A stretch of DNA of 64,000 nt from Planctomycetaceae bacterium (lineage in GTDB: Bacteria; Planctomycetota; Phycisphaerae; Sedimentisphaerales; Anaerohalosphaeraceae): NCBI GenBank assembly GCA_021372945.1, contig JAJFTK010000082.1:33382-97381 (forward strand). Reading direction: 5' to 3'. The notes under the pieces were generated by a model, which had not been told where the DNA came from, did not search any database, and worked only from the letters and a program-made list of their open reading frames with translations. Below are positions 1-64,000 of this stretch, piece by piece (the stretch's first letter is position 1; the number at the start of each line of letters is the position of its first letter). A program made the position numbers and the translations under genes.

Positions 1-662
1 TGGCGAACGATCTCCTTTGGAAGACGGAATTCCGGAATTCCATAAACCATTACGCCGCCGGGCTTATGAAAAGCCTCAAAGATGGTCACGTCATGCCCGG
101 CTCTGCGGGTATCGGCCGCCACAACAATGCCGCCGGGGCCGCAGCCGATGATCGCCACTTTTTTGCCGGTGGACGGCGCGACTTTGGGCACTTCGCCCCC
201 CTGCTTCGCCCCCAGGTCGGCCACGAATCGCTCCAGCCGGCCAATCGAGACGCTCAGGTTCACGTCCTTGAACTTCTTGCCGACCGTGCATTTTTCCTGG
301 CACTGAACCTCCTGCGGGCAGACGCGTCCGCAGACCGCCGGAAGCAGCGAGTTTTCCTTGATGATCGACAGGGCCTCCGCAAAGTCGCCCTCAGCGATGG
401 CCGCGATAAAGTCGCGGATGCGAATGCGGACGGGGCAGCCCTCCACGCATGGCGCATTCTTGCACTGCAGGCAGCGCAACGCCTCCATGCGGGCCTGAAA
501 CTCAGTAAAGCCTTCGGCGACCTCGTTCATATTCTGACGCCTTCTGACGGCATCCTGCGCCGGCATGTCCTGCGCCGGGATCTCGTAACGGTCCTTTGGC
601 TTCAGTTGGCCTTCTTTATGCTTCTTTATTAATTCTTCAAGTTTTTGAGGATCTGGGGTCAC
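1..662 (-). CDS. nfnB: NfnB, large subunit of NADH-dependent ferredoxin:NADP+ oxidoreductase (partial)
   Basis: Only the N-terminal 220 codons are inside the window; the gene runs off the left edge. The start is GTG at 662, with an upstream TAGGTGA ribosome site and an in-frame stop just before it. Residues about 60-125 carry two cysteine clusters (C64, C67, C72, C76 and C111, C115, C121, C125) as in glutamate-synthase-small-subunit-like flavoproteins that bind two [4Fe-4S] clusters. A dinucleotide-binding GCGPGG motif lies near residue 173. The fold alone would fit GltD-type proteins. The PyrK-like gene 34 bp upstream makes the electron-bifurcating NfnAB pair the best call. In that complex NfnB binds NADP(H) and ferredoxin electrons. 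Substrate assignment is inference from the pair. Confidence 0.85.
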   Translation of the reverse strand, partial: MTPDPQKLEELIKKHKEGQLKPKDRYEIPAQDMPAQDAVRRRQNMNEVAEGFTEFQARMEALRCLQCKNAPCVEGCPVRIRIRDFIAAIAEGDFAEALSIIKENSLLPAVCGRVCPQEVQCQEKCTVGKKFKDVNLSVSIGRLERFVADLGAKQGGEVPKVAPSTGKKVAIIGCGPGGIVVAADTRRAGHDVTIFEAFHKPGGVMVYGIPEFRLPKEIVR

Positions 663-696
663 TTTTGTTCACCTATTCAAACGGCTTGCAGAGGCG

Positions 697-1554
697 TTAT
701 TTGTGGTTGAGCCCGATGCGGCACGTGTGAGATCTGTATTGTTCATAGGCCTTTTGTTCGAGGGCCTTGTAGGCGTTCATGCGTTTCATCATGGCGTCAA
801 AGTTGACCTGATGGCCATCGAATTCGGGCCCATCGACGCAGACGAATTTGGTCTTGCCGGCGACCTCGACGCGGCAGCCGCCGCACATGCCGGTGCCGTC
901 CACCATGATGGTGTTGAGCGAGACCTGCGTGGGGACCTGGAACTGGCGCGTGACATCGCAGCAGAATTTCATCATGATCGTCGGTCCGATGACCACCGCC
1001 AGATCCGGCCTGGCTGCGCGGCCGCAGACTTCTTTTAAAGGCTCAGTCACCAGCGCCTTGCGTCCGTAAGAACCGTCATCGGTAACGACGAGCAGTTCAT
1101 CGCTGATCGCACGGAAATCATCTTCCAGGATCACCAGTTCTTTTGTGCGGGCGCCAAGAATGGTAATCAGCTTGTTGCCGGCCGTTTTCATGGCCGTGGC
1201 GATCGGCAGCAGCGGCGCATTGCCGATGCCGCCGCCGACGCAAACAACGGTGCCGAACTTTTCGACGTGTGTGGGCCGCCCAAGCGGGCCGGCCACGTAA
1301 CCCATGGCATCCTGCGCGTGCAGGTCAGCCATCTGAGCGGTCGCCTTACCGACCCGCTGAAAAATAAGCCTGATGGTGCCCTTTTGCGGATCGGCTCCGG
1401 CGATCGTCAAAGGAATTCGCTCTCCATGGTCCACATTTGGCGAGACGATCACAAATTGCCCCGCTTTTCGCGCTGACGCCACCAATGGAGCAAAAACGTC
1501 CATTTGAAAGACGTTTTCGGATAATTGCTTTTTACTTATGATCTTAAAAGTCAC
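697..1554 (-). CDS. nfnA: NfnA, small subunit of NADH-dependent ferredoxin:NADP+ oxidoreductase
   Basis: A 285-aa ferredoxin-reductase-type protein related to the PyrK subunit of dihydroorotate dehydrogenase. An RIPLT flavin-binding motif is at residues 46-50 and a glycine-rich VGGGIGNAPLLP NAD-binding loop starts near 106. Close to the C terminus the GTGMCGGCRV segment gives C224 and C227, followed by C239; with D219 this matches the Asp-Cys3 [2Fe-2S] site known for NfnA. It is the first gene of the nfnA-nfnB pair and has its own promoter at 1597-1625. In characterised systems the complex couples NADH and reduced ferredoxin to NADP+ reduction in the cytoplasm. Databases often call this family sulfide dehydrogenase beta subunit. 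Confidence 0.88.
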   Translation of the reverse strand: MTFKIISKKQLSENVFQMDVFAPLVASARKAGQFVIVSPNVDHGERIPLTIAGADPQKGTIRLIFQRVGKATAQMADLHAQDAMGYVAGPLGRPTHVEKFGTVVCVGGGIGNAPLLPIATAMKTAGNKLITILGARTKELVILEDDFRAISDELLVVTDDGSYGRKALVTEPLKEVCGRAARPDLAVVIGPTIMMKFCCDVTRQFQVPTQVSLNTIMVDGTGMCGGCRVEVAGKTKFVCVDGPEFDGHQVNFDAMMKRMNAYKALEQKAYEQYRSHTCRIGLNHK

Positions 1555-1596
1555 GATAATACCTTTGTGCTTGGAAAAAACAGAATTTTACCCATA

Positions 1597-1625
1597 ATTA
1601 TCTTATATTAGTATAATCTCGTCAA
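1597..1625 (-). promoter_or_regulatory. Candidate sigma-70 promoter for nfnAB
   Basis: Reading the minus strand, TTGACG (1625-1620) and GATAAT (1602-1597) are 17 bp apart. The predicted start site is about 35 bp upstream of the nfnA ATG. Seen in sequence; activity not shown. Confidence 0.6.
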
Positions 1626-1659
1626 TGCAAGCAGGTTCCACAGAAAAGGTAAAAAAGTG

Positions 1660-2661
1660 TTATTTATCAGCTTTTTGCATGGAAAAAACCCGCATAATGA
1701 GCCTTTCCATCGCAATGGGTGCTGTCGTTTGACCGCTTTTGATGCCATAATCGATACGTCCCAACTCCGCCAAAACCGAGCCGATTTGTTCCAGGGACAG
1801 GGCGTCGGCCTGGCGCAGGAAATCCTGCTTCTGGTTGTACCGAACGCCGCAGCGATCGGCGGCTGCTGCCGCGGGTGTGCCTTTGGTCACGAGGGCCTTA
1901 ACTCGGAAGAGCTTGCGAAAATGGTAGCCGAACGCGCCTACGACAGTGTAGTCGGCGTCTTTGTCCGAACTAAACATATTGTCCAGCCGGGAAACGGCGG
2001 CTCCCATATCCTGGGCGAGGATCGAATCGATGACCTGGAACGCCCCGAATACGCGGTTGTGCCCGATCAGCGATTCAATGTCCCTGGTCGTGACTGTTTT
2101 AGCAGGCGCGACAAAGATGGCCAGTTTGTCCATTTCGCGGCACAGCCGGCCGGGATCGTCGCCCACCAGTTCGACCAGGAGTCCGCTGCATGATGAGTCC
2201 AGGCGAATGCCGTACGCCTGCTGGGCATACGAGGCGACATAAGCCGGTAATTGGAACGCTTTGAAATTGCCGACTTCGAGAAGACATCCGGCGGCCTGAA
2301 CCTTTTTTGAGAAACGCAGACGTTTGTCCCAGCTCGTGACAGTCATGACCAGCACGCCGGAAGGGCTGGGGCTGTCGAGATATTTCTCGAGAGGCCCTGT
2401 GTTGTTCTTGATGAACGGCTCGGCATCTTTGATGAGAACCACGCGACGCGACGCCAGGAACGGAACCGTTCGAAGCTCATCGAGCACATCAACCACCTCG
2501 ACCGTGTCGGCCTTGGGCTCATAGAGAGCCATCGCCTTTTCTTCGGGCGAAAGCAGTTCGTTGATGCACTTATCGCATTGCTGGGCGACAAGAAACGGAT
2601 CTTCGCCGAAAATAACCAGCAAACCGGGTTGAGGCTGCGTCTTTTTCTGCTTGGCGGCCAT
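1660..2661 (-). CDS. holA: DNA polymerase III delta subunit HolA
   Basis: A 333-aa protein, normal length for the clamp-loader delta subunit that opens the sliding clamp at the replisome. The N-terminal part reads LLVIFGEDPFLV, typical of the delta-family AAA+-like fold, which has no real Walker A motif. The middle has the family pattern LVELVGDDPGRLCREMDKL (about residues 183-201), and the C-terminal helical collar domain follows. It lies 2 bp downstream of gyrA and is almost certainly co-transcribed with it, giving a replication operon. Confidence 0.9.
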   Translation of the reverse strand: MAAKQKKTQPQPGLLVIFGEDPFLVAQQCDKCINELLSPEEKAMALYEPKADTVEVVDVLDELRTVPFLASRRVVLIKDAEPFIKNNTGPLEKYLDSPSPSGVLVMTVTSWDKRLRFSKKVQAAGCLLEVGNFKAFQLPAYVASYAQQAYGIRLDSSCSGLLVELVGDDPGRLCREMDKLAIFVAPAKTVTTRDIESLIGHNRVFGAFQVIDSILAQDMGAAVSRLDNMFSSDKDADYTVVGAFGYHFRKLFRVKALVTKGTPAAAAADRCGVRYNQKQDFLRQADALSLEQIGSVLAELGRIDYGIKSGQTTAPIAMERLIMRVFSMQKADK

Positions 2662-2663
2662 GG

Positions 2664-5303
2664 TTATTGATCTTCAGCGTTATCGCCTTCGCCTGGGGAC
2701 TGCCCATTGTCATCGCCGGTTGCGTCTTCTTCGACAGGATCCGCTTCGACCTGGCGACCGGCGTCGCTTTCCGGGCGACCGCTGCCGTTGGTCTCTTCAA
2801 TCACGAGCCGTTCGGCCGCAACGAGCTTATCGCCTTCCTTGAGCGAGATCATGCGGACACCGGCAGTATTGCGCCCGATTTCGCGCACTTCTTCCAGGCC
2901 CGTCCGGACGATCATGCCATTGGCGGTGATCATCATCAGTTCGTCATCGTCATGCACAGCTTTGAGCGCGACGACCTTGCCGTTGCGATCCGTGGTTTTG
3001 ATATTGATCAGACCGATGCCGCCGCGGCTTTGCGTACGGTATTCCTCGAGCGCGCTGCGTTTGCCGTAGCCTTTCTCGCAGACCGTCAGCAGTGAGGCAT
3101 CTTTTTCGACAATGACCATGCCGACAACCTGGTCGTCGCCGCGGAGGCTGATACCGCGAACGCCCCGACTGACCCGCCCCATCGAACGCACGTCGTCCTC
3201 GTTGAAGCGGATGGACATGCCGTTGCGTGTGCCGAGGATCACCTCGTCCTTACCGCTGGTGATGGCCACGCCGATGAGCCGGTCATCGTCATCCAAATTG
3301 ATGGCGATGACGCCGTTGCTGCGCGGGTTGCCATAGGCGCTGAGCACGGTCTTCTTGACAACGCCGTTCTTCGTGGCCATGAAGAGCTGACGCTCGTCGA
3401 AGTTTCGAACGTTGATAATGGAGGTCACGTGCTCGTCCTTATCGAGATTGAGCAGGTTGACCAGGTTTCGGCCCTTGCTCTGACGCGACATCTCGGGCAC
3501 GTTATAAACCTTGAGCCAGTGGCAGATGCCGCGGCTGGTAAAGAACAGCAGGTAATCATGCGTCGAGGCGACGAACAGGTGCTGCAGAAAGTCGCCTTCC
3601 TTGGTATCGGAGCCGATGACGCCCTTGCCGCCGCGGCCCTGCTTGCGGTAGGTGTCCACCGGCATGCGTTTGGCGTAGCCGCCGTGCGTAATCGTCACGA
3701 GCGTCTCTTCCTCGGCGATGAGGTCCTCCATATCGAGCGTGTCGGCCTCGTTCATCATGATCTCGGTGCGGCGGCCGCCTTTGTACTTTTCCTTGATCTC
3801 GTAAATGTCCTCGCGGATGACGTCGAGCTGCAAGTCGCGGCTGGCCAGCAAGGCCTCGAAGCCGGCGATCTTTTCGGCCACTTCGGCGTATTCGCGGGCG
3901 AGCTTTTCGATCTCCAGGCCGGTGAGCCGCTGGAGCTGCATCGTAAGGATGGCATCGGCCTGCGGCCCGGAGAGGAAATGGTCCGCCTGCGTTCGCGTGC
4001 GGATGAACTCGGCCGGAAGCAACTGTTTAAGCGTCTCCGTCTCGGTCAGCCGGAGCGGCTTTTTCATCAGGTTCACTTTGGCCGTCGGCGCATCCGGCGA
4101 GGCCTTGACCAGATTGATGATCTCATCGATGTCGCTGACCGCCAGGATCAATCCTTCCAGTATGTGAGCGCGGTTGCGATAGCGGCGGAGCAGGTGCCTG
4201 GTGCGGCGGCGAATCACCGTCAGACGATGGTTGATGTACAGCCGAAGCATCTGCTTGATATTCAGCGTCTCGGGCCGGTTATTGACCAGGGCCACGTTAT
4301 TGACCGCAAACGTCGTCTGAAGCGGCGTGAAACGGTAGAGCTTGTTCATGACGACCGCGCTATCGGCATCTTTCTTCAATTCAATGACGATGCGCAGACC
4401 CTTGCGGTCCGATTCGTCGCGAAGGTCGGCGATCTCGTCGATCTGGCCGTTGTGCACGCATTCGGCGATCTTGGCGACGATGTTGGACTTCACGACCATG
4501 TACGGGATCTCGGTGATGATGATGCTGTCCCTGCCGCGTTTGCTGGTTTCGACATTGTACTTGCAGCGGACCCGCAAGTGTCCCCTGCCGGTGACGTAGG
4601 CGTCCATGATGCCCTTGCGGCCGCAAATGATGCCGCCAGTGGGAAAATCGGGCCCGGGCAAGCGTTCCATGATGTCCTTGAAGCCGCATTCGGGATCCTC
4701 GATCATTAAGAGCAGCGCATCGCACACCTCACCAACGTTGTGCGGCGCGATATTGGTCGCCATGCCCACGGCGATGCCGCTGGCGCCATTGACAAGAAGA
4801 TTGGGGAACTTGGAGGGCAGGACGCGCGGCTCCTGCCGCGTTTCATCATAGTTGGGAACAAAGTCAACCGTGTCCAGTTTCAGATCTTCCAGCATATCCA
4901 TCGCCGCCTGGGTCATGCGGGCCTCGGTGTACCGCATGGCCGCCGGGGGGTCGGCGTCGATGCTGCCGAAATTGCCCTGCGGATCGACCAGTGTCACGCG
5001 CATATTCCAATCCTGCGCCAGCCGCACCAGCGTGCCGTAGGTCGCCTGATCGCCGTGCGGGTGATAGTTGCCGCTTGTATCGCCGACGATCTTGGCGCAT
5101 TTTCTGTGCTTGGAGCGCGGCCCCAGGTTCAGGTCGTTCATGGCCACCAGGATGCGCCGCTGCGAGGGCTTTAGCCCATCGCGGACATCGGGCAATGCGC
5201 GGGCAACGATGACGCTCATGGCGTAATTCAGATACGAATTCTTGAGCTCGTCAAGGATCGGCATCTGTTCAAAATGTTCAGACTGATTCGTCGTTTCTTC
5301 CAT
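2664..5303 (-). CDS. gyrA: DNA gyrase subunit A
   Basis: An 879-aa breakage-reunion subunit of gyrase. The catalytic tyrosine is Y125 in [10 protein letters not shown]. The GyrA box QGRGGKG is at 555-561, which marks it as gyrase rather than topoisomerase IV. Six beta-pinwheel blades follow, ending in an acidic Asp/Glu-rich tail. In the quinolone region the segment [10 protein letters not shown] (81-90) has Q86 and G90 where E. coli has S83 and D87, so both classic quinolone-contact residues are replaced. A near-consensus promoter is at 5380-5408, and holA follows 2 bp after the stop. Confidence 0.97.
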
Positions 5304-5379
5304 ATAAGAATACCCAAAGATAAGTTCTGAGAAAGGGCCGTTGGAGGCCCTCGAAAATTGCTACAAAAAAGAATGATTT

Positions 5380-5408
5380 ATTGTATGCGCCGCCGGTAAC
5401 ATTGTCAA
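5380..5408 (-). promoter_or_regulatory. Candidate sigma-70 promoter for gyrA-holA
   Basis: On the minus strand, TTGACA (5408-5403), a 17-bp spacer and TACAAT (5385-5380) form an almost perfect sigma-70 promoter. It lies in the 208-bp gap upstream of gyrA and gives a leader of about 70 nt. Confidence 0.75.
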
Positions 5409-5511
5409 ACAATCTTCCTCGTAAAACATAAGAAAAATGCGAATTTTGACGGTTTTCTGCGGGTTTACAGCAGTGATTTGCCGGGTGGGAACGCAAGCGT
5501 CGCGTGTGATG

Positions 5512-7005
5512 CTAATACTCCTCCTGGGAGCCTCCGTAGATGACCTTGAGATTATTAAAATTCGGCACCATGGACGGCAGGCGAGGGGTCAGACAAAAGG
5601 CCTGCGACCAGTAGATCATGACGGCTTTTCCCATCATATAGTCCTTCGGCACCACCCCTTTGTCATAGGTGCTGCCGTTGTTGCCGATCCCTTCGATCGA
5701 CCACATGCGGCTGTCAAGGCTGTTATTGCTGTTGTCGCCGCAGACAAAGAACTGGTCCTTTTTCAGGGTAAAGGGCTTATCCTCGGTCGCGCGCTCGGCG
5801 AATCCTTCCCTGCCAAGGTAATAGGTATCCCGATACAGGGCCACGTGACGCAGTTCGGTTTCGCCCTCGGCAAAGATCCTGACGGCCGGCGGCTGCGATT
5901 GGACATTGGGCTGGGAAGGCGTCTCGGGATCGCGGGTCAGATCATAAGCGGCCCTCCGGGAGCCCCATCGCAAAATCAACTCCTCATCGACATCCGCAAA
6001 TTCAAATCGCTCCATTTGGCCGCGTTTTGGCGCCTTTGAAAGCACACGGCGCAATTCCTGGACGGTCCCATCGGGGGCGGTCCTCTCAAAGACCATTGCC
6101 CCTTCCTCGTCAACGTATCCCGAATATAGGACGCCGGATTTCTCAAGCGATGCCCCGACGAGGGTCCGCGGTCCCTTGAATGCCGCGTAGAATGAAATCA
6201 TCAGGTCGCTCACCATGGGCTTGCCGGTATATTCGTTCTCTTCGTTGTAGCTGTAGATGGCCCTAAAATCGTTCGGATTATTCGTTTGATAGATCATGCA
6301 GTGCCGTTTGCCCGAATCATCGTTGAGGGTTGAAACATCATTGATCTGCCAGCCGGAACCCTCTTCGTTCACGAAGCCGGCATTCGGCAGCGCGTCGGCT
6401 CCGTTGGGCGTATCGGACGGGTCTGCCGTTTCAGCGTTCTTCGGCGGGCGATAATCCTGCAGGTAAACCGGCATCCAAAGTTCTTCTTGGACCCGGCGGG
6501 GCTTGCGGGCGATGACGCCATTGATATAGATGTCGCCATGGCTGATCTGCACTGTTTCATTGGGCAAGCCGATGAGCCGCTTGATGAAGTTATCGCGCGG
6601 ATTAGTGGGGTTTTTGAAAACCACGACATCCCAGCGGTTCGGCATGAAGAACTGGTAAATGGACTTGAGAACAAAGATGCGGTCGCCGTTCTTCATCCGG
6701 CCCACGGCCTGCGGGGGCAGCCTGTGATCACACGACGGGCATTTGGCCCGGGTTACGGTCAGTGATTCGCTTCCCACGTCGAACGAGTACCCGCAGCGCG
6801 GGCAGCGCAGGGGAAAGTGGTCCCCGCGGAGCGTCTGGGCCATGCTGCCGGTCGGAATCTGAAAGGCCTGCATGGCAAACCCCTGGAACAGCAGGGCCAG
6901 GATGAAGGCCACCAGCAGCCATTCAAAAAGGGTCACCGCACTCTCGACGGCACGACGGTGCCGGTGCGCGAAAGTGCTGAAGGTCTGGGCTTGTGATTCG
7001 TCCAT
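5512..7005 (-). CDS. lepB: Signal peptidase I, large form with zinc ribbon and insert domain (second of tandem pair)
   Basis: A 497-aa S26A signal peptidase that would cleave Sec/Tat signal peptides on the outer face of the inner membrane. One N-terminal membrane helix (about 28-46) precedes the catalytic serine S54 in IPTGSMAQTL; the catalytic lysine is K142 in NFIKRLIGLP. The conserved GDNSNNSLDSR box is near 423-433. Between box B and the lysine there is a zinc-ribbon-like insert with C68, C71, C89 and C92. A further insert of over 200 residues (about 160-415) has a beta-rich look, perhaps lectin-like. The protein is about 200 residues longer than classical LepB. It lies 16 bp downstream of a paralogue. 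Confidence 0.9.
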   Translation of the reverse strand: MDESQAQTFSTFAHRHRRAVESAVTLFEWLLVAFILALLFQGFAMQAFQIPTGSMAQTLRGDHFPLRCPRCGYSFDVGSESLTVTRAKCPSCDHRLPPQAVGRMKNGDRIFVLKSIYQFFMPNRWDVVVFKNPTNPRDNFIKRLIGLPNETVQISHGDIYINGVIARKPRRVQEELWMPVYLQDYRPPKNAETADPSDTPNGADALPNAGFVNEEGSGWQINDVSTLNDDSGKRHCMIYQTNNPNDFRAIYSYNEENEYTGKPMVSDLMISFYAAFKGPRTLVGASLEKSGVLYSGYVDEEGAMVFERTAPDGTVQELRRVLSKAPKRGQMERFEFADVDEELILRWGSRRAAYDLTRDPETPSQPNVQSQPPAVRIFAEGETELRHVALYRDTYYLGREGFAERATEDKPFTLKKDQFFVCGDNSNNSLDSRMWSIEGIGNNGSTYDKGVVPKDYMMGKAVMIYWSQAFCLTPRLPSMVPNFNNLKVIYGGSQEEY

Positions 7006-7021
7006 AAATCGGTCTATCGGG

Positions 7022-8590
7022 CTATCTGCGGCCGCCGTAAATAACTTTCATGCCGTCCACGTAGGGAATCCAGCGAATCGGCTCAGTACCCAGGCGGTAG
7101 GCGCCGGGCCAATGCACAAAGAACGCCTTGCCCACCAGGTAATCCCGGGGAACAATTCCCGGCCTGTAGGGTTCCACGCCGGGGTTGGCGATGCCGGGGG
7201 TGTTCCAAAATCGCGAGTCGAAGCTGGCCGGGCTGTTATCGCCGCAGGCAAAGAACTCGCCGTCTTTGAGCACCATCGGGTTTTCTTGCGTGCCTCGCAA
7301 AACACCGCGCCCGTAGGTATCTACCAAGGTGTAGTGAATATCGCGATACAGAGCAATGTGCGTCAATTTCAGATTACCGCGGCCGAGGATCTGGACTTCG
7401 GGGCGGCTCGTGCGATCCATCCCCTTCAGGTCAATGCCGGTTCCGAGGTCATAGACCAGCCGCGATGAGCCATATTCGAGAATGATCTGCTGGTCGAGCG
7501 CCGCCATCCGCAGACGAGTGCTCTTGTGCAGATCGGAAACCCTTGCCTTGCCGCTGACAAGCTGCTGCGGCTCTTGGCCGCCAAGGCTGACGATCTCCAT
7601 GGAGCCGTCGGCGCCAACCCAGCCCTGGTAGCTAATGCCGTACTTACGAATTTGGACACCCGCCGAGCCATCCTGCATTTGCAGATAATACTGCATCATC
7701 AGGTCGCTGGCGACCGGCATATTGCCGTATCCCGCCGGATCATCGTAGGCATAGGTTGCCAAAAAGCCGGTGCCAATCTTATCATTGTACAGGATCCGCT
7801 GAATCTGCCCACCCGGATCACTGAGTTGAAAAACCGACCCGTTTGCGGCGGCAATATCCCAGGCGGAGTCTTCAAGCCTTTCAAATGGCGTACGCCAGCT
7901 TTGTCCGAAAAATCCCTTCTCCTGCGGGCCGGCGGGCTGATGGTCATTGTTATACAGCAGCATCCAGAGTTCTTCTTGTGCCTTATCCGGTTTTCGGGCG
8001 ATTTGGCCGTTGATGAAGACATCGCCGTCGATGAGCTGAACTGTCTCGCCCGGCAGGCCGATGCAGCGTTTAATGTAATTGATGGCCGGACCCACGGGGT
8101 TCTTAAAAACGATGACATCCCAGCGTTTGGGCTGGAAGAACTGGTAAATGCTCTTTAGAACGAAGATCTGGTCGCCTTTGAAGACCGTCTGTTTCTGCGC
8201 GGGCACGGGCTTGCCGTCCTTGAAAACAATATACTCGCCGGTATAAAGGCGCTGAGCGTTTTGCTCGGCGTACTTGCAGCTTGGGCAAACCGGCGAACGG
8301 GGCTGAATCGGCAGCTTGGCCGACGGCGTGTAAGTATCGGCAAAGCCGTAAACCCTGGAGATGAAATCGTAGTCATACCGCCAGCCGCACTGGGCACAGC
8401 GGATCCTGAAATGAGCGCCTCGGAGCGTTTCGGCCATGCTGCCGGTGGGGATGCGATAGACCTGCATGACGAAGATGATGAAGACCAGCGTTCCGGCGAA
8501 CGCGGTGATCAGCCATTCGGCCGTATGGTAAAGACCATCGACCCGGCTGTTGCCGCTCAATATCTGATTTTGCTTTTGGGATTTATCCAT
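7022..8590 (-). CDS. lepB: Signal peptidase I, large form with zinc ribbon and insert domain (first of tandem pair)
   Basis: A 522-aa paralogue of the next gene, with the same architecture: one N-terminal membrane helix (about 25-44), catalytic S51 in RIPTGSMAET and catalytic K174 in NYIKRCIGLP. The four-cysteine insert (C65, C68, C102, C105) is longer here. A large beta-rich insert precedes the C-terminal GDNSPASFDSR box. Both copies keep the Ser-Lys dyad, so both should be active. They diverge strongly in the insert, which suggests different substrates or partners. The promoter at 8605-8633 would leave only about 8 nt before this ATG, and no Shine-Dalgarno site is visible. Confidence 0.9.
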   Translation of the reverse strand: MDKSQKQNQILSGNSRVDGLYHTAEWLITAFAGTLVFIIFVMQVYRIPTGSMAETLRGAHFRIRCAQCGWRYDYDFISRVYGFADTYTPSAKLPIQPRSPVCPSCKYAEQNAQRLYTGEYIVFKDGKPVPAQKQTVFKGDQIFVLKSIYQFFQPKRWDVIVFKNPVGPAINYIKRCIGLPGETVQLIDGDVFINGQIARKPDKAQEELWMLLYNNDHQPAGPQEKGFFGQSWRTPFERLEDSAWDIAAANGSVFQLSDPGGQIQRILYNDKIGTGFLATYAYDDPAGYGNMPVASDLMMQYYLQMQDGSAGVQIRKYGISYQGWVGADGSMEIVSLGGQEPQQLVSGKARVSDLHKSTRLRMAALDQQIILEYGSSRLVYDLGTGIDLKGMDRTSRPEVQILGRGNLKLTHIALYRDIHYTLVDTYGRGVLRGTQENPMVLKDGEFFACGDNSPASFDSRFWNTPGIANPGVEPYRPGIVPRDYLVGKAFFVHWPGAYRLGTEPIRWIPYVDGMKVIYGGRR

Positions 8591-8604
8591 GGTATAAAAC
8601 TTAC

Positions 8605-8633
8605 ATTATGGCCAATTGTTCGGATATAGTCAA
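8605..8633 (-). promoter_or_regulatory. Candidate promoter for the signal peptidase pair
   Basis: On the minus strand, TTGACT (8633-8628), 17 bp and CATAAT (8610-8605). The predicted transcript would start about 8 nt before the ATG at 8590, so the mRNA would be nearly leaderless. Confidence 0.6.
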
Positions 8634-8728
8634 GCAGATAGCGGCTAATAAGAAGCGGCCCGAATCTCTCCACATTCTTATCGAAAAAGTGGACGTTCAA
8701 GAATTTAAAAAAACCGTAAGAAAAAATC

Positions 8729-8757
8729 TTGAAGCTTCGAAGTCTTTGCTGTATAGT
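8729..8757 (+). promoter_or_regulatory. Candidate promoter for the HU gene
   Basis: TTGAAG (8729-8734), 17 bp and TATAGT (8752-8757), in the divergent gap between lepB and hup. The predicted leader is about 70 nt. Confidence 0.65.
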
Positions 8758-8836
8758 ACTTTGCGTATGAATCTTGCGAGATTTTCTGGGAATCGTCTTT
8801 CAGGAGATTAACATTAAAAGGCCAAGAGGGTAGCAA

Positions 8837-9151
8837 ATGTCAACAATCACAAAGAAAGAACTAATTGACAGGATTTCTGAGCTCACCCAAGCCAAGCGCG
8901 TGGTTGTCAAACGCATTGTGCAGCATTTTCTGGATGAGATCATTGTTGAGTTAGCATCCGACAACCGCCTGGAGTTCCGTGATTTCGGCGTATTTGAGAC
9001 GCGGACCCGGACGTCGCGCGTTGCCCAAAACCCAAAGACCCTTGAGCGGGTCGAGGTTCCGTGCAAGCGCAGCGTCAAGTTCAAGATGGGACGGCAAATG
9101 AAAGACAAGCTGGGTGACAAAGTCTCTATCATAAAGGAAAATCTGCGTTGA
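8837..9151 (+). CDS. hup: HU/IHF-family nucleoid protein
   Basis: A 104-aa protein covering the whole HU/IHF fold. N-terminal helices (TKKELIDRISELTQ) lead into the beta-arm, which carries RVAQNPKTLERVEVP, the position of the DNA-intercalating proline in the RNPKTGE consensus. The C-terminal helix ends in a basic region. It probably works as a homodimer that bends DNA. The arm is closer to IHF than to classic HU (residues NPKT), so sequence specificity cannot be judged. GAGGGTAGCAAATG gives a good ribosome site. It is first in a short plus-strand group with a cold-shock gene. Confidence 0.9.
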   Translation: MSTITKKELIDRISELTQAKRVVVKRIVQHFLDEIIVELASDNRLEFRDFGVFETRTRTSRVAQNPKTLERVEVPCKRSVKFKMGRQMKDKLGDKVSIIKENLR

Positions 9152-9206
9152 TTCGGCAGCGGCATACGCCGGTCAACCGGAAAAGACAGTGAAAGGCAGT
9201 TGTGAA

Positions 9207-9440
9207 ATGACCGCAGGTAAGGTCAAGTGGTACGATAAAAAGAAAGGCTACGGATTTATTCTGAGCGAGGACGGCTGCGATATTTTTGTGCATTACACGA
9301 GTTTTGCCGAAACGTCCGTGCGCTCGCTCAATGACGGCGAAGATGTGACATTCGACATTGTTCCGGGTGAAAAAGGACCTCGTGCTCAAAATGTCACGCG
9401 TAACGCGGTAAAAAAGTCATCCAGCGCATCAGGTGTATAA
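9207..9440 (+). CDS. Cold-shock domain protein
   Basis: A 77-aa single cold-shock domain, the usual length. It has the RNP1-type motif KGYGFI and the RNP2-type motif DIFVHY, both needed for single-stranded nucleic-acid binding, followed by a short Ser-rich tail. I chose the ATG at 9207 (MTAGKVKWYD), where the family normally begins. A GTG at 9189 would add six residues that lack family similarity. Likely an RNA chaperone; whether it is cold-induced cannot be told from sequence. Confidence 0.9.
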   Translation: MTAGKVKWYDKKKGYGFILSEDGCDIFVHYTSFAETSVRSLNDGEDVTFDIVPGEKGPRAQNVTRNAVKKSSSASGV

Positions 9441-9521
9441 GCTTTCTCAACTCCCCTGACCGCAGTTCCGGCAAGCCTTCCTGGAAGGTTAAAGCAGTTT
9501 CGAACGGCAGCGTTTGAGTCC

Positions 9522-10172
9522 GTGGACGTGACGGGAATGATGAGCATCGGTTCACCGCAGGCACTTGATTGCCGAGTACTTGTCCTCAACAAGCACTATA
9601 TGGCGCTCCGTGTCATCGGCGCGCGCCGGGCGTTTTCTCTCCTGTTCAGTGAATTGGCCGAGGTCATCTCCTGCGACGACGGTTCCTATGCCAATTACAA
9701 TTTCCAAAGCTGGAAAGAATTGAGCGAATCCAAGCGGACCTTCGAGGCCCACAAGTATGACTGGATCACGACGGTCAGTTTCGACCTGGCGGTCCCGCGT
9801 GTGATCCGGCTTTTATGCTACGACCGCATCCCCAATCGAGGCGTCAAGTTCAATCGGCGCAATCTTTTTGCCCGCGATGACAATCACTGCCAGTATTGCG
9901 GCAAGAAATTCCACACGTCGGAACTGTCCCTGGACCATGTCATCCCGCGAAGGCTGGGCGGTGAAGCGACCTGGGAGAACATCGTCTGTGCGTGCATGGC
10001 GTGCAACGTGAAAAAAGGCGGCCGCACCCCCGCGCAAGCCGGCATGAAGCTGACGCGAAGGCCGATCAAACCCACGAACAACCCCGTCATCCATGTGCAC
10101 CTCAGCCATGAACGCTATCGGAGCTGGAAACAATTCCTGGATCACGCCTACTGGTCGGTTGAACTGACGTAG
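9522..10172 (+). CDS. HNH endonuclease family protein
   Basis: About 216 aa. The C-terminal half holds an HNH nuclease domain: CQYC (C123, C126), the catalytic DHV (D138, H139) and a second metal pair CMAC (C158, C161) followed by N162. The N-terminal 100 residues are a conserved-looking domain of unknown role (LVLNKHYMALRVI). Stand-alone HNH proteins of this type are common housekeeping-like genes in several phyla and are not specific to restriction or phage systems. The start is uncertain: GTG 9522, or ATG at 9537 or 9540. It ends 3 bp from the convergent PrsW-type gene. Cellular function unknown. Confidence 0.8.
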   Translation: MDVTGMMSIGSPQALDCRVLVLNKHYMALRVIGARRAFSLLFSELAEVISCDDGSYANYNFQSWKELSESKRTFEAHKYDWITTVSFDLAVPRVIRLLCYDRIPNRGVKFNRRNLFARDDNHCQYCGKKFHTSELSLDHVIPRRLGGEATWENIVCACMACNVKKGGRTPAQAGMKLTRRPIKPTNNPVIHVHLSHERYRSWKQFLDHAYWSVELT

Positions 10173-10175
10173 CCC

Positions 10176-10916
10176 TCAAAACACCAGATCGATCAGCGAG
10201 ACGACCAGGTTATATAATCCATGCACTGCCATGGCGATGGCAAAGTAGCGAAACGCAAAGGCCAGGTCCGCCGCCCTGCTGTCGGCAAGCTGCCGCTGCC
10301 AGACATTGATCAGGCCGACGGAGGCGATGACCGAACAGGTTACATGCAGCAGCGTGCAGACCGTCCAGCGAAAGAAGATGTACCCCTGCCGATCCGTGAA
10401 CGGCGCCCCCCGTGTGTACCAGTGAATATACAGAAGATTCTCGACTGCCGAGAAGATCAATGACGAGATGATCGCGGCGGCAATGAACTGCCAGGCGGAA
10501 AAGATGCGATAGGGTTTTTTCTCGAGCAGGTAAACCATGCCGGACTGCTTGAGCAGTTCCTCGATGACCGGAGCAAACAGGATCATATATAACAAGCCGT
10601 ACGTGGTCTGTGAGCCGGCAAAGAAAACACCAATGACGGCAAACGGGCCGGCGACGATGGCGGCCAGGAAGGTCAGCGCCAGGTTGCCCGCGACGGAACA
10701 TTGGGCTCTTTTCTGCTGGAGCCACGCCCCCAGGTGAGCCTGCTCCAGCTTGCCGGTAAAAGCCGGCTCATTGGCGATCATGTCGCGTACCGTCGAGATC
10801 TCATCCTGGGAACCATCGACCCTGGCGGATTGGGCCTCTGACGGGTCGGCGGCGAACCGGCCGTTGAAAACATTCGGCTCTTTATTGATATCGAAATAGT
10901 CGCGAGGTTCGGTCAT
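10176..10916 (-). CDS. PrsW/CPBP-type intramembrane metalloprotease
   Basis: A 246-aa protein with a soluble N-terminal stretch of about 70 residues and then several membrane segments. The motifs of the PrsW (Abi/CAAX-protease-like) group are present: PVIEELLK with E119 and E120, SAVENLLY with E159, H191 and HGLYN with H232 and N236. Characterised PrsW cleaves an anti-sigma factor, but no anti-sigma gene is visible here, so the substrate is unknown. It is the last gene of a three-gene operon and its ATG overlaps the stop of the upstream YbjQ-like gene by 4 bp, implying translational coupling. Confidence 0.8.
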   Translation of the reverse strand: MTEPRDYFDINKEPNVFNGRFAADPSEAQSARVDGSQDEISTVRDMIANEPAFTGKLEQAHLGAWLQQKRAQCSVAGNLALTFLAAIVAGPFAVIGVFFAGSQTTYGLLYMILFAPVIEELLKQSGMVYLLEKKPYRIFSAWQFIAAAIISSLIFSAVENLLYIHWYTRGAPFTDRQGYIFFRWTVCTLLHVTCSVIASVGLINVWQRQLADSRAADLAFAFRYFAIAMAVHGLYNLVVSLIDLVF

Positions 10917-11362
10917 TTCAGCGCTGTTCCATAGGCGATGATCTCCACTCCCCCGGGCTTGTTCTCGCTGTTGCCCTTCATGCTTGTGGTCTCGTAGCGG
11001 ACGTTCCAGACGATCGCGGCGCCCTGGCTTGCAGCCTGTTCGAGCATTCGTAAAATAGCCTCGCGACGGGCGCGTTCCATCAGCGTCACGTACGACTTCA
11101 CCTCGCCGCCAAAGAGGTTGCGAAGTCCGGCGGTAAAGACCTTGAAATAGTCCGTGGCAATGACCGCCGATCCGATGACCAGGAAGGCCTGGCGATTTTC
11201 GAATTGCCGGGGAATCGTTCGCAGGTTGGTCACGAGGAAATTCTTGAACCGGGCCTCCCGCTCGGCAAGCCGCCGGAAGTGGTGGCGTTCGATGCCGGTG
11301 CCGACGATCATGCCCACCAGGATCAGCAAAATAAAAAACGCTAACCCGAATATACTATCCAT
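10913..11362 (-). CDS. Membrane-anchored YbjQ/UPF0145 domain protein
   Basis: A 149-aa protein. Residues 4-22 form a hydrophobic anchor. Residues about 50-149 match the YbjQ (UPF0145) fold: FGGEVKSYVTLMERARREAI corresponds to the GG..YtellxxaReeAl core and ends in a YGTAL strand. The family forms pentamers and was once called heavy-metal-binding; its role is not established. Placed between a soluble paralogue and a PrsW-type protease, it might feed or regulate the protease, but this is inference. Confidence 0.75.
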   Translation of the reverse strand: MDSIFGLAFFILLILVGMIVGTGIERHHFRRLAEREARFKNFLVTNLRTIPRQFENRQAFLVIGSAVIATDYFKVFTAGLRNLFGGEVKSYVTLMERARREAILRMLEQAASQGAAIVWNVRYETTSMKGNSENKPGGVEIIAYGTALK

Positions 11363-11374
11363 GCGCAGCTCCTT

Positions 11375-11755
11375 TTACGCGTTGGTCGGATTGGGACGCT
11401 GCGGCGGAACGGGCGGAGTCGCGGCCGCCGCCTGGGCGGGCTGGTCAACAACAATCGCCGTTCCGTAACAATACAATTCAGCGGCGCCCGAAGTAATGGA
11501 ACTGGTCGCAAACCGCACGTTCACGACGGCGTTGGCGCCAAGCTGCTGCGCCTGCGCCAGCATCCTGGCCATGGCCTCTCGCCGGGATTCCACCAGCAGT
11601 TCCGTGTAGCCGGTCAGCTCGCCGCCGATCAGGTTCTTCAGCGAGGCGGCGATGTCGCGGCCAACGTGCTTGGCGCGGACGGTATTGCCCTGCACAAGCC
11701 CTTTGATCTGAAGAATTCTTCTGCCCGGAATGGTTTCCGTATTTACAACGATCAT
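11375..11755 (-). CDS. YbjQ/UPF0145 family protein
   Basis: A 126-aa protein that is nearly all YbjQ domain: an N-terminal TETIPGRRI strand, the core LIGGELTGYTELLVESRREA, LGANAVVNVRF and a C-terminal YGTAIV strand, then a proline-rich tail. It has no membrane segment, unlike the paralogue that follows 12 bp downstream. First gene of the YbjQ-YbjQ-PrsW operon, with a promoter at 11821-11849. Function unknown. Confidence 0.85.
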   Translation of the reverse strand: MIVVNTETIPGRRILQIKGLVQGNTVRAKHVGRDIAASLKNLIGGELTGYTELLVESRREAMARMLAQAQQLGANAVVNVRFATSSITSGAAELYCYGTAIVVDQPAQAAAATPPVPPQRPNPTNA

Positions 11756-11820
11756 ACCCTGAACCTTTCAATAAGCATCCGTACCTTCTATCGGCGGACG
11801 CTGCGGCCCGCACCGCTGAA

Positions 11821-11849
11821 ACTATAATCGGCAAAACGGACTTTAGCAA
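11821..11849 (-). promoter_or_regulatory. Candidate promoter for the YbjQ-PrsW operon
   Basis: Minus strand: TTGCTA (11849-11844), 17 bp and TATAGT (11826-11821), upstream of the YbjQ start at 11755. Confidence 0.5.
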
Positions 11850-11880
11850 ATGATAAAATTGTCAACGGCAGGGCTTTTCG

Positions 11881-12729
11881 ATGCAAGGCTTTTACAGTAG
11901 GATGATGCACATGAACGCCACTGGCAATCTCTGTTATATCGATGCGCATCTGCACTTGCAGGATGAGAAACTGCGGCCCCGTCTCGGCAGCGTTCTCGAG
12001 CGTGCCAAGGAGGCGCATGTCGCGGCGATGCTGTGCAACGGAACGGACCCGGCGGACTGGCCCTTTGTTGTGGATTTAGCAAATCGCAATTCAGCGATTC
12101 TGCCGTTCGCCGGGCTTCACCCGTGGCGGATTGAGACAGCGGCTGAGAATTGGGCCTCCGAGTTGGAAAAAACCCTGCAAACGAATGTCTGCGGTGTCGG
12201 CGAGATTGGATTGGACTTTGCGAAGGCGATCGACAAGCCCATGCAGCGCGACGCCCTGGCGGCGCAGCTTGAACTGGCCGTTCGGTTTGGCAGACCCGCA
12301 AGCATTCATTGCGTGAAGGCCTGGGGCGAGCTGGTCGAATCGCTGAAGCAGGCCGGTCCCCTTCCGGCGGGGTTCATGGTGCACGCCTTTAACGGTTCGG
12401 TCGAAGTCGGCCGCCGGCTTATCGCGATGGGCGGATATGTTTCATTCAATGCGTTATCGCTGACGGACAACCGGCGGGCGAAGACGAAACAACTTTTGAT
12501 GTCGCTTCCGCCGGAGCGGATTTTGTTTGAAACGGAAAGCCCGTTCGGCTTAAATGAAATGGTGACTTATGTCCCGCGCAAGCCGCAGACGCCGAATGAG
12601 CCGGCCAATCTCCCAATGATCGTTGCGGAGGCAGCGTGTTTGATCGGCAGGGATGCGAACACGTTTGCGGTAAATATTTATGAGAACGCATCGCGGTTCA
12701 TCGAACCGCTTAGGAAAGCAAAAACATGA
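11881..12729 (+). CDS. TatD-family metal-dependent hydrolase
   Basis: A 282-aa amidohydrolase-fold protein. The metal-binding IDAHLHLQ motif is near the N terminus. CGVGEIGLDF supplies the family glutamate, SIHCVKAWGE and VHAFNG the later histidines, and LFETESPFG the last acidic position (usually ETDSP). TatD proteins act as 3'-5' exonucleases or deoxyribonucleases in the cytoplasm. Two starts are possible: ATG 11881 with AGGG 7 bp upstream, or ATG 11911 with AGGA 8 bp upstream, which begins just before the conserved domain. It overlaps tcdA by 4 bp. Confidence 0.85.
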   Translation: MQGFYSRMMHMNATGNLCYIDAHLHLQDEKLRPRLGSVLERAKEAHVAAMLCNGTDPADWPFVVDLANRNSAILPFAGLHPWRIETAAENWASELEKTLQTNVCGVGEIGLDFAKAIDKPMQRDALAAQLELAVRFGRPASIHCVKAWGELVESLKQAGPLPAGFMVHAFNGSVEVGRRLIAMGGYVSFNALSLTDNRRAKTKQLLMSLPPERILFETESPFGLNEMVTYVPRKPQTPNEPANLPMIVAEAACLIGRDANTFAVNIYENASRFIEPLRKAKT

Positions 12730-13487
12730 TCGATAGAGCCGCCCGTTTTGGCAGGATCATCCGCCTGCTGGGTCAGGCCCGCGTGCAGCGGCTGCACGAC
12801 TCCTATGCCGCGGTGGTTGGGCTTGGAGCGACCGGCAGCTACGCGGTCGAAGGGATGACCCGCGCCGGCATCGGCCGATTTACGCTGATCGACTTTGATG
12901 TTATCGAGATGAGCAACGTCAATCGGCAGTTGTACGCGCTGCAATCGACGCTTGGGCGAGCCAAGTGCGAGGTGGCCGCCGAACGCGTGCGGGACATCAA
13001 TCCCGAGTGCGTGGTGGATACCGTGAAGAAGTTCGTAGGCGCCGCCGACTACCCGAGCCTGTTCACTCCCCCGCCGGATATTATCGTTGACTGCATTGAT
13101 TCATTGAACCCGAAGGTCGAGCTGCTGGAATACGCCTGCAACGCCAGCATCCCCATTATTTCGTGCATGGGGGCAGCGCTGCGGACGGACGCCTCCATGA
13201 TCAAGGTGGCGACGCTGGATAAAATTGAAGGCTGCACGCTGGCCCAAATGGTCCGCAAGCGCCTGCGCAAACGGCGGGTCGAGCTGAACTTTCCGTGCGT
13301 GTATTCGCTGGAGTCGCGGCAGAATCTTTTGGAAACCGCGATTGGCGAAGTTGACAATTACAGTCCAGGTCCGGGGCGTAAACGCCGCGTGCTCGGTTCG
13401 TTGTCCACCATCACCGGCATCTTCGGCCTGACCGCCGCGAATGTCGCGATCGCCATGCTCAGCCAGATGGATGCGCCTCAGAAGTGA
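12726..13487 (+). CDS. tcdA: tRNA threonylcarbamoyladenosine dehydratase TcdA (ThiF/E1-like)
   Basis: A 253-aa E1-like enzyme. The start has the TcdA-like helix ARFGRIIRLLG, then the ATP-binding GLGATGSYAVEGM loop and the adenylate/Mg site DFDVIEMSNVNRQ. TcdA (YgdL/CsdL) converts t6A37 to cyclic ct6A in tRNA using ATP. No Cys-rich zinc site of the MoeB/ThiF type is visible, which supports TcdA over a sulfur-carrier adenylyltransferase. ATGA overlap with tatD means the two are co-translated. Confidence 0.85.
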   Translation: MIDRAARFGRIIRLLGQARVQRLHDSYAAVVGLGATGSYAVEGMTRAGIGRFTLIDFDVIEMSNVNRQLYALQSTLGRAKCEVAAERVRDINPECVVDTVKKFVGAADYPSLFTPPPDIIVDCIDSLNPKVELLEYACNASIPIISCMGAALRTDASMIKVATLDKIEGCTLAQMVRKRLRKRRVELNFPCVYSLESRQNLLETAIGEVDNYSPGPGRKRRVLGSLSTITGIFGLTAANVAIAMLSQMDAPQK

Positions 13488-13513
13488 TGCGCTGACAATC
13501 GCGCCACAATGTT

Positions 13514-13531
13514 TTGACAGGATTGACAGGA
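13514..13531 (+). repeat. 9-bp tandem repeat (TTGACAGGA x2)
   Basis: Two perfect copies of TTGACAGGA in the convergent gap between tcdA and the HEAT lipoprotein gene. A degenerate echo, TTGACAGGATAT, occurs near 14302. Confidence 0.6.
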
Positions 13532-13533
13532 TT

Positions 13534-14286
13534 TTATTCGATGAATTTGGTCAAATCATCAGGCTGGCTTGGCCTCCACGCTTGTTCCCATGCCCGAATC
13601 TGCTCCTTCAATTCTGTGCTGCCATGAACATTAACATAGCTTATTGCATCTTTATAGTACGGCTCGCCCATTTCCTTTAAAGCCCTGAACGCTGCATAGC
13701 GCAGTGTCTTTACCCCGCTTGCATCGCCTTCTTTCATCAGGTTCTCTGTCAGGAATTGAGCACTTGATTCGGAAGGAAACTTTCGCAGCAAATACATTTC
13801 CATGGTATCAATTTTGTTTTGTGTCTTGAGCTGTTCCAGGAGTTGCGGCCCTAGATCTTTTTTTACGGTTTCGGAAAAACCCCCAAATCTGTTGAGCGCC
13901 CTTACCGCAGACCATCTGGGTTCAGGGTCCTCTTTGTGAAGAAACTCAAAGAGGCTTTTTGCCACACGGTCCGTCTCAATCGGCTTTATAGACATTGCGG
14001 CAAGGCCCGCTATTTGAACATCCTGATCAGGCGAACTGAGGGCGGATAGGATCTCTGCCTCAGTCGGTTGTTTGGCGTTTAAATAGTCTCGCGAAAACCG
14101 GATTACCTTGGCGGCTTTATCCCAGGCTCCGCCGCTTGCCGCAAGTTCTCTTTGCGCGGTCACATATCTTGATGCACATTTAAACCACGCCGGTTTCGAT
14201 TCAGACGGACACCCGCAAAAAAACAAAATCGCGGCCGCAAACCAGACATTGGGGCATCTTAAACGGTTCTCTATTCGCGATATCAT
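13534..14286 (-). CDS. Putative HEAT-repeat lipoprotein
   Basis: A 250-aa protein from the ATG at 14286, chosen because GGAAAGG lies just upstream; an upstream extension would lack a signal peptide at the right place. The N terminus has a hydrophobic stretch (FAAAILFFCGC) compatible with lipoprotein processing at C26. The body contains HEAT-like helical repeats, for example around residues 75-135. Likely a periplasmic or outer-membrane scaffold. I do not recognise a specific family, and nearby genes give no clear partner. Confidence 0.6.
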   Translation of the reverse strand: MISRIENRLRCPNVWFAAAILFFCGCPSESKPAWFKCASRYVTAQRELAASGGAWDKAAKVIRFSRDYLNAKQPTEAEILSALSSPDQDVQIAGLAAMSIKPIETDRVAKSLFEFLHKEDPEPRWSAVRALNRFGGFSETVKKDLGPQLLEQLKTQNKIDTMEMYLLRKFPSESSAQFLTENLMKEGDASGVKTLRYAAFRALKEMGEPYYKDAISYVNVHGSTELKEQIRAWEQAWRPSQPDDLTKFIE

Positions 14287-14316
14287 GACCTTTCCTTCCG
14301 TTTGACAGGATATCGG

Positions 14317-14335
14317 CACAGGCTGGAAGCCCGTG
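14317..14335. repeat. GC-rich hairpin element (imperfect)
   Basis: CACAGGCT-GGA-AGCCCGTG, an 8-bp stem with one mismatch, between the HEAT lipoprotein start and the beta-CASP gene stop. It shares the TGGAAGCC core with the hairpin at 52701-52720. Confidence 0.5.
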
Positions 14336-14340
14336 TTCCT

Positions 14341-15747
14341 TTAATCAACTGCGACGATGTCCTGGTATTTGGGGACGGTGATGGTCCAGCCGGTTTTTTC
14401 GACGAGGAAATCCCTGAAGCGTTCGGCAACGGCGGCCTCGCCGTGCACGATGAAGATATTGCGCGGCGGGCGTTTGAGGTTTTGCAGCCAATTGAGCATT
14501 TCGTGACGGTCGGCGTGGGCACTGAATCCGTTGACCTTTATAATGTTCGCCTTGACGGGATACGTCTGGCCCAAAACACGCACTTCGGGGTTGCCGTCGA
14601 CGATGCTGCGGCCAAGCGTTCCGGCGGCCTGGTAGCCGACAAACAAAATCGTGCTTTCGGGCCGGCTGATATTATTGACCAGGTGGTGTTTGATGCGGCC
14701 GCCGGTGCACATGCCGGAACCGGCGATGACCATGATGGTGCCTTTGATGGTATTGATCGCCTTGGACTCGCGCGTGGATTGAACGAGTTTGAGTCCGCGG
14801 AAGCTAAAGGGCGATTCGTTTTGCGTTATTAAATTCGCCATCTTGCTGTCGTACAGTTCCGGGTGCTTCTTGAACACCTCCGTCACCTTTACCGCCATGG
14901 GACTATCCAGGAACGTTACAATATGCGGAATGCGTTCCTCCATCAGGAGTTCATTGAGATAGTACAGCACTTCCTGGCTGCGCTCGATCGAAAAGCTTGG
15001 AACGATGAGATTGCCGCCGGCGCGAACGGTCTTGTTGACGGCGTCGCAAAGCTGTTCTTTCGTATCCTCGATCGTCGTATGGACGCGGTCGCCGTAGGTC
15101 GATTCGAGCAGGATGTAATCCGCTTCATCGAACACCGCCGGGTTCTTGAGGATCGGTTTGCCCACGCGGCCCAAGTCGCCTGTAAACAGCAGCGTACGGG
15201 TTTGTCCATCCAGTTTGACAATGATCTTAATGATCGAAGCGCCGAGGATGTGACCCGCTTCATGGAACGTTACCCGGCAGTCCTCTCCAATATCGAGCGG
15301 CTGGCCGTTTTTCAGCGAGGAAAAGATCGGTAAGACCGCCTCGGCATCCTGCATGGTATAGAGGGCCTCAACGGGCCGCGGCGGCGTATAGCCGGCCTTC
15401 TTGTGGCGTTTGCGCTTGAACTCAGCATCTTCTTCCTGGATCTTACCGGCATCAAGCAGGACGATCTTGGCGATCTCGGCGGTCGCTTCGGTGCAGTAAA
15501 CCTTGCCCTTGAAGCCGGCCTTGACGAACTTGGGCAAGAGGCCGCAGTGGTCCAGGTGAGCATGCGTCAGCAGGACGGCATCAACCTCAGCCGGCTCGAC
15601 TCCAAAATCCTCCCAGTTGCGACTTTGAAGGTCGCGTTCCTGGTAGAGACCGCAGTCGATCAGCAGCTTGGTATGATTGAACTCCAGCAGGTGACGGGAA
15701 CCTGTTACCGACTGCGCAGCGCCAAGAAAACGAAGCTGAAAATGCAT
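14341..15747 (-). CDS. MBL-fold beta-CASP ribonuclease/exonuclease-like protein
   Basis: A 468-aa protein from ATG 15747 (MHFQLRFLGA); a TTG at 15759 lies in a tandem repeat and is less likely. It has the metallo-beta-lactamase motif HAHLDH (H62, H64, D66, H67), later metal ligands in EAGHILGAS and GDLG, and the beta-CASP cap with DSPMAVKVTEVF. The C-terminal RNA-specificity part has GMCTGGRI and FSAHADR. This is the CPSF73-like/YsxI-type RNA-processing nuclease group, not RNase J, which is longer. Expected to act on RNA in the cytoplasm. Confidence 0.88.
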   Translation of the reverse strand: MHFQLRFLGAAQSVTGSRHLLEFNHTKLLIDCGLYQERDLQSRNWEDFGVEPAEVDAVLLTHAHLDHCGLLPKFVKAGFKGKVYCTEATAEIAKIVLLDAGKIQEEDAEFKRKRHKKAGYTPPRPVEALYTMQDAEAVLPIFSSLKNGQPLDIGEDCRVTFHEAGHILGASIIKIIVKLDGQTRTLLFTGDLGRVGKPILKNPAVFDEADYILLESTYGDRVHTTIEDTKEQLCDAVNKTVRAGGNLIVPSFSIERSQEVLYYLNELLMEERIPHIVTFLDSPMAVKVTEVFKKHPELYDSKMANLITQNESPFSFRGLKLVQSTRESKAINTIKGTIMVIAGSGMCTGGRIKHHLVNNISRPESTILFVGYQAAGTLGRSIVDGNPEVRVLGQTYPVKANIIKVNGFSAHADRHEMLNWLQNLKRPPRNIFIVHGEAAVAERFRDFLVEKTGWTITVPKYQDIVAVD

Positions 15748-15758
15748 GCGGCCCTTCA

Positions 15759-15786
15759 ATTGATTATTGATTATCGATTATTGACC
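15759..15786. repeat. Heptanucleotide tandem array (ATTGATT x4)
   Basis: Four consecutive 7-bp units (ATTGATT, ATTGATT, ATCGATT, ATTGACC) ending right at the 5' end of the beta-CASP nuclease gene. Confidence 0.8.
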
Positions 15787-15832
15787 CAAACATAGACAGG
15801 GCAACATCTATGAAAGAGGCTGCCCATGGGAC

Positions 15833-15867
15833 TTCATTGTTCATTATTCATTCTGCATTACTCATTT
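15833..15867. repeat. Heptanucleotide tandem array (TTCATTA-like x5)
   Basis: Five 7-bp units: TTCATTG, TTCATTA, TTCATTC, TGCATTA, CTCATTT. The last unit contains the mltA stop codon (15862-15864). Confidence 0.75.
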
Positions 15868-17112
15868 CGAAGGCATTGCCGCGGCCAGCGGAGCGGTTGC
15901 GGCATGCGGCTGTCCGGCCGTCATCAGGCCCGGCTTGACGAAGAGGTAATAGAGCTTGCCTTCTTCATAGACCTGCCCGGCCATCTTGCCGGCATTATCG
16001 CCGACCCCCATGTAAACGTCGCAGCGTCCGGCCGCACGAATCGCGCCCCCGGCATCCTGGTCCAGGCCAAAGCCCGCAAACGGCGCTTTGCGGATCGCGC
16101 CTTCCTGCTGACGCGGCAGCGAGGTCTTCAGGAACGAAATGGCCGCGCGCGGGTAGATGGTCTTGTCCGTGGCGATCGTGCGGCGCGTGGTGACGCATTC
16201 ATTCAGGCAGCCGCGCGGATTGCCGCTGTCGGTCCCAAAGAACACATACCGCGGATTCTGATAAACATACTTGGCGATCTGGTCCGGATGCGCCTTGAAG
16301 TACTCGATCATGCTCTTGAGGCTATAGCCCTCGGCGGGCATCGCGCCGTCCTTGATCATCTGCTGGCCGACGCTTTGATATTCGTGGCCGTTGTTGGCGG
16401 TATAACCCAGCGTGACCTGCTGCCCATCGGGCGTGCGAAGAATGGCCGAGCCCTGCACGTGGGCGATATAGACCTCGAATGGGTCAGCCATCCAGGCGAT
16501 CTCCTGGCCTTTCAGCATGCCGGACTCTTCGATCTCTCTTCGCTGGGGGTAGGGACGCGTTGTGCCGTCTGCAAGCTGCTGACCCAGGATCTCGCCGTTT
16601 TGACCTTTGACCAGGTCCTGCGGCTGCTTATAGAGGGGGTATTTATACTGATCCGACGGCGTCAGCGAGCCATCGAAAATCGGCGTGTAATAACCGGTGA
16701 ACAGAACAGTTCCGCGGTCATCGCAGCCGACAGACTGGTAGAAATCGAATTGGCTCAGGATGGCGCTTTCCAAATCGCGCCCGTAAAGACCGCTGTCGAG
16801 AAGCTGGCCCAGGGCCTTAAGACTGGCAACCGTACGCTCGTGCGTGATATCGCCCATCGGGAAAAACTGCTCGCTAGACGGCTTGGACAGGTAGCTGAGG
16901 CTCTTGTCGATGCCGGAGCGCAAGTCGCGCGTGTTGAAGCACGCCAGGTAGATATCGGGCATCATGGCCGGATCGGTAATTTTACGCAGGGCATATTGCC
17001 CCGGCGGAAGAGCTCTGTTGTAGTCAGGCGCTTCGGCCTTTTGCGCGGTTTTGCATCCGATAAAGGTCAAACATGAGGATAGAATCAGTCCGAAAAGAAC
17101 TCTGCGCTTCAT
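15862..17112 (-). CDS. mltA: Membrane-bound lytic murein transglycosylase A (MltA)
   Basis: A 416-aa lipoprotein from ATG 17112, with GGAG upstream, beginning MKRRVLFGLILSSC and a lipobox ending in FIGC. The MltA domain follows; GYTANNGHEYQSVG lies in its core. The C-terminal 3D domain has GAIRAAGRCDVYMG, with the aspartates that give the domain its name. The enzyme cleaves peptidoglycan to 1,6-anhydro products at the outer membrane, implying a peptidoglycan cell wall. Its stop lies inside a heptamer array. A strong promoter is at 17175-17203. Confidence 0.92.
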   Translation of the reverse strand: MKRRVLFGLILSSCLTFIGCKTAQKAEAPDYNRALPPGQYALRKITDPAMMPDIYLACFNTRDLRSGIDKSLSYLSKPSSEQFFPMGDITHERTVASLKALGQLLDSGLYGRDLESAILSQFDFYQSVGCDDRGTVLFTGYYTPIFDGSLTPSDQYKYPLYKQPQDLVKGQNGEILGQQLADGTTRPYPQRREIEESGMLKGQEIAWMADPFEVYIAHVQGSAILRTPDGQQVTLGYTANNGHEYQSVGQQMIKDGAMPAEGYSLKSMIEYFKAHPDQIAKYVYQNPRYVFFGTDSGNPRGCLNECVTTRRTIATDKTIYPRAAISFLKTSLPRQQEGAIRKAPFAGFGLDQDAGGAIRAAGRCDVYMGVGDNAGKMAGQVYEEGKLYYLFVKPGLMTAGQPHAATAPLAAAMPSK

Positions 17113-17174
17113 AGACACTCCATTGAATAAAATTTCCCTGCCACCGCTTGACATCCCTGAAAAACAACTTCTCG

Positions 17175-17203
17175 ATATTATGACAAACGGCCGTGCATGT
17201 CAA
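17175..17203 (-). promoter_or_regulatory. Candidate sigma-70 promoter for mltA
   Basis: Minus strand: TTGACA (17203-17198), 17 bp, TAATAT (17180-17175). Near-consensus, about 60 bp upstream of the ATG. Confidence 0.75.
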
Positions 17204-17232
17204 CCCTTTACACATCGTACTTATGGCAAATC

Positions 17233-17249
17233 TTTCTTTAATAAAGAAA
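17233..17249. promoter_or_regulatory. Palindrome, possible operator
   Basis: TTTCTTTA-A-TAAAGAAA is a perfect 8-bp inverted repeat around a central A. It lies 4 bp upstream of the -35 box of the CsgG-like gene and within the divergent mltA promoter region. Confidence 0.45.
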
Positions 17250-17253
17250 AGCG

Positions 17254-17282
17254 TTGACTTTGAAAAACAAAAGGCGGAAAAT
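17254..17282 (+). promoter_or_regulatory. Candidate promoter for the CsgG-like lipoprotein gene
   Basis: TTGACT (17254-17259), 17 bp, GAAAAT (17277-17282); the ATG follows at 17324. Confidence 0.55.
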
Positions 17283-17323
17283 GTCGGGTCGAGAATGTGT
17301 AACCACTTTTTAAGGGACAGTTT

Positions 17324-17983
17324 ATGAGAACGGCTTTGCTGCTGCTGAGCGGTCCAATCTTAATTTCATTGGCAGGTTGTGCGTCATCGGAGAGTTTCTG
17401 TAAACAGGGGTATGATTTCAGGAGCGTCGAACGCATCGCGGTGGTCGATGTGGTTGGCCGTGTCGGGGGTGAAGCGGCGAAGAATCAGATTGCGGACATG
17501 TTCGTAATGGAATTGCTCAAGAAGGGCTATTCGCCCATCGAACGCGCCCAGGTGCAGGTCCTGCTCAAGGAGCAGAAGTTCCAGGCCTCGGACGTGACCA
17601 GTGCCGAGAATGTCTCCCGCGCCGGTGAAATCCTGAACGTGCCTGTCGTGCTGGTAATCAATGTGCCGAAATTTGAGGACAACATGACCATTTCGGCCAA
17701 GATGCTCAGTGTCGAAGACGGCAGCGTCCTGTGGATGGGTTCGGGCAATGGCGGCGGCGGCAAGATGCTGCCCACGATCCTCGGCGCCGCGGCAGGCGCG
17801 GTCGCCGGCGGAGCAGTCGTCGGCCAAGACGACCGTGCGGTCGGCGCCATAGCCGGCGGCGTGGCAGGCGGCGTTCTGGGCAATCTGCTGGGCCCCGAGA
17901 AGGAACAGGTGGCGCGCAAGGTCGTCAAGAAGATCTGCAAGTCAATGCCTGAAAGGATGCCTGCCGTGCAGGCTAACCGCTAA
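17324..17983 (+). CDS. CsgG-like lipoprotein with glycine-zipper segment
   Basis: A 219-aa protein with a lipoprotein signal peptide (lipobox SLAGC, C19). Residues about 33-140 look like the CsgG/TolB-N-like fold: RIAVVDVVG, a long helix with MFVMELLKKGYSPIERAQV, then SRAGEILNVPVVLVINV. Residues about 145-190 form a Gly/Ala-rich glycine zipper (GAAAGAVAGGAVVG and AGGVAGGVLGNLLG) that could insert in a membrane. CsgG-type proteins form outer-membrane secretion pores, but this one is short and no curli genes are nearby, so only a family-level call is justified. Transcribed alone, divergently from mltA. Confidence 0.7.
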   Translation: MRTALLLLSGPILISLAGCASSESFCKQGYDFRSVERIAVVDVVGRVGGEAAKNQIADMFVMELLKKGYSPIERAQVQVLLKEQKFQASDVTSAENVSRAGEILNVPVVLVINVPKFEDNMTISAKMLSVEDGSVLWMGSGNGGGGKMLPTILGAAAGAVAGGAVVGQDDRAVGAIAGGVAGGVLGNLLGPEKEQVARKVVKKICKSMPERMPAVQANR

Positions 17984-18016
17984 GGACGATTTTGGAGCTT
18001 CTACAACGGTTTTCCC

Positions 18017-18045
18017 TTGACCTCATTAAAGGCATGGCGTAAAGT
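18017..18045 (+). promoter_or_regulatory. Candidate promoter for hom-apgM
   Basis: TTGACC (18017-18022), 17 bp, TAAAGT (18040-18045), giving a leader of about 30 nt to the ATG at 18085. Confidence 0.6.
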
Positions 18046-18084
18046 CAGCGTCCAGCGGGTCCGCGCATTCTTTTAAGGAACTCC

Positions 18085-19407
18085 ATGACTGCTAAAACTG
18101 TCAAAATCGGATTGGTCGGCTATGGTACCATCGGCACGGGTGTTGCCCGGGTCCTATTTGAAAATGCCGACGAAATCTCCGCCCGCACCGGATTTCGGCT
18201 GGAACTTTCGCGGGTAGTTGATACGGACACGCAATCGCCGCGGAAATTCAATTTGCCCGCCGGAATACTCACAAGCGATTTGCAGGCGCTGCTGGCCGAC
18301 AAGTCGATCGAGATCGCGGTCGAACTCGTCGGCGGAACCGGCTTTGCCAGGGAGTTGGTGCTCAACCTGCTCCAAAGCGGCAAGCACGTCGTTACCGCCA
18401 ACAAGGCATTACTAGCCGAACATGGGCCCGAACTGTATCATGCGGCGCGCAGTGCAGGCCGCTGTATCGCCTTTGAAGCAAGCTGCTGCGGCGGAATTCC
18501 CATTATCTCCGCGCTGCGAACCGGGCTTGCGGCCAATCGCATCACGGGCCTTTATGGCATCTTTAATGGGACCTGCAATTACATTCTGACCAATATGACA
18601 AATCGAGGAGCGGAGTTCTGCGAAGCTCTCAAAGAAGCGCAAAAACTCGGCTTCGCCGAGGCCGACCCTGCACTGGATATCAACGGCACAGACACCGCCC
18701 ACAAGCTGGCGATCCTGTCAGGACTGGCCTTTAACAGGCCTGTCGGCATGGAAGATATCCATATTGAAGGCATTGAGAACATTGATATTTTCGATATCCG
18801 CAGCGGTCAGGAGATGGGGTACTTGCTCAAGCTTTTGGCCATTGGCGAAAAAATGCCGGATGGCGGCATCTCGCTTCGCGTGCATCCATGCTTCATTTCC
18901 GCCGGTTCGCCGCTGGCGCAGGTCAAGGGCCCGTTCAACGCGGTCAGCCTGTTCGGCAACGCCGTGGGCAACGTGATGTTCTATGGACGCGGCGCCGGGA
19001 TGATGGCGACCGCCAGCGCCGTGGCAGCCGATATCATCGAGATCGCGATGGGCAACAGCCAGCGGCTGTTCGAGACGATGCCGATGGCGTCCGGGTCGGT
19101 TGAGGGCGCGTTTCGGAGCATCGATGAGATCGACAGCCGTTTTTACATCCGCATCATGGCCAAGGACGAGCCGGGCGTGTTTGCCGGCTATGCCCAGATC
19201 CTGAGCAATCATCGCATCAGCATCAGCGGCGCGATCCAACACGAATGGGACGGACCCGACGGCACCGTTCCGGTCGTCATCACGACCCACTCGGCTCCGC
19301 AGCGCAATATGAACGCGGCTCTAAAAGAACTGGAACGGTCGCAAGTGATTTGCGGAAAACCGATCTGCATTCGCATTGTCAATATCCCGGAGGACAACGA
19401 ATCGTGA
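18085..19407 (+). CDS. hom: Homoserine dehydrogenase
   Basis: A 440-aa enzyme reducing aspartate semialdehyde to homoserine with NAD(P)H, the branch to threonine and methionine. The Rossmann motif GLVGYGTIGTG is at 9-19. The catalytic domain includes NGTCNYILTNM and AEADPALDINGTDTAHKLAIL. A C-terminal ACT domain (about 350-425, starting YIRIMAKDEPGVFAGYAQI) suggests feedback control by an amino acid, commonly threonine. Its TGA overlaps the GTG of apgM by 4 bp, so the two products are made together. Confidence 0.95.
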   Translation: MTAKTVKIGLVGYGTIGTGVARVLFENADEISARTGFRLELSRVVDTDTQSPRKFNLPAGILTSDLQALLADKSIEIAVELVGGTGFARELVLNLLQSGKHVVTANKALLAEHGPELYHAARSAGRCIAFEASCCGGIPIISALRTGLAANRITGLYGIFNGTCNYILTNMTNRGAEFCEALKEAQKLGFAEADPALDINGTDTAHKLAILSGLAFNRPVGMEDIHIEGIENIDIFDIRSGQEMGYLLKLLAIGEKMPDGGISLRVHPCFISAGSPLAQVKGPFNAVSLFGNAVGNVMFYGRGAGMMATASAVAADIIEIAMGNSQRLFETMPMASGSVEGAFRSIDEIDSRFYIRIMAKDEPGVFAGYAQILSNHRISISGAIQHEWDGPDGTVPVVITTHSAPQRNMNAALKELERSQVICGKPICIRIVNIPEDNES

Positions 19408-20597
19408 GCACCAAGTACGTCATCGTCATACCCGATGGCGCGGCCGACAATCCGCAGGCCTGCTTCAACGGCCAGACAGTCATCGAAGCGGCCGAGACGC
19501 CGAATATGGACCGCATCGCCGCCGACGGCCGCCAGGGGATTTGCCATACGGTGCCGGCGGGAATGAGTCCGGGAAGCGACGTGGCAATGATGAGCCTGTT
19601 GGGCTACGACCCGAGACAATACTATACCGGCCGGGCCTCCATCGAGGCGGTCGCGCAGGATATTACGCTTGCGCCGGGCGACTGGGTGTTCCGCTGCAAC
19701 CTGGTGACCACGGCTGACGGAGCCATGGTGGATCACAGCGCCGGCCACATCTCGACGAAAGAGGCCTCGCCGCTGATCGGCGAGCTGGCCGATGCCATCG
19801 CGATCAAAGATGTGAAGTTCTATCCGGGCGTCAGCTACAGGCACTTGTGCGTCATCAGCGGCCAGGATTTTTCAAAGGTCATGACCCGTCCGCCACACGA
19901 CTTCATCGGCGAGAAGATCAGCAAGCTGCTGCCCAAAGGCAAGAATTCCGAGTTTCTCAATGACCTTATTGCCAAGTCGCAGCAGTTATTCATGAATCAT
20001 CCGATCAATAAGGTTCGCAAGGACCTGGGCGAAAACCCGGTTTCGTCCATCTGGCTTTGGGGGCAGGGACAGCGCGCGGCGCTGGACCGCTTTGAGAAGA
20101 AATACGGCAAGAAAGGCGCGGCCATCACGGCGGTAGACCTGGTCCGGGGGCTGGCCAAACTGATCGGCTTTGACCTCATCGAGGTCAAAGGCGCAACCGG
20201 TTACCTGGACACGAACTTCGCCGGCAAAGGCGAAGCGGCTATCGCGGCGCTGGACCGCTACGACCTGGTTTTCGTACATGTTGAAGCCCCGGACGAGGCC
20301 GGTCACGCGGGCAACCCGTATCACAAGAAGCAGGCCATCGAAATGATCGATAAGTTCATTGTCGGCCCGGTCTATGAAGCGCTCAGGACCTATAAGAGTT
20401 ATCGCATCCTGGTGATGCCGGATCATCCGACGCCGGTCGAGGAACGCTGTCATATCGGCGAGCCCGTGCCGTTTGCCATCGCGGGCCAGGGCATCAAGGG
20501 CGTGCTCCAGAAGCCGTTTTGCGAACGCAGCAGCTTCGAAGCGGGCTTTGAGATCGACAACGGGCCGGACCTGATGGAGTATTTTTTAAAGGAATGA
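19404..20597 (+). CDS. apgM: ApgM-type phosphoglycerate mutase / possible alternative homoserine kinase
   Basis: A 397-aa protein of the alkaline-phosphatase superfamily. GTG 19404 is chosen because CCCGGAGG lies just upstream and the family begins at KYVIVIPDGAAD. It has GMSPGSDVAMMSLLGYDP, HVEAPDEAGHAGN and PDHPTP, the metal-binding and phosphoserine motifs of archaeal-type cofactor-independent mutases. Translational coupling to hom and the absence of thrB here make a threonine-pathway role plausible. Members of this family next to threonine genes have been reported or proposed as homoserine kinases. Both activities remain open. Confidence 0.9.
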   Translation: MSTKYVIVIPDGAADNPQACFNGQTVIEAAETPNMDRIAADGRQGICHTVPAGMSPGSDVAMMSLLGYDPRQYYTGRASIEAVAQDITLAPGDWVFRCNLVTTADGAMVDHSAGHISTKEASPLIGELADAIAIKDVKFYPGVSYRHLCVISGQDFSKVMTRPPHDFIGEKISKLLPKGKNSEFLNDLIAKSQQLFMNHPINKVRKDLGENPVSSIWLWGQGQRAALDRFEKKYGKKGAAITAVDLVRGLAKLIGFDLIEVKGATGYLDTNFAGKGEAAIAALDRYDLVFVHVEAPDEAGHAGNPYHKKQAIEMIDKFIVGPVYEALRTYKSYRILVMPDHPTPVEERCHIGEPVPFAIAGQGIKGVLQKPFCERSSFEAGFEIDNGPDLMEYFLKE

Positions 20598-20634
20598 TCG
20601 TTGACCCGAAAGCGAATTTATGAACGGGGGCCTT

Positions 20635-21822
20635 ATGGTTGTTAGTCGCACATCTGTTGTCGCAATCCTTCTGATCGCCGGCTCCGTGTTTGCCGATACT
20701 TTCAGGCACAAAACCAGCGGCGCGGTTTATACCGGGTACGCATGCGGCAAGGATGTCGATGGCAAGAACCTGGTCATCACTGCCGACAAGGGTCAGTTCC
20801 AACTCAACCTGTCCGAGTATGACATTGAGTGGAACCAGCAGGGTCGCAACCGCGTGATTTCCGTGCTGCCGATCACGGAAGGGATCGAAAACGAGATCGA
20901 AACCAGCGCCTTCGAAGCAGCGATCGCGGAGGAAGCGGACAAGGGCCCCCTGTACATCATGATCGAAATGGACAGTCCCGGGGGCCGCGTTGACCTGGTA
21001 AAGCGGCTGTGCGCGGCGGTCAGCGGGGTCAAGTACTGCAAAACCGCTGCTTTTATTAAGGGCGGCAAAAACGGGGGCGCTTACTCCGGCGGAGCGGCAG
21101 TCTCGCTGGCGTGCGATAAGATCTACATGGTTTCGGAAACCAGCATCGGCGCCGCCAGCATGATCGCCCAGGCTGACAGCGGAAAAGTGATGGACATGAA
21201 AGAGGCGTACGGCGATTCCGTCGGCGAAAAGTTCAACTCGGCATGGCGCAATTACCTGGCGAGCGTGGCCGAAGAGAACGGCCGTCCCGGCGTGCTGGCC
21301 AAGGCAATGGCCGATAAGGACGTTGGTGTTTTGGAAGTCAAACGCGACGGCAAGGTCTGCTATACGGACCAGAGCCTGCCGGGTGACCAGGTTGTCAGAA
21401 CCGTCTGCAAGCAGGGCCAGCTATTGACGCTGACGGCCAACGATGCCGTAGCGCTGGGGCTGGCCGATGGGATCGTTAAGACGCGACAGGATCTGCTGGT
21501 TGAATTGCAGTGCCCGGATGCCGTTTTTACGGAGAACGACAAGATCGCCAAGGCCCGCCAGGAACTGGACAAAGTAGTACGCCGCTTCAACAAACTCAGC
21601 GAGGCTATCGACCTTAAACTGAAGGAATTGGACACCAAATCCGAACGCGGGGCGCTTACCCGCAGTGAGGCCATTCGGGATTTTGAGGTCCTGATCAAAA
21701 GCGGCGAAAACCTGCTGAAACTCAAGCGTTCGTATCCGGATATTCCTGTCGAGGAAGAACAAATAATCGAGTTAGTGAATATAATAAAAGCAGAACAAGC
21801 CTCCGCAAAGGCGATGCGATAG
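20635..21822 (+). CDS. Secreted ClpP/SppA-fold serine protease-like protein (paralogue 1)
   Basis: A 395-aa protein from ATG 20635, chosen for the GGGGG upstream; an in-frame ATG at 20620 has no ribosome site. A signal peptide (about 1-20, cut after VFA) is followed by a small beta domain (21-75). A ClpP/crotonase-fold domain then has IEMDSPGGRVDLV (113-117 DSPGG) and GGAYSGGAAVSLACDKIYM, where S151 is the likely nucleophile, as in NfeD-type and SppA proteases. A C-terminal coiled-coil region covers about 310-390. Predicted periplasmic. It follows apgM by 37 bp and is followed by a paralogue. Confidence 0.75.
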   Translation: MVVSRTSVVAILLIAGSVFADTFRHKTSGAVYTGYACGKDVDGKNLVITADKGQFQLNLSEYDIEWNQQGRNRVISVLPITEGIENEIETSAFEAAIAEEADKGPLYIMIEMDSPGGRVDLVKRLCAAVSGVKYCKTAAFIKGGKNGGAYSGGAAVSLACDKIYMVSETSIGAASMIAQADSGKVMDMKEAYGDSVGEKFNSAWRNYLASVAEENGRPGVLAKAMADKDVGVLEVKRDGKVCYTDQSLPGDQVVRTVCKQGQLLTLTANDAVALGLADGIVKTRQDLLVELQCPDAVFTENDKIAKARQELDKVVRRFNKLSEAIDLKLKELDTKSERGALTRSEAIRDFEVLIKSGENLLKLKRSYPDIPVEEEQIIELVNIIKAEQASAKAMR

Positions 21823-21847
21823 GTGTAAATCTCAAAACGGAGTGACT

Positions 21848-23407
21848 ATGAAAAAAGGAAGCTTTTACGGATTACTGGTTTTGAGCGTTTTGGCATCGAC
21901 GGGTTTTTCCGATACGTTCCGCCAAAAGGAGACCGGGCAGACGTTCGATGGGTTCGTCACCCAGAAGACTACGGGGGGTATGACCCGCGTCTATAACAGC
22001 AATGAAAAGAAATTCGTCGCGGTGGACCTTTTGGCTTACGAGGTCACGCGGAACGAAAAGGGACGGCGCGAAACCGTAGTGCTGGTCCCGATCACCAGCC
22101 CGGAAACGCTGATGTCGCAAACCGTCGCCGAACAAATCGCAAAATCGATCGTCGAAGCGTCCAACACCGGGCCGCTGGCGATCCTTCTTGAGATCGATAG
22201 TCCCGGCGGCCGCGGCGAGTATATGAAGATCATCGCTTCGGCGGCGGCACAGACGACCAATTGCCCGGTGGCCGCCTACATTCCGGGCGGCGCATATGGC
22301 GGCGCCTTCAGCTCGGCGGCAGTCATCGCGATGGCCTGCGACAAGATCTTTATCGCGCCGACCGCTTCCATGGGCGCCGTCGGACCGATGATCACCGGCG
22401 GCGGCGCAAGCAGCATGGACTATGCCGGCTTTATCAGTACGTATTCTCCTTCAACACTGGTCACCTTCAGCACTTATGTCACGGCACTGGCGCAACAGAA
22501 CAAACGTCCGCCAGTGCTTGCACGCGGGCTCATTGATAAGAAACTGTCCATTATCGAAGTGACCAATATTAACGGGTCTCATGATTTTATTGAGAAGGAT
22601 CAGCGTCAGCCGACCCAGACGATCGTGCGTACGCTCGCTTCAGGCATGACCGATTATCAACCGGCCGCCGAGGATGAGAAATCCACCGGCGCAGTCGATG
22701 TCGCCGGCTCGGTCCTGAATCTGACGGCCGAAGAGGCTGTCCGGACCGGAATGGCCGACGAGATCGCCGCTTCGCGAAAAGACGTTCTGGTCGCGATGAA
22801 CATACCGACCGCTCAATATGTTTCGGCACAGGGCATCGACACGACCATCAAGAAATTTACTGCCGCCAAGCGCAACATTGCATCTTCTCTGGCCCAGATC
22901 GATCGTCTTGAACAACAGGCCCAGACCCTGGATACGGATTTGCAGCGAGTACAGGGGCAGCTCAGGACGGGTACGCAGACGCGCGAGATTGATCGAAGCA
23001 ATCCGACCGCGGAACGCCGAGTCTATCGGGATACAGATAATTTCAATAACCAATATCCTGAAAGCCGGTATAACACTTATAACCAGGGTCGATCGGCTCG
23101 TTATCCTGCATCGACGCGTGAGAGAGTCACGACGACCGAGCCCCTGCAGAGCCCGGTAACGATCGCCAATCAGCTTGCGGTGGTTTTGAGGGAGGTCATA
23201 GGCGAGTACCGCCGGACCATCAGCCTGGCCGATCGATGGCCGGGCGGGCTGCCGCAGGAGGTAACGGCAGCCAAGCTCCGCTCAAATCTCGATTCGGCGA
23301 CGGCTCAGTTGAACAACTTGTATCGAATGAATACGAATATGGGCACCAATATGAACAATATGAACACGACGCCTGGACCGGGTCGCGGCACGGCTGGAGG
23401 TTATTAA
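21848..23407 (+). CDS. Secreted ClpP/SppA-fold serine protease-like protein (paralogue 2)
   Basis: A 519-aa paralogue of the preceding gene; ATG 21848 with GGAG 5 bp upstream. Signal peptide 1-21, then the same small N-terminal domain (DTFRQKETGQTFDGFV parallels DTFRHKTSGAVYTGYA in paralogue 1). The ClpP-fold domain has LEIDSPGGRGEYM and GGAFSSAAVIAMACDKIFI; S155 aligns with S151 of paralogue 1. Residues about 370-430 are a low-complexity Arg/Tyr/Asn-rich linker and the C terminus is Met/Asn/Gly-rich. No membrane anchor is visible beyond the signal peptide. Substrate unknown. Confidence 0.75.
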   Translation: MKKGSFYGLLVLSVLASTGFSDTFRQKETGQTFDGFVTQKTTGGMTRVYNSNEKKFVAVDLLAYEVTRNEKGRRETVVLVPITSPETLMSQTVAEQIAKSIVEASNTGPLAILLEIDSPGGRGEYMKIIASAAAQTTNCPVAAYIPGGAYGGAFSSAAVIAMACDKIFIAPTASMGAVGPMITGGGASSMDYAGFISTYSPSTLVTFSTYVTALAQQNKRPPVLARGLIDKKLSIIEVTNINGSHDFIEKDQRQPTQTIVRTLASGMTDYQPAAEDEKSTGAVDVAGSVLNLTAEEAVRTGMADEIAASRKDVLVAMNIPTAQYVSAQGIDTTIKKFTAAKRNIASSLAQIDRLEQQAQTLDTDLQRVQGQLRTGTQTREIDRSNPTAERRVYRDTDNFNNQYPESRYNTYNQGRSARYPASTRERVTTTEPLQSPVTIANQLAVVLREVIGEYRRTISLADRWPGGLPQEVTAAKLRSNLDSATAQLNNLYRMNTNMGTNMNNMNTTPGPGRGTAGGY

Positions 23408-23462
23408 TTCGCTACATCTTGTGGTTTACTGCGGATTGTATTACTAGAATTAGAATAATTTG

Positions 23463-23491
23463 TTGACGGTTCTATTGTTTTTTCATATCTT
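23463..23491 (+). promoter_or_regulatory. Candidate promoter for the FlgI-like/smc/M16 operon
   Basis: TTGACG (23463-23468), 17 bp, TATCTT (23486-23491), about 80 bp before the ATG at 23573. Confidence 0.55.
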
Positions 23492-23572
23492 GGGGACTTG
23501 TCCGCAGGCGAAAATAGGCCTTTGGACATCTTTATCCGCCGGACCATTCGGTCCGGTACGAGAAAGGTTTTT

Positions 23573-25201
23573 ATGCAAATTGGCCGTTATTCACTGTTAT
23601 TATCTATCTTGATCGCTATGTCCGCCTGCGCACCGCAGCAGAAGGAGCAGCCCGCACCGGCTCTTGACCCGTCCGGCACGATCGGTTCGTTATCGCGCGT
23701 TTATGCTGCCGATGCCATCCAGGTTCGCGGCATTGGAATCGTCGCCGGCCTCAATGGAACCGGTTCATCTGAGTGCCCCGCCGCCATTCGGCAGGAACTG
23801 GAAAAATATATCTGGCGGCAGGTCCCCGACAAAGGAAGCATCAACGCGCGCGCCTTTATTGAAAGTCTCAACACGGCCGTGGTGGAGGTGATCGGCACGA
23901 TCCGCTTCATGGCCGACACAAATACGTTTGACGTCGTCGTTCGCCCTCTGGCAGGTACGCAAACCACCTCGCTGGATGCGGGTTATCTCTATACCGTCGA
24001 GTTGAAAGAAATGAGCCGCCTGGCCAGCATCGATCAATTTAAGCAATACTCGCAAACCATTGCCACGGCTTCGGGCCCCATTTACTCGAATAAGCGGGTT
24101 GCCGGGCGGGAAAAGAACTGGTACGTTATGGGCGGAGGCCAATGCGTCCAGAAGCCTTCCGTCAAGCTGATCCTCAATAAGCCTAATTTTATCGCGGCCA
24201 GCGTCATCCGCAACCGCATCAATGAACGGTTCGGTCCCAGGACGTGCGTGGCGGTCTCGGACTCCGAATGCACGCTGTACTTTCCAGTGCGCTATCAAAC
24301 AGAGAAAACGCGGTTTATCGAAATCGTGAATTCGCTGCTTCTTTCTGAAAAGGATGAACTGCGTCAAGACCGCATTGTCGCCGCTATTGATCAGCTCGTC
24401 CGCGAACCCAACAAGGTGCAGGCCGCAACGATCCTTGAAGGCGTCGGCAAGACGGCGCTGGATGAATTGTCGCCGCTGTTGAAACACCCGGATGCCGGCG
24501 TGCGTTTTCAGGCGGCCCGCTGCATGCTGAACCTCGGCAGCAACGAGCCGGTGGAGTGCCTGCGTTCCATTGTGACCAATACGGGCAGTCCCTACCGGCT
24601 CGAAGCCATCCGCTGCCTGGGGGCCAACGCCCGGATCCGTGATACGCGGCCGCTTCTGATGAGCCTGTTATCCGAGGAGAACCTGGACATCCGGCTGACC
24701 GCTTACGAGATGTTGGAACGGATGGAAAGCCCGGTGGTGATGCGCAAAAAAGTGGGCGGCGGCAATTTCACCGTGGATAGCGTCCTTTGCGACGGCCCCA
24801 AGATGATCTATGTTTACCAGAAGGACCAGCCGCGGATCGTCCTGTTCGGCTGCCCGATCCAGTGCACCAGGGATCTTTTTATACAATCGGATGACAAGAG
24901 CATTACCCTGAACGCCAAGCCAGGCGACCCGTACATTTCGGTTTCGCGCAAGCACCCAAGCCGGCCGCGTGTGATCGGCCCGATCAACTCCAGTTTTGAT
25001 GTCGCCCTGCTGATCGAAACGCTCGGCGAAATGCCTGAAAGAGACAAAAATACCGCATTGCGGCCCGGCCTGGCCGTTCACTATGCCGAGATCGTGCCGC
25101 TGCTTGCGAAAATGTGCAGCGCCAACGCCATTGGCGCCAAATTCATCGCCGGACCGGAATTCGAAGTTCCAATACAGAATTCCGCCCCGTCCAGCCGATA
25201 A
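23573..25201 (+). CDS. FlgI-like (P-ring protein-like) lipoprotein with HEAT repeats
   Basis: A 542-aa protein from ATG 23573 (AAAGG upstream) with a lipoprotein signal (IAMSAC, C19). Residues 40-260 resemble flagellar P-ring FlgI: VRGIGIVAGLNGTGS (51-65), a segment like the FlgI VTAELPPFA region (TAVVEVIGTIRFMADTNTFD), LILNKPNFIAASVIRNRIN and TRFIEIVNSLLL. Residues about 265-390 are HEAT-like helical repeats (LSPLLKHPDAGVRFQAARCM). The last 150 residues are a further domain I cannot name. No flagellar genes are in the window, so a non-flagellar envelope role is likely. It is 45 bp upstream of smc. Confidence 0.7.
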   Translation: MQIGRYSLLLSILIAMSACAPQQKEQPAPALDPSGTIGSLSRVYAADAIQVRGIGIVAGLNGTGSSECPAAIRQELEKYIWRQVPDKGSINARAFIESLNTAVVEVIGTIRFMADTNTFDVVVRPLAGTQTTSLDAGYLYTVELKEMSRLASIDQFKQYSQTIATASGPIYSNKRVAGREKNWYVMGGGQCVQKPSVKLILNKPNFIAASVIRNRINERFGPRTCVAVSDSECTLYFPVRYQTEKTRFIEIVNSLLLSEKDELRQDRIVAAIDQLVREPNKVQAATILEGVGKTALDELSPLLKHPDAGVRFQAARCMLNLGSNEPVECLRSIVTNTGSPYRLEAIRCLGANARIRDTRPLLMSLLSEENLDIRLTAYEMLERMESPVVMRKKVGGGNFTVDSVLCDGPKMIYVYQKDQPRIVLFGCPIQCTRDLFIQSDDKSITLNAKPGDPYISVSRKHPSRPRVIGPINSSFDVALLIETLGEMPERDKNTALRPGLAVHYAEIVPLLAKMCSANAIGAKFIAGPEFEVPIQNSAPSSR

Positions 25202-25246
25202 AAAAGGAATCATTCATAGTAAGGATGCTAACCATTAGAGGGATCG

Positions 25247-28200
25247 ATGAAACTTGAAAAGATCATCATCAACGGCTTTAAGAGCTTCGCCGACAAAACA
25301 GAATTAGCGATCAGCCAACCCATCACCGCGATCGTCGGGCCCAATGGCTGCGGCAAGAGCAACGTGGTTGATTCCATCAAGTGGGTCCTGGGCAACCAGA
25401 GTCCGAAAGCGCTTCGCAGCGGCCAGATGGCCGACGTCATTTTCAGCGGGTGCAGCAGCCGCAAACCCAGCGGCCTGGCGGAGGTCGGCTTGTTCTTTTC
25501 CGACGTGCGCGGGCTGGGGCTGGAACAGGATGAACTGCAGATCACGCGCAGGCTCTTTCGCAACGGCGAAAGTGAATACCTCATCAACGGCAAGGCCTGC
25601 CGCCTGAAGGACATCCGCGAGCTGTTCATGGATACCGGTGTCGGCGTCAGCGCGTATTCCATCATCGAGCAGGGCCAGATCGATCAATTGCTCAAGGCCT
25701 CGACAGTTGACCGGCGCGTCATTTTCGAAGAGGCCGCCGGCATCAGCAAGTACAAGGCCCACAAGAAAGAAACTCTTCGCAAGCTGGAACGTACGGAACA
25801 AAACCTGCTTCGCCTTGCCGACATCGTCAACGAGGTCCAAAAGCAGCTCCGCAGCATCAAGCTGCAGGCGGGAAAGGCCCGTAATTACCTTGAGTACAGC
25901 CAGCGTCTGAAGGAACTGCGGGTCAATTACTCGCTGTCCGAGTATGACCGCGTCATTACCCAGCGCAACGAGAAAACATCTTCGCTGAACGATTGGAAGG
26001 ACCGGTTCGGCGAAACGGCCGCGATCACGGGCCGCTGCGACGCGGCGGTGAGCGAACTGTCGGCCGCCCTGCTGGAGACCGAAGGCCAGATCAGCCATTG
26101 GGACGGCATGCTGATCTCGGCCCGCAGCCGCATCGAACAGCAGAACGAACGCATTGGTTTTCTCAATAACCGCATCAAGGAATTGAAGAACCGCAAGGTC
26201 ATCGCCGGCGAACAGGTTTCAAAACTTACCGCGCAGATGAACCAGTTGGCCGCGCAGCTTCACACGCTTCAGGAAAATGTCACCGGCCTGGCGCAAACGG
26301 TAGAATCAAAAACGGCAGAGTTGGGCCGCTCGCAGGAAGCGATCGCTCAAATCAACTCCGCCTGTATTGACCTGGAGGCGCAGCTCGAAGACGAAAAATC
26401 CGGGATCATCGATATTGTTCGGCGTACGGCTCAACTGCATAACGAGATCCAGAGCCTCAGCAGCTACCGGGACAACCTGGCCGGACGCAAAATGCGGCTT
26501 TCCGGCAAGGCCCAGGAAACCGCGCAGCAGCTTTCGAGCTGGCTGACGGAAAAGGCGCAGCAGCAGGCCAAGCTGGAGGATGTCCGCGCCGTGCTGTCAG
26601 AACTGCAAAACGGCCTGGACGGCAAACGCGCCGAGATGGAGGGGATCGGAGACCAGCGCGGCCGGCTCATGGAAACCTGCGCCTCGATCAAGGAGCAGCG
26701 CAGTGCCGCGGCCAGCGAGTTGAACGTGCTCAGCGACATGGAGGCCCGTCGACAGGGACTCAATAAGACGCTTATCGCTATTCTCAATAGCCCGTCGGAT
26801 AAGAAAGATTACGTGGAAGGCATTCTCGCTGACGTGATCAGCGCAGAGCCGCAGGACGCCGCCGCGGTCGAAGCGGCGCTGGAAGGCATGACCGATGCCC
26901 TGCTGGTCAACAGCACCGGCAGCTTCCTGGCGGACCGCTCGATCCACGAACGCCTTGACAGCCGCATTCGCGTGATCTGCATGGACCGGATCGCACCGTT
27001 CTGCGACAGCCTCGATGTGTCTGACGAGCCCGGGATCCTCGGCCGGCTGATCGAAAAAGTACGCTATGAAAACCGATTCAGCCCATTGGTATGGAGCCTG
27101 CTGGGGAACGTGCTGCTGGTCGATTCGCTGGATACGGCGATCCGTGTGAGCCGTCGATTGGATTCTTCTTACCGCTACGTCACGCCAGAGGGCCAGGTTT
27201 TTTCGGAAGGCCGCATGCTCAATGTCGGGCCGGTCGGCCGCAAAACGGGCCTGATCTCCCGCAAGAGCCGCATTCAGCAGCTCCAGGGCATCGTGGACGA
27301 ACTTAATCATCAGATCCGAGCCACTGAAGAGACGCTGCTGCAGACCGAGCAGAAGAACGAACACCTGGCGGTCCTGTGCAAAGAGCTTCGCACCAGCATC
27401 TATGAAGCCAATACCGAGAAGGTTGACGCCGAATCGCGACTCAAAGTGCTGGAAGAAACTATTCGCCGGCTGAAGGAAGAACAGCCGGTCATCTCCGGCG
27501 AGATCGACATCCTGGAACAGGAGATTCAGCAATCCGTCCAAAAGGAACATTCTTCGCAGCTCAAGCTCGATGAACTCGAGCAGATCAACAACCAGCGCAA
27601 CGAACACATTCGTCAGCTTCAATCGCGGTTTGAAGAGCAGCGGCAGATCCAGCGGTCGCGAGCGGCCGAACTGACGGAACTGCGGGTGCAGCTTGGACAA
27701 CTTCAAGAGCAGCAAAAGTCGCTGCATCAGCAGATCGCTTCGGTTCAGAGCCAGCAGCATCACGGTCGCGTCAGCATCGAATCTTCGCGGACGGAAGTGC
27801 TCGCCTGCGACGAACAGATCGAGCAAACCGAACGCAACATCCTGGCCGCCGAGTCCCGCATTTCCGAATTGTACATGGAAAAGGAGCAGACGCAGAAGAC
27901 TAGCGTCGAACTGCACCAGAAGGTCAAGGACCTGCACGAACAACGGAACACAAACCAGGAAATGCTGCGGGTTCACCGCGCAAAGCAGGACCAGATCGAA
28001 CAGCAGATCCACCAGCTTGAACTGGAGCTGAGTCAACTGCAGGTCAAGGAAGAGGACCTGGTGCTCCGCGTCAGGGATGATCTGTCGATCGACCTGGCGC
28101 AGGCGTATTCGAGTTACCAGCAGCAGGATATCGATTGGAACCAGGTGCGTGACGAGATCGCGGACCTTCGCGGCAAGATCGAGCGGCTGGGCAATGTCAA

Positions 28201-28807
28201 CGTGGACGCCATCGACCAGCAGCAGGAACTGGAGGAACGCAGCCAGTTCCTGACCTCGCAGGTGGATGACCTGGAGCAAAGCAAGGCACAGCTTGAGCAA
28301 TTGATCGCCCGCATCAACACGGAAAGCCGCGATAAGTTCGAGATAGTGTTCGCTCAGATCCGCGAGAACTTCCAGGAACTCTTCCGCAAATTGTTCGGCG
28401 GCGGCAAGGCCGATGTCGTGCTGGAGAATCCGGAGGATATTCTCGAAAGCGGCATCGAGATCATGGCGCGTCCGCCGGGAAAGGAAACGCGCACGATCAG
28501 CCTGCTCAGCGGCGGCGAAAAAACCATGACCGCCATCGCCCTGCTGTTTGCCGTATTCAAGAGCAAACCCTCGCCGTTCTGTGTGCTGGATGAAGTCGAT
28601 GCGGCGCTGGACGAGGCGAACAACGAGCGATTCAATCTTATCGTTCAGGAGTTCAAAAAACAGTCGCAGTTTATCGTTATCACCCACTCCAAGCGAACGA
28701 TGAGCATCGCCGATGTGCTGTACGGCATCACGATGCAAACGCAAGGGGTGAGTAAGAAGATCAGCGTTCAATTTGAAGGCAACGCGACCGCAGCGGCCGT
28801 GGCTTAG
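25247..28807 (+). CDS. smc: Chromosome segregation ATPase SMC
   Basis: A 1186-aa protein with complete SMC architecture. Walker A GPNGCGKSN is at 31-39, followed by a long coiled coil, a hinge domain around 515-640 (starting YVEGILADVISAEPQDAAAV), a returning coiled coil, and the C-terminal ABC half with signature LLSGGEKTMTA near 1085 and Walker B FCVLDEVDAALDEAN near 1112. It would form a dimer that extrudes and organises chromosomal DNA. The kleisin partners scpA and scpB are not in the window. Confidence 0.97.
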   Translation: MKLEKIIINGFKSFADKTELAISQPITAIVGPNGCGKSNVVDSIKWVLGNQSPKALRSGQMADVIFSGCSSRKPSGLAEVGLFFSDVRGLGLEQDELQITRRLFRNGESEYLINGKACRLKDIRELFMDTGVGVSAYSIIEQGQIDQLLKASTVDRRVIFEEAAGISKYKAHKKETLRKLERTEQNLLRLADIVNEVQKQLRSIKLQAGKARNYLEYSQRLKELRVNYSLSEYDRVITQRNEKTSSLNDWKDRFGETAAITGRCDAAVSELSAALLETEGQISHWDGMLISARSRIEQQNERIGFLNNRIKELKNRKVIAGEQVSKLTAQMNQLAAQLHTLQENVTGLAQTVESKTAELGRSQEAIAQINSACIDLEAQLEDEKSGIIDIVRRTAQLHNEIQSLSSYRDNLAGRKMRLSGKAQETAQQLSSWLTEKAQQQAKLEDVRAVLSELQNGLDGKRAEMEGIGDQRGRLMETCASIKEQRSAAASELNVLSDMEARRQGLNKTLIAILNSPSDKKDYVEGILADVISAEPQDAAAVEAALEGMTDALLVNSTGSFLADRSIHERLDSRIRVICMDRIAPFCDSLDVSDEPGILGRLIEKVRYENRFSPLVWSLLGNVLLVDSLDTAIRVSRRLDSSYRYVTPEGQVFSEGRMLNVGPVGRKTGLISRKSRIQQLQGIVDELNHQIRATEETLLQTEQKNEHLAVLCKELRTSIYEANTEKVDAESRLKVLEETIRRLKEEQPVISGEIDILEQEIQQSVQKEHSSQLKLDELEQINNQRNEHIRQLQSRFEEQRQIQRSRAAELTELRVQLGQLQEQQKSLHQQIASVQSQQHHGRVSIESSRTEVLACDEQIEQTERNILAAESRISELYMEKEQTQKTSVELHQKVKDLHEQRNTNQEMLRVHRAKQDQIEQQIHQLELELSQLQVKEEDLVLRVRDDLSIDLAQAYSSYQQQDIDWNQVRDEIADLRGKIERLGNVNVDAIDQQQELEERSQFLTSQVDDLEQSKAQLEQLIARINTESRDKFEIVFAQIRENFQELFRKLFGGGKADVVLENPEDILESGIEIMARPPGKETRTISLLSGGEKTMTAIALLFAVFKSKPSPFCVLDEVDAALDEANNERFNLIVQEFKKQSQFIVITHSKRTMSIADVLYGITMQTQGVSKKISVQFEGNATAAAVA

Positions 28808-28831
28808 AGCGGCGGTGAGGTGAAAGGCGAG

Positions 28832-30049
28832 ATGGCGGACAGCTATCGATTGAAAAATGGGATGGTCCTGCTGGGCGAACGGATGGAAGTGCAGTCTGTT
28901 TCGTTCCAGTTTTTGCTTCCGGCCGGAGCGGCCCTGCTCCCTCGCGGGCGCGCCGGGTCCGCGTACGTGATCAGCGACTGGATGTTCCGCGGCGCCGGCG
29001 GACGCACCAGCCGGCAGCTCGTCGAGGCCATCGACAGCCTGGGCATTCATCACAGCGAATCGGTGCACACGTATCAGCTTGCGTTAAGCGCCTCTCTTGA
29101 AGCGGGCAACCTCGCCAGGGCGCTGGAGCTTTTCGCGGATGTCATTCTCCGGCCCGCCTTTGACCCCTTGCAGTTTGTTCCATCGCTGCAACTGGCCATC
29201 AACGATTTGAAAGGGTTGGATGATGACCCCCGTCAAAAGGTGATGATGCGGTTGGCCGAGCAGTTCTACCCCGATCCGCTCGGGCGGCCCGTGATGGGAA
29301 CCATGGAAGAGCTTGAGTCGCTGACCGCCGAGACAGCCGCCGCTATTGCTGCGCGTTTCTACGACCCATCGCAAATCATTTTTTCGATCGGCGGCAGCTA
29401 CGATTTTGATACGGTTTGCCGCCAGATGGAACGTCTATTCGAAAACCCGGGCACGCCCGGTATAAAGGACATTCAGCCGGCGCCGACAGGCAGCAGGTAC
29501 ACCCACGACCAAAACGAGGGCGCGCAGGTGCATATCGGCCTGATGACGCCCGTTCCGCCGATTGCGTCGGACGTCTATTATGAACTGCTCGCGGCAGTTG
29601 CGATTTTGTCCGGCAGCATGAGCAGCCGGCTGTTTACGGAGGTTCGCGAGAAGCGCGGTCTCTGTTACGCGGTCGGCGCCAAGTATCGCTCGCTCAAGGA
29701 GCACGCGGGCATAAGCTGTTACGCCGGCACAACCCCCGACAAGGCCCAGGAAACACTGGACGTAACGATCGACCAATTCCGCAAACTCCGGCTTGGGATC
29801 TCCGAAGACGAACTGCAGCGGGCCAAAGTAGGACTCAAGACCTCCCTGATCATGCAGACCGAATCGACCGGCGCCCGCGCCGGCGGCATCGCGGCCGATT
29901 ATTTTCTTCTCGGCCACGTGCGCGAGCCTGAGGAAATCCGCGAAAAGATCGAAGCCCTCAGCGTGCCGCGCGTCTTAGAGGTGCTCAATCGCTATCCATT
30001 TGAAGAATTCACGGTCGTTACGATCGGCCCGCGACAGGTTAACGTATGA
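28832..30049 (+). CDS. M16 peptidase-family protein lacking the zinc motif (inactive-type subunit)
   Basis: About 405 aa. The two-domain M16B fold is clear, but the HxxEH zinc site is replaced: the aligned stretch reads GSAYVISDWMFRG. The substrate-binding Arg/Tyr motif is well preserved in SSRLFTEVREKRGLCYAVGA. This is the pattern of the alpha subunit of heterodimeric M16B proteases. The start may be ATG 28832 or GTG 28820. It follows smc by about 24 bp and overlaps the active partner gene by 4 bp. Confidence 0.85.
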   Translation: MADSYRLKNGMVLLGERMEVQSVSFQFLLPAGAALLPRGRAGSAYVISDWMFRGAGGRTSRQLVEAIDSLGIHHSESVHTYQLALSASLEAGNLARALELFADVILRPAFDPLQFVPSLQLAINDLKGLDDDPRQKVMMRLAEQFYPDPLGRPVMGTMEELESLTAETAAAIAARFYDPSQIIFSIGGSYDFDTVCRQMERLFENPGTPGIKDIQPAPTGSRYTHDQNEGAQVHIGLMTPVPPIASDVYYELLAAVAILSGSMSSRLFTEVREKRGLCYAVGAKYRSLKEHAGISCYAGTTPDKAQETLDVTIDQFRKLRLGISEDELQRAKVGLKTSLIMQTESTGARAGGIAADYFLLGHVREPEEIREKIEALSVPRVLEVLNRYPFEEFTVVTIGPRQVNV

Positions 30050-31269
30050 TGGAATTCAAGCATCGACAACTGAAGAACGGTTTGACGGTCATCGGCGAAG
30101 TCAACCCGGCTGCGCAATCGGCGGCGGTCGGGTTCTTTGTGCGGACCGGCTCTCGCGATGAAACCCCCGAGGTCAGCGGCGTGTCGCATTTCCTCGAACA
30201 CATGCTCTTTAAAGGAACCGAGCGGCTTTCGGCGCTGGACGTGAACGAGGCCTTCGACCGGCTGGGCGCCAAGTTCAATGCCTTCACCAGCGAAGAGAAT
30301 ACCGTGTTCTATGCGGCCGTCCTGCCGGAGTATCTGCCAGCGGTTTCGCAGCTCTGGCTGGAATTGATGAGGCCCTCGTTGCGGGATGACGATTTCAATA
30401 TCGAAAAACATGTCATCCTCGAAGAGATCGCCATGTACAGGGATATGCCGCAATATGAGGTCATGGATCAGGGCCGCGCCTTGCATTTCGGGATTCACCC
30501 CTGCGGCAACAGCGTGCTGGGCAGCGATGACAGCATCAAGGCGATGACAGCCCAGCAGATGCGGGCTTATTTCCAACAGCGGTATGCCCCGAACAATATG
30601 GTGCTGGCCTGCTGCGGACGGTTTGATTTTGACCAGCTTTGCGAACTGGCCGAGGCCCACTCGTCAGCGTGGAAACCGGTCGAGGCTCAACGGCGGTTAT
30701 TTGATTTTGAAGGCACTTTTCAGGTGCGTCACGTGCAAAACCCCAATCTGGCCCGCCATCACATCTGCCTGCTGGGCCCTGCCGTTTCGATGCAGGACCC
30801 AAGGCGGTACGCAGCCTCCCTGCTGGCGTCGATTGTCGGCGATGACACGGGGTCGCGTTACTATTGGGCCCTGACCGAAACGGCACTGGCGGAAACAGCG
30901 GTTATGCAATGCGAATCGATGGACGGCACCGGCGCTTTTTACAGCTACTTCTCATGCGACCCAAAGAATGCCGAAAAAGTGATTGAGACAGTCAAATCGG
31001 TCTATAAGGACCTGGCCGAAACAGGACTTCCCGCATCCGAAATAGAGGCGGCTCGCAATAAGATCCTGACTTCACTGACACTGAAGTGCGAGCAGCCGAT
31101 GGGTCGGCTCGTCAGCCTGGGTTTCAACTGGGTCTATAACCATCAATACCGCAGCGTGCAAAATGATGTGGATGATGTCAAATCTGTCCGGCGGCAGGAA
31201 ATCCAAGAGATGATCGCCCTCAAATTGGGTCGGTTCACCCAGTTTTCACTAGGACCGCTTCCGGCGTAA
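30046..31269 (+). CDS. M16 zinc metallopeptidase (active-type subunit)
   Basis: A 407-aa M16B peptidase with the inverted zinc motif HFLEH (H48, E51, H52) in GVSHFLEHMLFKGT and a downstream ligand Glu in HVILEEIAMYRD. The Arg/Tyr segment is degraded (DDTGSRYYWALTETAL in place of SSRLFxEVREKxGLxY). It therefore has the catalytic half of the site and lacks the binding half, complementing the preceding gene. The ATGA overlap ensures equimolar synthesis. Likely degrades or processes peptides; location is probably cytoplasmic because no signal peptide is visible. Confidence 0.9.
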   Translation: MMEFKHRQLKNGLTVIGEVNPAAQSAAVGFFVRTGSRDETPEVSGVSHFLEHMLFKGTERLSALDVNEAFDRLGAKFNAFTSEENTVFYAAVLPEYLPAVSQLWLELMRPSLRDDDFNIEKHVILEEIAMYRDMPQYEVMDQGRALHFGIHPCGNSVLGSDDSIKAMTAQQMRAYFQQRYAPNNMVLACCGRFDFDQLCELAEAHSSAWKPVEAQRRLFDFEGTFQVRHVQNPNLARHHICLLGPAVSMQDPRRYAASLLASIVGDDTGSRYYWALTETALAETAVMQCESMDGTGAFYSYFSCDPKNAEKVIETVKSVYKDLAETGLPASEIEAARNKILTSLTLKCEQPMGRLVSLGFNWVYNHQYRSVQNDVDDVKSVRRQEIQEMIALKLGRFTQFSLGPLPA

Positions 31270-31313
31270 AGTTCCCTATCTTGCCTTTTTCTCCCCAATT
31301 ATCCTGTGAACGC

Positions 31314-31341
31314 TTGTGTTTTGGCTGTTTTTGTGCTATAA
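31314..31341 (+). promoter_or_regulatory. Candidate promoter for the coiled-coil gene
   Basis: TTGTGT (31314-31319), 16 bp, TATAAG (31336-31341) with a TG dinucleotide just upstream of the -10, ahead of the ATG at 31370. Confidence 0.4.
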
Positions 31342-31369
31342 GTAAAGTTTCCCGTATTGGGAGGGTGAA

Positions 31370-33601
31370 ATGCAGGATAACAAGAACTTGCAGCCATTTG
31401 ATAACGATATTCTGCAATCGAAAGCAGACATTTTGAAGGCCCTTGGCGGTTCGAAGGAGCAGGCGGCCCCAACGCCTCCTGTCCCGCCTATGTCGCCGGC
31501 CCCGCAAAATGGCGCTGACGATACTCGCATTGCCGATGATTTTCTGGAAGCCCAGCTAAGAGAGTCGCCAACCCCCGCTCCGCCTGCCCGGGACGAACAA
31601 CCGCTGTCGGGACACGATTCCGAGGATATCCGGATCCTGCCGTATGAGGCGCTGCCTAAACGGCCCGCTCCGATCGACAATGCACCCAGCCAAACCGGCG
31701 CGGCGGCAAACAGCGAGGCGGAAAAAGATCCGGAAGTCGAATTCATCATTGCCGACGACGAAGAACTGCTTGAACTCTCGCAGGTTGACAGCGAAGAGAT
31801 CCATGCCGAGAATGGCATCCTGAAGAAGACGCTTGAACAGCTTCGCAAGCACCAGGAACAGGAGCGATCGGCCAAAGAAAAGGCCATCGACCAGCTCAGG
31901 GCGATGAGCGAAGCGATCGAACCATTGCGTCAAACGAACGAACAGCTTCGGCGCCGTATCGATGAGTTGATGGTGCAAAATGAACAGTGCACTCGCGAGA
32001 CCAACCAAATCCACCAGGGGCTGATACACTCGCTGGAACAGGAAAAAGCCGCGCACGCCTCTGCGGTTAAAGCGATGCAATCGCTTCAGAGCGACCTGCA
32101 AAAGACCCAAAAGGCGCGCGACTTCCTGAGCGAGTCTTTTTCGTCCGTATCGCAGCAGAATGAATCGCTGCAATCACAGATCGACCAGTTGACCCGTGAA
32201 AAAGCGAACCTGCAAGCCAAGGCCGAACATGTTGAGGCCGCAGGCTTGGAGCAAAAAAAGGAACTGGAAAATCGATTGAAGAATATCGAAGCGGCCTCGG
32301 AGCAATCGACCCTCGATCTGCGCCGTCAGAATGCAGAACTTGCGGCTGAACGCAACCGCTTGCAGGAAGCGCTGGAGATCTTAGAGACACGAGCCTCGCA
32401 GTTGCACGAATCTGAACTCCGGCGTGAATCCCGGATCAGAGAGCTTGAGGAAGAAGCCGCCCGCCGGCAGCATGAGATGCCGCGGCTCGAAGAAGAAAAT
32501 CGCCAACTGCGGGCTTTCGAGATGGAAAACGCATCCTTGAGAACACAATTGACCGAAACGGAGGCGGCGCTGAGCCAAAGACAGGCCGCAATCCGCCAGT
32601 TGGAGGCGCAGCTTCGGGAACTTAAAGAGAAGATCGCATCGGCCGAACTGGAAACGCGGCAGGTTGAGGAATCGGGCCGCAAGCTCGAGCAGGAAGAGCA
32701 GATCATCCGTCGAGAACTTGAGGCGATCCGCTCCACCTACAGCAAGTACCGCCAGGACGCCGAAGAAGAAGCCGTTGAACTGAATCACCGGATCCAGACG
32801 CTTCTTGGTCAGCTAAAGAAATTGGAGGATCAGATCGCCCACCATCCCGAAGAGGTCCGCCAAATAGAGCAGGACCTGGAGTGCCAGCGACAGTCCGCTG
32901 CGCAATTGAAGGCCGATCTGGATGCGGTTTGCGGCCGTGAAAAAACGCTCCAGGAACAACTGGCCGCGATGGAGGCAACGAGCAAGGCGCGTGACCTGCA
33001 GAATCAATCGCAATGGAAGGCAGCGCAAGCGGAAAAGATCGCGCTTGAAGAACAGCAGCAGCAATTAAAAGACGACTTGGCTGACTTGCAGCGCAAACTG
33101 GAACAATTGGCCGCAACCCAAGCGGCAGATGCCTCCGCCGCGTCGGAACCGGCGGACAAGCGACTGGAAATCCTGCTCGAACCGGAGGAGGTGTCAGCGC
33201 TTATGAAGTCGCCGGAGGCCGATGAGGAAGATTTTTCGGATGAACCGGCAGAAGCGGCGGTTGACGAAGCGGCCAGTGATGTGGCGGCTGTCACAGACAA
33301 AGGCGCATTCAATCTGGCCGACTTGATCATGTCGGAACATCGCCGCTCAGTTTCTTCGCGCCGTCAGCGAATCCAGCCGATCGCGTCGGGACAAAATTCC
33401 CGAGGGACCCGGCATGTTGTGCAGCAGTACATCAAGCCCGGGCCCGACGAATTCCATCCCGCTGCGGCCAGCACCGCCGCCCGGATGTGGGAAGACAATC
33501 TGTTAACACCCTTCCAAAGAGAGCTTCTGCGTGAAGTGATCCAACGAGACATCGAACACTTGAAGGAGAAACCAATCGCTCGGAGCCAATCGCGGCCATG
33601 A
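31370..33601 (+). CDS. Long coiled-coil protein of unknown function
   Basis: A 743-aa protein with a strong ribosome site (GGGAGGGTGAAATG). Residues 1-140 are Pro/Ala/Glu-rich and probably disordered; a short proline run (TPPVPPMSP) is near 37. Residues about 145-600 form an almost unbroken coiled coil rich in Glu, Gln, Leu and Arg. After an acidic linker, a conserved-looking C-terminal patch (about 690-735) contains LLTPFQRELLREVIQRDIEH. No signal peptide or membrane helix, so cytoplasmic. It sits 13 bp upstream of a membrane-anchored pseudo-MinD. I do not recognise the family; a structural or positioning role is a guess from shape and neighbour. Confidence 0.75.
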   Translation: MQDNKNLQPFDNDILQSKADILKALGGSKEQAAPTPPVPPMSPAPQNGADDTRIADDFLEAQLRESPTPAPPARDEQPLSGHDSEDIRILPYEALPKRPAPIDNAPSQTGAAANSEAEKDPEVEFIIADDEELLELSQVDSEEIHAENGILKKTLEQLRKHQEQERSAKEKAIDQLRAMSEAIEPLRQTNEQLRRRIDELMVQNEQCTRETNQIHQGLIHSLEQEKAAHASAVKAMQSLQSDLQKTQKARDFLSESFSSVSQQNESLQSQIDQLTREKANLQAKAEHVEAAGLEQKKELENRLKNIEAASEQSTLDLRRQNAELAAERNRLQEALEILETRASQLHESELRRESRIRELEEEAARRQHEMPRLEEENRQLRAFEMENASLRTQLTETEAALSQRQAAIRQLEAQLRELKEKIASAELETRQVEESGRKLEQEEQIIRRELEAIRSTYSKYRQDAEEEAVELNHRIQTLLGQLKKLEDQIAHHPEEVRQIEQDLECQRQSAAQLKADLDAVCGREKTLQEQLAAMEATSKARDLQNQSQWKAAQAEKIALEEQQQQLKDDLADLQRKLEQLAATQAADASAASEPADKRLEILLEPEEVSALMKSPEADEEDFSDEPAEAAVDEAASDVAAVTDKGAFNLADLIMSEHRRSVSSRRQRIQPIASGQNSRGTRHVVQQYIKPGPDEFHPAAASTAARMWEDNLLTPFQRELLREVIQRDIEHLKEKPIARSQSRP

Positions 33602-33614
33602 GTGCAAGTTGCTG

Positions 33615-34313
33615 ATGAACCATTCATCGCTACATTTTCCTGGATGGATCTTCAATAATCTGCCTGTCCTTCAGCTTTTATTGCTGTTCCTGCTGGTCTG
33701 TGTGCTGCTTTTCGCGGCGGCTTTTTTTGTGACGCGGCGGCTTGGCCGGCGCAAGAAGGCCAGCCGCCTTCAGACGGCTCCCTTGAAAGTGGGCGCCGAA
33801 AATTACGATATCCCAGGATTGCTCAGGACGATCGATAAACTGAAAGGCCGCCGTCAAACGCTGCTTTTGGCCGCCGGCAGCATCAACGCTCTGCCGGTCA
33901 CGGTCCCGGTCAACCTGGCCATTCAGTTGGCCAAGAAAGGCAAGTGCCTGCTGATCGACCTGGACCTCAACCGCAACGCCGCGGCCAAGGTCTTTGAACT
34001 GCATAGCGCTGCATCCAGCGGAGCTTTCCACGTGTCCTCGCTGCCGACGGCGATCGAGAATCTTTTCGTGTGGCCGGCGCGGCATTTCGAAACGCTGCAT
34101 CAGATGAATCTGCAGGTGATCCTGAAGGAAGCGCAAAAGAAATACGATTACATCCTTCTCTACGCCCCCTACCTGACGACGCTCGCCGACCGCAAACATA
34201 TTGTCGGCTGCGTAAAACAAGCCGTCGTGTTCGGATGCGCCCCGGGCCGGGATGAGAATAGGCTGATCGAATTGCTGAACACATTCAACTGCAAGATCGT
34301 GCAGTACAGTTAA
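33615..34313 (+). CDS. Membrane-anchored degenerate MinD/ParA-like (BY-kinase-like) protein
   Basis: About 232 aa, ATG 33615 (a TTG at 33609 is also in frame; neither has a clear ribosome site). Residues about 16-38 form a membrane helix followed by a basic stretch (RRLGRRKK). The rest resembles a deviant-Walker P-loop ATPase of the MinD/BY-kinase type: LAIQLAKKGKCLLIDLDLNRN is the typical strand with a Walker A-prime aspartate, and YDYILLYAPYLTT the Walker B-like strand. The phosphate-binding loop is lost: LAAGSINALPVTVP replaces GxGKST. It is probably a non-hydrolysing scaffold, paired with the coiled-coil gene just upstream. Confidence 0.65.
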   Translation: MNHSSLHFPGWIFNNLPVLQLLLLFLLVCVLLFAAAFFVTRRLGRRKKASRLQTAPLKVGAENYDIPGLLRTIDKLKGRRQTLLLAAGSINALPVTVPVNLAIQLAKKGKCLLIDLDLNRNAAAKVFELHSAASSGAFHVSSLPTAIENLFVWPARHFETLHQMNLQVILKEAQKKYDYILLYAPYLTTLADRKHIVGCVKQAVVFGCAPGRDENRLIELLNTFNCKIVQYS

Positions 34314-34314
34314 T

Positions 34315-35070
34315 CTAAGGCAGAAGCGCAGCGGCCGCCTCGTCCACGATCCAGGTGACTTTATGCAGCACCGGCCATAGCGCATGCACCGGGTAGAGCA
34401 CCGGATCCGGTTCGATGTTGAAAATACTCTTGAGCGTTTGCGCCTTTTCAGGACCGCTCACCAGGATCATCAGGTCGCGAGCGGCCTTGAGGACCGGGAT
34501 CGTCAGCGTAATGCGGCTATGGCCGCCTTCCAGCCGGTAAACCGTGCGAACCATGCTATCCGTATCAAATAGCGCGTAGGTATTGGGAAAGATCGAGCCG
34601 ATATGGCCGTCGGCGCCCATGCCCAGGACGATCAGGTCAAACACGGGCTGGCGGCCGTCGGCCGGGTTCATGGTGCGGCGGATCTCCTCTTCATAATCCT
34701 TTGCGGCCTGGCGGTAGTTCTCGATCTCGCCGCTGACGCGATGCACGTTCTGCGGCGGTATCGGCACGCTCTGCAGGAACGTACGCGCGGCCAATCCGAA
34801 ATTGCTGTCCTTACCGTCCGGCTGAACACATCGCTCGTCCACCCAGAATAATTGCACTTTGTCCCAGTCAAACCGGGCATAGATCTCCGGCTGCGCCAGC
34901 TTTTTATAGAACAGCACCGGCGTATGCCCGCCGGAAATTGCCGTGTAGAAGCAGTCCCGCTGCTGAAGCGATTGCCGATAAACTTCGAAGAAGTGCTCCA
35001 ATGCCTGCTGCGCCAGTTCCTCAGAATCCCTGACGCGAATCATGTGCGTTTTGTCTTCCAGTACGGACAT
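34315..35070 (-). CDS. pgl: 6-phosphogluconolactonase
   Basis: A 251-aa protein of the DevB/Pgl type. It has ISGGHTPVLFYKKLA (phosphate-binding loop), FWVDERCV and the catalytic GMGADGHIGSIFP. It hydrolyses 6-phosphogluconolactone in the oxidative pentose phosphate pathway. Last gene of the uvrD-pgi-manC-ruvX-pgl series, 88 bp after ruvX. Glucose-6-phosphate dehydrogenase is not in the window. It ends 1 bp from the convergent pseudo-MinD gene. Confidence 0.92.
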   Translation of the reverse strand: MSVLEDKTHMIRVRDSEELAQQALEHFFEVYRQSLQQRDCFYTAISGGHTPVLFYKKLAQPEIYARFDWDKVQLFWVDERCVQPDGKDSNFGLAARTFLQSVPIPPQNVHRVSGEIENYRQAAKDYEEEIRRTMNPADGRQPVFDLIVLGMGADGHIGSIFPNTYALFDTDSMVRTVYRLEGGHSRITLTIPVLKAARDLMILVSGPEKAQTLKSIFNIEPDPVLYPVHALWPVLHKVTWIVDEAAAALLP

Positions 35071-35158
35071 TTTTGAATTCCGACCGCGTTGATTTTTTTA
35101 TGTTTTGCGCAAGCGCGATGATAACGCATTTGAACCGGCGCAGGGATAGGGAAATTGC

Positions 35159-35581
35159 CTAGTTTGAGGAGGCATTCTTGTGCTGCAGGAAACTGGTTAG
35201 AATGGCCGAGGCGGCGATGGCGTCCAGCCGCTTTTTCTTTTTTTTGCGCGTCAGTTCCAGATCGATCGCCAGGTGATCCGCCTCGAAACTGCTCAGTCGT
35301 TCATCGTGAAAAAAAACGGGGATGCCGCCTTGACGCTCAAGCAATGAACCGAAATGCCGGACTTGTTTGGCGCGCGGCCCTTCGGTACCGTCCATGTTAA
35401 GGGGCAGCCCGACGACAACCGCTTCGATGTTCTCCTGCTTGAGCAGCGCCAGCACCCGGTCCAGCAGCACCTGCCGACTGGAGGTCTCGACCACCGAATG
35501 CGGAGAGACAAGCGTTTCGGAGGCGTCGCAAATCGCAAGACCGGTACGTTTTTCACCGTGATCGATCGCAAGATAGCGCAT
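35159..35581 (-). CDS. ruvX: Holliday junction resolvase-like RuvX (YqgF)
   Basis: A 140-aa RNase-H-fold protein. ATG 35581 (MRYLAIDHGEKRTG) is chosen because the family starts there and the longer frame would run into manC. D7 in AIDHGEKRTGLA and the later DERLSS and AIAASAIL segments are the active-site positions. RuvX acts in 16S rRNA 5'-end maturation and possibly junction resolution. Lies 29 bp downstream of manC. Confidence 0.9.
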   Translation of the reverse strand: MRYLAIDHGEKRTGLAICDASETLVSPHSVVETSSRQVLLDRVLALLKQENIEAVVVGLPLNMDGTEGPRAKQVRHFGSLLERQGGIPVFFHDERLSSFEADHLAIDLELTRKKKKKRLDAIAASAILTSFLQHKNASSN

Positions 35582-35610
35582 TAAGACCTTGAGCTTTCCA
35601 GCGTTATCCG

Positions 35611-36696
35611 CTACAGGTACTTGCCCTGGTGATGTTTCCTTATCTCTTCGAGCAGATCCTTGAGCCGATGTCCCTGTTCGACGGGGCACACCAGCGTCGC
35701 GTCGCGCGTATGGGCCACAATCACGTTCTTGACGCCAACCAGGGCCAGCAGATGGTCATTCTCCTCCGTAATGATGATCGAATCGCGGCAGTCGAGCAGC
35801 TCACTCGCCCCGGCCACAACGATGTTGTTGTTGGCATCGGCCGTGATCACGTCGGCAAGGGCCGCGAACGATCCCATATCCAGCCAGCGGCAATCCAGCG
35901 GCAATCCATAGACGTGCTCGGCCTTTTCCATCACGGCGAAGTCAATGCTGATCTTGGGCAGCTTCGGGAACCATTCGCAAAGGACCTGCTGCTGTTCGGG
36001 GCCGCCCCAGGCTGACTGGATCTTCTGCAGCGGCTCGGTGGAGGCCGGCAGAAAACGCTTTAACTGCTCCAAAATGGTCTGGCAGTGCCACACAAACATC
36101 CCGGAGTTCCAGAAATAATCGCCGCTGTCCACGTACGATTGCGCTGTCGCCAGACCGGGCTTTTCCTTGAAGGCCTCTACCCGGTGCACGGCGGAATGCG
36201 GCGCTCGTTCGGCCGATTTGCTCAGGCGAAGATATCCTAATTCGGTCGCCGGATAAGTGGGTTTGATGCCGAACGTCACCAGCGCGTTGGGATGCTGATT
36301 CACGAATGAAATCGCCGATCGCATGGCCGTATGAAATACCTCGGCCGGCTCCAGCAATTGATCCGCCGTCACCACGGCCATTGTCGCGGCGCGGTCATAC
36401 TTGTACAGGACCGCCGCCGCAAGACCGATCGCCCCGGCGGTATCCCGGATCACCGGTTCGGCGATCACATTCTGTTTGGGAAGTTCCGCGAGATTCTCCT
36501 GGACAACGTCCACGAACTCGGCGTTGGTCAGTACGAGGATGTTGCGCAGGTCAAACAGGCCCTGCAGCCGCTCAAAGCACTTGCGCAGCAGCGTCTGACC
36601 GTCCAGGAGCCGCAGCACCTGTTTGGGCCTTTTCTGCCGGCTCAGCGGCCACAACCGCTTGCCGGACCCTCCTGCCATAATCACAGCAAAATCCAT
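35611..36696 (-). CDS. manC: Mannose-1-phosphate guanylyltransferase
   Basis: A 361-aa nucleotidyltransferase with the signature MAGGSGKRLWPLSR at 8-21 and K25 in RPKQ. Further family segments are VTADQLL, FKEKPGLATA and SGMFVWHCQTIL. It makes GDP-mannose from mannose-1-phosphate and GTP. The length fits the single-domain enzyme without the phosphomannose isomerase half. Directly downstream of pgi, which links fructose-6-phosphate to glycan precursors. Confidence 0.92.
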   Translation of the reverse strand: MDFAVIMAGGSGKRLWPLSRQKRPKQVLRLLDGQTLLRKCFERLQGLFDLRNILVLTNAEFVDVVQENLAELPKQNVIAEPVIRDTAGAIGLAAAVLYKYDRAATMAVVTADQLLEPAEVFHTAMRSAISFVNQHPNALVTFGIKPTYPATELGYLRLSKSAERAPHSAVHRVEAFKEKPGLATAQSYVDSGDYFWNSGMFVWHCQTILEQLKRFLPASTEPLQKIQSAWGGPEQQQVLCEWFPKLPKISIDFAVMEKAEHVYGLPLDCRWLDMGSFAALADVITADANNNIVVAGASELLDCRDSIIITEENDHLLALVGVKNVIVAHTRDATLVCPVEQGHRLKDLLEEIRKHHQGKYL

Positions 36697-36714
36697 AGTT
36701 CGCCTTCCTTCGTG

Positions 36715-38118
36715 TTAAGCCAGAAATTCAGGATCGACTTGCGCCAGCGGTTTGATTGTTTCGGCAAGTTCCGAATAGTCCTTGTGTCCCATCAGCGCAA
36801 ACGTCGCCTCTTTGCCCAACTCCACCGCCGGCTGATCATAAGCGTTGATCCCGAAGAGCAAACCCGCGATCGAGGTCGTCACCTCAAACAGGTAGATGAA
36901 CTGCCCGATGCAAGATGGGTCGATGCGGTCAAACAGCACGGTCAGACACGGGCGCTTGTCGTGCAGCAGCGCGTACTCTGTCGCCAGTTTTTCGCTGTTG
37001 AGCAATTGGGACATCTTGCGGCCGGACAGATAGGCCAACTCCGGCGCAACGTCGGGCGCCGGACCCATCGCCAGGTCGCGTTCGAACTGCTTGACCTGCA
37101 GGAACGTGAACAGCTTATTATTGGGGCCTTCGCGATAAAGCTGCACCTGGCTGTGCTGGTCGGTGGTTCCCAGGGCCTTTACCGGCGTCGGTCCCACAAA
37201 GACCTCGCGGCCGTTGAGGTCGCGGCTCTTGCCCAGGCTTTCAGCCCAGAGCTGACGATACCAGTCCGACAGGTCCTTCAGTGCGTACGAATACGGCATC
37301 ATCACCGAGATGTGCTTGCCGCGATTGTAAAAATGCCAGTTAATGGCCGCGTTGATTGCGGCGGGGTTGGCAAAAAATTCCTCGCGGCTGACCTTTTCGT
37401 CCATCTGCCGCGCCCCGGCCAGGAGCTGGTCGATGTCGATGCCGCAGACGGCAGCGCTGAGCAGCCCGACCGGGCTTAGTACGCTGAATCGCCCGCCCAC
37501 GCCGTCCGGCACCTCAAGCGTTCTGAGGCCGGCGCTATCTGCGATCTTGCGAAGCGTGCCGGCACGCTTATCCGTTGTGGCCAATACCTGCCTGCGGCAG
37601 CCGTCGGGGCCGAGTTTGTCGGTCAGCATTTTACAAACGATGGAAAACTGCGCCGCGGTCTCGGCGGTTCGTCCGGACTTGCTGATGACGTTAAAAACTG
37701 TTTTGTCGAGCTTATCGCCGGCCCACTCCAGAAAGCTGCCTAGCTGCACCGGGTCAACGTTATCGAATACGAACAACCGCGGACCTTTTCGCTGGGCCGG
37801 GTCCAGGTTGTACATGTAAGGATTGAGGGCCGTCTGCAGCGCGATATTGCCCAGGGCCGAGCCGCCGATCCCGAGGACGACAAAATTCTCACAGCCTTTG
37901 ACATCCGTTGCGGCAGCCTTGACCTGCTTGGGATATTCTTCGTTGTAAGGCAAATCCCTGTAGGGAATTGAGCCGGCCTTACGCTGGCGATTGCATTCTT
38001 TGATGGCGCCGCCAGTCTGGCGGCCGAGTTCTTTTAGCTGCTCCTTCGTTATTCCATGCTCGGTTCCGATCACATCGGAAAGGACGTTTTTGTAGTACAA
38101 TGAAATGTTTGAAGCCAC
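36715..38118 (-). CDS. pgi: Glucose-6-phosphate isomerase
   Basis: A 467-aa Pgi of the shorter bacterial type. It has GIGGSALGNIAL (phosphate-binding), VISKSGRTAETAAQFSI, the catalytic-glutamate region GTTDQHSQVQLYREGP and a C-terminal lysine region around GINAYDQPAVELGK. It interconverts glucose-6-phosphate and fructose-6-phosphate. 21 bp downstream of uvrD and 18 bp upstream of manC, so part of the same transcript. Confidence 0.95.
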   Translation of the reverse strand: MASNISLYYKNVLSDVIGTEHGITKEQLKELGRQTGGAIKECNRQRKAGSIPYRDLPYNEEYPKQVKAAATDVKGCENFVVLGIGGSALGNIALQTALNPYMYNLDPAQRKGPRLFVFDNVDPVQLGSFLEWAGDKLDKTVFNVISKSGRTAETAAQFSIVCKMLTDKLGPDGCRRQVLATTDKRAGTLRKIADSAGLRTLEVPDGVGGRFSVLSPVGLLSAAVCGIDIDQLLAGARQMDEKVSREEFFANPAAINAAINWHFYNRGKHISVMMPYSYALKDLSDWYRQLWAESLGKSRDLNGREVFVGPTPVKALGTTDQHSQVQLYREGPNNKLFTFLQVKQFERDLAMGPAPDVAPELAYLSGRKMSQLLNSEKLATEYALLHDKRPCLTVLFDRIDPSCIGQFIYLFEVTTSIAGLLFGINAYDQPAVELGKEATFALMGHKDYSELAETIKPLAQVDPEFLA

Positions 38119-38139
38119 TTCTGTCTCCCAATTTATAGT

Positions 38140-40296
38140 TTATTGCTCTTTTACTCCTACTTTCCGGAGATTAGCGTATTTTAACATCAGGGATTTCGTA
38201 TTGCCAGAGAGGAATTTCACTACCACGATGCTGTCTTCCCCAAGGTCCAGAATCTCTTTGATCCGTCCCATGCCGAATTTGGAATGCTCGACCAGTTCAT
38301 CCACCCGGTACGGAATGGATGTCTTGACCGAGGGCACATCCTGCGGTTCATACATGTACTGGTCGCTGCCGCTGTCCCACTGCTCGCTCTGTACGGCCCT
38401 GCTTTCGCCGGCAAACCCGATCTCGTAGAGAAACTGCGAAGGCGTCGAACGGATGAACTGCCCGCGGATCACGCGATGCCGCGCATACGATATGCCAAGC
38501 GTTTTGCGGGCCCGCGTCATCCCCACAAACAGGAGCCGCCGTTCCTCTTCCATGTCTTCCGGCCCGGCTTCGATGCTGCGTTCGTGCGGCAGGACGCCAT
38601 CCTCCAGGCCAACGATAAAGACGTGATCGAATTCCAGCCCTTTGGCCGCATGCAGCGACATCAGCGAGACGCGGCCGGAACTGCTATCGTAAGCATCGCT
38701 GTCGCTGTACAATGAAACCATTTGCAGGTAATCGGTCAGGTTCGGCTGTTCGACCCGGCGATCGTACGCGGCGGCCGCGCTGATCAAGGAATCGATGTTC
38801 TCGATCGCGTCTTCATCGCTGCCGAACGCCCCGGCCAGGCCGCTGGCGGTAAAGACCTCTTCCATCAGAGGCGCTGTCGGGCCCTGTACCTTTTGCTGAA
38901 ATTGAGCGATCATCTGCGCAAATTCCTTGAGCCTCAGACGTGTCGGGCGATTGATCGTCTCCACCTGCTCGGCCCGCAGAGCGGCGCTTAGCAGAGAGAT
39001 CCCCTGGATGCGGGCGAATTCCTCCAGCCGCTCGATGCTGGTTTTGCCGATGCCGCGGCTGTGCGTTCCGATGGCCCGGTCAAACGCTACGTTATCCTCG
39101 GGGTTGGCCATGAGCTTTAGATAGCTCAGCAGATCGCGAACCTCCTTTCGGGCGTAGAATTCGATGCCGCGCACGACCTGGTACGGAAGCTGCCGCTGCA
39201 CAAAGGCCTCCTCGATCGCGCGGCTCATCGAATTCACGCGGTAAAAGACGGCGATCTCGTTGGGATCGATTTTCTTTTCGATCATAGCCTGCGCCTGCTC
39301 GGCCACATAGCGGGCCTCAGCGTTCTCGTCATCGCAGGTTTGGATCTCAATGTCCTGGCCGGCGGGGCGCGTCGCGATCAATTTCTTTTGCTTACGCCGC
39401 GTGTTGAACGCGATCAGTTGATCGGCCTTGCCCAGGATATTGGGCGTCGAACGAAAATTCTCCTCCAGTTTGACTACGACCGTCTCGGGCCAGTCCTTTT
39501 CAAACGCCAAAATATTCCCGATATCGGCGCCGCGCCAGCGGTAGATCGCCTGGTCCGGGTCGCCCGTCACACAGATATTGTGATGCGCCAGCGCGATGCC
39601 TTTGGCGATCTGGTACTGCGCCCGGTTGGTGTCCTGGTATTCGTCGATCAGCAGGTAATGGAACCGATGGCTGAGGCTTTGGCGGACTTCGGGATGATCG
39701 CGGAGCAGAAAGGCCGTCCGAACCAGCAGATCATCGAAATCCAGGGCGTTGTTCAATTTTAAAATTTTCTGATAGCGGCGATAGACCTGCGCGGCGTTCT
39801 TTGTAAAATAATCATGGGCCCGTGACTCGAAGTCTTCCACGTCCTCCAGTTCATTCTTGAGGCGCGAGACATATTCGAGCATTCGAGCCGGCGAGAAACT
39901 GGCAGCCTCCAGTTTGCTGTCCTTGATGGCCTCTTTCATACAGCGCTGCTGGTCGCCGGCATCGAAGATGCTGAAATTGGCCTTAACCTGCGCCTCTTCG
40001 GGGTAGCGGCGCAGGATCCATACGCACAGTGAGTGAAAGGTGCTCAGATAGACGCCGGAAGCCGGTGTCGAACGCTCGACGCGCAGGCGCATTTCCTCGG
40101 CCGCTTTGTTGGTGAACGTGATGGCGCAGATGTTCCAGGGCCGCACGCCGGAATCGATCAATTGAGCAATCCGGCAGGTGATCACGCGGGTCTTGCCGCT
40201 GCCGGGACCGGCCAGCACCAGCAGCGGCCCATCTTTATGAAGCACCGCTTGTCGCTGTGACGCCGTCAGACAATCTATCGAAATCGAGGGTGTCAA
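38140..40296 (-). CDS. uvrD: UvrD/PcrA-type superfamily 1 DNA helicase
   Basis: A 718-aa helicase. Walker A AGPGSGKTR is near residue 29; motif II reads LLIDEYQDTN; GDPDQAIYRWRGA and VKLEENFRS are motifs III and IV; SLHAAKGLEFDHVF and VGMTRARKTL are motifs V and VI. The C-terminal segment (SIPYRVDELVEHSKFGMGRI) matches the Tudor-like RNA-polymerase-binding domain of PcrA/UvrD. Acts in nucleotide excision repair and clearing of transcription/replication conflicts. First gene of the operon, with its own promoter at 40341-40369. Confidence 0.95.
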   Translation of the reverse strand: MTPSISIDCLTASQRQAVLHKDGPLLVLAGPGSGKTRVITCRIAQLIDSGVRPWNICAITFTNKAAEEMRLRVERSTPASGVYLSTFHSLCVWILRRYPEEAQVKANFSIFDAGDQQRCMKEAIKDSKLEAASFSPARMLEYVSRLKNELEDVEDFESRAHDYFTKNAAQVYRRYQKILKLNNALDFDDLLVRTAFLLRDHPEVRQSLSHRFHYLLIDEYQDTNRAQYQIAKGIALAHHNICVTGDPDQAIYRWRGADIGNILAFEKDWPETVVVKLEENFRSTPNILGKADQLIAFNTRRKQKKLIATRPAGQDIEIQTCDDENAEARYVAEQAQAMIEKKIDPNEIAVFYRVNSMSRAIEEAFVQRQLPYQVVRGIEFYARKEVRDLLSYLKLMANPEDNVAFDRAIGTHSRGIGKTSIERLEEFARIQGISLLSAALRAEQVETINRPTRLRLKEFAQMIAQFQQKVQGPTAPLMEEVFTASGLAGAFGSDEDAIENIDSLISAAAAYDRRVEQPNLTDYLQMVSLYSDSDAYDSSSGRVSLMSLHAAKGLEFDHVFIVGLEDGVLPHERSIEAGPEDMEEERRLLFVGMTRARKTLGISYARHRVIRGQFIRSTPSQFLYEIGFAGESRAVQSEQWDSGSDQYMYEPQDVPSVKTSIPYRVDELVEHSKFGMGRIKEILDLGEDSIVVVKFLSGNTKSLMLKYANLRKVGVKEQ

Positions 40297-40340
40297 TCAT
40301 GGTCCTCCGTGTTCATTTCTTGTTTATGGAACGGGCCGAT

Positions 40341-40369
40341 ATTAGAGGGCATCACGGCCCAAAAGTCAA
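40341..40369 (-). promoter_or_regulatory. Candidate promoter for uvrD-pgi-manC-ruvX-pgl
   Basis: Minus strand: TTGACT (40369-40364), 17 bp, TCTAAT (40346-40341), in the 95-bp gap upstream of uvrD. Confidence 0.55.
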
Positions 40370-40391
40370 GAACGCGGAAGTAAAATATGAA

Positions 40392-42167
40392 TTATTGCGC
40401 CGGCTGGGCCGATTGCTGCTGTGCCGGCTTTTTGAAGATTTCAATTTCCATCTTCTTGAGTTTTTCAAACAGGTCCGGCCGTTCGATCTGGATGCGCCCG
40501 ATCAGGCTCATCCGCATGTATTCCGGGTAGCCGGGGTCATTGATGAAGGCCAGGAAGGCCTGGTAACGGAACCAATCCATCGGCGGCATCCCCATGCGGC
40601 CGGGCTCCCCCTTGCCCATGTCATTTTGATAAATATCCCAAACTTCCTGCGCCATGTTCTCGCGTCCGGCCGCCTCGTTGTCATTGTGCAGCGCGTAAAG
40701 GAAATAGCCTTCGCGCAGAACCGTGATGATGAACTCCGTGGCGTCATCGATCGTGATATCCTGCAGTTCCTCCCTGAGCCTGCTCCGCACGAAGGTCATG
40801 AAAGGAAGCTTGTATTCGGGCCGTTCCATCCCCATTTCATCGACCAGGTGTTCCGTTCGCAGCCGCTGGTAAAGCTGTTGGGCCACCCGCTGGTAGCCGG
40901 CCTGATAAAACATCAATAACGCATTCTCCAGGAAATTCTTGTGACCACCCCGGACCGCTTTGGGATTGCCCTTTTCAAGGGACTCATATTTGACAATAAT
41001 GTTCTTCCAGCTTTCATCGCAGCTCTGGAACATCCGCAGGTCCGGCAGCGTGTACAGCGAAGGCGGCTCATTCGGCACGTCGTACAGGACCACCGTGCCC
41101 GTCCGGTAGAGCATCTGCAGGCTGTGGAAAATGATGCGATCGGTGTTTTTTTCTTCGACGCGGTATTGACCGATGCGTCCGGCGGTATCCAGACCGAGCT
41201 GCGCCCAGTACATCGCGTGCACCGCCGGGTGCTCCCAGTTGAGCGGCAGCCGTTGGTTCGTCTCCAGGTCCATCGGGCCGTACTTTTGATTCAGTTCGAT
41301 CATTTTCTTAATATCAAACTTCCACGTATTTCGCAATTGCCAGGCCCTGGCAAAAAGATCGAATTTGCCAAACGCTTCCGTGCCGCGATACTGTTCGATC
41401 AGGTCAGAGGCGTCTTTGCTGAAGCGTCCGGGTGTCTGCCGAAGTGCCGCGTAATTGTTCACGAGTTTCTTAAGGTCGCCCAGTGCCGGATCGGATCGCT
41501 GAAGCTGATCGACAAAAGCCGCGATCTCGGGATCCGCCATGATCTCCTCCAGCGTTTGGGGCGATTGCCAAAGCGCCTCGAAGAGCGCGTTATCGGGTTT
41601 CTCGCCCAGCAGCGCCCGCATCGAAAGCGCGATCTCGCGCTTATAGAAGCGGTGGCAGTCATCTGAGATGTCGCCGATCTTATGCTGATAGATCCAAGCC
41701 AGCGAACGGTAGAGCGAAATGCTGTTCGGATTCAAGGGAATCGCGCGGTCGCGCAGCAGTTCGCATCCATTCTTGACCCATCGCCAGCGTTCCTCCGGCT
41801 GCGTATTCGGGATCGCGACGGAAATATTATACGCCATGTTCCAGGCGTGAAAATCCCAGACCTGCGTAAAGCGCGGCTGCAGCGTCGTGATCCAGTCGGC
41901 AAGCTGCTTGGCGTCAAAGAATTTGCCTTCCTGCTTGAGCGAATCGGCACGCATCCACAAAATATCGACGATCAAGCCGCGAAACGCCCCCATCGCGACC
42001 GTAGCGAACGCCAATGAAGGCGGCGCGTTTTCGAGCGATTCGTTGGCGGTCAATCCCATTTCGGTGCGCGCCTTGTGAATAGAGGGCAGCCGCGTCGAAG
42101 CCGCCGTCAGCAGGCTCAGCCCGATTGCCGTACACAGAAGGATGATCAGCCAGTCTTTCGCTCTCAT
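40392..42167 (-). CDS. Conserved-looking membrane-anchored protein of unknown function
   Basis: A 591-aa protein. One N-terminal hydrophobic helix (about 7-26) would anchor it, with the rest outside the inner membrane. The body is helical and Trp/Tyr-rich, with stretches such as DILWMRADSLKQEGKFFDA and LNPNSISLYRSLAWIYQHKIGD that have a TPR-like look, but I could not define regular repeats. It follows the ABC permease by 9 bp, so it probably works with that exporter. No enzymatic motif seen. Confidence 0.6.
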   Translation of the reverse strand: MRAKDWLIILLCTAIGLSLLTAASTRLPSIHKARTEMGLTANESLENAPPSLAFATVAMGAFRGLIVDILWMRADSLKQEGKFFDAKQLADWITTLQPRFTQVWDFHAWNMAYNISVAIPNTQPEERWRWVKNGCELLRDRAIPLNPNSISLYRSLAWIYQHKIGDISDDCHRFYKREIALSMRALLGEKPDNALFEALWQSPQTLEEIMADPEIAAFVDQLQRSDPALGDLKKLVNNYAALRQTPGRFSKDASDLIEQYRGTEAFGKFDLFARAWQLRNTWKFDIKKMIELNQKYGPMDLETNQRLPLNWEHPAVHAMYWAQLGLDTAGRIGQYRVEEKNTDRIIFHSLQMLYRTGTVVLYDVPNEPPSLYTLPDLRMFQSCDESWKNIIVKYESLEKGNPKAVRGGHKNFLENALLMFYQAGYQRVAQQLYQRLRTEHLVDEMGMERPEYKLPFMTFVRSRLREELQDITIDDATEFIITVLREGYFLYALHNDNEAAGRENMAQEVWDIYQNDMGKGEPGRMGMPPMDWFRYQAFLAFINDPGYPEYMRMSLIGRIQIERPDLFEKLKKMEIEIFKKPAQQQSAQPAQ

Positions 42168-42176
42168 GCGATTTCC

Positions 42177-43553
42177 TTATACCACTGCTTTGGCGACCTC
42201 TCGCCGATTGAAGATCACGATCCCCAGCAGCAGCATGAGCATGGCCTTAATCGCCAGGGTCAGGCTCGCCGCAGCAGCCAGGAAGGTCCAGCCCAGCGTG
42301 CGGCCCTCCACGATATAGCTGCCCGGGTTATAGACACCGTCAAATTGCGGCAGCAGCCACAGCAGCGGCTTGACCGTGAATGAGTAAATGATGCCGACCG
42401 CCGTTTGCAGGCTGCCGATCGCATCGACAATAAACCCGTTGGTCAGTCCCGCAAAGAACACCACCAGGCAGATCAGGATCGTGACGGGGAAGGATAACCA
42501 GGTCGAAAGGGAAACGCCCACCACGGCCAGGAAGATGAGCCGTACGAAGATCAGCAGGATCGCCCGGAGATAATTGCCGGCAAACCCGCCCGTCTTGTAG
42601 AGCACTTCTACATCCTGCGGGATCACGGTCGTCTGGTTGAGAGTGGGGTCATTGTAGAACGCAAGCCCGAGGTGACCGTCCGGGGCGATCACACTTGCGG
42701 AAATCGCGAATTCCTGAGCCGCCCGCACCGTGTCAGTGCGGTCCACCGGCGGTACCGGGGTTTTGATCTGTGCGCCAACCTCGAACTGCCGCAGGTCGCC
42801 AACACGCCACCGCGAGAAGATCTTCTGATCCGGCGGCTCGGAGACGGCCTGAAGCTTGTAGCGGACAAAAATGACGGCGTTGGGATCCTGCGGGTTCTTG
42901 ATCCTGACATTTTCGAACGACCATTCCTTGACCTGCCCGGGGTCCACCTTTTGTTCCTTCATGGATTCCTGGCCGTAAAGTTCGCCCAGGATGCTTGCGA
43001 AACTCATTCCCTCCGGCAGTTGGTCCTGCTCCTTCAATTTATCATAGCGTTCCTGGGCGCGCCGGGTCAATTGTGCCTTATCCAGTTCGGTCTTTATGGC
43101 CACGCGCGACGTGAAAAACTCCGCCTGGGTCTTTAGACGCTGCTCGGCCGGGACATCGGCGTACCGCCAGATCAGCAGGATCAGGACAAACACGGCCACG
43201 CCAAACACAGCCAGCAGCATGGCATCGAGAAGGACGATCCCCAGGAGCTTTCCGGCAAGCAGTTCGGCCCGCCGGATGGGCTTGGTCAGGACCAGGTAGA
43301 TGTGCTTGCGCTTCAGATCGTTGCTCAGCGTAAACGCGGCAATCGCAATCGTCAGGACGCAAAGCAGAAAGCTGATCAGGCCCAGGCTATAGCTGGTAAA
43401 GGTTTGCAGTTTGCCCAGCAGCGTGCCGTCTCCAACCATGATCCGGCCCATGATCGGCAGCAGCACCAGCATCAGCAGGATAATGACGACCGCAATCTTC
43501 ATCCGCAGGGCCTGGGACAGCGTATTCCTGGCAACCGCCCAGATGCTATGCAT
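42177..43553 (-). CDS. ABC-2 type transporter permease
   Basis: A 458-aa membrane protein. The N-terminal RNTLSQALRMKIAVVIILLML helix is typical of ABC-2 permeases, with further membrane segments near 55-75, 105-130, 330-400 and 425-450. A large non-membrane loop (about 135-325), predicted extracytoplasmic, separates the first and last membrane blocks. It overlaps the ATPase gene by 8 bp, forming one transporter. Substrate unknown. Confidence 0.85.
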   Translation of the reverse strand: MHSIWAVARNTLSQALRMKIAVVIILLMLVLLPIMGRIMVGDGTLLGKLQTFTSYSLGLISFLLCVLTIAIAAFTLSNDLKRKHIYLVLTKPIRRAELLAGKLLGIVLLDAMLLAVFGVAVFVLILLIWRYADVPAEQRLKTQAEFFTSRVAIKTELDKAQLTRRAQERYDKLKEQDQLPEGMSFASILGELYGQESMKEQKVDPGQVKEWSFENVRIKNPQDPNAVIFVRYKLQAVSEPPDQKIFSRWRVGDLRQFEVGAQIKTPVPPVDRTDTVRAAQEFAISASVIAPDGHLGLAFYNDPTLNQTTVIPQDVEVLYKTGGFAGNYLRAILLIFVRLIFLAVVGVSLSTWLSFPVTILICLVVFFAGLTNGFIVDAIGSLQTAVGIIYSFTVKPLLWLLPQFDGVYNPGSYIVEGRTLGWTFLAAAASLTLAIKAMLMLLLGIVIFNRREVAKAVV

Positions 43554-44784
43554 GGTCCGGCTCCTCCGGTTTTTGAGGCCGGGTTATCTGTGTCTGACCG
43601 CCATCCGGACGATTCACTAATTCGTCAAGGATGGATTTTTTCACCGGCGGCGCTTCCTGCATTTGGGCTGGTGCCGGGGTTGAAACCGACTCGGTCGTAA
43701 CCTCCTGCGGCTTTTCCACCAGCCGGCTCAAAACATTCTGGTCCGGCGATTCATGCGCCGCCGATACAGCCTGCGGCGTCTCCATCACTGGCGCGGCCTG
43801 CTCGACATCTGACCCATCGGGCAGTTTGACCGACACCAATTGATCAAGAACGCCCGAACGCGTCACGGGTTTATCGGCCAGGAACCCCTGGATGCCGGTG
43901 CCGACCTCGGCGCCGCTGGTCCGCTGATTCTCCTGGCGGGCCTTGGCGATGATCCGCACGAAAAAGCTCTCCAGTTTGTCCATTGGGTTTTCGACTTCCA
44001 GCGACTTGCCTTCGGCGGCGGCGATCTGCCGGATTCTTTCCAGCGCCGGTTCGCTCAATTTCTTCGTTCGGATCTGCGTCTCATCGCGATGCTGCAAAAG
44101 CTGACGCACGGTCCCCTCCACCTGCATCCTTCCGCCGTAGAGAATGCCGATGCGGTCGCAGATGTCCTCGACGTCGGCCAGCAGATGACTGCACAGCAGG
44201 ACCGTCTTTCCCCGCTGGGCCAATTCGACGAACAGGTCCTTCATCTGGCGCGTCCCCAGCGGATCCATGCCGGAAGTTGGTTCGTCCAGGATCAGCAGGT
44301 CCGGGTCATTGATCAGAGCCTGCGCCAGACCAATGCGGCGGGCCATGCCCTTTGAAAACGTGCCGATCTGCCGATTGCCCATCCCCGAAAGCCCGACCAT
44401 TTCCAGCAGGGTTTCCACGCGGGCCTTTCGCACCGATGCAGGCAGCCCGAAGATGCGCCCGTAGAAATGCAGCGTCTCGCGGGCCGTCAGGTATTTATAC
44501 AGGTACGATTCCTCCGGCAGGTACCCAATGCGGGCCGAGATCTTCGGATCGCCCACGGTTCCGCCCAGCACGAACGCTGCTCCTTTGGTCGGGTGCAGCA
44601 GGTTCAGCAGCATCTTGATCGTCGTTGTCTTGCCCGAGCCGTTGGGGCCCAGGAACCCGTAGATCTCATTGGGGCGAACCTGCAGGTTCAAATCCTCGAC
44701 GGCGATGACCTTGGCGCGCCCCCACCAGTCGGGAAAAACCTTGGTGAGCGAAATCGTTTCTATAACGTATTGACTATTCTGCAT
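43546..44784 (-). CDS. ABC transporter ATP-binding protein with repeat-bearing C-terminal tail
   Basis: A 412-aa protein. The ATPase domain covers about 1-240: Walker A GPNGSGKTT (46-54), signature FSKGM (143-147), Walker B LLILDEPT (163-170) and H-loop H200. An extension of about 170 residues, Pro/Glu-rich and likely disordered, holds four spaced copies of a short motif of the form [IV]-x-x-x-L-[VA]-x-x-[PK]: 298-306 (IQGFLADKP), 312-320 (VLDQLVSVK), 351-359 (VLSRLVEKP) and 385-393 (ILDELVNRP). The repeats may bind a partner. Exports an unknown substrate with the next gene. Confidence 0.88.
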   Translation of the reverse strand: MQNSQYVIETISLTKVFPDWWGRAKVIAVEDLNLQVRPNEIYGFLGPNGSGKTTTIKMLLNLLHPTKGAAFVLGGTVGDPKISARIGYLPEESYLYKYLTARETLHFYGRIFGLPASVRKARVETLLEMVGLSGMGNRQIGTFSKGMARRIGLAQALINDPDLLILDEPTSGMDPLGTRQMKDLFVELAQRGKTVLLCSHLLADVEDICDRIGILYGGRMQVEGTVRQLLQHRDETQIRTKKLSEPALERIRQIAAAEGKSLEVENPMDKLESFFVRIIAKARQENQRTSGAEVGTGIQGFLADKPVTRSGVLDQLVSVKLPDGSDVEQAAPVMETPQAVSAAHESPDQNVLSRLVEKPQEVTTESVSTPAPAQMQEAPPVKKSILDELVNRPDGGQTQITRPQKPEEPDHA

Positions 44785-44804
44785 TTGAAATCTGATCTGA
44801 AATT

Positions 44805-44839
44805 GTTTCGAATTTCGACATCCGTATTTTGAGTTTTAG
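44805..44839. repeat. Heptanucleotide tandem array (ATTTCGA-like x5)
   Basis: Five 7-bp units: GTTTCGA, ATTTCGA, CATCCGT, ATTTTGA, GTTTTAG. It fills the gap between the P-type ATPase and ABC ATPase genes and overlaps the ATPase stop codon at 44836-44838. Confidence 0.65.
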
Positions 44840-46806
44840 ACATTTTGTTCCGTGTGCGGCTGCAGGTGTTCGCCGAAACGCACCAGCCGGGCGCTGTTAA
44901 AGATCACCGCCAGGGCGCCAAACAGGTGCAGGACCGCCGCCATGATGAGCGACACCCAGCCCATCGTGATGGCGATGATGCCCAGGATGATGAACAGCAT
45001 GCCGAACAGCAGATTCTGATTAATGACGGACCGCGTCTTGCGAGACAGCAGCACCAGGAACGGCAGCCGCCGCAGATCGTTGCTCATCAGCGCGATCGAG
45101 GCCGAATTGATGGCCACATCGCTTCCGGCGGCGCCCATCGCGATCCCCAGGTCGCCGGCCGCCAGCGCCGGTGCATCGTTGATGCCGTCGCCGACCACCG
45201 CCACCAGGTGCCCGTCTTTGCGGATCTTTTCCACCACCGCCAGCTTGTCCTGCGGCAGGCAATGCGCCTTGAAGTCCGTGCAGCCCAGTTCGGCCGAGAT
45301 GCGGTTGGCCACCTCGCTGCGATCGCCGGTCAGCATTGTCACGCGGCTGACCTTACAGTCCTCGAATAATTCCGTGACCGCCTGCCGCGCCTCGGGACGC
45401 GATTTATCCTGCAGGCCGATCCAGCCGATGCACTGGCCGTCGGCGGCCATGTACAGCGTGCTGAAACCCTGTTCCTCGTGCAGCGACGGGTCCGAAACAT
45501 TGCGGACATCGATGCCGTTTTCTTTGAGGAACGAGTCGCGTCCGACCATGACCTTCTTGCCGCCGACGCGGGCAGTGACGCCTTTGCCGGGCGTCTCCCG
45601 GAACTGCTCGGCCTGCGGGAACGCCACGTTGGCTTCACGGGCAAGTCTGATGACCGCCCGTGCAGCCGGGTGCTTACTCATCTGTTCCGCCGAAGCCGCC
45701 AGCCGAAGCATCTCGGCCGGCTCAACCCCCTGGGCCGGTTCCAGTTTGGTCACGTACAACTGCCCTGTCGTCAGGGTTCCGGTCTTATCAAACACGACCG
45801 CCGTGATCTTTCCGGCGATCTCAAGCAGGGACACGTTCTTGATCAGGATCCCCAGCCGCGCCGCCGCCGACAGCGCCGCCACCATCGCCGTAGGCGTCGC
45901 CATGATGATCGGGCACGGACACGAGATGACCAGGATGCCGATGGAGTATTCGATCTTCTTGGTGAAAAAATAAACAATGCCCGCGATGATCAGCACCGTG
46001 GGGATGTACCATTTGACATAGCGGTCGATCATCCGCATGATCGGAAGCTGTGTCTGCTCGGCGCCGATGATCAATTGCTGCACCTTGCCCAGCGTCGTAT
46101 CCTCGCCGACCTTGGTAACGCCCACGTCCAGCACGCCCGTCAGGTTGCTCGTTCCGGCAAAAACCTGCATGCCATTGACCTTATCGACCGGCAGCGATTC
46201 GCCGGTGATGGTCGCTTCGTTGACCGTGCTGATGCCGCCTTTAACAACGCCATCGGCGGGGATATTATCGCCGGGACGAACGCGGACCATGTCGCCGGGC
46301 TTTAGCTCGCTGACCTTGACCGAGCTTTCATTGCCGTCGGCCCCGAGCAGATTGGCCGTTGTCGGCGTCAGCTTGATCAGCGATTCGATCGAGGCCCGCG
46401 CGCCCAATGCCGTGCGCGTCTCCAGCAGTTCGGCGATCAGCATGATGAATGCCACCGTGCCGGCCTCCACGTACTTGCCGATGGCAAACGCCGCGATGAC
46501 CGCCAGCGCCACCAGTTCATCCATGTGCATGTGCCCGTGCACGATGCCCTTGACCGCGTGGATCACGATGGGCAGGCCCAGCAGGATCGCCCCGATCATG
46601 GCGATCACCTCGCTGATGTCCGACGTGTTGCCGTACAGCCAAGTCAGCCACGGGATACGGGCCAACTGGCTGTTGACGATCAGGATAAAGCCCGCCAGCG
46701 TGCCCAATAGCGCCAGGCTGACGCGGTATTGCCTGCCGTTGGACAACGGCGTTTCCTGCGGACTTTCCAGTTCATGCGCCTTGATGCCGATGTGTGTATG
46801 TGCCAT
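44836..46806 (-). CDS. P1B-type heavy-metal-transporting ATPase
   Basis: A 656-aa P-type ATPase without an N-terminal HMA domain; instead the N terminus is short and has MAHTHIGIKAH. Membrane helices start near 31. The actuator motif TGES is at 201-204, the ion-binding CPC is C296-P297-C298, the phosphorylated aspartate D340 is in DKTGTLT, the P1B His-Pro dipeptide is in SKHPAA, and GDGINDAPAL is the hinge. The last helices read LHLFGALAVIFNSARLV, which fits neither the copper (NSxSV) nor the usual zinc/cadmium pattern, so metal specificity is undecided. Last of the SPFH operon (27-bp gap). Confidence 0.9.
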   Translation of the reverse strand: MAHTHIGIKAHELESPQETPLSNGRQYRVSLALLGTLAGFILIVNSQLARIPWLTWLYGNTSDISEVIAMIGAILLGLPIVIHAVKGIVHGHMHMDELVALAVIAAFAIGKYVEAGTVAFIMLIAELLETRTALGARASIESLIKLTPTTANLLGADGNESSVKVSELKPGDMVRVRPGDNIPADGVVKGGISTVNEATITGESLPVDKVNGMQVFAGTSNLTGVLDVGVTKVGEDTTLGKVQQLIIGAEQTQLPIMRMIDRYVKWYIPTVLIIAGIVYFFTKKIEYSIGILVISCPCPIIMATPTAMVAALSAAARLGILIKNVSLLEIAGKITAVVFDKTGTLTTGQLYVTKLEPAQGVEPAEMLRLAASAEQMSKHPAARAVIRLAREANVAFPQAEQFRETPGKGVTARVGGKKVMVGRDSFLKENGIDVRNVSDPSLHEEQGFSTLYMAADGQCIGWIGLQDKSRPEARQAVTELFEDCKVSRVTMLTGDRSEVANRISAELGCTDFKAHCLPQDKLAVVEKIRKDGHLVAVVGDGINDAPALAAGDLGIAMGAAGSDVAINSASIALMSNDLRRLPFLVLLSRKTRSVINQNLLFGMLFIILGIIAITMGWVSLIMAAVLHLFGALAVIFNSARLVRFGEHLQPHTEQNV

Positions 46807-46833
46807 AGTTTGACTCAGTCTCTCGTTTATGAA

Positions 46834-48132
46834 TTAAGGCTTTATCTCAGCAGCCTCTCTCTTGGCCTGTTCTTTTTTGATATTCGGATCGCGGCTGAGC
46901 ATCACGCGAAGTTCGCGCCTCTGCCCATCGGCGGTCGGCTGGATGATCATCTTTTCTTCGGCATTGGCCAGTACCTCTTCGACCGCGTCCTGGTAGATAT
47001 TTTGCAGCACCAACTGTGGCCGATTACGATATTCCGGCAGCAGTTTCTGCAGGTACTCGGCATTGGCCCTGGCGTTGTTGACCACCGTGGTGCGATCCGC
47101 ACGCGCTTTGGAAATCTTTGACTGCACCTGCCCCGAAAGCTGCGCCACCAGCAATTCCTGTTCTTCCGGCGAGAGGTCGGATTGCTTGAGCTTATCCAGA
47201 ATGGCCTCAGCGCCCGGCCCGGCGGTATCCGTCAGCAGCTTTTCCTTATAGGACCAGGCGTCGATGCGGATCTGTTCGCTTTCCTGGCTGGCCTTGGTCG
47301 AGGCCTGGAACGCATCTTCCACCTGCCGCGGCCAGACGATGCGGCTGGTCCGTACGCCGCTTACATAAATACCGCTTTGCATTTCGTCCAGCTTTTGCTG
47401 CAGTACCTGCTGAACGTCGACGCCGATGCCCTCTTTGCTTCGGATCGCCTCGTCAATGCTGTACTGCACCATCGTGCTGACAATCGCGTCCGAGGCCAGG
47501 CTTTCCAGCATCGGCTCCAGCGTCGGCGCAGCAGCTTCCAGCATATCCTGACCGGGCTTGCGATCGGGCATGTAAACATTTTCAAAAAACAGTTGGGGCG
47601 AGCCGATCTTATAATTGACGATCCATTTCGAATGCACGATGTTGTAATCCGTTCCCGAAAGGCCCTCGACCTTGTCGTTGCGGGTCAGGGTATAACCGTC
47701 CATCAGCGGGTCCAGCGGCCCGGTCACCTGCGAGGCGGGACGAGGAGTCAGTTTTTCCTGTTCGCTTTCAAAATACCAGAACTTATCGATGCTCAGCGAC
47801 TGCTCTCGCGTCACGGGAATGCGGATGATCTCATTGATCGGCTCCGGAAATGCGAAATGAAAACCGGGCTTGAGCACCGGGTTATCCGCCGGACCCGTAA
47901 TTTTGCCGAAAAACAAAACCAGCGCCTCTTCGTCCTGCTGCACCTGGAAGATGCCGCTGAACAAAAACAGAACAAGCAGCACGATCATGATCAGCTTCAG
48001 GATCGTGAAACTAACTTGCAGTGCCCGCGTGAGCGACTGGCCCGCCGCGTCCAACTGGTCCTGCAGCGAACGCTCCTGCTGGGGCCCGTGATCCGAACAG
48101 CATTTGTCATGGTGATGGTGATGCTCTGCCAT
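46834..48132 (-). CDS. SPFH/HflK-like membrane protein with His/Cys-rich N terminus
   Basis: A 432-aa protein. Residues 1-19 contain five consecutive histidines (4-8), C11, C12 and H15, a likely metal-binding patch on the cytoplasmic side. A membrane helix at about 41-62 is followed by an SPFH (prohibitin/stomatin) domain beginning VQQDEEALVLFFGKI, and a coiled C-terminal part (RADRTTVVNNARANAEYLQKL). It looks like an HflK-related protein. Two bp downstream of hflC and 27 bp upstream of the metal ATPase gene, so a link to metal handling is plausible but unproven. Confidence 0.75.
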   Translation of the reverse strand: MAEHHHHHDKCCSDHGPQQERSLQDQLDAAGQSLTRALQVSFTILKLIMIVLLVLFLFSGIFQVQQDEEALVLFFGKITGPADNPVLKPGFHFAFPEPINEIIRIPVTREQSLSIDKFWYFESEQEKLTPRPASQVTGPLDPLMDGYTLTRNDKVEGLSGTDYNIVHSKWIVNYKIGSPQLFFENVYMPDRKPGQDMLEAAAPTLEPMLESLASDAIVSTMVQYSIDEAIRSKEGIGVDVQQVLQQKLDEMQSGIYVSGVRTSRIVWPRQVEDAFQASTKASQESEQIRIDAWSYKEKLLTDTAGPGAEAILDKLKQSDLSPEEQELLVAQLSGQVQSKISKARADRTTVVNNARANAEYLQKLLPEYRNRPQLVLQNIYQDAVEEVLANAEEKMIIQPTADGQRRELRVMLSRDPNIKKEQAKREAAEIKP

Positions 48133-48134
48133 TT

Positions 48135-49070
48135 TTACTTCCCTGTTTGCGAAGGTTGAGTAGTTGCGCCCGAGGGCTGTTTAGGCGTCAGGTCCGGGAG
48201 CTGCTTGAGCAATCCGATCGGCTCGGTCTCAACCCCCAGCACGATCGTGCTGCGTTCCTTGAGGATCTTTTTCAGCGCCTCCAGATCGCGCAGGAACATC
48301 GCCAGTTGCGGGTCGGCTTCCAGCATCTTGTAATATTTGGCGGCCTCGGCGTCGCCGGCGCCTCGGATGGCCTTGGCCTGGGTCTCGGCCACCGCCAGCA
48401 GTTCCTTCTGCTTGGCCAGCGCATCGCTGCGAATGCGTTCGGCCTCGGCATTGCCCTCGGCCAGGATGGACTCGGTCTTGCGTTTGCGGTCGGCCTTCAT
48501 CCGCTCAAACACCTTGTCGGTCACTTCCTTGGGCACGCTGATCTGCTTGATGCCGACGACCTTGATCGCCATGCCGTATTCGTTCATGGCCTTATCGCGG
48601 ATCGCCTCGGCAATTTCGGTTTCGATCTGTTCAAACTGGATCTTGCTGCGGTCGGTGTTGACGAATTCGCTGAAGTAATGCCGGCCGACAATACTGTTCT
48701 GAGCGTTCCTCAAGAGCGTCTTGAGGCTGTTTTCGGCCCTGCTTACGTCTTTAACGGAAATGAGGAACTTTCCCGGGTCGGCAATGGCCCAGACGGCATA
48801 ACTTTTGATGATGATCGGTTCGCCGCCGGCCGTGGTGGTCTCTTCCTGCGGCGTATCGTCGAACAGGCGGCTGCGCGAATCGAAACGGTGTACCACTTCG
48901 ACCGGCTTGGGCCATTTGAATTTCAGCCCAGGTTCCGTCACCGGCCGTATCGGGTCACCGAACCGCGTCACAATGACTGTTTCAGTCTCACGCACCTGGT
49001 ACATCACCGCCGACAACAGCAGGATGATGATCACGACCACAACACTGATAATTCCCCAGACATTTTTCAT
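48135..49070 (-). CDS. hflC: HflC-type SPFH protein (protease modulator)
   Basis: A 311-aa protein with one N-terminal membrane helix (about 5-23), then VRETETVIVTRFGDP, the start of the SPFH domain, and a C-terminal coiled coil with AEGNAEAERIRSDALAKQ and AGDAEAAKYYKML as in HflC. With HflK it forms a large cage around the FtsH protease in the inner membrane and tunes substrate access. ftsH itself is not here. Middle gene of three consecutive SPFH genes. Confidence 0.85.
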   Translation of the reverse strand: MKNVWGIISVVVVIIILLLSAVMYQVRETETVIVTRFGDPIRPVTEPGLKFKWPKPVEVVHRFDSRSRLFDDTPQEETTTAGGEPIIIKSYAVWAIADPGKFLISVKDVSRAENSLKTLLRNAQNSIVGRHYFSEFVNTDRSKIQFEQIETEIAEAIRDKAMNEYGMAIKVVGIKQISVPKEVTDKVFERMKADRKRKTESILAEGNAEAERIRSDALAKQKELLAVAETQAKAIRGAGDAEAAKYYKMLEADPQLAMFLRDLEALKKILKERSTIVLGVETEPIGLLKQLPDLTPKQPSGATTQPSQTGK

Positions 49071-49097
49071 TGCTTTGACCCCGTTTATGCGTTCGCG

Positions 49098-51170
49098 TTA
49101 CTTTTGTTCATCCAGCCCAAGCCCCATCTCGTACAGCGAGTCCTTGAGGCTTTCCTGCAGGTCCAGGATAAAGACCTGGCTGTCGTCTTTTTCGGCCACG
49201 ACCACGTACTTGCGCACGTTTTCCAGCGCCTCTTCCAGCATCAGCAGCCGCTGAATCCGCAGGTACATCTCGGGCGAGGCCTGGTAGCTCTGCAGCTGAC
49301 CGCCAAACCGCAGGCCGTCGCCCTTGGCCAGGTTGGCTCGCTCAAAGGCGTCACTTTCGGCCGCGCGCAGCGTCGAAAAGATCTTGCCCTTCACCTGTGT
49401 GATCGCCTTCTGCAGCATTTTTTGCATTTCATCCGTCTGCACGGAACCCTGTTCCTTGGTCCGTTCATAATTGATGGACATCTCGTAGAGCGCATCGACG
49501 TCCGCGATCGAACCGCCCAGTTCCGTGAGCGTGCGGTTGCGCTGCGCCAGGGCTTCGAGCACCGTGGCCTGCTTTTGCTGGAGCGAGGCGATAACGGCCT
49601 CGTATTCCTTGGCGACTTCCGGCGGCGGGTGCACTCCCTGGAGGCCAAGCGTTACGATCTCCACGCCAAGCCCGGCCTGGTCAACCGATTTTTGAATGCG
49701 GTTCTGCAATTCGCGTGCGGCCTCGAGACGCCCGGCCCCAAGCAGGCTCTTCTGGAGGTCCATGCCGCCGCCTTCGTCCATTTCGATCCGCGCGCTGGCG
49801 GCAAACCGCGTCAACTCGCGATAGCAAATGGATTCAAGAAGCTTCTCACCGTCGCTTTTCTCCTCAGCGTTAGATTGATCTTCTTTATCGTCGCGGTAAT
49901 TATATAGAAACGCCCGCATATCCTTGATGCGGTACTGGATCGGCACATTCGCCTGCACAATGCTGACCGGCACGGCGCCTTGCTCCTGCTTTGTGCCTGT
50001 ATCCACGGCAACCAGCAGGTTGTATTCTTCCTCGTAATGTTTCTCGCCCCAGAGAAACGCCTTCTTTTCGTTATCCTTTTCGCCTTCCTTGTAGCCGATG
50101 GAGATCTGCTGGATCTGGTCCGTGGGATAGATGTAAACTTTTTCGATGGGCCAGGGATATTTGACATGAATGCCGGCTCCAATATCCCGCACGGGTGTAC
50201 CGTAATATTCGACCACCCCGGCGTACCCGGGACCGATCACCACGAATGAACTCATCAGGTAAAGCACCAGCGCCGCAAACAGGATCAGCGGCAGGACCGC
50301 CTTTTCCAGCAGCTTATAGAACCACGTCTGTGAGACCTTGAATCCAAATTGATAATCGATGGTATGCGCGACCGTATGGAGCAGGCCGCCGGGCTCATTG
50401 AACAGGCCAAGCAAACGGCTGTCAAACGCGGTGCGGCTGTATTCGCCCGGCACCCGCGGCCGATAAATGTCGAGAATTGCATTGAGGAGGATTTCGGCGC
50501 CCAGCACAACCATGAGCCATGGGATTGCGTAGTTCAGCAGAAGCAGGCCTTGCGGCATCTTGTAATTTGCCAAAGCCAATGATGCCGCCAGTATAAAACC
50601 GAGTATCGCCACGGTCAGCAGATAACTGCCCCCGGCACGAAGCGGTTTCCATTCCTTCTCCGCGCTCATGCCCGTTGAATAACGGCTGAATAGAAAACAG
50701 ACGAAGGAAATCGCCACCATCAACACCGCGCCAACCAGCGGGTCGCGCGGAACAGTTCCCATATTCACAAGAACTTTATTATAAAACAGGAACAGGCCCA
50801 TCACGATCTGGTAAAGTCCGATGAACACCGCCGCGAATGGGAGGATCCATTTTTCAAAGAATTGCAGCCGTTTCTGGGCCACCGCCAATAGGGCCATCCG
50901 GTCAGCCCCGCCGGAAAAGATGGTTTCCTGCTGGACCGTTTTGGACAGTTGGCTCATGTCCAGCTTTTCCTGTTCGGCCAATGCACGCTGGTAAAACTGA
51001 GCGATCAAAACCACCCATACCAACAAGCCCGCCAGGATCTGCCAGCCCAGCAAGTGCATCGGCAGGATACCGGCGAATGCCCCATAAACCAGCGTGAAAA
51101 CAAAGAAGATCAAACTCAAGATAAAGGCAATAATCGAAACTGTTCTGGCCTTGCGCGATGACAAATTCAT
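49098..51170 (-). CDS. Large HflK-like SPFH protein with N-terminal multi-helix membrane domain
   Basis: A 690-aa protein. The first 310 residues contain about seven hydrophobic segments (near 11-34, 39-58, 110-130, 145-163, 180-200, 207-227 and 295-315), unlike normal HflK, which has one. From about 318 the SPFH domain starts (VVIGPGYAGVVEYYGTPV), followed by the HflK-like helix LQNRIQKSVDQAGLGVEIV and a coiled C-terminal half. First gene of the operon; upstream, the minus strand has a weak TTGCAT/TATAGT promoter pair near 51231-51258. Likely the HflK partner of the downstream HflC. Confidence 0.8.
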   Translation of the reverse strand: MNLSSRKARTVSIIAFILSLIFFVFTLVYGAFAGILPMHLLGWQILAGLLVWVVLIAQFYQRALAEQEKLDMSQLSKTVQQETIFSGGADRMALLAVAQKRLQFFEKWILPFAAVFIGLYQIVMGLFLFYNKVLVNMGTVPRDPLVGAVLMVAISFVCFLFSRYSTGMSAEKEWKPLRAGGSYLLTVAILGFILAASLALANYKMPQGLLLLNYAIPWLMVVLGAEILLNAILDIYRPRVPGEYSRTAFDSRLLGLFNEPGGLLHTVAHTIDYQFGFKVSQTWFYKLLEKAVLPLILFAALVLYLMSSFVVIGPGYAGVVEYYGTPVRDIGAGIHVKYPWPIEKVYIYPTDQIQQISIGYKEGEKDNEKKAFLWGEKHYEEEYNLLVAVDTGTKQEQGAVPVSIVQANVPIQYRIKDMRAFLYNYRDDKEDQSNAEEKSDGEKLLESICYRELTRFAASARIEMDEGGGMDLQKSLLGAGRLEAARELQNRIQKSVDQAGLGVEIVTLGLQGVHPPPEVAKEYEAVIASLQQKQATVLEALAQRNRTLTELGGSIADVDALYEMSINYERTKEQGSVQTDEMQKMLQKAITQVKGKIFSTLRAAESDAFERANLAKGDGLRFGGQLQSYQASPEMYLRIQRLLMLEEALENVRKYVVVAEKDDSQVFILDLQESLKDSLYEMGLGLDEQK

Positions 51171-51266
51171 GTCCCTGTCCCTATCCTGGTAGTTTTACAG
51201 TCGAACCTTTTCCATGGTCAAAAGGTAAAGACTATAATATTTTGGCTTCAAAATGCAATGTCCGTC

Positions 51267-51294
51267 TTTACAAAATCTTTATATAGCGTAAAAT
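51267..51294 (+). promoter_or_regulatory. Candidate promoter for the ABC-2 permease gene
   Basis: TTTACA (51267-51272), 16 bp, TAAAAT (51289-51294), in the AT-rich divergent gap. Confidence 0.5.
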
Positions 51295-51342
51295 AATACC
51301 CTATAAACAGAAAACCTAGTGATCCTAATTAAAGGGAAAACC

Positions 51343-52350
51343 TTGTTCATCAAATTGCTGACCATTGCCAAAAACACCTTTATCGAAACAATCCGACAAC
51401 CCATCTACGCTGTTATTATTGTCTTCGCCCTCATTCTGATGTTGCTTGCGCCGTCAATCAGCATGTACACCCTGGACGAAGATGTCAAACTCCTGAGGGA
51501 ATTGGGCTTATCTACGCTCTTTTTAGCGGGATTGTTCATAGCCGTTTTCGCCGCCACCAGTACAATTACCGAAGAAATCGAGTCCGGCACGATTACAACC
51601 GTGCTTTCCAAGCCCATCAGCCGCTCTGTTTTCGTGGTCGGCAAGTTCTTCGGTGTCGCCGGAGCGGTGACAATGGCCCATGCCCTGCTGACCATGTCCT
51701 TCCTGATGGCCACCCGCCATGGCGTTCTGGAAACTGCCTCTGATGAGATCGACTGGACGGTCATTACCGCCGCAGCCCTTGCCTTCGGGGGTGCATTTCT
51801 CTTAACTGCTTTGATTAATTATATTTATGATTGGAACTTCTCCTCCACGGCGATCGTTTTAAGCACGATTTTCTGTACCTTTGCTATTATTTTTCTGCTG
51901 CTGGTCGATAAACACTGGAAGTTCAACCCTTCCGAAAACCAGTTCGAAACATTTGACCTGGTCGCCTCGGTACTGCTCTTAATGGCCATCATCCTCCTGG
52001 TGGCACTGGCGACGCTGTTTTCCACGCGTTTCAATGAAGTGCTGACGTTGACCTTCTGTGTGGGGTTTTTCCTGCTTGGACTCATCAGCGACTGGGCCTT
52101 CGGCCGGTTTGCTGTGAAGAATCTTGGAGATGTTTCATCCGGTTTGTGGGACAAGGCCGGCATCCTGTTGGCCAAAGCGGGCGTAATTTTGATCCCTAAT
52201 CTGCAGATCTTCTGGGTCAGCGACGCGATCTATGAAAAAGGCTCTGTTCCGGCGGATTATCTAATCATGGCCGCTGTTTATACGGTGCTCTATACGGTTG
52301 GCATCCTGGCACTTGCTATCGCCTTCTTCCAAAAACGCCAGGTCGGCTGA
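51343..52350 (+). CDS. ABC-2 family transporter permease
   Basis: About 335 aa. TTG 51343 is preferred because AAAGGG lies 6 bp upstream and the family begins near LLTIAKNTFIETIRQP; a GTG at 51319 is possible but has no ribosome site. About six membrane segments, with the ABC-2 motif EEIESGTITTVLSKPISRS after the second. The first half is similar in style to the permease at 42177-43553, but no ATPase gene is adjacent. It could share the ATPase encoded at 43546-44784; that is inference. Confidence 0.8.
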   Translation: MFIKLLTIAKNTFIETIRQPIYAVIIVFALILMLLAPSISMYTLDEDVKLLRELGLSTLFLAGLFIAVFAATSTITEEIESGTITTVLSKPISRSVFVVGKFFGVAGAVTMAHALLTMSFLMATRHGVLETASDEIDWTVITAAALAFGGAFLLTALINYIYDWNFSSTAIVLSTIFCTFAIIFLLLVDKHWKFNPSENQFETFDLVASVLLLMAIILLVALATLFSTRFNEVLTLTFCVGFFLLGLISDWAFGRFAVKNLGDVSSGLWDKAGILLAKAGVILIPNLQIFWVSDAIYEKGSVPADYLIMAAVYTVLYTVGILALAIAFFQKRQVG

Positions 52351-52557
52351 TTCTCACCATGGACTGATACGGATTCGCACTAAGCAGTTTGTTCACGGAT
52401 TATATCCGTCTTTGCCGCCCTTTCCCTCCGCCATTCGGCTCACGGCCAGACAGGGATACCCGCGTTGCATTGACTGCCGGAATGGCATAGTCCCATCGTT
52501 GCAAATGGCAGAACAGACTTGGCCGACGGTAAGATGCGGGAGAGATGCGAGGAAATG

Positions 52558-52572
52558 TAAGTAATTTACTTA
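52558..52572. promoter_or_regulatory. Palindrome, possible operator upstream of groEL1
   Basis: TAAGTAA-T-TTACTTA, a perfect 7-bp inverted repeat about 240 bp upstream of groEL1. Confidence 0.35.
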
Positions 52573-52700
52573 GTTAGAGTTACGTTAAATATTATGGGGC
52601 ATCGCAAAAAGTGCGGATTATGCTGGTATTAAATTTGCAAACAGGGACAATTTTATATACGCCCATTTGCGCGTGTGATACCCTTTCAGGGTAAGGAAGA

Positions 52701-52720
52701 GGCAGGCGTGGAAGCCTGCC
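52701..52720. repeat. GC-rich hairpin element
   Basis: GGCAGGC-GTGGAA-GCCTGCC, a perfect 7-bp stem followed by CCTACC. Resembles the hairpins at 14317 and 59107; not followed by a T-run. Confidence 0.55.
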
Positions 52721-52809
52721 CCTACCGATTGCGGCTCTGCGTGCCGCGAAAGAACGGTCGGACTAATGAGAGTTTAGATAAATAATGGAAATTTAGGAGA
52801 GTTGAGATT

Positions 52810-54468
<1,659 letters not shown>

Positions 54469-54469
54469 T

Positions 54470-54504
54470 ATCAAAAATCAAAAATAAAATATAAAAAATA
54501 AAAT
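54470..54504. repeat. Heptanucleotide tandem array (ATAAAAT-like x5)
   Basis: Five 7-bp units: ATCAAAA, ATCAAAA, ATAAAAT, ATAAAAA, ATAAAAT. It starts 1 bp after the groEL1 stop and ends 17 bp before groES. Confidence 0.75.
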
Positions 54505-54521
54505 ACACAGGAGAGTTTGAT

Positions 54522-54812
54522 ATGAAGTTAGTACCGTTGGAAGATCGAGTTGTTGTGAAGCCGCAGGAAGCAGAGAACAAGACCGCCGGAGGGATCGTGC
54601 TGCCGGATACAGCCAAAGAGAAACCGCAGATGGGCAAGGTGATCGCGGTCGGTCCGGGCAAGACGCTGGACAACGGCAAGCGCAGCACGATGAGCGTGAA
54701 GAAGAATGACGTGGTGCTATACGGCAAGTATGGCGGCTCGGACGTGGAAGTGGACGGCGAGGATTACAAGATCATCCGCGAGAGCGAGATCCTGGGCGTC
54801 GTGGAAAAGTAA
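54522..54812 (+). CDS. groES: Co-chaperonin GroES
   Basis: A 96-aa co-chaperonin of normal length. It starts MKLVPLEDRVVVKPQEAE and has the mobile loop around ENKTAGGIVLPDTAKEKP (IVL binds GroEL) and the closing strand EDYKIIRESEILGVVE. Caps GroEL rings. A GGAG ribosome site precedes it. It lies between two groEL genes and could serve both. Confidence 0.96.
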   Translation: MKLVPLEDRVVVKPQEAENKTAGGIVLPDTAKEKPQMGKVIAVGPGKTLDNGKRSTMSVKKNDVVLYGKYGGSDVEVDGEDYKIIRESEILGVVEK

Positions 54813-54824
54813 TGCGACTTTTTA

Positions 54825-54851
54825 ACGCTGATTACGCTGATTACTCTGATT
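54825..54851. repeat. 9-bp tandem repeat (ACGCTGATT x3)
   Basis: Units ACGCTGATT, ACGCTGATT, ACTCTGATT between groES and groEL2. The period is 9 bp, unlike the heptamer arrays. Confidence 0.65.
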
Positions 54852-54928
54852 CAAAAAACGATTAAAGGATCAGCGACGATCGGCGAAATCTGTTTACAAG
54901 ACAATTGAATAGACCGGAGAAATAAGCG

Positions 54929-56545
54929 ATGGCAAAACAGATGATGTTTCAGGAAAATGCGCGGGCGCAGTTGAAGGAAGGCCTGGCGCAGCTTGCGGCG
55001 GCGGTGAAGGTGACGCTGGGGCCGACGGGGCGGAATGTGCTCCTGCAGAAGAGCTTCGGCTCGCCGCGCGTGACGAAAGATGGCGTGACCGTGAGCAAAG
55101 AAGTGGACCTGCCGGAACCCTTTAAGAATATCGGCGCCAAGATGGTCAACCAGGTCGCCAGCAAGACCAGCGACGTGGTGGGCGACGGGACGACGACGGC
55201 CACGGTGCTGACGGAGGCGATCTATAATGAGGGCCTCAAGTACGTGACCGCGGGCGTGAACCCGGTGGCGATCCAGCGCGGCATCAATAAGGCGGCTGGC
55301 GTGGTGACGGATTTTATCACAGCACAGGCCAGGCCCGTGAAGGGACATGACGATATCGCCAAGGTCGGCACCATCAGCGCCAACAACAACCCCGAGGTCG
55401 GCAGCATTTTGGCTGACGCGATGGACAAAGTCGGGCGTGAAGGCGTGATCGAGGTCGAGGAAGGCAAGGCGATGCAGACCGAACTGGAGGTCGTCGAAGG
55501 CATGCAGTTCGATAAAGGGTATATCTCTCCGTACTTCATGACCAACCCGGACACGCTGGAGGCGGTGCTGGAGGATGCGTACATCCTGCTGCACGAGAAA
55601 AAGATCTCGAGCCTGCGTGACCTGCTGCCGCTGCTGGAGAAGATCGCGCAGATGGGCGCCCCCCTGCTGATCGTGGCTGAAGACGTTGAAGGCGAGGCGC
55701 TGGCGGCGCTGGTGATCAACCGGCTGCAAGGCGTGCTGAAAGTTTGCGCGGTGAAGGCGCCGGGGTTTGGCGATCGCCGCAAGGCCATGCTGCAGGACCT
55801 GGCGATCCTGACCGGCGGCCAGGTCATCACCGAGGACCTTGGCATCAAGCTGGAAAACATCGAAGTGACGCAGCTTGGCAAGGCGGCCAAGATCGTGATC
55901 GGCAAAGAAGAGACCACCGTCATCGAAGGCGAGGGCAAGAAGAAAGACATCACGGCGCGATGCGATCAGATCCGCAGCCAGATCGAAAAAACGACCAGCG
56001 ATTACGACCGCGAGAAGCTGCAGGAGAGGCTTGCCAAGCTGACCGGCGGCGTGGCGGTGATCAAGGCCGGCGCCAGCACCGAGACCGAGATGAAGGAACG
56101 CAAGGATCTGCTTGACGACGCTCTGCACGCCACGAAGGCAGCCGCGCAGGAAGGCATCATCCCGGGCGGCGGCACGATCTATCTGCGGGCGATCCCCGAG
56201 GTGGAAAAGGCCAAGAGCAAGGCGCGCGGGGATGAGAAGATCGGCTTCGACATCGTGATGAACGCGCTGAAATCGCCAATACGGCAGATCGTGGACAATG
56301 GCGGCGGCGAAGGCGACGTGGTGGTGGCCGAACTGATGGAAAAGAACGGCAATATCGGCTATGACGCAGCCGGCGGCCAGTACGTGGATATGATCAAGGC
56401 CGGCATCATCGATCCGGCCAAAGTGGCAAGGATCGCGCTGCAGAACGCCGCGTCCGTGGCGGGGCTGATGCTGACGGCCAACGTCGTCATCACGGACCTG
56501 AAAGAGGACAAGGAAGAAAACGCCGTTCATGGGGCGATCTTCTAA
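54929..56545 (+). CDS. groEL: Chaperonin GroEL, copy 2 (no GGM tail)
   Basis: A 538-aa chaperonin with an intact ATP site ([10 protein letters not shown]) and apical domain. Its C terminus ends in a charged segment ([15 protein letters not shown]) instead of Gly-Gly-Met repeats. Such divergent tails are known in specialised second GroELs of other bacteria and change the cavity wall. The sequence contains [16 protein letters not shown] and [16 protein letters not shown], closer to classical GroEL than copy 1 in those regions. A strong terminator at 56561-56595 ends the transcript. Confidence 0.96.
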
Positions 56546-56560
56546 ACGATTATAAAGACA

Positions 56561-56595
56561 GGCTGGGCCCGAAATAAAAGGGCTCGGCCTTTTTT
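56561..56595 (+). terminator. Intrinsic terminator after groEL2
   Basis: Stem GGCTGGGCCC (56561-56570) pairs with GGGCTCGGCC (56580-56589), including two G-T pairs. The loop is 9 nt and six T residues follow. Confidence 0.85.
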
Positions 56596-56623
56596 AAAAT
56601 CCGAGATGATATAAGTAAGCGTT

Positions 56624-56637
56624 CACGCTTGAGCGTG
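56624..56637. promoter_or_regulatory. Short inverted repeat upstream of dnaJ
   Basis: CACGCT-TG-AGCGTG, perfect 6-bp arms about 50 bp before the dnaJ ATG. Could be an operator or a weak hairpin. Confidence 0.3.
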
Positions 56638-56685
56638 TTCGGTGCAAGAACAAGCTGAAGCCTGAACTCTTACAAGAGGATTGAT

Positions 56686-57837
56686 ATGGCCAAGAGGGAT
56701 TATTACGAAGTGCTGGGAGTTGAAAAAGGCGCTTCCACGGATGACATCAAGCGGGCATATCGCCGATTGGCCATCAAGTATCACCCTGACAAGAACCCGG
56801 GCAACAAGGAGGCAGAAGAGAAGTTCAAGGAATGCGCCGAGGCCTACGAGGTTCTCGGCGACGAGGAGAAACGCAAACGCTACGACCAGTTCGGTCATGA
56901 GGGGCTGCGCGGCTCGGGCGTTCATGATTACCAGCACATGAACGTGCAGGATATCAGCGACATGTTCGGCGATATGTTCGGCGACATGTTCGGCGATATC
57001 TTTGGCGGCGGCCGGCGAGGCGGTCGCGGAGGCGGCGGCCGGCGCGGTGCGGCGCGCGGGTATGATCTTGAGACGACCGTCGAACTGACGCTGGAGGAAG
57101 TGGCAAAGGGAACCGAAAAAACGATCGAATTCACGCGGCAGGATACGTGCCCGGACTGCAGCGGGACCGGCGTGGCCAAGGGCAAACAGCCCAGCCGCTG
57201 CAACACTTGCGGCGGCAGCGGGCAGGTGCAGCGTGCCGGTCTGGGCGGATTCTTCCAGATGGTTTCGACGTGCCCGCAGTGCCAGGGGACGGGCCAGGTC
57301 ATCACGGATCCGTGCCGCACGTGCCGGGGCCAGGGGACGGTACCGAAGAAACGCTCCGTGACGGTGAAGATTCCGGCCGGCGTGCACGAGGGCCAGGGCA
57401 TCCGCATCGCCGGTGAAGGCGAACCCGGCCGAGGCGGCGGACCGCGAGGCGACCTGTACTGCTACGTGCGGATCAAGGCGCATCCGTTCCTGATGCGGGA
57501 TGGGTCGAACCTGGTGGTCACGGTGCCGCTGAGCTTTACGCAAATGACGCTGGGCGCGATGATCGATGTGCCGACGCTGGACGGGACGCGCAAACTGAAA
57601 GTACCCGCCGGGACCCAGCACGGAAGCATCCTGCGGGTGCGCGGACAAGGCCTGCCGGAAGTAAGAAGCGGATACAAGGGAGACCTGCTGGTACAGGTGG
57701 CGGTAGAGATCCCAAAGCGGCTCAGCGCGGAGCAGGACAAGCTCTTGCGTGAGTACGCCCGGACGGAGGAAAAGGACGTAAACTCCGAGAGCAAGAATTT
57801 CTTTGAGAAAATTCGTCAACATTTTAACGGCAAATAA
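56686..57837 (+). CDS. dnaJ: Chaperone DnaJ
   Basis: A 383-aa type I J-protein. J domain 1-70 with HPD in YHPDKNPG; Gly/Phe-Met-rich region about 75-120; zinc-binding domain with the four CxxCxGxG repeats [24 protein letters not shown] and CRTCRGQG; C-terminal peptide-binding and dimer domains. Delivers substrates to DnaK and stimulates its ATPase. dnaK is not in the window. Separated from grpE by 64 bp that include a heptamer array. Confidence 0.97.
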
Positions 57838-57853
57838 CTCCTGAAAAGCGTAT

Positions 57854-57881
57854 TGAGAATCGTCGATTGACGATGGACGAT
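57854..57881. repeat. Heptanucleotide tandem array (TGACGAT-like x4)
   Basis: Four 7-bp units: TGAGAAT, CGTCGAT, TGACGAT, GGACGAT, between dnaJ and grpE. Confidence 0.65.
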
Positions 57882-57901
57882 CGAAATAATGAGACAGAAT
57901 C

Positions 57902-58483
57902 ATGAGCAAAGAAGATAAGAAAGCTGAAAAAAAGATCGAAGAGCTTGAAGAACAATTGAAAACCCTTCAGCAAGAGATCGAAACGCTCAAAATTGAAAAG
58001 CAGGATGTTTTTGAACAGCTTCAGCGGGTTGGCGCCGACTATGCCAACTATCAAAAGCGCACGATCAGGCAAATCACCGATTCGGTCGCTTATGAGAAGA
58101 AGGCGATCATCCGTTCGATCCTGCCGTCAATCGATAATTTCGAGCATGCGCTGGCACACGCGATCGCGACGCAGGGCGAAGAGGACAACCTGGTCAAAGG
58201 CATTCAACTGGTATTTACGCACCTGCTGGATGCCCTGAAGGCCCATGGCGTGGAACGGATCGAGGCCGGCGGCAAGAAGTTTGACCCTGTCGAACACGAG
58301 GCCATGATGCAGCGATGTGAACCGGATAAGCAAGACAATCTCGTGCTGGAGGTTTACCAGACCGGCTACCGGATGGGTGACCAGATCGTGCGGCCGGCGA
58401 AGGTGATCGTCAATAAACTGTCTGCCAGTGGGGCACAGACGGAACCGGTGGAACCGGCTGAAGAAACAACGGACGTTGAATAA
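57902..58483 (+). CDS. grpE: Nucleotide exchange factor GrpE
   Basis: A 193-aa protein. A long N-terminal coiled coil (about 5-60, Lys/Glu-rich) leads to the GrpE head with QRVGADYANYQKRT, LPSIDNFEHAL and FDPVEHEAMMQ, then DQIVRPAKVIVNK near the end. Releases ADP from DnaK. The order dnaJ-grpE without dnaK is unusual but not unique. Confidence 0.95.
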   Translation: MSKEDKKAEKKIEELEEQLKTLQQEIETLKIEKQDVFEQLQRVGADYANYQKRTIRQITDSVAYEKKAIIRSILPSIDNFEHALAHAIATQGEEDNLVKGIQLVFTHLLDALKAHGVERIEAGGKKFDPVEHEAMMQRCEPDKQDNLVLEVYQTGYRMGDQIVRPAKVIVNKLSASGAQTEPVEPAEETTDVE

Positions 58484-58511
58484 TTGTAAACTGTATATTG
58501 CGGGTGGACCG

Positions 58512-58826
58512 ATGCCGACATACGAATATAAATGCAGCGGATGCGAACAAGTGGTGGAGATCTTTCAATCGATCACGGCCAGGCCGGTGAAGAAGTGCCC
58601 CCTGTGCGGTAAGCTGAAACTAAAGCGCCTGCTGGGAACGGGCGCGGGGCTGATATTCAAAGGATCAGGCTTCTACGCGACGGATTACCGCAGCGAAGGC
58701 TACAAGAAAGCGGCTCAGGGCGAAAGGCCCGCGGCCCCGGCGGATAAAAAGGAAACCAAGACGGAGACGAAGTCCGAGACAAAGACAGAATCAACGTCTC
58801 CGGCAAGAGACAAGAAAACAGCGTAA
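58512..58826 (+). CDS. FmdB-family zinc-ribbon protein
   Basis: A 104-aa protein from ATG 58512. The N-terminal zinc ribbon begins MPTYEYKCSGC and has C8, C11, C29 and C32, as in the FmdB/CxxC_CxxC_SSSS regulatory family. GTGAGLIFKGSGFYATDY is the conserved family segment. The C-terminal 35 residues are a Lys/Thr/Glu-rich low-complexity tail. Often found near chaperone genes; its molecular role is not established. 28 bp after grpE. Confidence 0.88.
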   Translation: MPTYEYKCSGCEQVVEIFQSITARPVKKCPLCGKLKLKRLLGTGAGLIFKGSGFYATDYRSEGYKKAAQGERPAAPADKKETKTETKSETKTESTSPARDKKTA

Positions 58827-58854
58827 GCGCGAGCCGGCTTGATGAACTGTTCAC

Positions 58855-59049
58855 TTAAAAGATCGTGTTCAAATCCGAAGCCATCAGTGTTCCAAAGCCT
58901 GTGGTCGCAGCCAAAACGATGGAATCGATCGAAAAACCGCCTTCCCTTGCTCCCACTTTAAGTACAAAGCTGCACTGTGTGTTTGCAGCCAGATCGGCGG
59001 CTGTGATGCCAATACGCCTGTCAAGACAACCACGTCCAATGGTCGCCAA
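58855..59049 (-). pseudogene. Possible C-terminal remnant of a secreted carbohydrate-binding-like protein
   Basis: An open frame of 64 codons with no ribosome site and only a TTG at its 5' end. The translation includes CSFVLKVGAREGGFSIDSIV, a pattern resembling the closing strands of carbohydrate-binding or lectin-like beta-sandwich domains in large secreted proteins. No upstream part of such a gene is visible; the frame closes before greA. This is a weak resemblance judged by eye. Confidence 0.25.
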
Positions 59050-59106
59050 GATCGGACCATTGCCGCTCCATTACTCTCGCGGCTAAGATGGGACGGATAG
59101 CTCCAA

Positions 59107-59132
59107 GGCAGAGGTAGAACCCTGCCTCTGCC
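59107..59132. repeat. GC-rich hairpin element between convergent genes
   Basis: GGCAGAGG (59107-59114) and CCTCTGCC (59125-59132), a perfect 8-bp stem with a 10-nt loop just downstream of the greA stop. May act as a terminator although no T-run follows. Confidence 0.55.
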
Positions 59133-59142
59133 AGAGCACGCG

Positions 59143-59622
59143 TTATTTAAATTCGCTGCGGGCAATATCTAACACTTCGAAGTGCAACTCGCCTTTTGGT
59201 ACGACTGCGGTCACTTTGTCCCCCACGCGGCTGTCGAGGATGGCCTGGCCGATGGGCGAGAGGATGGAGATGGAGTCGTCGGTGAGGTCGGCGTCGTAAG
59301 GGCCCAGGAGCTGCCAGGTTACCTTGTTTTGAGTATCCAGGTTGAGCAGCGTGATGACCGCGCCGAAAGCGGCCTTGTCGAGGGGTGCCAGGGTGCAGTC
59401 GGTGGGCTTTGAGAAGTTGAGCTTGCCGCGAGTCTCGCCGAGACGGCCCTCGACAAAGCCGAGGTTCTGTCGGCCGTAGATGTATTCGCCGTTTTCACTG
59501 AGGTCGCCCTGCTCGCGAGCCTCGCCGACGCGTTTTCGCAATTCGACGGCCTCCTTTTCGAGCTGGGCCAGTTCCTCTTTGAGCTTGTTATATCCCGTTT
59601 GTGAGATCGGGTGGATTTCCAT
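59143..59622 (-). CDS. greA: Transcription elongation factor GreA
   Basis: A 159-aa protein with the normal GreA length. The N-terminal coiled coil has the tip sequence GDLSENGEY with the catalytic acidic residues (consensus GDLSENAEY). The C-terminal FKBP-like domain includes DDSISILSPIGQAILDSRVGD. It stimulates transcript cleavage by stalled RNA polymerase. The promoter is at 59708-59736, and the leader carries eight copies of a heptamer. Confidence 0.92.
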   Translation of the reverse strand: MEIHPISQTGYNKLKEELAQLEKEAVELRKRVGEAREQGDLSENGEYIYGRQNLGFVEGRLGETRGKLNFSKPTDCTLAPLDKAAFGAVITLLNLDTQNKVTWQLLGPYDADLTDDSISILSPIGQAILDSRVGDKVTAVVPKGELHFEVLDIARSEFK

Positions 59623-59637
59623 AATTCCGTCACCACT

Positions 59638-59693
59638 TATCAGTTATCAGTCATCAGTCAACAGTCATCAGTCATCAGTCATCAGTCATCAGT
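59638..59693. repeat. Heptanucleotide tandem array (CATCAGT x8)
   Basis: Eight consecutive 7-bp units: TATCAGT x2, CATCAGT, CAACAGT, CATCAGT x4. The longest array in the window, inside the predicted greA mRNA leader. Confidence 0.92.
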
Positions 59694-59707
59694 TTCATTT
59701 GAGAGGC

Positions 59708-59736
59708 ACTATAACAGAGGATGTTTCGATTTTCAA
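59708..59736 (-). promoter_or_regulatory. Candidate promoter for greA
   Basis: Minus strand: TTGAAA (59736-59731), 17 bp, TATAGT (59713-59708). The -35 box lies inside a heptamer array. Confidence 0.65.
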
Positions 59737-59765
59737 TTTGCGATTTCAATTTTCCATTTTAGTCA
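59724..59765. repeat. Heptanucleotide array, degenerate (TTTCGAT-like x6)
   Basis: Units TTTCGAT, TTTCAAT, TTGCGAT, TTCAATT, TTCCATT, TTAGTCA; the last two or three are weak. Overlaps the greA -35 box. Confidence 0.55.
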
Positions 59766-59803
59766 AATCCGAATTCGGTTTATCCTTTATGGTGCGTTTT
59801 CGA

Positions 59804-59832
59804 TTGACAAGCCTTGTGTACGCAAGTAGGAT
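59804..59832 (+). promoter_or_regulatory. Candidate promoter for icd
   Basis: TTGACA (59804-59809), 17 bp, TAGGAT (59827-59832), giving a leader of about 60 nt. Confidence 0.6.
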
Positions 59833-59850
59833 ACCGGGCTGTTTAATTGC

Positions 59851-59878
59851 TTATTGATGATAGATGATTGACGACTGT
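59851..59878. repeat. Heptanucleotide tandem array (TGATTGA-like x4)
   Basis: Units TTATTGA, TGATAGA, TGATTGA, CGACTGT in the predicted icd leader. Confidence 0.55.
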
Positions 59879-59901
59879 AAATAGATACAGGAGATGAGTT
59901 T

Positions 59902-60978
59902 ATGGTAAAGGTGACGTTGATACGGGGTGACGGGATCGGGCCTGAGATCGCGGAGGCGGCGCGGCGGTGCATTGATGCGACGGGCGCCAAGATCGAGTGG
60001 GACGTGCAGGAGGCGGGGGTGGATGTGATGGCGACGGCGGGGACTCCCCTGCCGGAAGCGACACTGGAGAGCGTGCGGCGAAACGGGGTCGCGCTGAAGG
60101 CGCCGATCACGACGCCGGTGGGCACGGGGTTTCGCAGCGTGAACGTGCACCTGCGGCAGATCTTTGAGTTGTACGCGTGCGTGCGTCCGTGCAAGAGCTA
60201 CCAGGGCGTGCGGAGCCGGTACGACAATATCGATTTGGTGATCGTGCGCGAGAATACCGAGGACCTGTACGCGGGCATCGAGTTCGAGAAGGGTAAGGCC
60301 GAGACGCTGGAGCTGATCGAGTGGCTCAACGCGCACAGCAGCCGCAAGATCGGGCCCAATACGGGCGTGAGCATCAAGCCGATCTCGGTGGAGGGGACGA
60401 CGCGGATCGTGAAGTACGCGTTTGAGTATGCGCGCAAGAACGGACGCAAGAAGGTGACGAGCGTGCACAAGGCGAACATCATGAAGTACTCTGACGGGTT
60501 GTGGCTGGAGATCAGCCGCAATGTGGCCAGGCAGTACGCGGATATTGAGTTCGAGGACCGCATCGTGGATAATATGTGCATGCAGCTTGTGCAGAAGCCC
60601 GAGCTGTACGACGTAATCGTGCTGCCGAATTTATATGGCGACATTTTGAGCGATCTGTGCGCGGGGCTGGTCGGCGGGCTGGGGGTGGCGCCGGGGGCGA
60701 ACATCGGCAACAAGGGCGCGATCTTCGAGGCGACCCACGGCAGCGCACCCAAGTACAAGGGGCTCAACAAGGTCAACCCTGTGGCGCTGATCCTGAGCGG
60801 CGTGCTGATGCTGCGGCATCTGGAGATGAACGACCAGGCGGACCGGCTGGAGAAGGCTGTGGCGGACGTGATCGCGGAAGGCAAGTCGGTGACGTATGAT
60901 ATGAAGCCCGAGCGCGATGACCCGACGGCAGTAGGAACGAAGGAAATGGCAGACGCGATTATCGCAAAGATGCGATAA
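59902..60978 (+). CDS. icd: NAD(P)-dependent isocitrate dehydrogenase (isocitrate/isopropylmalate dehydrogenase family)
   Basis: A 358-aa enzyme of the short beta-decarboxylating dehydrogenase type. It starts with [12 protein letters not shown]; the substrate-binding segment is [17 protein letters not shown], with [12 protein letters not shown], then the metal site in [17 protein letters not shown] and the cofactor site in [19 protein letters not shown] and the absence of a leu cluster favour isocitrate over 3-isopropylmalate. The short length fits the NAD-type group. Ribosome site GGAGATGAG. Confidence 0.85.
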
Positions 60979-60986
60979 TCGCAAAA

Positions 60987-61014
60987 TCCGAAATTCTAAA
61001 CTCTAAATACTAAA
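60987..61014. repeat. Heptanucleotide tandem array (TTCTAAA-like x4)
   Basis: Units TCCGAAA, TTCTAAA, CTCTAAA, TACTAAA, starting 9 bp after the icd stop; decayed 7-bp units continue to about 61042. Confidence 0.7.
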
Positions 61015-61065
61015 CAAATTCAAATTTCAAAATCTCAAATAAGAAACAAGTAAGAAAACAAATCA

Positions 61066-62256
61066 TTGAATCAGAACGCGTTTCGAGAGATCGTTTCGGG
61101 GAAAGACCGGCGGCGGCGGGCGGCGCTGCTGCGACCGGGGTTGCGGGTGCTGTCATGGGGCTGGGCGGCGATCATCCGTGCGCGAAACGCGGGGTATGAT
61201 GGAGGGTGGCTGCGGGTGTATGACGCAAGCGGAAGCAAGGCCAAGCAGAGCTTGACCGTGGCACCCAATAATGGACAGAGAACAGAGGACAGAGGACAGA
61301 GGACATGCACGGGCCAGCCGCCCGTACCGCCGGTTATCAGCGTGGGGAATATCACGACGGGCGGGACGGGCAAGACGCCGCTGGTTGTGTGGTTGTGCAA
61401 TTACCTGCACGGGCGCGGGGTAAAGTGTGCGATTTTGACGCGCGGGTATAAGACGTGCCCGGGCCAGGTGACGGACGAGCCGGCGCTGCTTGGCAAGGCG
61501 TGCCCGGCGGCGGCGGTGGTGGTGGACCATGACCGGGTCGCAGGGGCACGAAAGGCGATCGAGCAGCACCATGCCCAGGCACTGGTGCTGGATGACGGGT
61601 TCCAGCATCGACGGCTGCGGCGAGACCTGGATATTGTGGCTGTCGATGCGACGTGCCCGTTTGGGTACGGGCGGATGCTGCCGGCGGGGTTGCTGCGGGA
61701 GCCGCTGTGCGGGCTCAAACGCGCCGGGGCGGTCGTGATCACGCGTTTTGACCAGGCGGACGAAGAGCAGGTCAAGCGGCTGGAGCAGGAGATCCGGCGG
61801 CTGGCGCCGCGTGCGGCGGTCGCCAAGGCGGTGCATCGGCATACGCACGCGGTGACGGCGGGCAGCCGGCGGATGACGATCGAGGAACTGCGGCAGCGGC
61901 CGGTGTTTGCATTTTGCGGGATCGGCAATCCGAAGGCGTTCTATGACTGCCTGGCGCAGCAGGCGATCCGGCTGACGGGGACGCGGACGTTCGATGACCA
62001 TCACCCCTACACGGACGGCGAGATGAAAGACGTGTTCCGGCAGGCGGCGGCCAGCGGCGCCGAGGTGATCCTGTGCACGCAGAAGGATTGGGTCAAGAGC
62101 GCCCTGCTGGCGCCGGCGATGAAGCCGGTGTTGGCGTATATGGCGATGGAACTGGAGTTTGTGGAAGGGCTGGAACCGTTGAAAACGCTGGTCGATGAAA
62201 CAATAGAAAAATCCGAAATACGAAATCCGAAATTCGAAACAAATACAAAATCATGA
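61066..62256 (+). CDS. lpxK: Tetraacyldisaccharide 4'-kinase LpxK, with repeat-derived insertion and tail
   Basis: A 396-aa kinase that phosphorylates the lipid A disaccharide at the inner membrane. TTG 61066 is used because the family N terminus (FREIVSGKDRRR, then LSWGWAAIIRARNAGYD) starts there; no ribosome site is visible. Walker A GGTGKT is at 99-104, about 40 residues later than usual. The extra part (about 62-86) includes GQRTEDRGQRT, encoded by a heptamer array. ILTRGYK, LDDGFQHRRL and DDHHPYTDGEM are family motifs. The last residues (about 379-396) are also encoded by a heptamer array. Shows that LPS-type lipid A is made. Confidence 0.88.
   Translation: MNQNAFREIVSGKDRRRRAALLRPGLRVLSWGWAAIIRARNAGYDGGWLRVYDASGSKAKQSLTVAPNNGQRTEDRGQRTCTGQPPVPPVISVGNITTGGTGKTPLVVWLCNYLHGRGVKCAILTRGYKTCPGQVTDEPALLGKACPAAAVVVDHDRVAGARKAIEQHHAQALVLDDGFQHRRLRRDLDIVAVDATCPFGYGRMLPAGLLREPLCGLKRAGAVVITRFDQADEEQVKRLEQEIRRLAPRAAVAKAVHRHTHAVTAGSRRMTIEELRQRPVFAFCGIGNPKAFYDCLAQQAIRLTGTRTFDDHHPYTDGEMKDVFRQAAASGAEVILCTQKDWVKSALLAPAMKPVLAYMAMELEFVEGLEPLKTLVDETIEKSEIRNPKFETNTKS
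61275..61305. repeat. Heptanucleotide tandem array inside lpxK (ACAGAGG x4)
   Basis: Units ACAGAGA, ACAGAGG x3 and a partial ACA, in frame within lpxK codons about 70-80. Confidence 0.9.
62210..62237. repeat. Heptanucleotide tandem array (AATCCGA x4) at the lpxK 3' end
   Basis: Units AATCCGA, AATACGA, AATCCGA, AATTCGA, with weaker units to 62251. It encodes the last residues of LpxK. Confidence 0.85.
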
Positions 62257-62281
62257 AATTCGAATGTTCAAAACAGGCAGA

Positions 62282-62300
62282 CACGGGCAAGATGCCCGTG
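62282..62300. repeat. GC-rich hairpin element
   Basis: CACGGGCA-AGA-TGCCCGTG, a perfect 8-bp stem between lpxK and hldE, 19 bp before the hldE ATG. Confidence 0.65.
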
Positions 62301-62319
62301 CCACGATGGAAGAGTTCGT

Positions 62320-63804
62320 ATGAGTTATAAGAAACTGCTGAAGGCGGTGACGAACCTGGGATCGCCGCGCGTGCTGCTGGTGGGCGATTTCATGCTGGAT
62401 AGCTATATCTACGGCGATGCGCTGCGGATCAGCCCGGAGGCGCCCGTGCAGGTCCTGAAGGTGGTGCGGAGAGAATACGCCGGGGGCGGGGCCTCGTCGG
62501 TGGCGGCGGACGTGCTGGAGCTTGGGGCCAAGTGTTATTGCGTGGGCGTGATCGGCAACGATATGAACGGCCGCAAGCTGATCGAGATACTGAAGACGCG
62601 CGGGGCCGAGACGGACGGCATTGTGGTGCTTGAGGAGCGGCCGACGATCACGAAGGAGCGGATGATCGGCCTGGCGCAGCATCGGCACCGACAGCAGCTT
62701 TTGCGGATCGATGACGAATGCACCGACGGATTGACGGACAGCCAATACGAGCGGCTGATGGGGCTGTACCTGGAGCAACTGCCGCAGTGCGATGTGGTGT
62801 GTTTGCAGGATTATAATAAGGGCCTGCTGAGCAAGGATTTCTGTCGATTGCTGATCGAGGCGGCCAGGACGGCGGGCAAGCGGGTGCTGGTGGACCCGCC
62901 GCTGCACCAGGACTACAGCAAATTCATCGGCGCCAGCCTGATTACGCCAAATCGCAAGGAGACAAGCTGTGCGGTGGGCTTTGAGATCAAGACGATCGCT
63001 GACGCCGAGCGCGCATCGAAACTGCTGCGGGAATCGCTGCAGCTGGAGATGACCGTCATCACGCTGGACAAGGAGGGTGCGTACCTGCAGACGGCGACCT
63101 TGGGGCAGCATCTGCCGACGCAGGCGCGGACGGTCTATGACGTGACGGGCGCCGGCGATATGATGCTGGCGACGCTGGCAGTGACGCTGGCGGCCGGCAA
63201 CGACCCGGTAACGGCGCTTCAGCTTGCCAATATCGCCAGCGGCATCGAAGTCGAAAAGTTCGGCGTGGCAACGGTGAGCGTCGATGAGATCGTCAACGAG
63301 ATCATCTCGACGCATCGCGGCAAGGTCGGCAAGATCCATTCCGCCGAGGACCTTGTCAAACAGCTTGCGTTTCATCGGCAGCACAAAGAGACGATCGTGT
63401 TCACAAACGGGTGCTTTGACGTGCTGCATCGCGGGCATATCGAATATCTGAAGTTCTGCCGGGACAAAGGCGATATCGTGGTCGTCGGGCTAAACAGCGA
63501 CGCATCGGTGCGGCAGCTTAAAGGGCCGCAGCGCCCGATCAATAATCAGCATGACCGGGCGGCAGTGCTGGCGGCGCTGGAATGCGTGGATTACGTGACG
63601 ATCTTCGAAGAGCCGGACCCGCTGAATATCGTCATGAAGGTGCATCCGGATGTGCTGGTGAAGGGGCAGGACTGGGCGCAAAAGGGAGTGGTTGGCAGGG
63701 AGTTCGTGGAGTCGTACGGCGGGCGGGTGGAACTGGCGCCGCTGGTCGATGGCAAGAGTTCGACGGCCACGATCGAAAAACTTAAAGGACTGCACGAAGA
63801 GTAA
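62320..63804 (+). CDS. hldE: Bifunctional heptose-7-phosphate kinase / heptose-1-phosphate adenylyltransferase HldE
   Basis: A 494-aa fusion. Residues about 1-330 are a PfkB/ribokinase-type kinase with LVGDFMLDSYIYGD, GGGASSVAADVLELGA and the catalytic DVTGAGDMMLATLAV. Residues about 350-494 are a cytidylyltransferase-like nucleotidyltransferase with FTNGCFDVLHRGHIEYL and GLNSDASVRQLKGPQRPI. It makes ADP-heptose precursors for the LPS inner core. Its location after lpxK forms a small LPS group. An upstream hairpin may affect its translation. Confidence 0.95.
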   Translation: MSYKKLLKAVTNLGSPRVLLVGDFMLDSYIYGDALRISPEAPVQVLKVVRREYAGGGASSVAADVLELGAKCYCVGVIGNDMNGRKLIEILKTRGAETDGIVVLEERPTITKERMIGLAQHRHRQQLLRIDDECTDGLTDSQYERLMGLYLEQLPQCDVVCLQDYNKGLLSKDFCRLLIEAARTAGKRVLVDPPLHQDYSKFIGASLITPNRKETSCAVGFEIKTIADAERASKLLRESLQLEMTVITLDKEGAYLQTATLGQHLPTQARTVYDVTGAGDMMLATLAVTLAAGNDPVTALQLANIASGIEVEKFGVATVSVDEIVNEIISTHRGKVGKIHSAEDLVKQLAFHRQHKETIVFTNGCFDVLHRGHIEYLKFCRDKGDIVVVGLNSDASVRQLKGPQRPINNQHDRAAVLAALECVDYVTIFEEPDPLNIVMKVHPDVLVKGQDWAQKGVVGREFVESYGGRVELAPLVDGKSSTATIEKLKGLHEE

Positions 63805-63809
63805 TTGAC

Positions 63810-63826
63810 GGTGGACACGGTCCACC
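63810..63826. repeat. Short perfect hairpin after hldE
   Basis: GGTGGAC-ACG-GTCCACC, 7-bp stem, 6 bp after the hldE stop. No T-run follows. Confidence 0.5.
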
Positions 63827-63846
63827 CGGCGAATGGCAAGTCCCGA

Positions 63847-63867
63847 GATTTGAAATTTGAAATCAGT
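63847..63867. repeat. Heptanucleotide array (AATTTGA-like x3)
   Basis: Units GATTTGA, AATTTGA, AATCAGT downstream of hldE; short and partly degenerate. Confidence 0.45.
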
Positions 63868-64000
63868 ACTGTCCCATTATAAGTCGAATAAGGACAGTTG
63901 GTTACAGTTTTGCTGCTCTTTAAAATCATAGTCATATCCTGTAAGTGCTTGTTTTAGCGTGGTTTTCTCGAAAAGTAAGATACTGATGATTTGGAGTATT
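63868..64000. other. AT-rich right edge with inverted repeat
   Basis: ACTGTCC (63868-63874) and GGACAGT (63892-63898) form a perfect 7-bp inverted repeat with a 17-nt spacer. The sequence to the window end is visibly more AT-rich than the coding DNA to its left. No gene is seen. Could be the border of another element or a leader of the next gene. Confidence 0.35.

What the first reader, a model, noticed from the sequence alone, without database searches (positions are those of the whole stretch)
57854..63867. A family of tandem arrays that share a 7-bp period but not a sequence
At least twelve short arrays in the window have the same unit length (7 bp) and different unit sequences: 15759, 15833, 44805, 54470, 57854, 59638, 59724, 59851, 60987, 61275, 62210 and 63847. 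Examples are CATCAGT x8, ATTGATT x4, ACAGAGG x4, AATCCGA x4 and ATAAAAT-like x5. Eight of them lie in the last 6.2 kb. They abut stop codons (groEL1, icd), overlap stops (mltA, the P-type ATPase), lie in leaders (greA, icd), or enter an ORF (lpxK). A fixed period with a free sequence suggests a mechanism that measures length, such as a slippage or end-joining process, rather than spread of one element. Heptanucleotide short tandem repeats are known in cyanobacteria; I cannot say how well they are described in this lineage.
Basis: partly seen in the sequence, partly recalled or inferred. Interest (0 to 1): 0.75.

Follow-up and report, generated by a model that had tools for sequence, protein, structure and literature searches.

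The report
Seven-base repeat arrays between genes
The gaps between genes of this bacterium carry many short DNA arrays with a seven-base beat; they are real and beyond chance, but not free in sequence: some are arms of small hairpin-like elements copied around the genome, a known but unexplained type of bacterial repeat seen here with shared design rules.

Summary
The period-7 excess is real. In a 0.94-Mb sample of the genome, intergenic DNA holds 21 period-7 and 18 period-14 arrays against 0.1 each in shuffles; periods 5, 6, 8 and 9 give 1, 0, 7 and 11. 'Fixed period, free sequence' is half right. Two listed arrays (60987, 62210), probably a third (44805), are arms of one dispersed element, [AAAYNCK]n-AAACAAATTC...CAAAAC, whose full form is a 150-165 bp imperfect palindrome; its close opposite pairs keep one polarity, 13 of 13. 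The 61275 array lies in a ~30-residue LpxK insertion absent from 13 of 13 relatives with a detectable LpxK, beside a copy of a transposase-flanking repeat. Arrays cluster after stop codons (16 of 41; 6.0 expected). In own-order arrays positions 5 and 7 vary while 1-4 and 6 hold (28 of 43). Occurrence is patchy within a genus. Published Xanthomonas GGGAATC repeats share the design, not the sequence. New variant of a known kind; mobiliser unidentified.

The parts
15759..15784 (.). 7-bp array, ATTGATT unit
   Evidence: TRF 3.7 copies; period-7 scan
15833..15866 (.). 7-bp array, TTCATTN unit; on the sense strand it starts 2 bp after a stop codon
44780..44850 (-). probable degenerate single arm of the dispersed AAAYNCK element (seed at 44815); approximate bounds
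   Evidence: seed pattern in the fetched sequence; not in the BLAST rows
54470..54503 (+). AT-rich 7-bp array 1 bp after the groEL1 stop
57862..57883 (+). about three GACGATN units in the grpE leader; below the array threshold
   Evidence: sequence; BLAST to L087 and L037 arrays
59637..59693 (-). ACTGNTN array (CAGTNAN on +), 14 bp upstream of greA
   Evidence: TRF 7.9 copies
59724..59760 (.). TTTCAAT-like weak array
   Evidence: TRF 5.4 copies, 74% matches
59851..59876 (+). ATTGATG-like units before icd; below threshold
   Evidence: sequence; BLAST to L037 11661 and L036 8295
60982..61060 (+). single arm of the AAAYNCK element, starting just after the icd stop
   Evidence: 16 BLAST rows at 14 places of the own sample, itself included; matches in other genomes of the order
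61234..61323 (+). insertion of about 30 codons in lpxK, absent from 13 of 13 relatives with a detectable LpxK
   Evidence: tblastn
61236..61266 (+). 31-bp stretch, 28 of 31 identical to one arm of the inverted repeat flanking a Y1 transposase gene (L310 2492-2524)
61273..61305 (+). ACAGAGR array inside the lpxK insertion
62209..62275 (+). single arm of the AAAYNCK element, running over the lpxK stop
62281..62304 (.). REP-like palindrome ACACGGGC..GCCCGTGC shortly after the element
63848..63863 (.). ATTTGAA x2.3; too short to claim
   Evidence: TRF score 32

Best explanation
The arrays are the repetitive parts of several families of small, non-coding, dispersed intergenic elements in an unnamed bacterium (Planctomycetota by recall; no call names it). 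The best-seen family has an array of AAAYNCK units on the outside, a conserved AAACAAATTC...CAAAAC part inside and, in its full form, a second, inverted copy of the whole, so that it is a 150-165 bp imperfect palindrome; many copies are single arms (shown). How it works, inferred: copies spread as non-autonomous, MITE-like or mosaic (BIME-like) elements, at times together with REP palindromes of Y1 (IS200/IS605-type) transposases; they survive mostly in gaps between genes, above all next to stop codons; within a copy the array gains and loses whole 7-bp units by slippage or unequal exchange. Constraint on positions 1-4 and 6 of the unit suggests that a protein or the copying step reads the array in 7-bp steps. 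Shown: dispersal, palindrome, polarity, position in the own genome, patchiness, unit-number differences between two copies in one relative. Not shown: transposition, the enzyme, any function.
For: Dispersed copies with a conserved non-repeated part: 16 BLAST rows at 14 places for the 60970-61070 query in 0.94 Mb, itself included; 18 seed matches in the own sample, of which two (L072, L079) look like chance; exact pattern matches in 39 of 60 genomes, own included. Palindrome: of 16 neighbouring seed pairs within 250 bp, 13 are '+-', 0 '-+', 2 '++', 1 '--' (the 13 are own genome 2, G022 2, IMG/VR contigs 9, whose independence was not tested); in complete genome G155 4 of 4 close pairs are '+-'. 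Besides the query itself, 11 listed places of G022 and, over the two searches, 5 of G034 cover most of the element in one piece. At site 1 the orthologous gap lacks it in both congeners searched, G030 and G034. Hairpin z-scores of 5 copies: -1.4 to -4.0. Inverted partners near arrays: own 8 of 48 (2.4 expected), order 6 of 32 (1.6), F. stagni 8 of 36 (1.8), named cyanobacteria 50 of 134 (6.7), other named 36 of 63 (3.2). Insertion with a transposase-associated repeat: lpxK. Unit number: ACTG arrays L290 19161 and L292 9306 of G033, with nearly identical flanks, have 6 and at least 9 ACTG cores. Y1_Tnp gene number correlates with element number over 60 genomes (rho 0.50, p 4e-5; densities averaged over 36 genera rho 0.47, p 0.004; 11 genomes of the own genus rho 0.82, p 0.002); DDE_Tnp_1 does not (rho 0.13, p 0.33).
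Against: Of 7 Y1 matches in the own genome I read 5 with their flanks: 0 of 5 has heptamer arms at its ends; theirs are mostly GC-rich REP-like repeats. REP and array presence per gap are not associated (1 of 5 REP gaps, p 0.40; length-matched p 0.35). Over 60 genomes ACTG arrays do not follow Y1 number (rho 0.16, p 0.21), though within the own genus they do (rho 0.70, p 0.016). The correlations ignore phylogeny except for genus means. At site 2 the congener G034 keeps what looks like a decayed arm, and no target duplication was established. Direct partners near arrays are about as frequent as inverted ones in the own genome (9 of 48), the order (7 of 32), F. stagni (9 of 36) and cyanobacteria (42 of 134), not in the other named loci (14 of 63). 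No match in the plasmid collection for one full palindrome.
Confidence: 0.55

Rival explanations
1. [quoted passage not shown] arrays arise in place from any sequence.
For: Period 7 and its multiples dominate in the own genome, in 118 bait-selected loci of many phyla (7 bp 118, 8 bp 20, 6 bp 7 with the bait flavour left out) and in 200 kb of Flavobacterium stagni (7 bp 30, 8 bp 6). Many flavours occur once (36 classes in 48 arrays). Unit number differs between copies.
Against: Dispersed families with conserved non-repeated parts, fixed polarity of inverted pairs, absence of arrays from the sampled parts of a same-genus genome (G007: 0 in 356 kb) and a same-family genome (G016: 0 in 400 kb), and structured variation inside own-order arrays are not expected of slippage alone.
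Confidence: 0.2
2. Regulatory arrays: a DNA- or RNA-binding protein reads tandem 7-nt sites (five of seven bases), and the arrays act in leaders and 3' ends, as suggested for TAACTGA repeats.
For: Positions 1-4 and 6 constant, 5 and 7 variable, in 28 of 43 own and order arrays with exactly two variable columns (null 0.35); ACTG cores with many different triplets in F. stagni, in a search that fixed the core; the greA leader array reads ACTGATG on the greA strand; on an IMG/VR contig the element lies in sense before several genes, whose functions I did not search.
Against: Codirectional ACTG arrays are equally sense and antisense (40 against 43 in the named loci); arrays are not enriched next to start codons (4 of 43 own sides against 6.7 expected; 19 of 190 against 25.5 in the named loci); many flavours in one genome would need many specificities; arrays of the 118 loci do not show the 5/7 rule (7 of 21 non-bait, 24 of 62 bait-like).
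Confidence: 0.2
3. Chance periodicity of AT-rich intergenic DNA.
For: Three of the eight recovered arrays are short or AT-rich, and four of the twelve listed are below TRF's threshold.
Against: Dinucleotide shuffles give 0.0-0.6 arrays per period against 21 for period 7; 0 of 50 shuffles of the window's gaps reach the observed count.
Confidence: 0.02

Closest known systems
GGGAATC heptamer repeats of Xanthomonas (Rehm et al. 2015, PMC4692102; sections 10 and 15 and found passages seen)
   Same: 7-bp unit; positions 1-4 and 6 conserved (GGGANTN); 70 and 75 close pairs in convergent orientation in two species; close to or over the stop codon of the upstream gene; no leading/lagging preference
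   Different: Unit sequence and G-quadruplex potential differ; no conserved inner part such as AAACAAATTC...CAAAAC in what I saw; the paper treats one flavour, here there are many
TAACTGA direct repeats of Beggiatoaceae, cyanobacteria and Bacteroidetes (MacGregor 2015, PMC4679880; abstract and sections 7, 8, 10, 24 seen)
   Same: ACTG-centred unit (an AACTGAT-class array occurs here), patchy occurrence, differences in steps of 7
   Different: In the Guaymas Beggiatoaceae mostly forward and just upstream of starts; here next to stops and in either orientation; units here vary at two positions
Short tandemly repeated repetitive (STRR) heptamers of Calothrix and the heptameric SSR excess (Mazel 1990, Mrazek 2007; recalled, and as cited in PMC4692102)
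   Same: Heptameric unit, intergenic excess, several flavours
   Different: Palindromic element structure and REP-linked insertion not seen in what I could read
MITEs and REP/BIME elements with RAYT (Y1) transposases (PMC3733652; found passages)
   Same: Small dispersed palindromes in gaps; the lpxK insertion carries a near copy of a Y1-flanking repeat
   Different: Arms are tandem heptamers; no Y1 gene with such arms among the 5 own genes read

Membership tests
Heptameric SSR / STRR class | 7-bp period over-represented in intergenic DNA | tested here: met
Heptameric SSR / STRR class | Same unit dispersed at several places of one genome | tested here: met
   ACTG flavour at 12 places of the sample; AAAYNCK
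Heptameric SSR / STRR class | The Calothrix STRR unit sequences | not tested
   original paper not read
Xanthomonas GGGAATC-type repeats | GGGANTN unit, G-quadruplex potential | tested here: not met
   no such unit among the 48 own arrays listed
Xanthomonas GGGAATC-type repeats | Positions 1-4 and 6 constant, 5 and 7 variable | tested here: met
   28 of 43 own and order arrays with two variable columns; not met in the 118 loci of other phyla (7 of 21 non-bait, 24 of 62 bait-like)
Xanthomonas GGGAATC-type repeats | Close pairs in convergent orientation | tested here: met
   AAAYNCK: 13 of 13 opposite pairs; ACTG flavour, CAGT arm first: 11 of 12 in non-cyanobacterial, 8 of 12 in cyanobacterial loci, 80 of the 118 loci used. 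In the window itself only single arms
Xanthomonas GGGAATC-type repeats | Nearness to the upstream stop codon | tested here: met
   16 of 41 against 6.0 expected, own; 56 of 218 against 35.3, named loci; G022 3 of 8 (1.7) and G036 2 of 16 (2.0) do not show it clearly
TAACTGA repeats | Just upstream of start codons, forward | tested here: not met
   4 of 43 own start sides against 6.7 expected; the greA array is an exception
MITE | Terminal inverted repeats in a short dispersed element | tested here: met
MITE | Target site duplication / clean empty site | tested here: inconclusive
   two sites; congeners about 77-80% identical, gaps too divergent
MITE | Autonomous partner with the same ends | tested here: inconclusive
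   0 of 5 own Y1 genes read have heptamer arms; no other transposase family was looked at for its ends
REP/RAYT elements | GTAG or CGTC foot | not tested
   -

The most novel reading that the evidence does not exclude
A sequence-independent architecture (7-bp step, constant positions 1-4 and 6, convergent pairs, stop-codon neighbourhood) has arisen or spread in unrelated bacterial phyla with different unit sequences, which points to an unrecognised common machine, a transposition or repair complex or a multimeric binding protein, that steps along DNA in seven base pairs.
Probability: 0.2. Interest if true: 0.8.

Novelty: new variant of a known kind. Interest (0 to 1): 0.5.

Why it matters
The excess of heptamer repeats in bacteria has been in print since 2007 (as cited in PMC4692102), and I found no accepted cause in the papers seen. 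Here it is tied to concrete, testable features: an element with a palindromic form and a polarity, an insertion inside a named gene, and genomes of one genus with and without arrays. That makes the question 'slippage, mobile element or binding site' directly testable by comparing strains.

Tried and rejected
Universal heptamer vocabulary across phyla: after leaving out ACTG flavours, sharing of exact unit classes between own genome and F. stagni (1 of 30, P 0.52), cyanobacteria (3 of 30, P 0.26), Chloroflexi (0 of 30) and other named loci (0 of 30) is what letter-permuted units give; only sharing within the order exceeds it (5 of 30, P 0.002). With ACTG flavours kept, P is 0.02-0.03 for three of these, but those loci were fetched by an ACTG-flavour bait.

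Replichore-dependent orientation: one search listed only + places first for G155 and looked striking; the full list shows mixed strands, and 311 of 500 shuffles reach the observed two-arc contrast. Rejected.

3'-UTR sense element: AAAYNCK copies have the upstream gene on the same strand in 10 of 17 own cases and on the opposite strand in 7. Rejected as a rule.

Backup stop codons in three frames: stop triplets are about as frequent antisense as sense in codirectional arrays (own 69 sense, 77 antisense; named loci 721, 668; G022 17, 14; only G036 leans, 25 to 14). Rejected.

Hairpin always following the element: 1 of 26 against 19 of 496 control gaps. Rejected.

RAYT with heptamer ends: 0 of 5. 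REP-array association: not significant; the close cases (lpxK, L310 188, L037 16605) are post hoc.

4-V-1-V as a general rule of heptamer arrays: not seen in the 118 bait-selected loci. Rfam at gathering scores: no family in the window or in four loci. Literature searches listed no description of the AAAYNCK palindrome in the held library; I opened four papers only, and most subscription papers are not held.

Scripts with faults: one search crashed and was redone; one search read only part of the files and was redone; one search failed on an import and was redone. One search cut printed arrays at 60 letters.
Full report
What was checked. TRF finds period-7 rows at 8 of the 12 listed places. 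A lag-7 match scan of the window's 35 gaps finds 4-5 arrays where shuffles give 0.0-0.04. I fetched stretches of it (943,893 bases in 60 pieces with the window; part of the contigs chosen because one search had found CAGTCAT-like arrays there). In intergenic DNA of that sample, 7 and 14 bp stand out (21 and 18 arrays, 0.1 each in shuffles), then 9 (11) and 8 (7); 5 and 6 are nearly absent.

Not free in sequence. The 48 arrays of the sample (score 11 or more) fall into 36 unit classes by consensus, but some flavours recur. ACTG units occur at 12 places. BLAST with the icd-lpxK gap gives 16 rows at 14 places and with the lpxK-hldE gap 18 rows, themselves included; the 18 include matches to a REP-like palindrome rather than to the array. 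Lined up, the copies share [AAAYNCK]n, then AAACAAATTC, then about 30 less conserved bases ending near CAAAAC (the seed pattern read backwards gives 14 matches against 35, so single seeds can be chance). Similar matches appear in many of 60 relatives, exact pattern matches in 39 of 60 genomes and, for a longer pattern, in 18 of 294 genomes drawn from the phylum, own genome included in each, and in 38 stretches of virus-assigned contigs, some perhaps chance.

A palindrome with a polarity. Seeds often come in opposite pairs 73-129 bp apart: 13 '+-' and 0 '-+', beside 2 '++' and 1 '--', plus 4 of 4 in complete genome G155 and, in the partial listing, 2 of 2 in G173 and 1 of 1 in G207. The A-rich arm comes first; the stretches between the arms differ by eye. 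G022 has 11 further listed places covering most of the 160 bp. Five copies fold into one long imperfect stem, z -1.4 to -4.0. In the window only single arms are present. For the ACTG flavour, neighbouring opposite arrays have the CAGT arm first in 11 of 12 non-cyanobacterial and 8 of 12 cyanobacterial cases.

Comparison of orthologous gaps. At one G022 site both congeners G030 and G034 lack the palindrome; at the other G034 has what looks like a decayed arm. Flanks are 77-80% identical, which hides insertion junctions.

An array that came with an insertion. LpxK of the window genome has about 30 residues between its N-terminal region and the conserved VISVGN motif that are absent from all 13 relatives in which tblastn found LpxK (of the 15 subjects given, L211 gave no match and G022 and L208 are the same gene). 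The inserted DNA contains the ACAGAGR array and, 6 bp before it, a 31-bp stretch 28/31 identical to one arm of the inverted repeat that flanks a Y1 transposase gene of the same genome (0 of 500 shuffles reach the score). A third copy of that repeat follows an AAAYNCK arm at L310 188-218. This is the clearest case of an array arriving as part of a larger insertion.

Position. In the own sample, 16 of 41 array sides that face a gene's 3' end lie at -4 to +10 of the stop codon (6.0 expected for uniform placement in the gap), against 4 of 43 start sides (6.7 expected). In 204 intergenic arrays of the 118 named loci it is 56 of 218 (35.3 expected) and 19 of 190 (25.5). G022 and G036 show no clear effect. 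Genes were called by simple methods of my own, so ends are approximate; arrays rich in stop triplets can themselves end an open frame.

Structure of variation. In own and order genomes 28 of 43 arrays with exactly two variable columns have them two apart, that is constant positions 1-4 and 6 (simulated null 0.35; p 6e-5; 29 of 51, 25 of 36 and 10 of 15 at other thresholds, p 0.001, 3e-5 and 0.013). In the 118 loci of other phyla it is 7 of 21 non-bait and 24 of 62 bait-like arrays, in F. stagni 4 of 8. In F. stagni the ACTG core carries many different triplets (in which the pattern fixed the core). Slippage copies with random mutation would not be expected to show such a rule.

Patchiness. G007 (same genus) and G016 (same family) have 0 arrays in 356 and 400 kb. 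Counts of overlapping ACTGNTNACTGNTNACTG matches range from 54 and 31 to 1 and 0 within one genus, and 121 against 0 within another; several of these genomes are incomplete. Y1_Tnp gene number follows AAAYNCK number (rho 0.50) while DDE_Tnp_1 does not (0.13), but the 5 Y1 genes read are flanked by other repeats.

Known background. Heptameric excess, an explanation by polymerase slippage, and three heptamer families of Calothrix are cited in PMC4692102 (passages). That paper's Xanthomonas repeats match the present arrays in unit length, in conserved positions 1-4 and 6, in convergent pairing, in nearness to stops and in lack of leading/lagging preference, though not in sequence. The TAACTGA repeats of PMC4679880 resemble the ACTG flavour. 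PMC6749651 (passages) names a heptamer satellite family in Chloroflexus aurantiacus. I did not find the AAAYNCK palindrome described in the held library.

Verdict. Real as a set, not chance; partly dispersed palindromic elements; architecture shared with a published repeat of another phylum. The mobiliser, any function and the reason for seven remain open.

Noticed in passing
window 63849-63880: CAGTACTGTCCCATTATAAGTCGAA... recurs at L077 9812 and L075 4891 (87-93% over 27-32 bp, the query ending at 63880): another dispersed sequence near the window end.
   Followed up: no
L059 6109-6300: Six REP-like palindromes (GCACGGGC..GCCCGTG) in a row, 34 bp apart.
   Followed up: no
L260 16738-16816 (G022): A second dispersed sequence whose arms are 9-bp repeats (CATGAAGNN) facing an inverted CTTCATGGTT, matched at many places of G022.
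   Followed up: partly
L347, L328, L316 (IMG/VR contigs): AAAYNCK arms in sense orientation in front of several genes of related contigs, one between what looks like a duplicated gene start; gene functions not searched.
   Followed up: partly
L278-L287 (Flavobacterium stagni): Gaps built of several repeat modules of 6, 7, 8 and about 11 bp in recurring order, e.g. [CAGTNNN]n-[AAGTCRT]n-[TCTAAAN]n.
   Followed up: partly
L290 18800 and 19161, L292 9306 (G033): ACTG arrays followed by a shared GC-rich flank; the last two also share the other flank and differ in unit number.
   Followed up: partly
window 52001-64000: GC skew is +0.12 to +0.20 here against -0.08 in the 4 kb before; 9 of the 10 genes called beyond 52 kb are on the + strand.
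   Followed up: no
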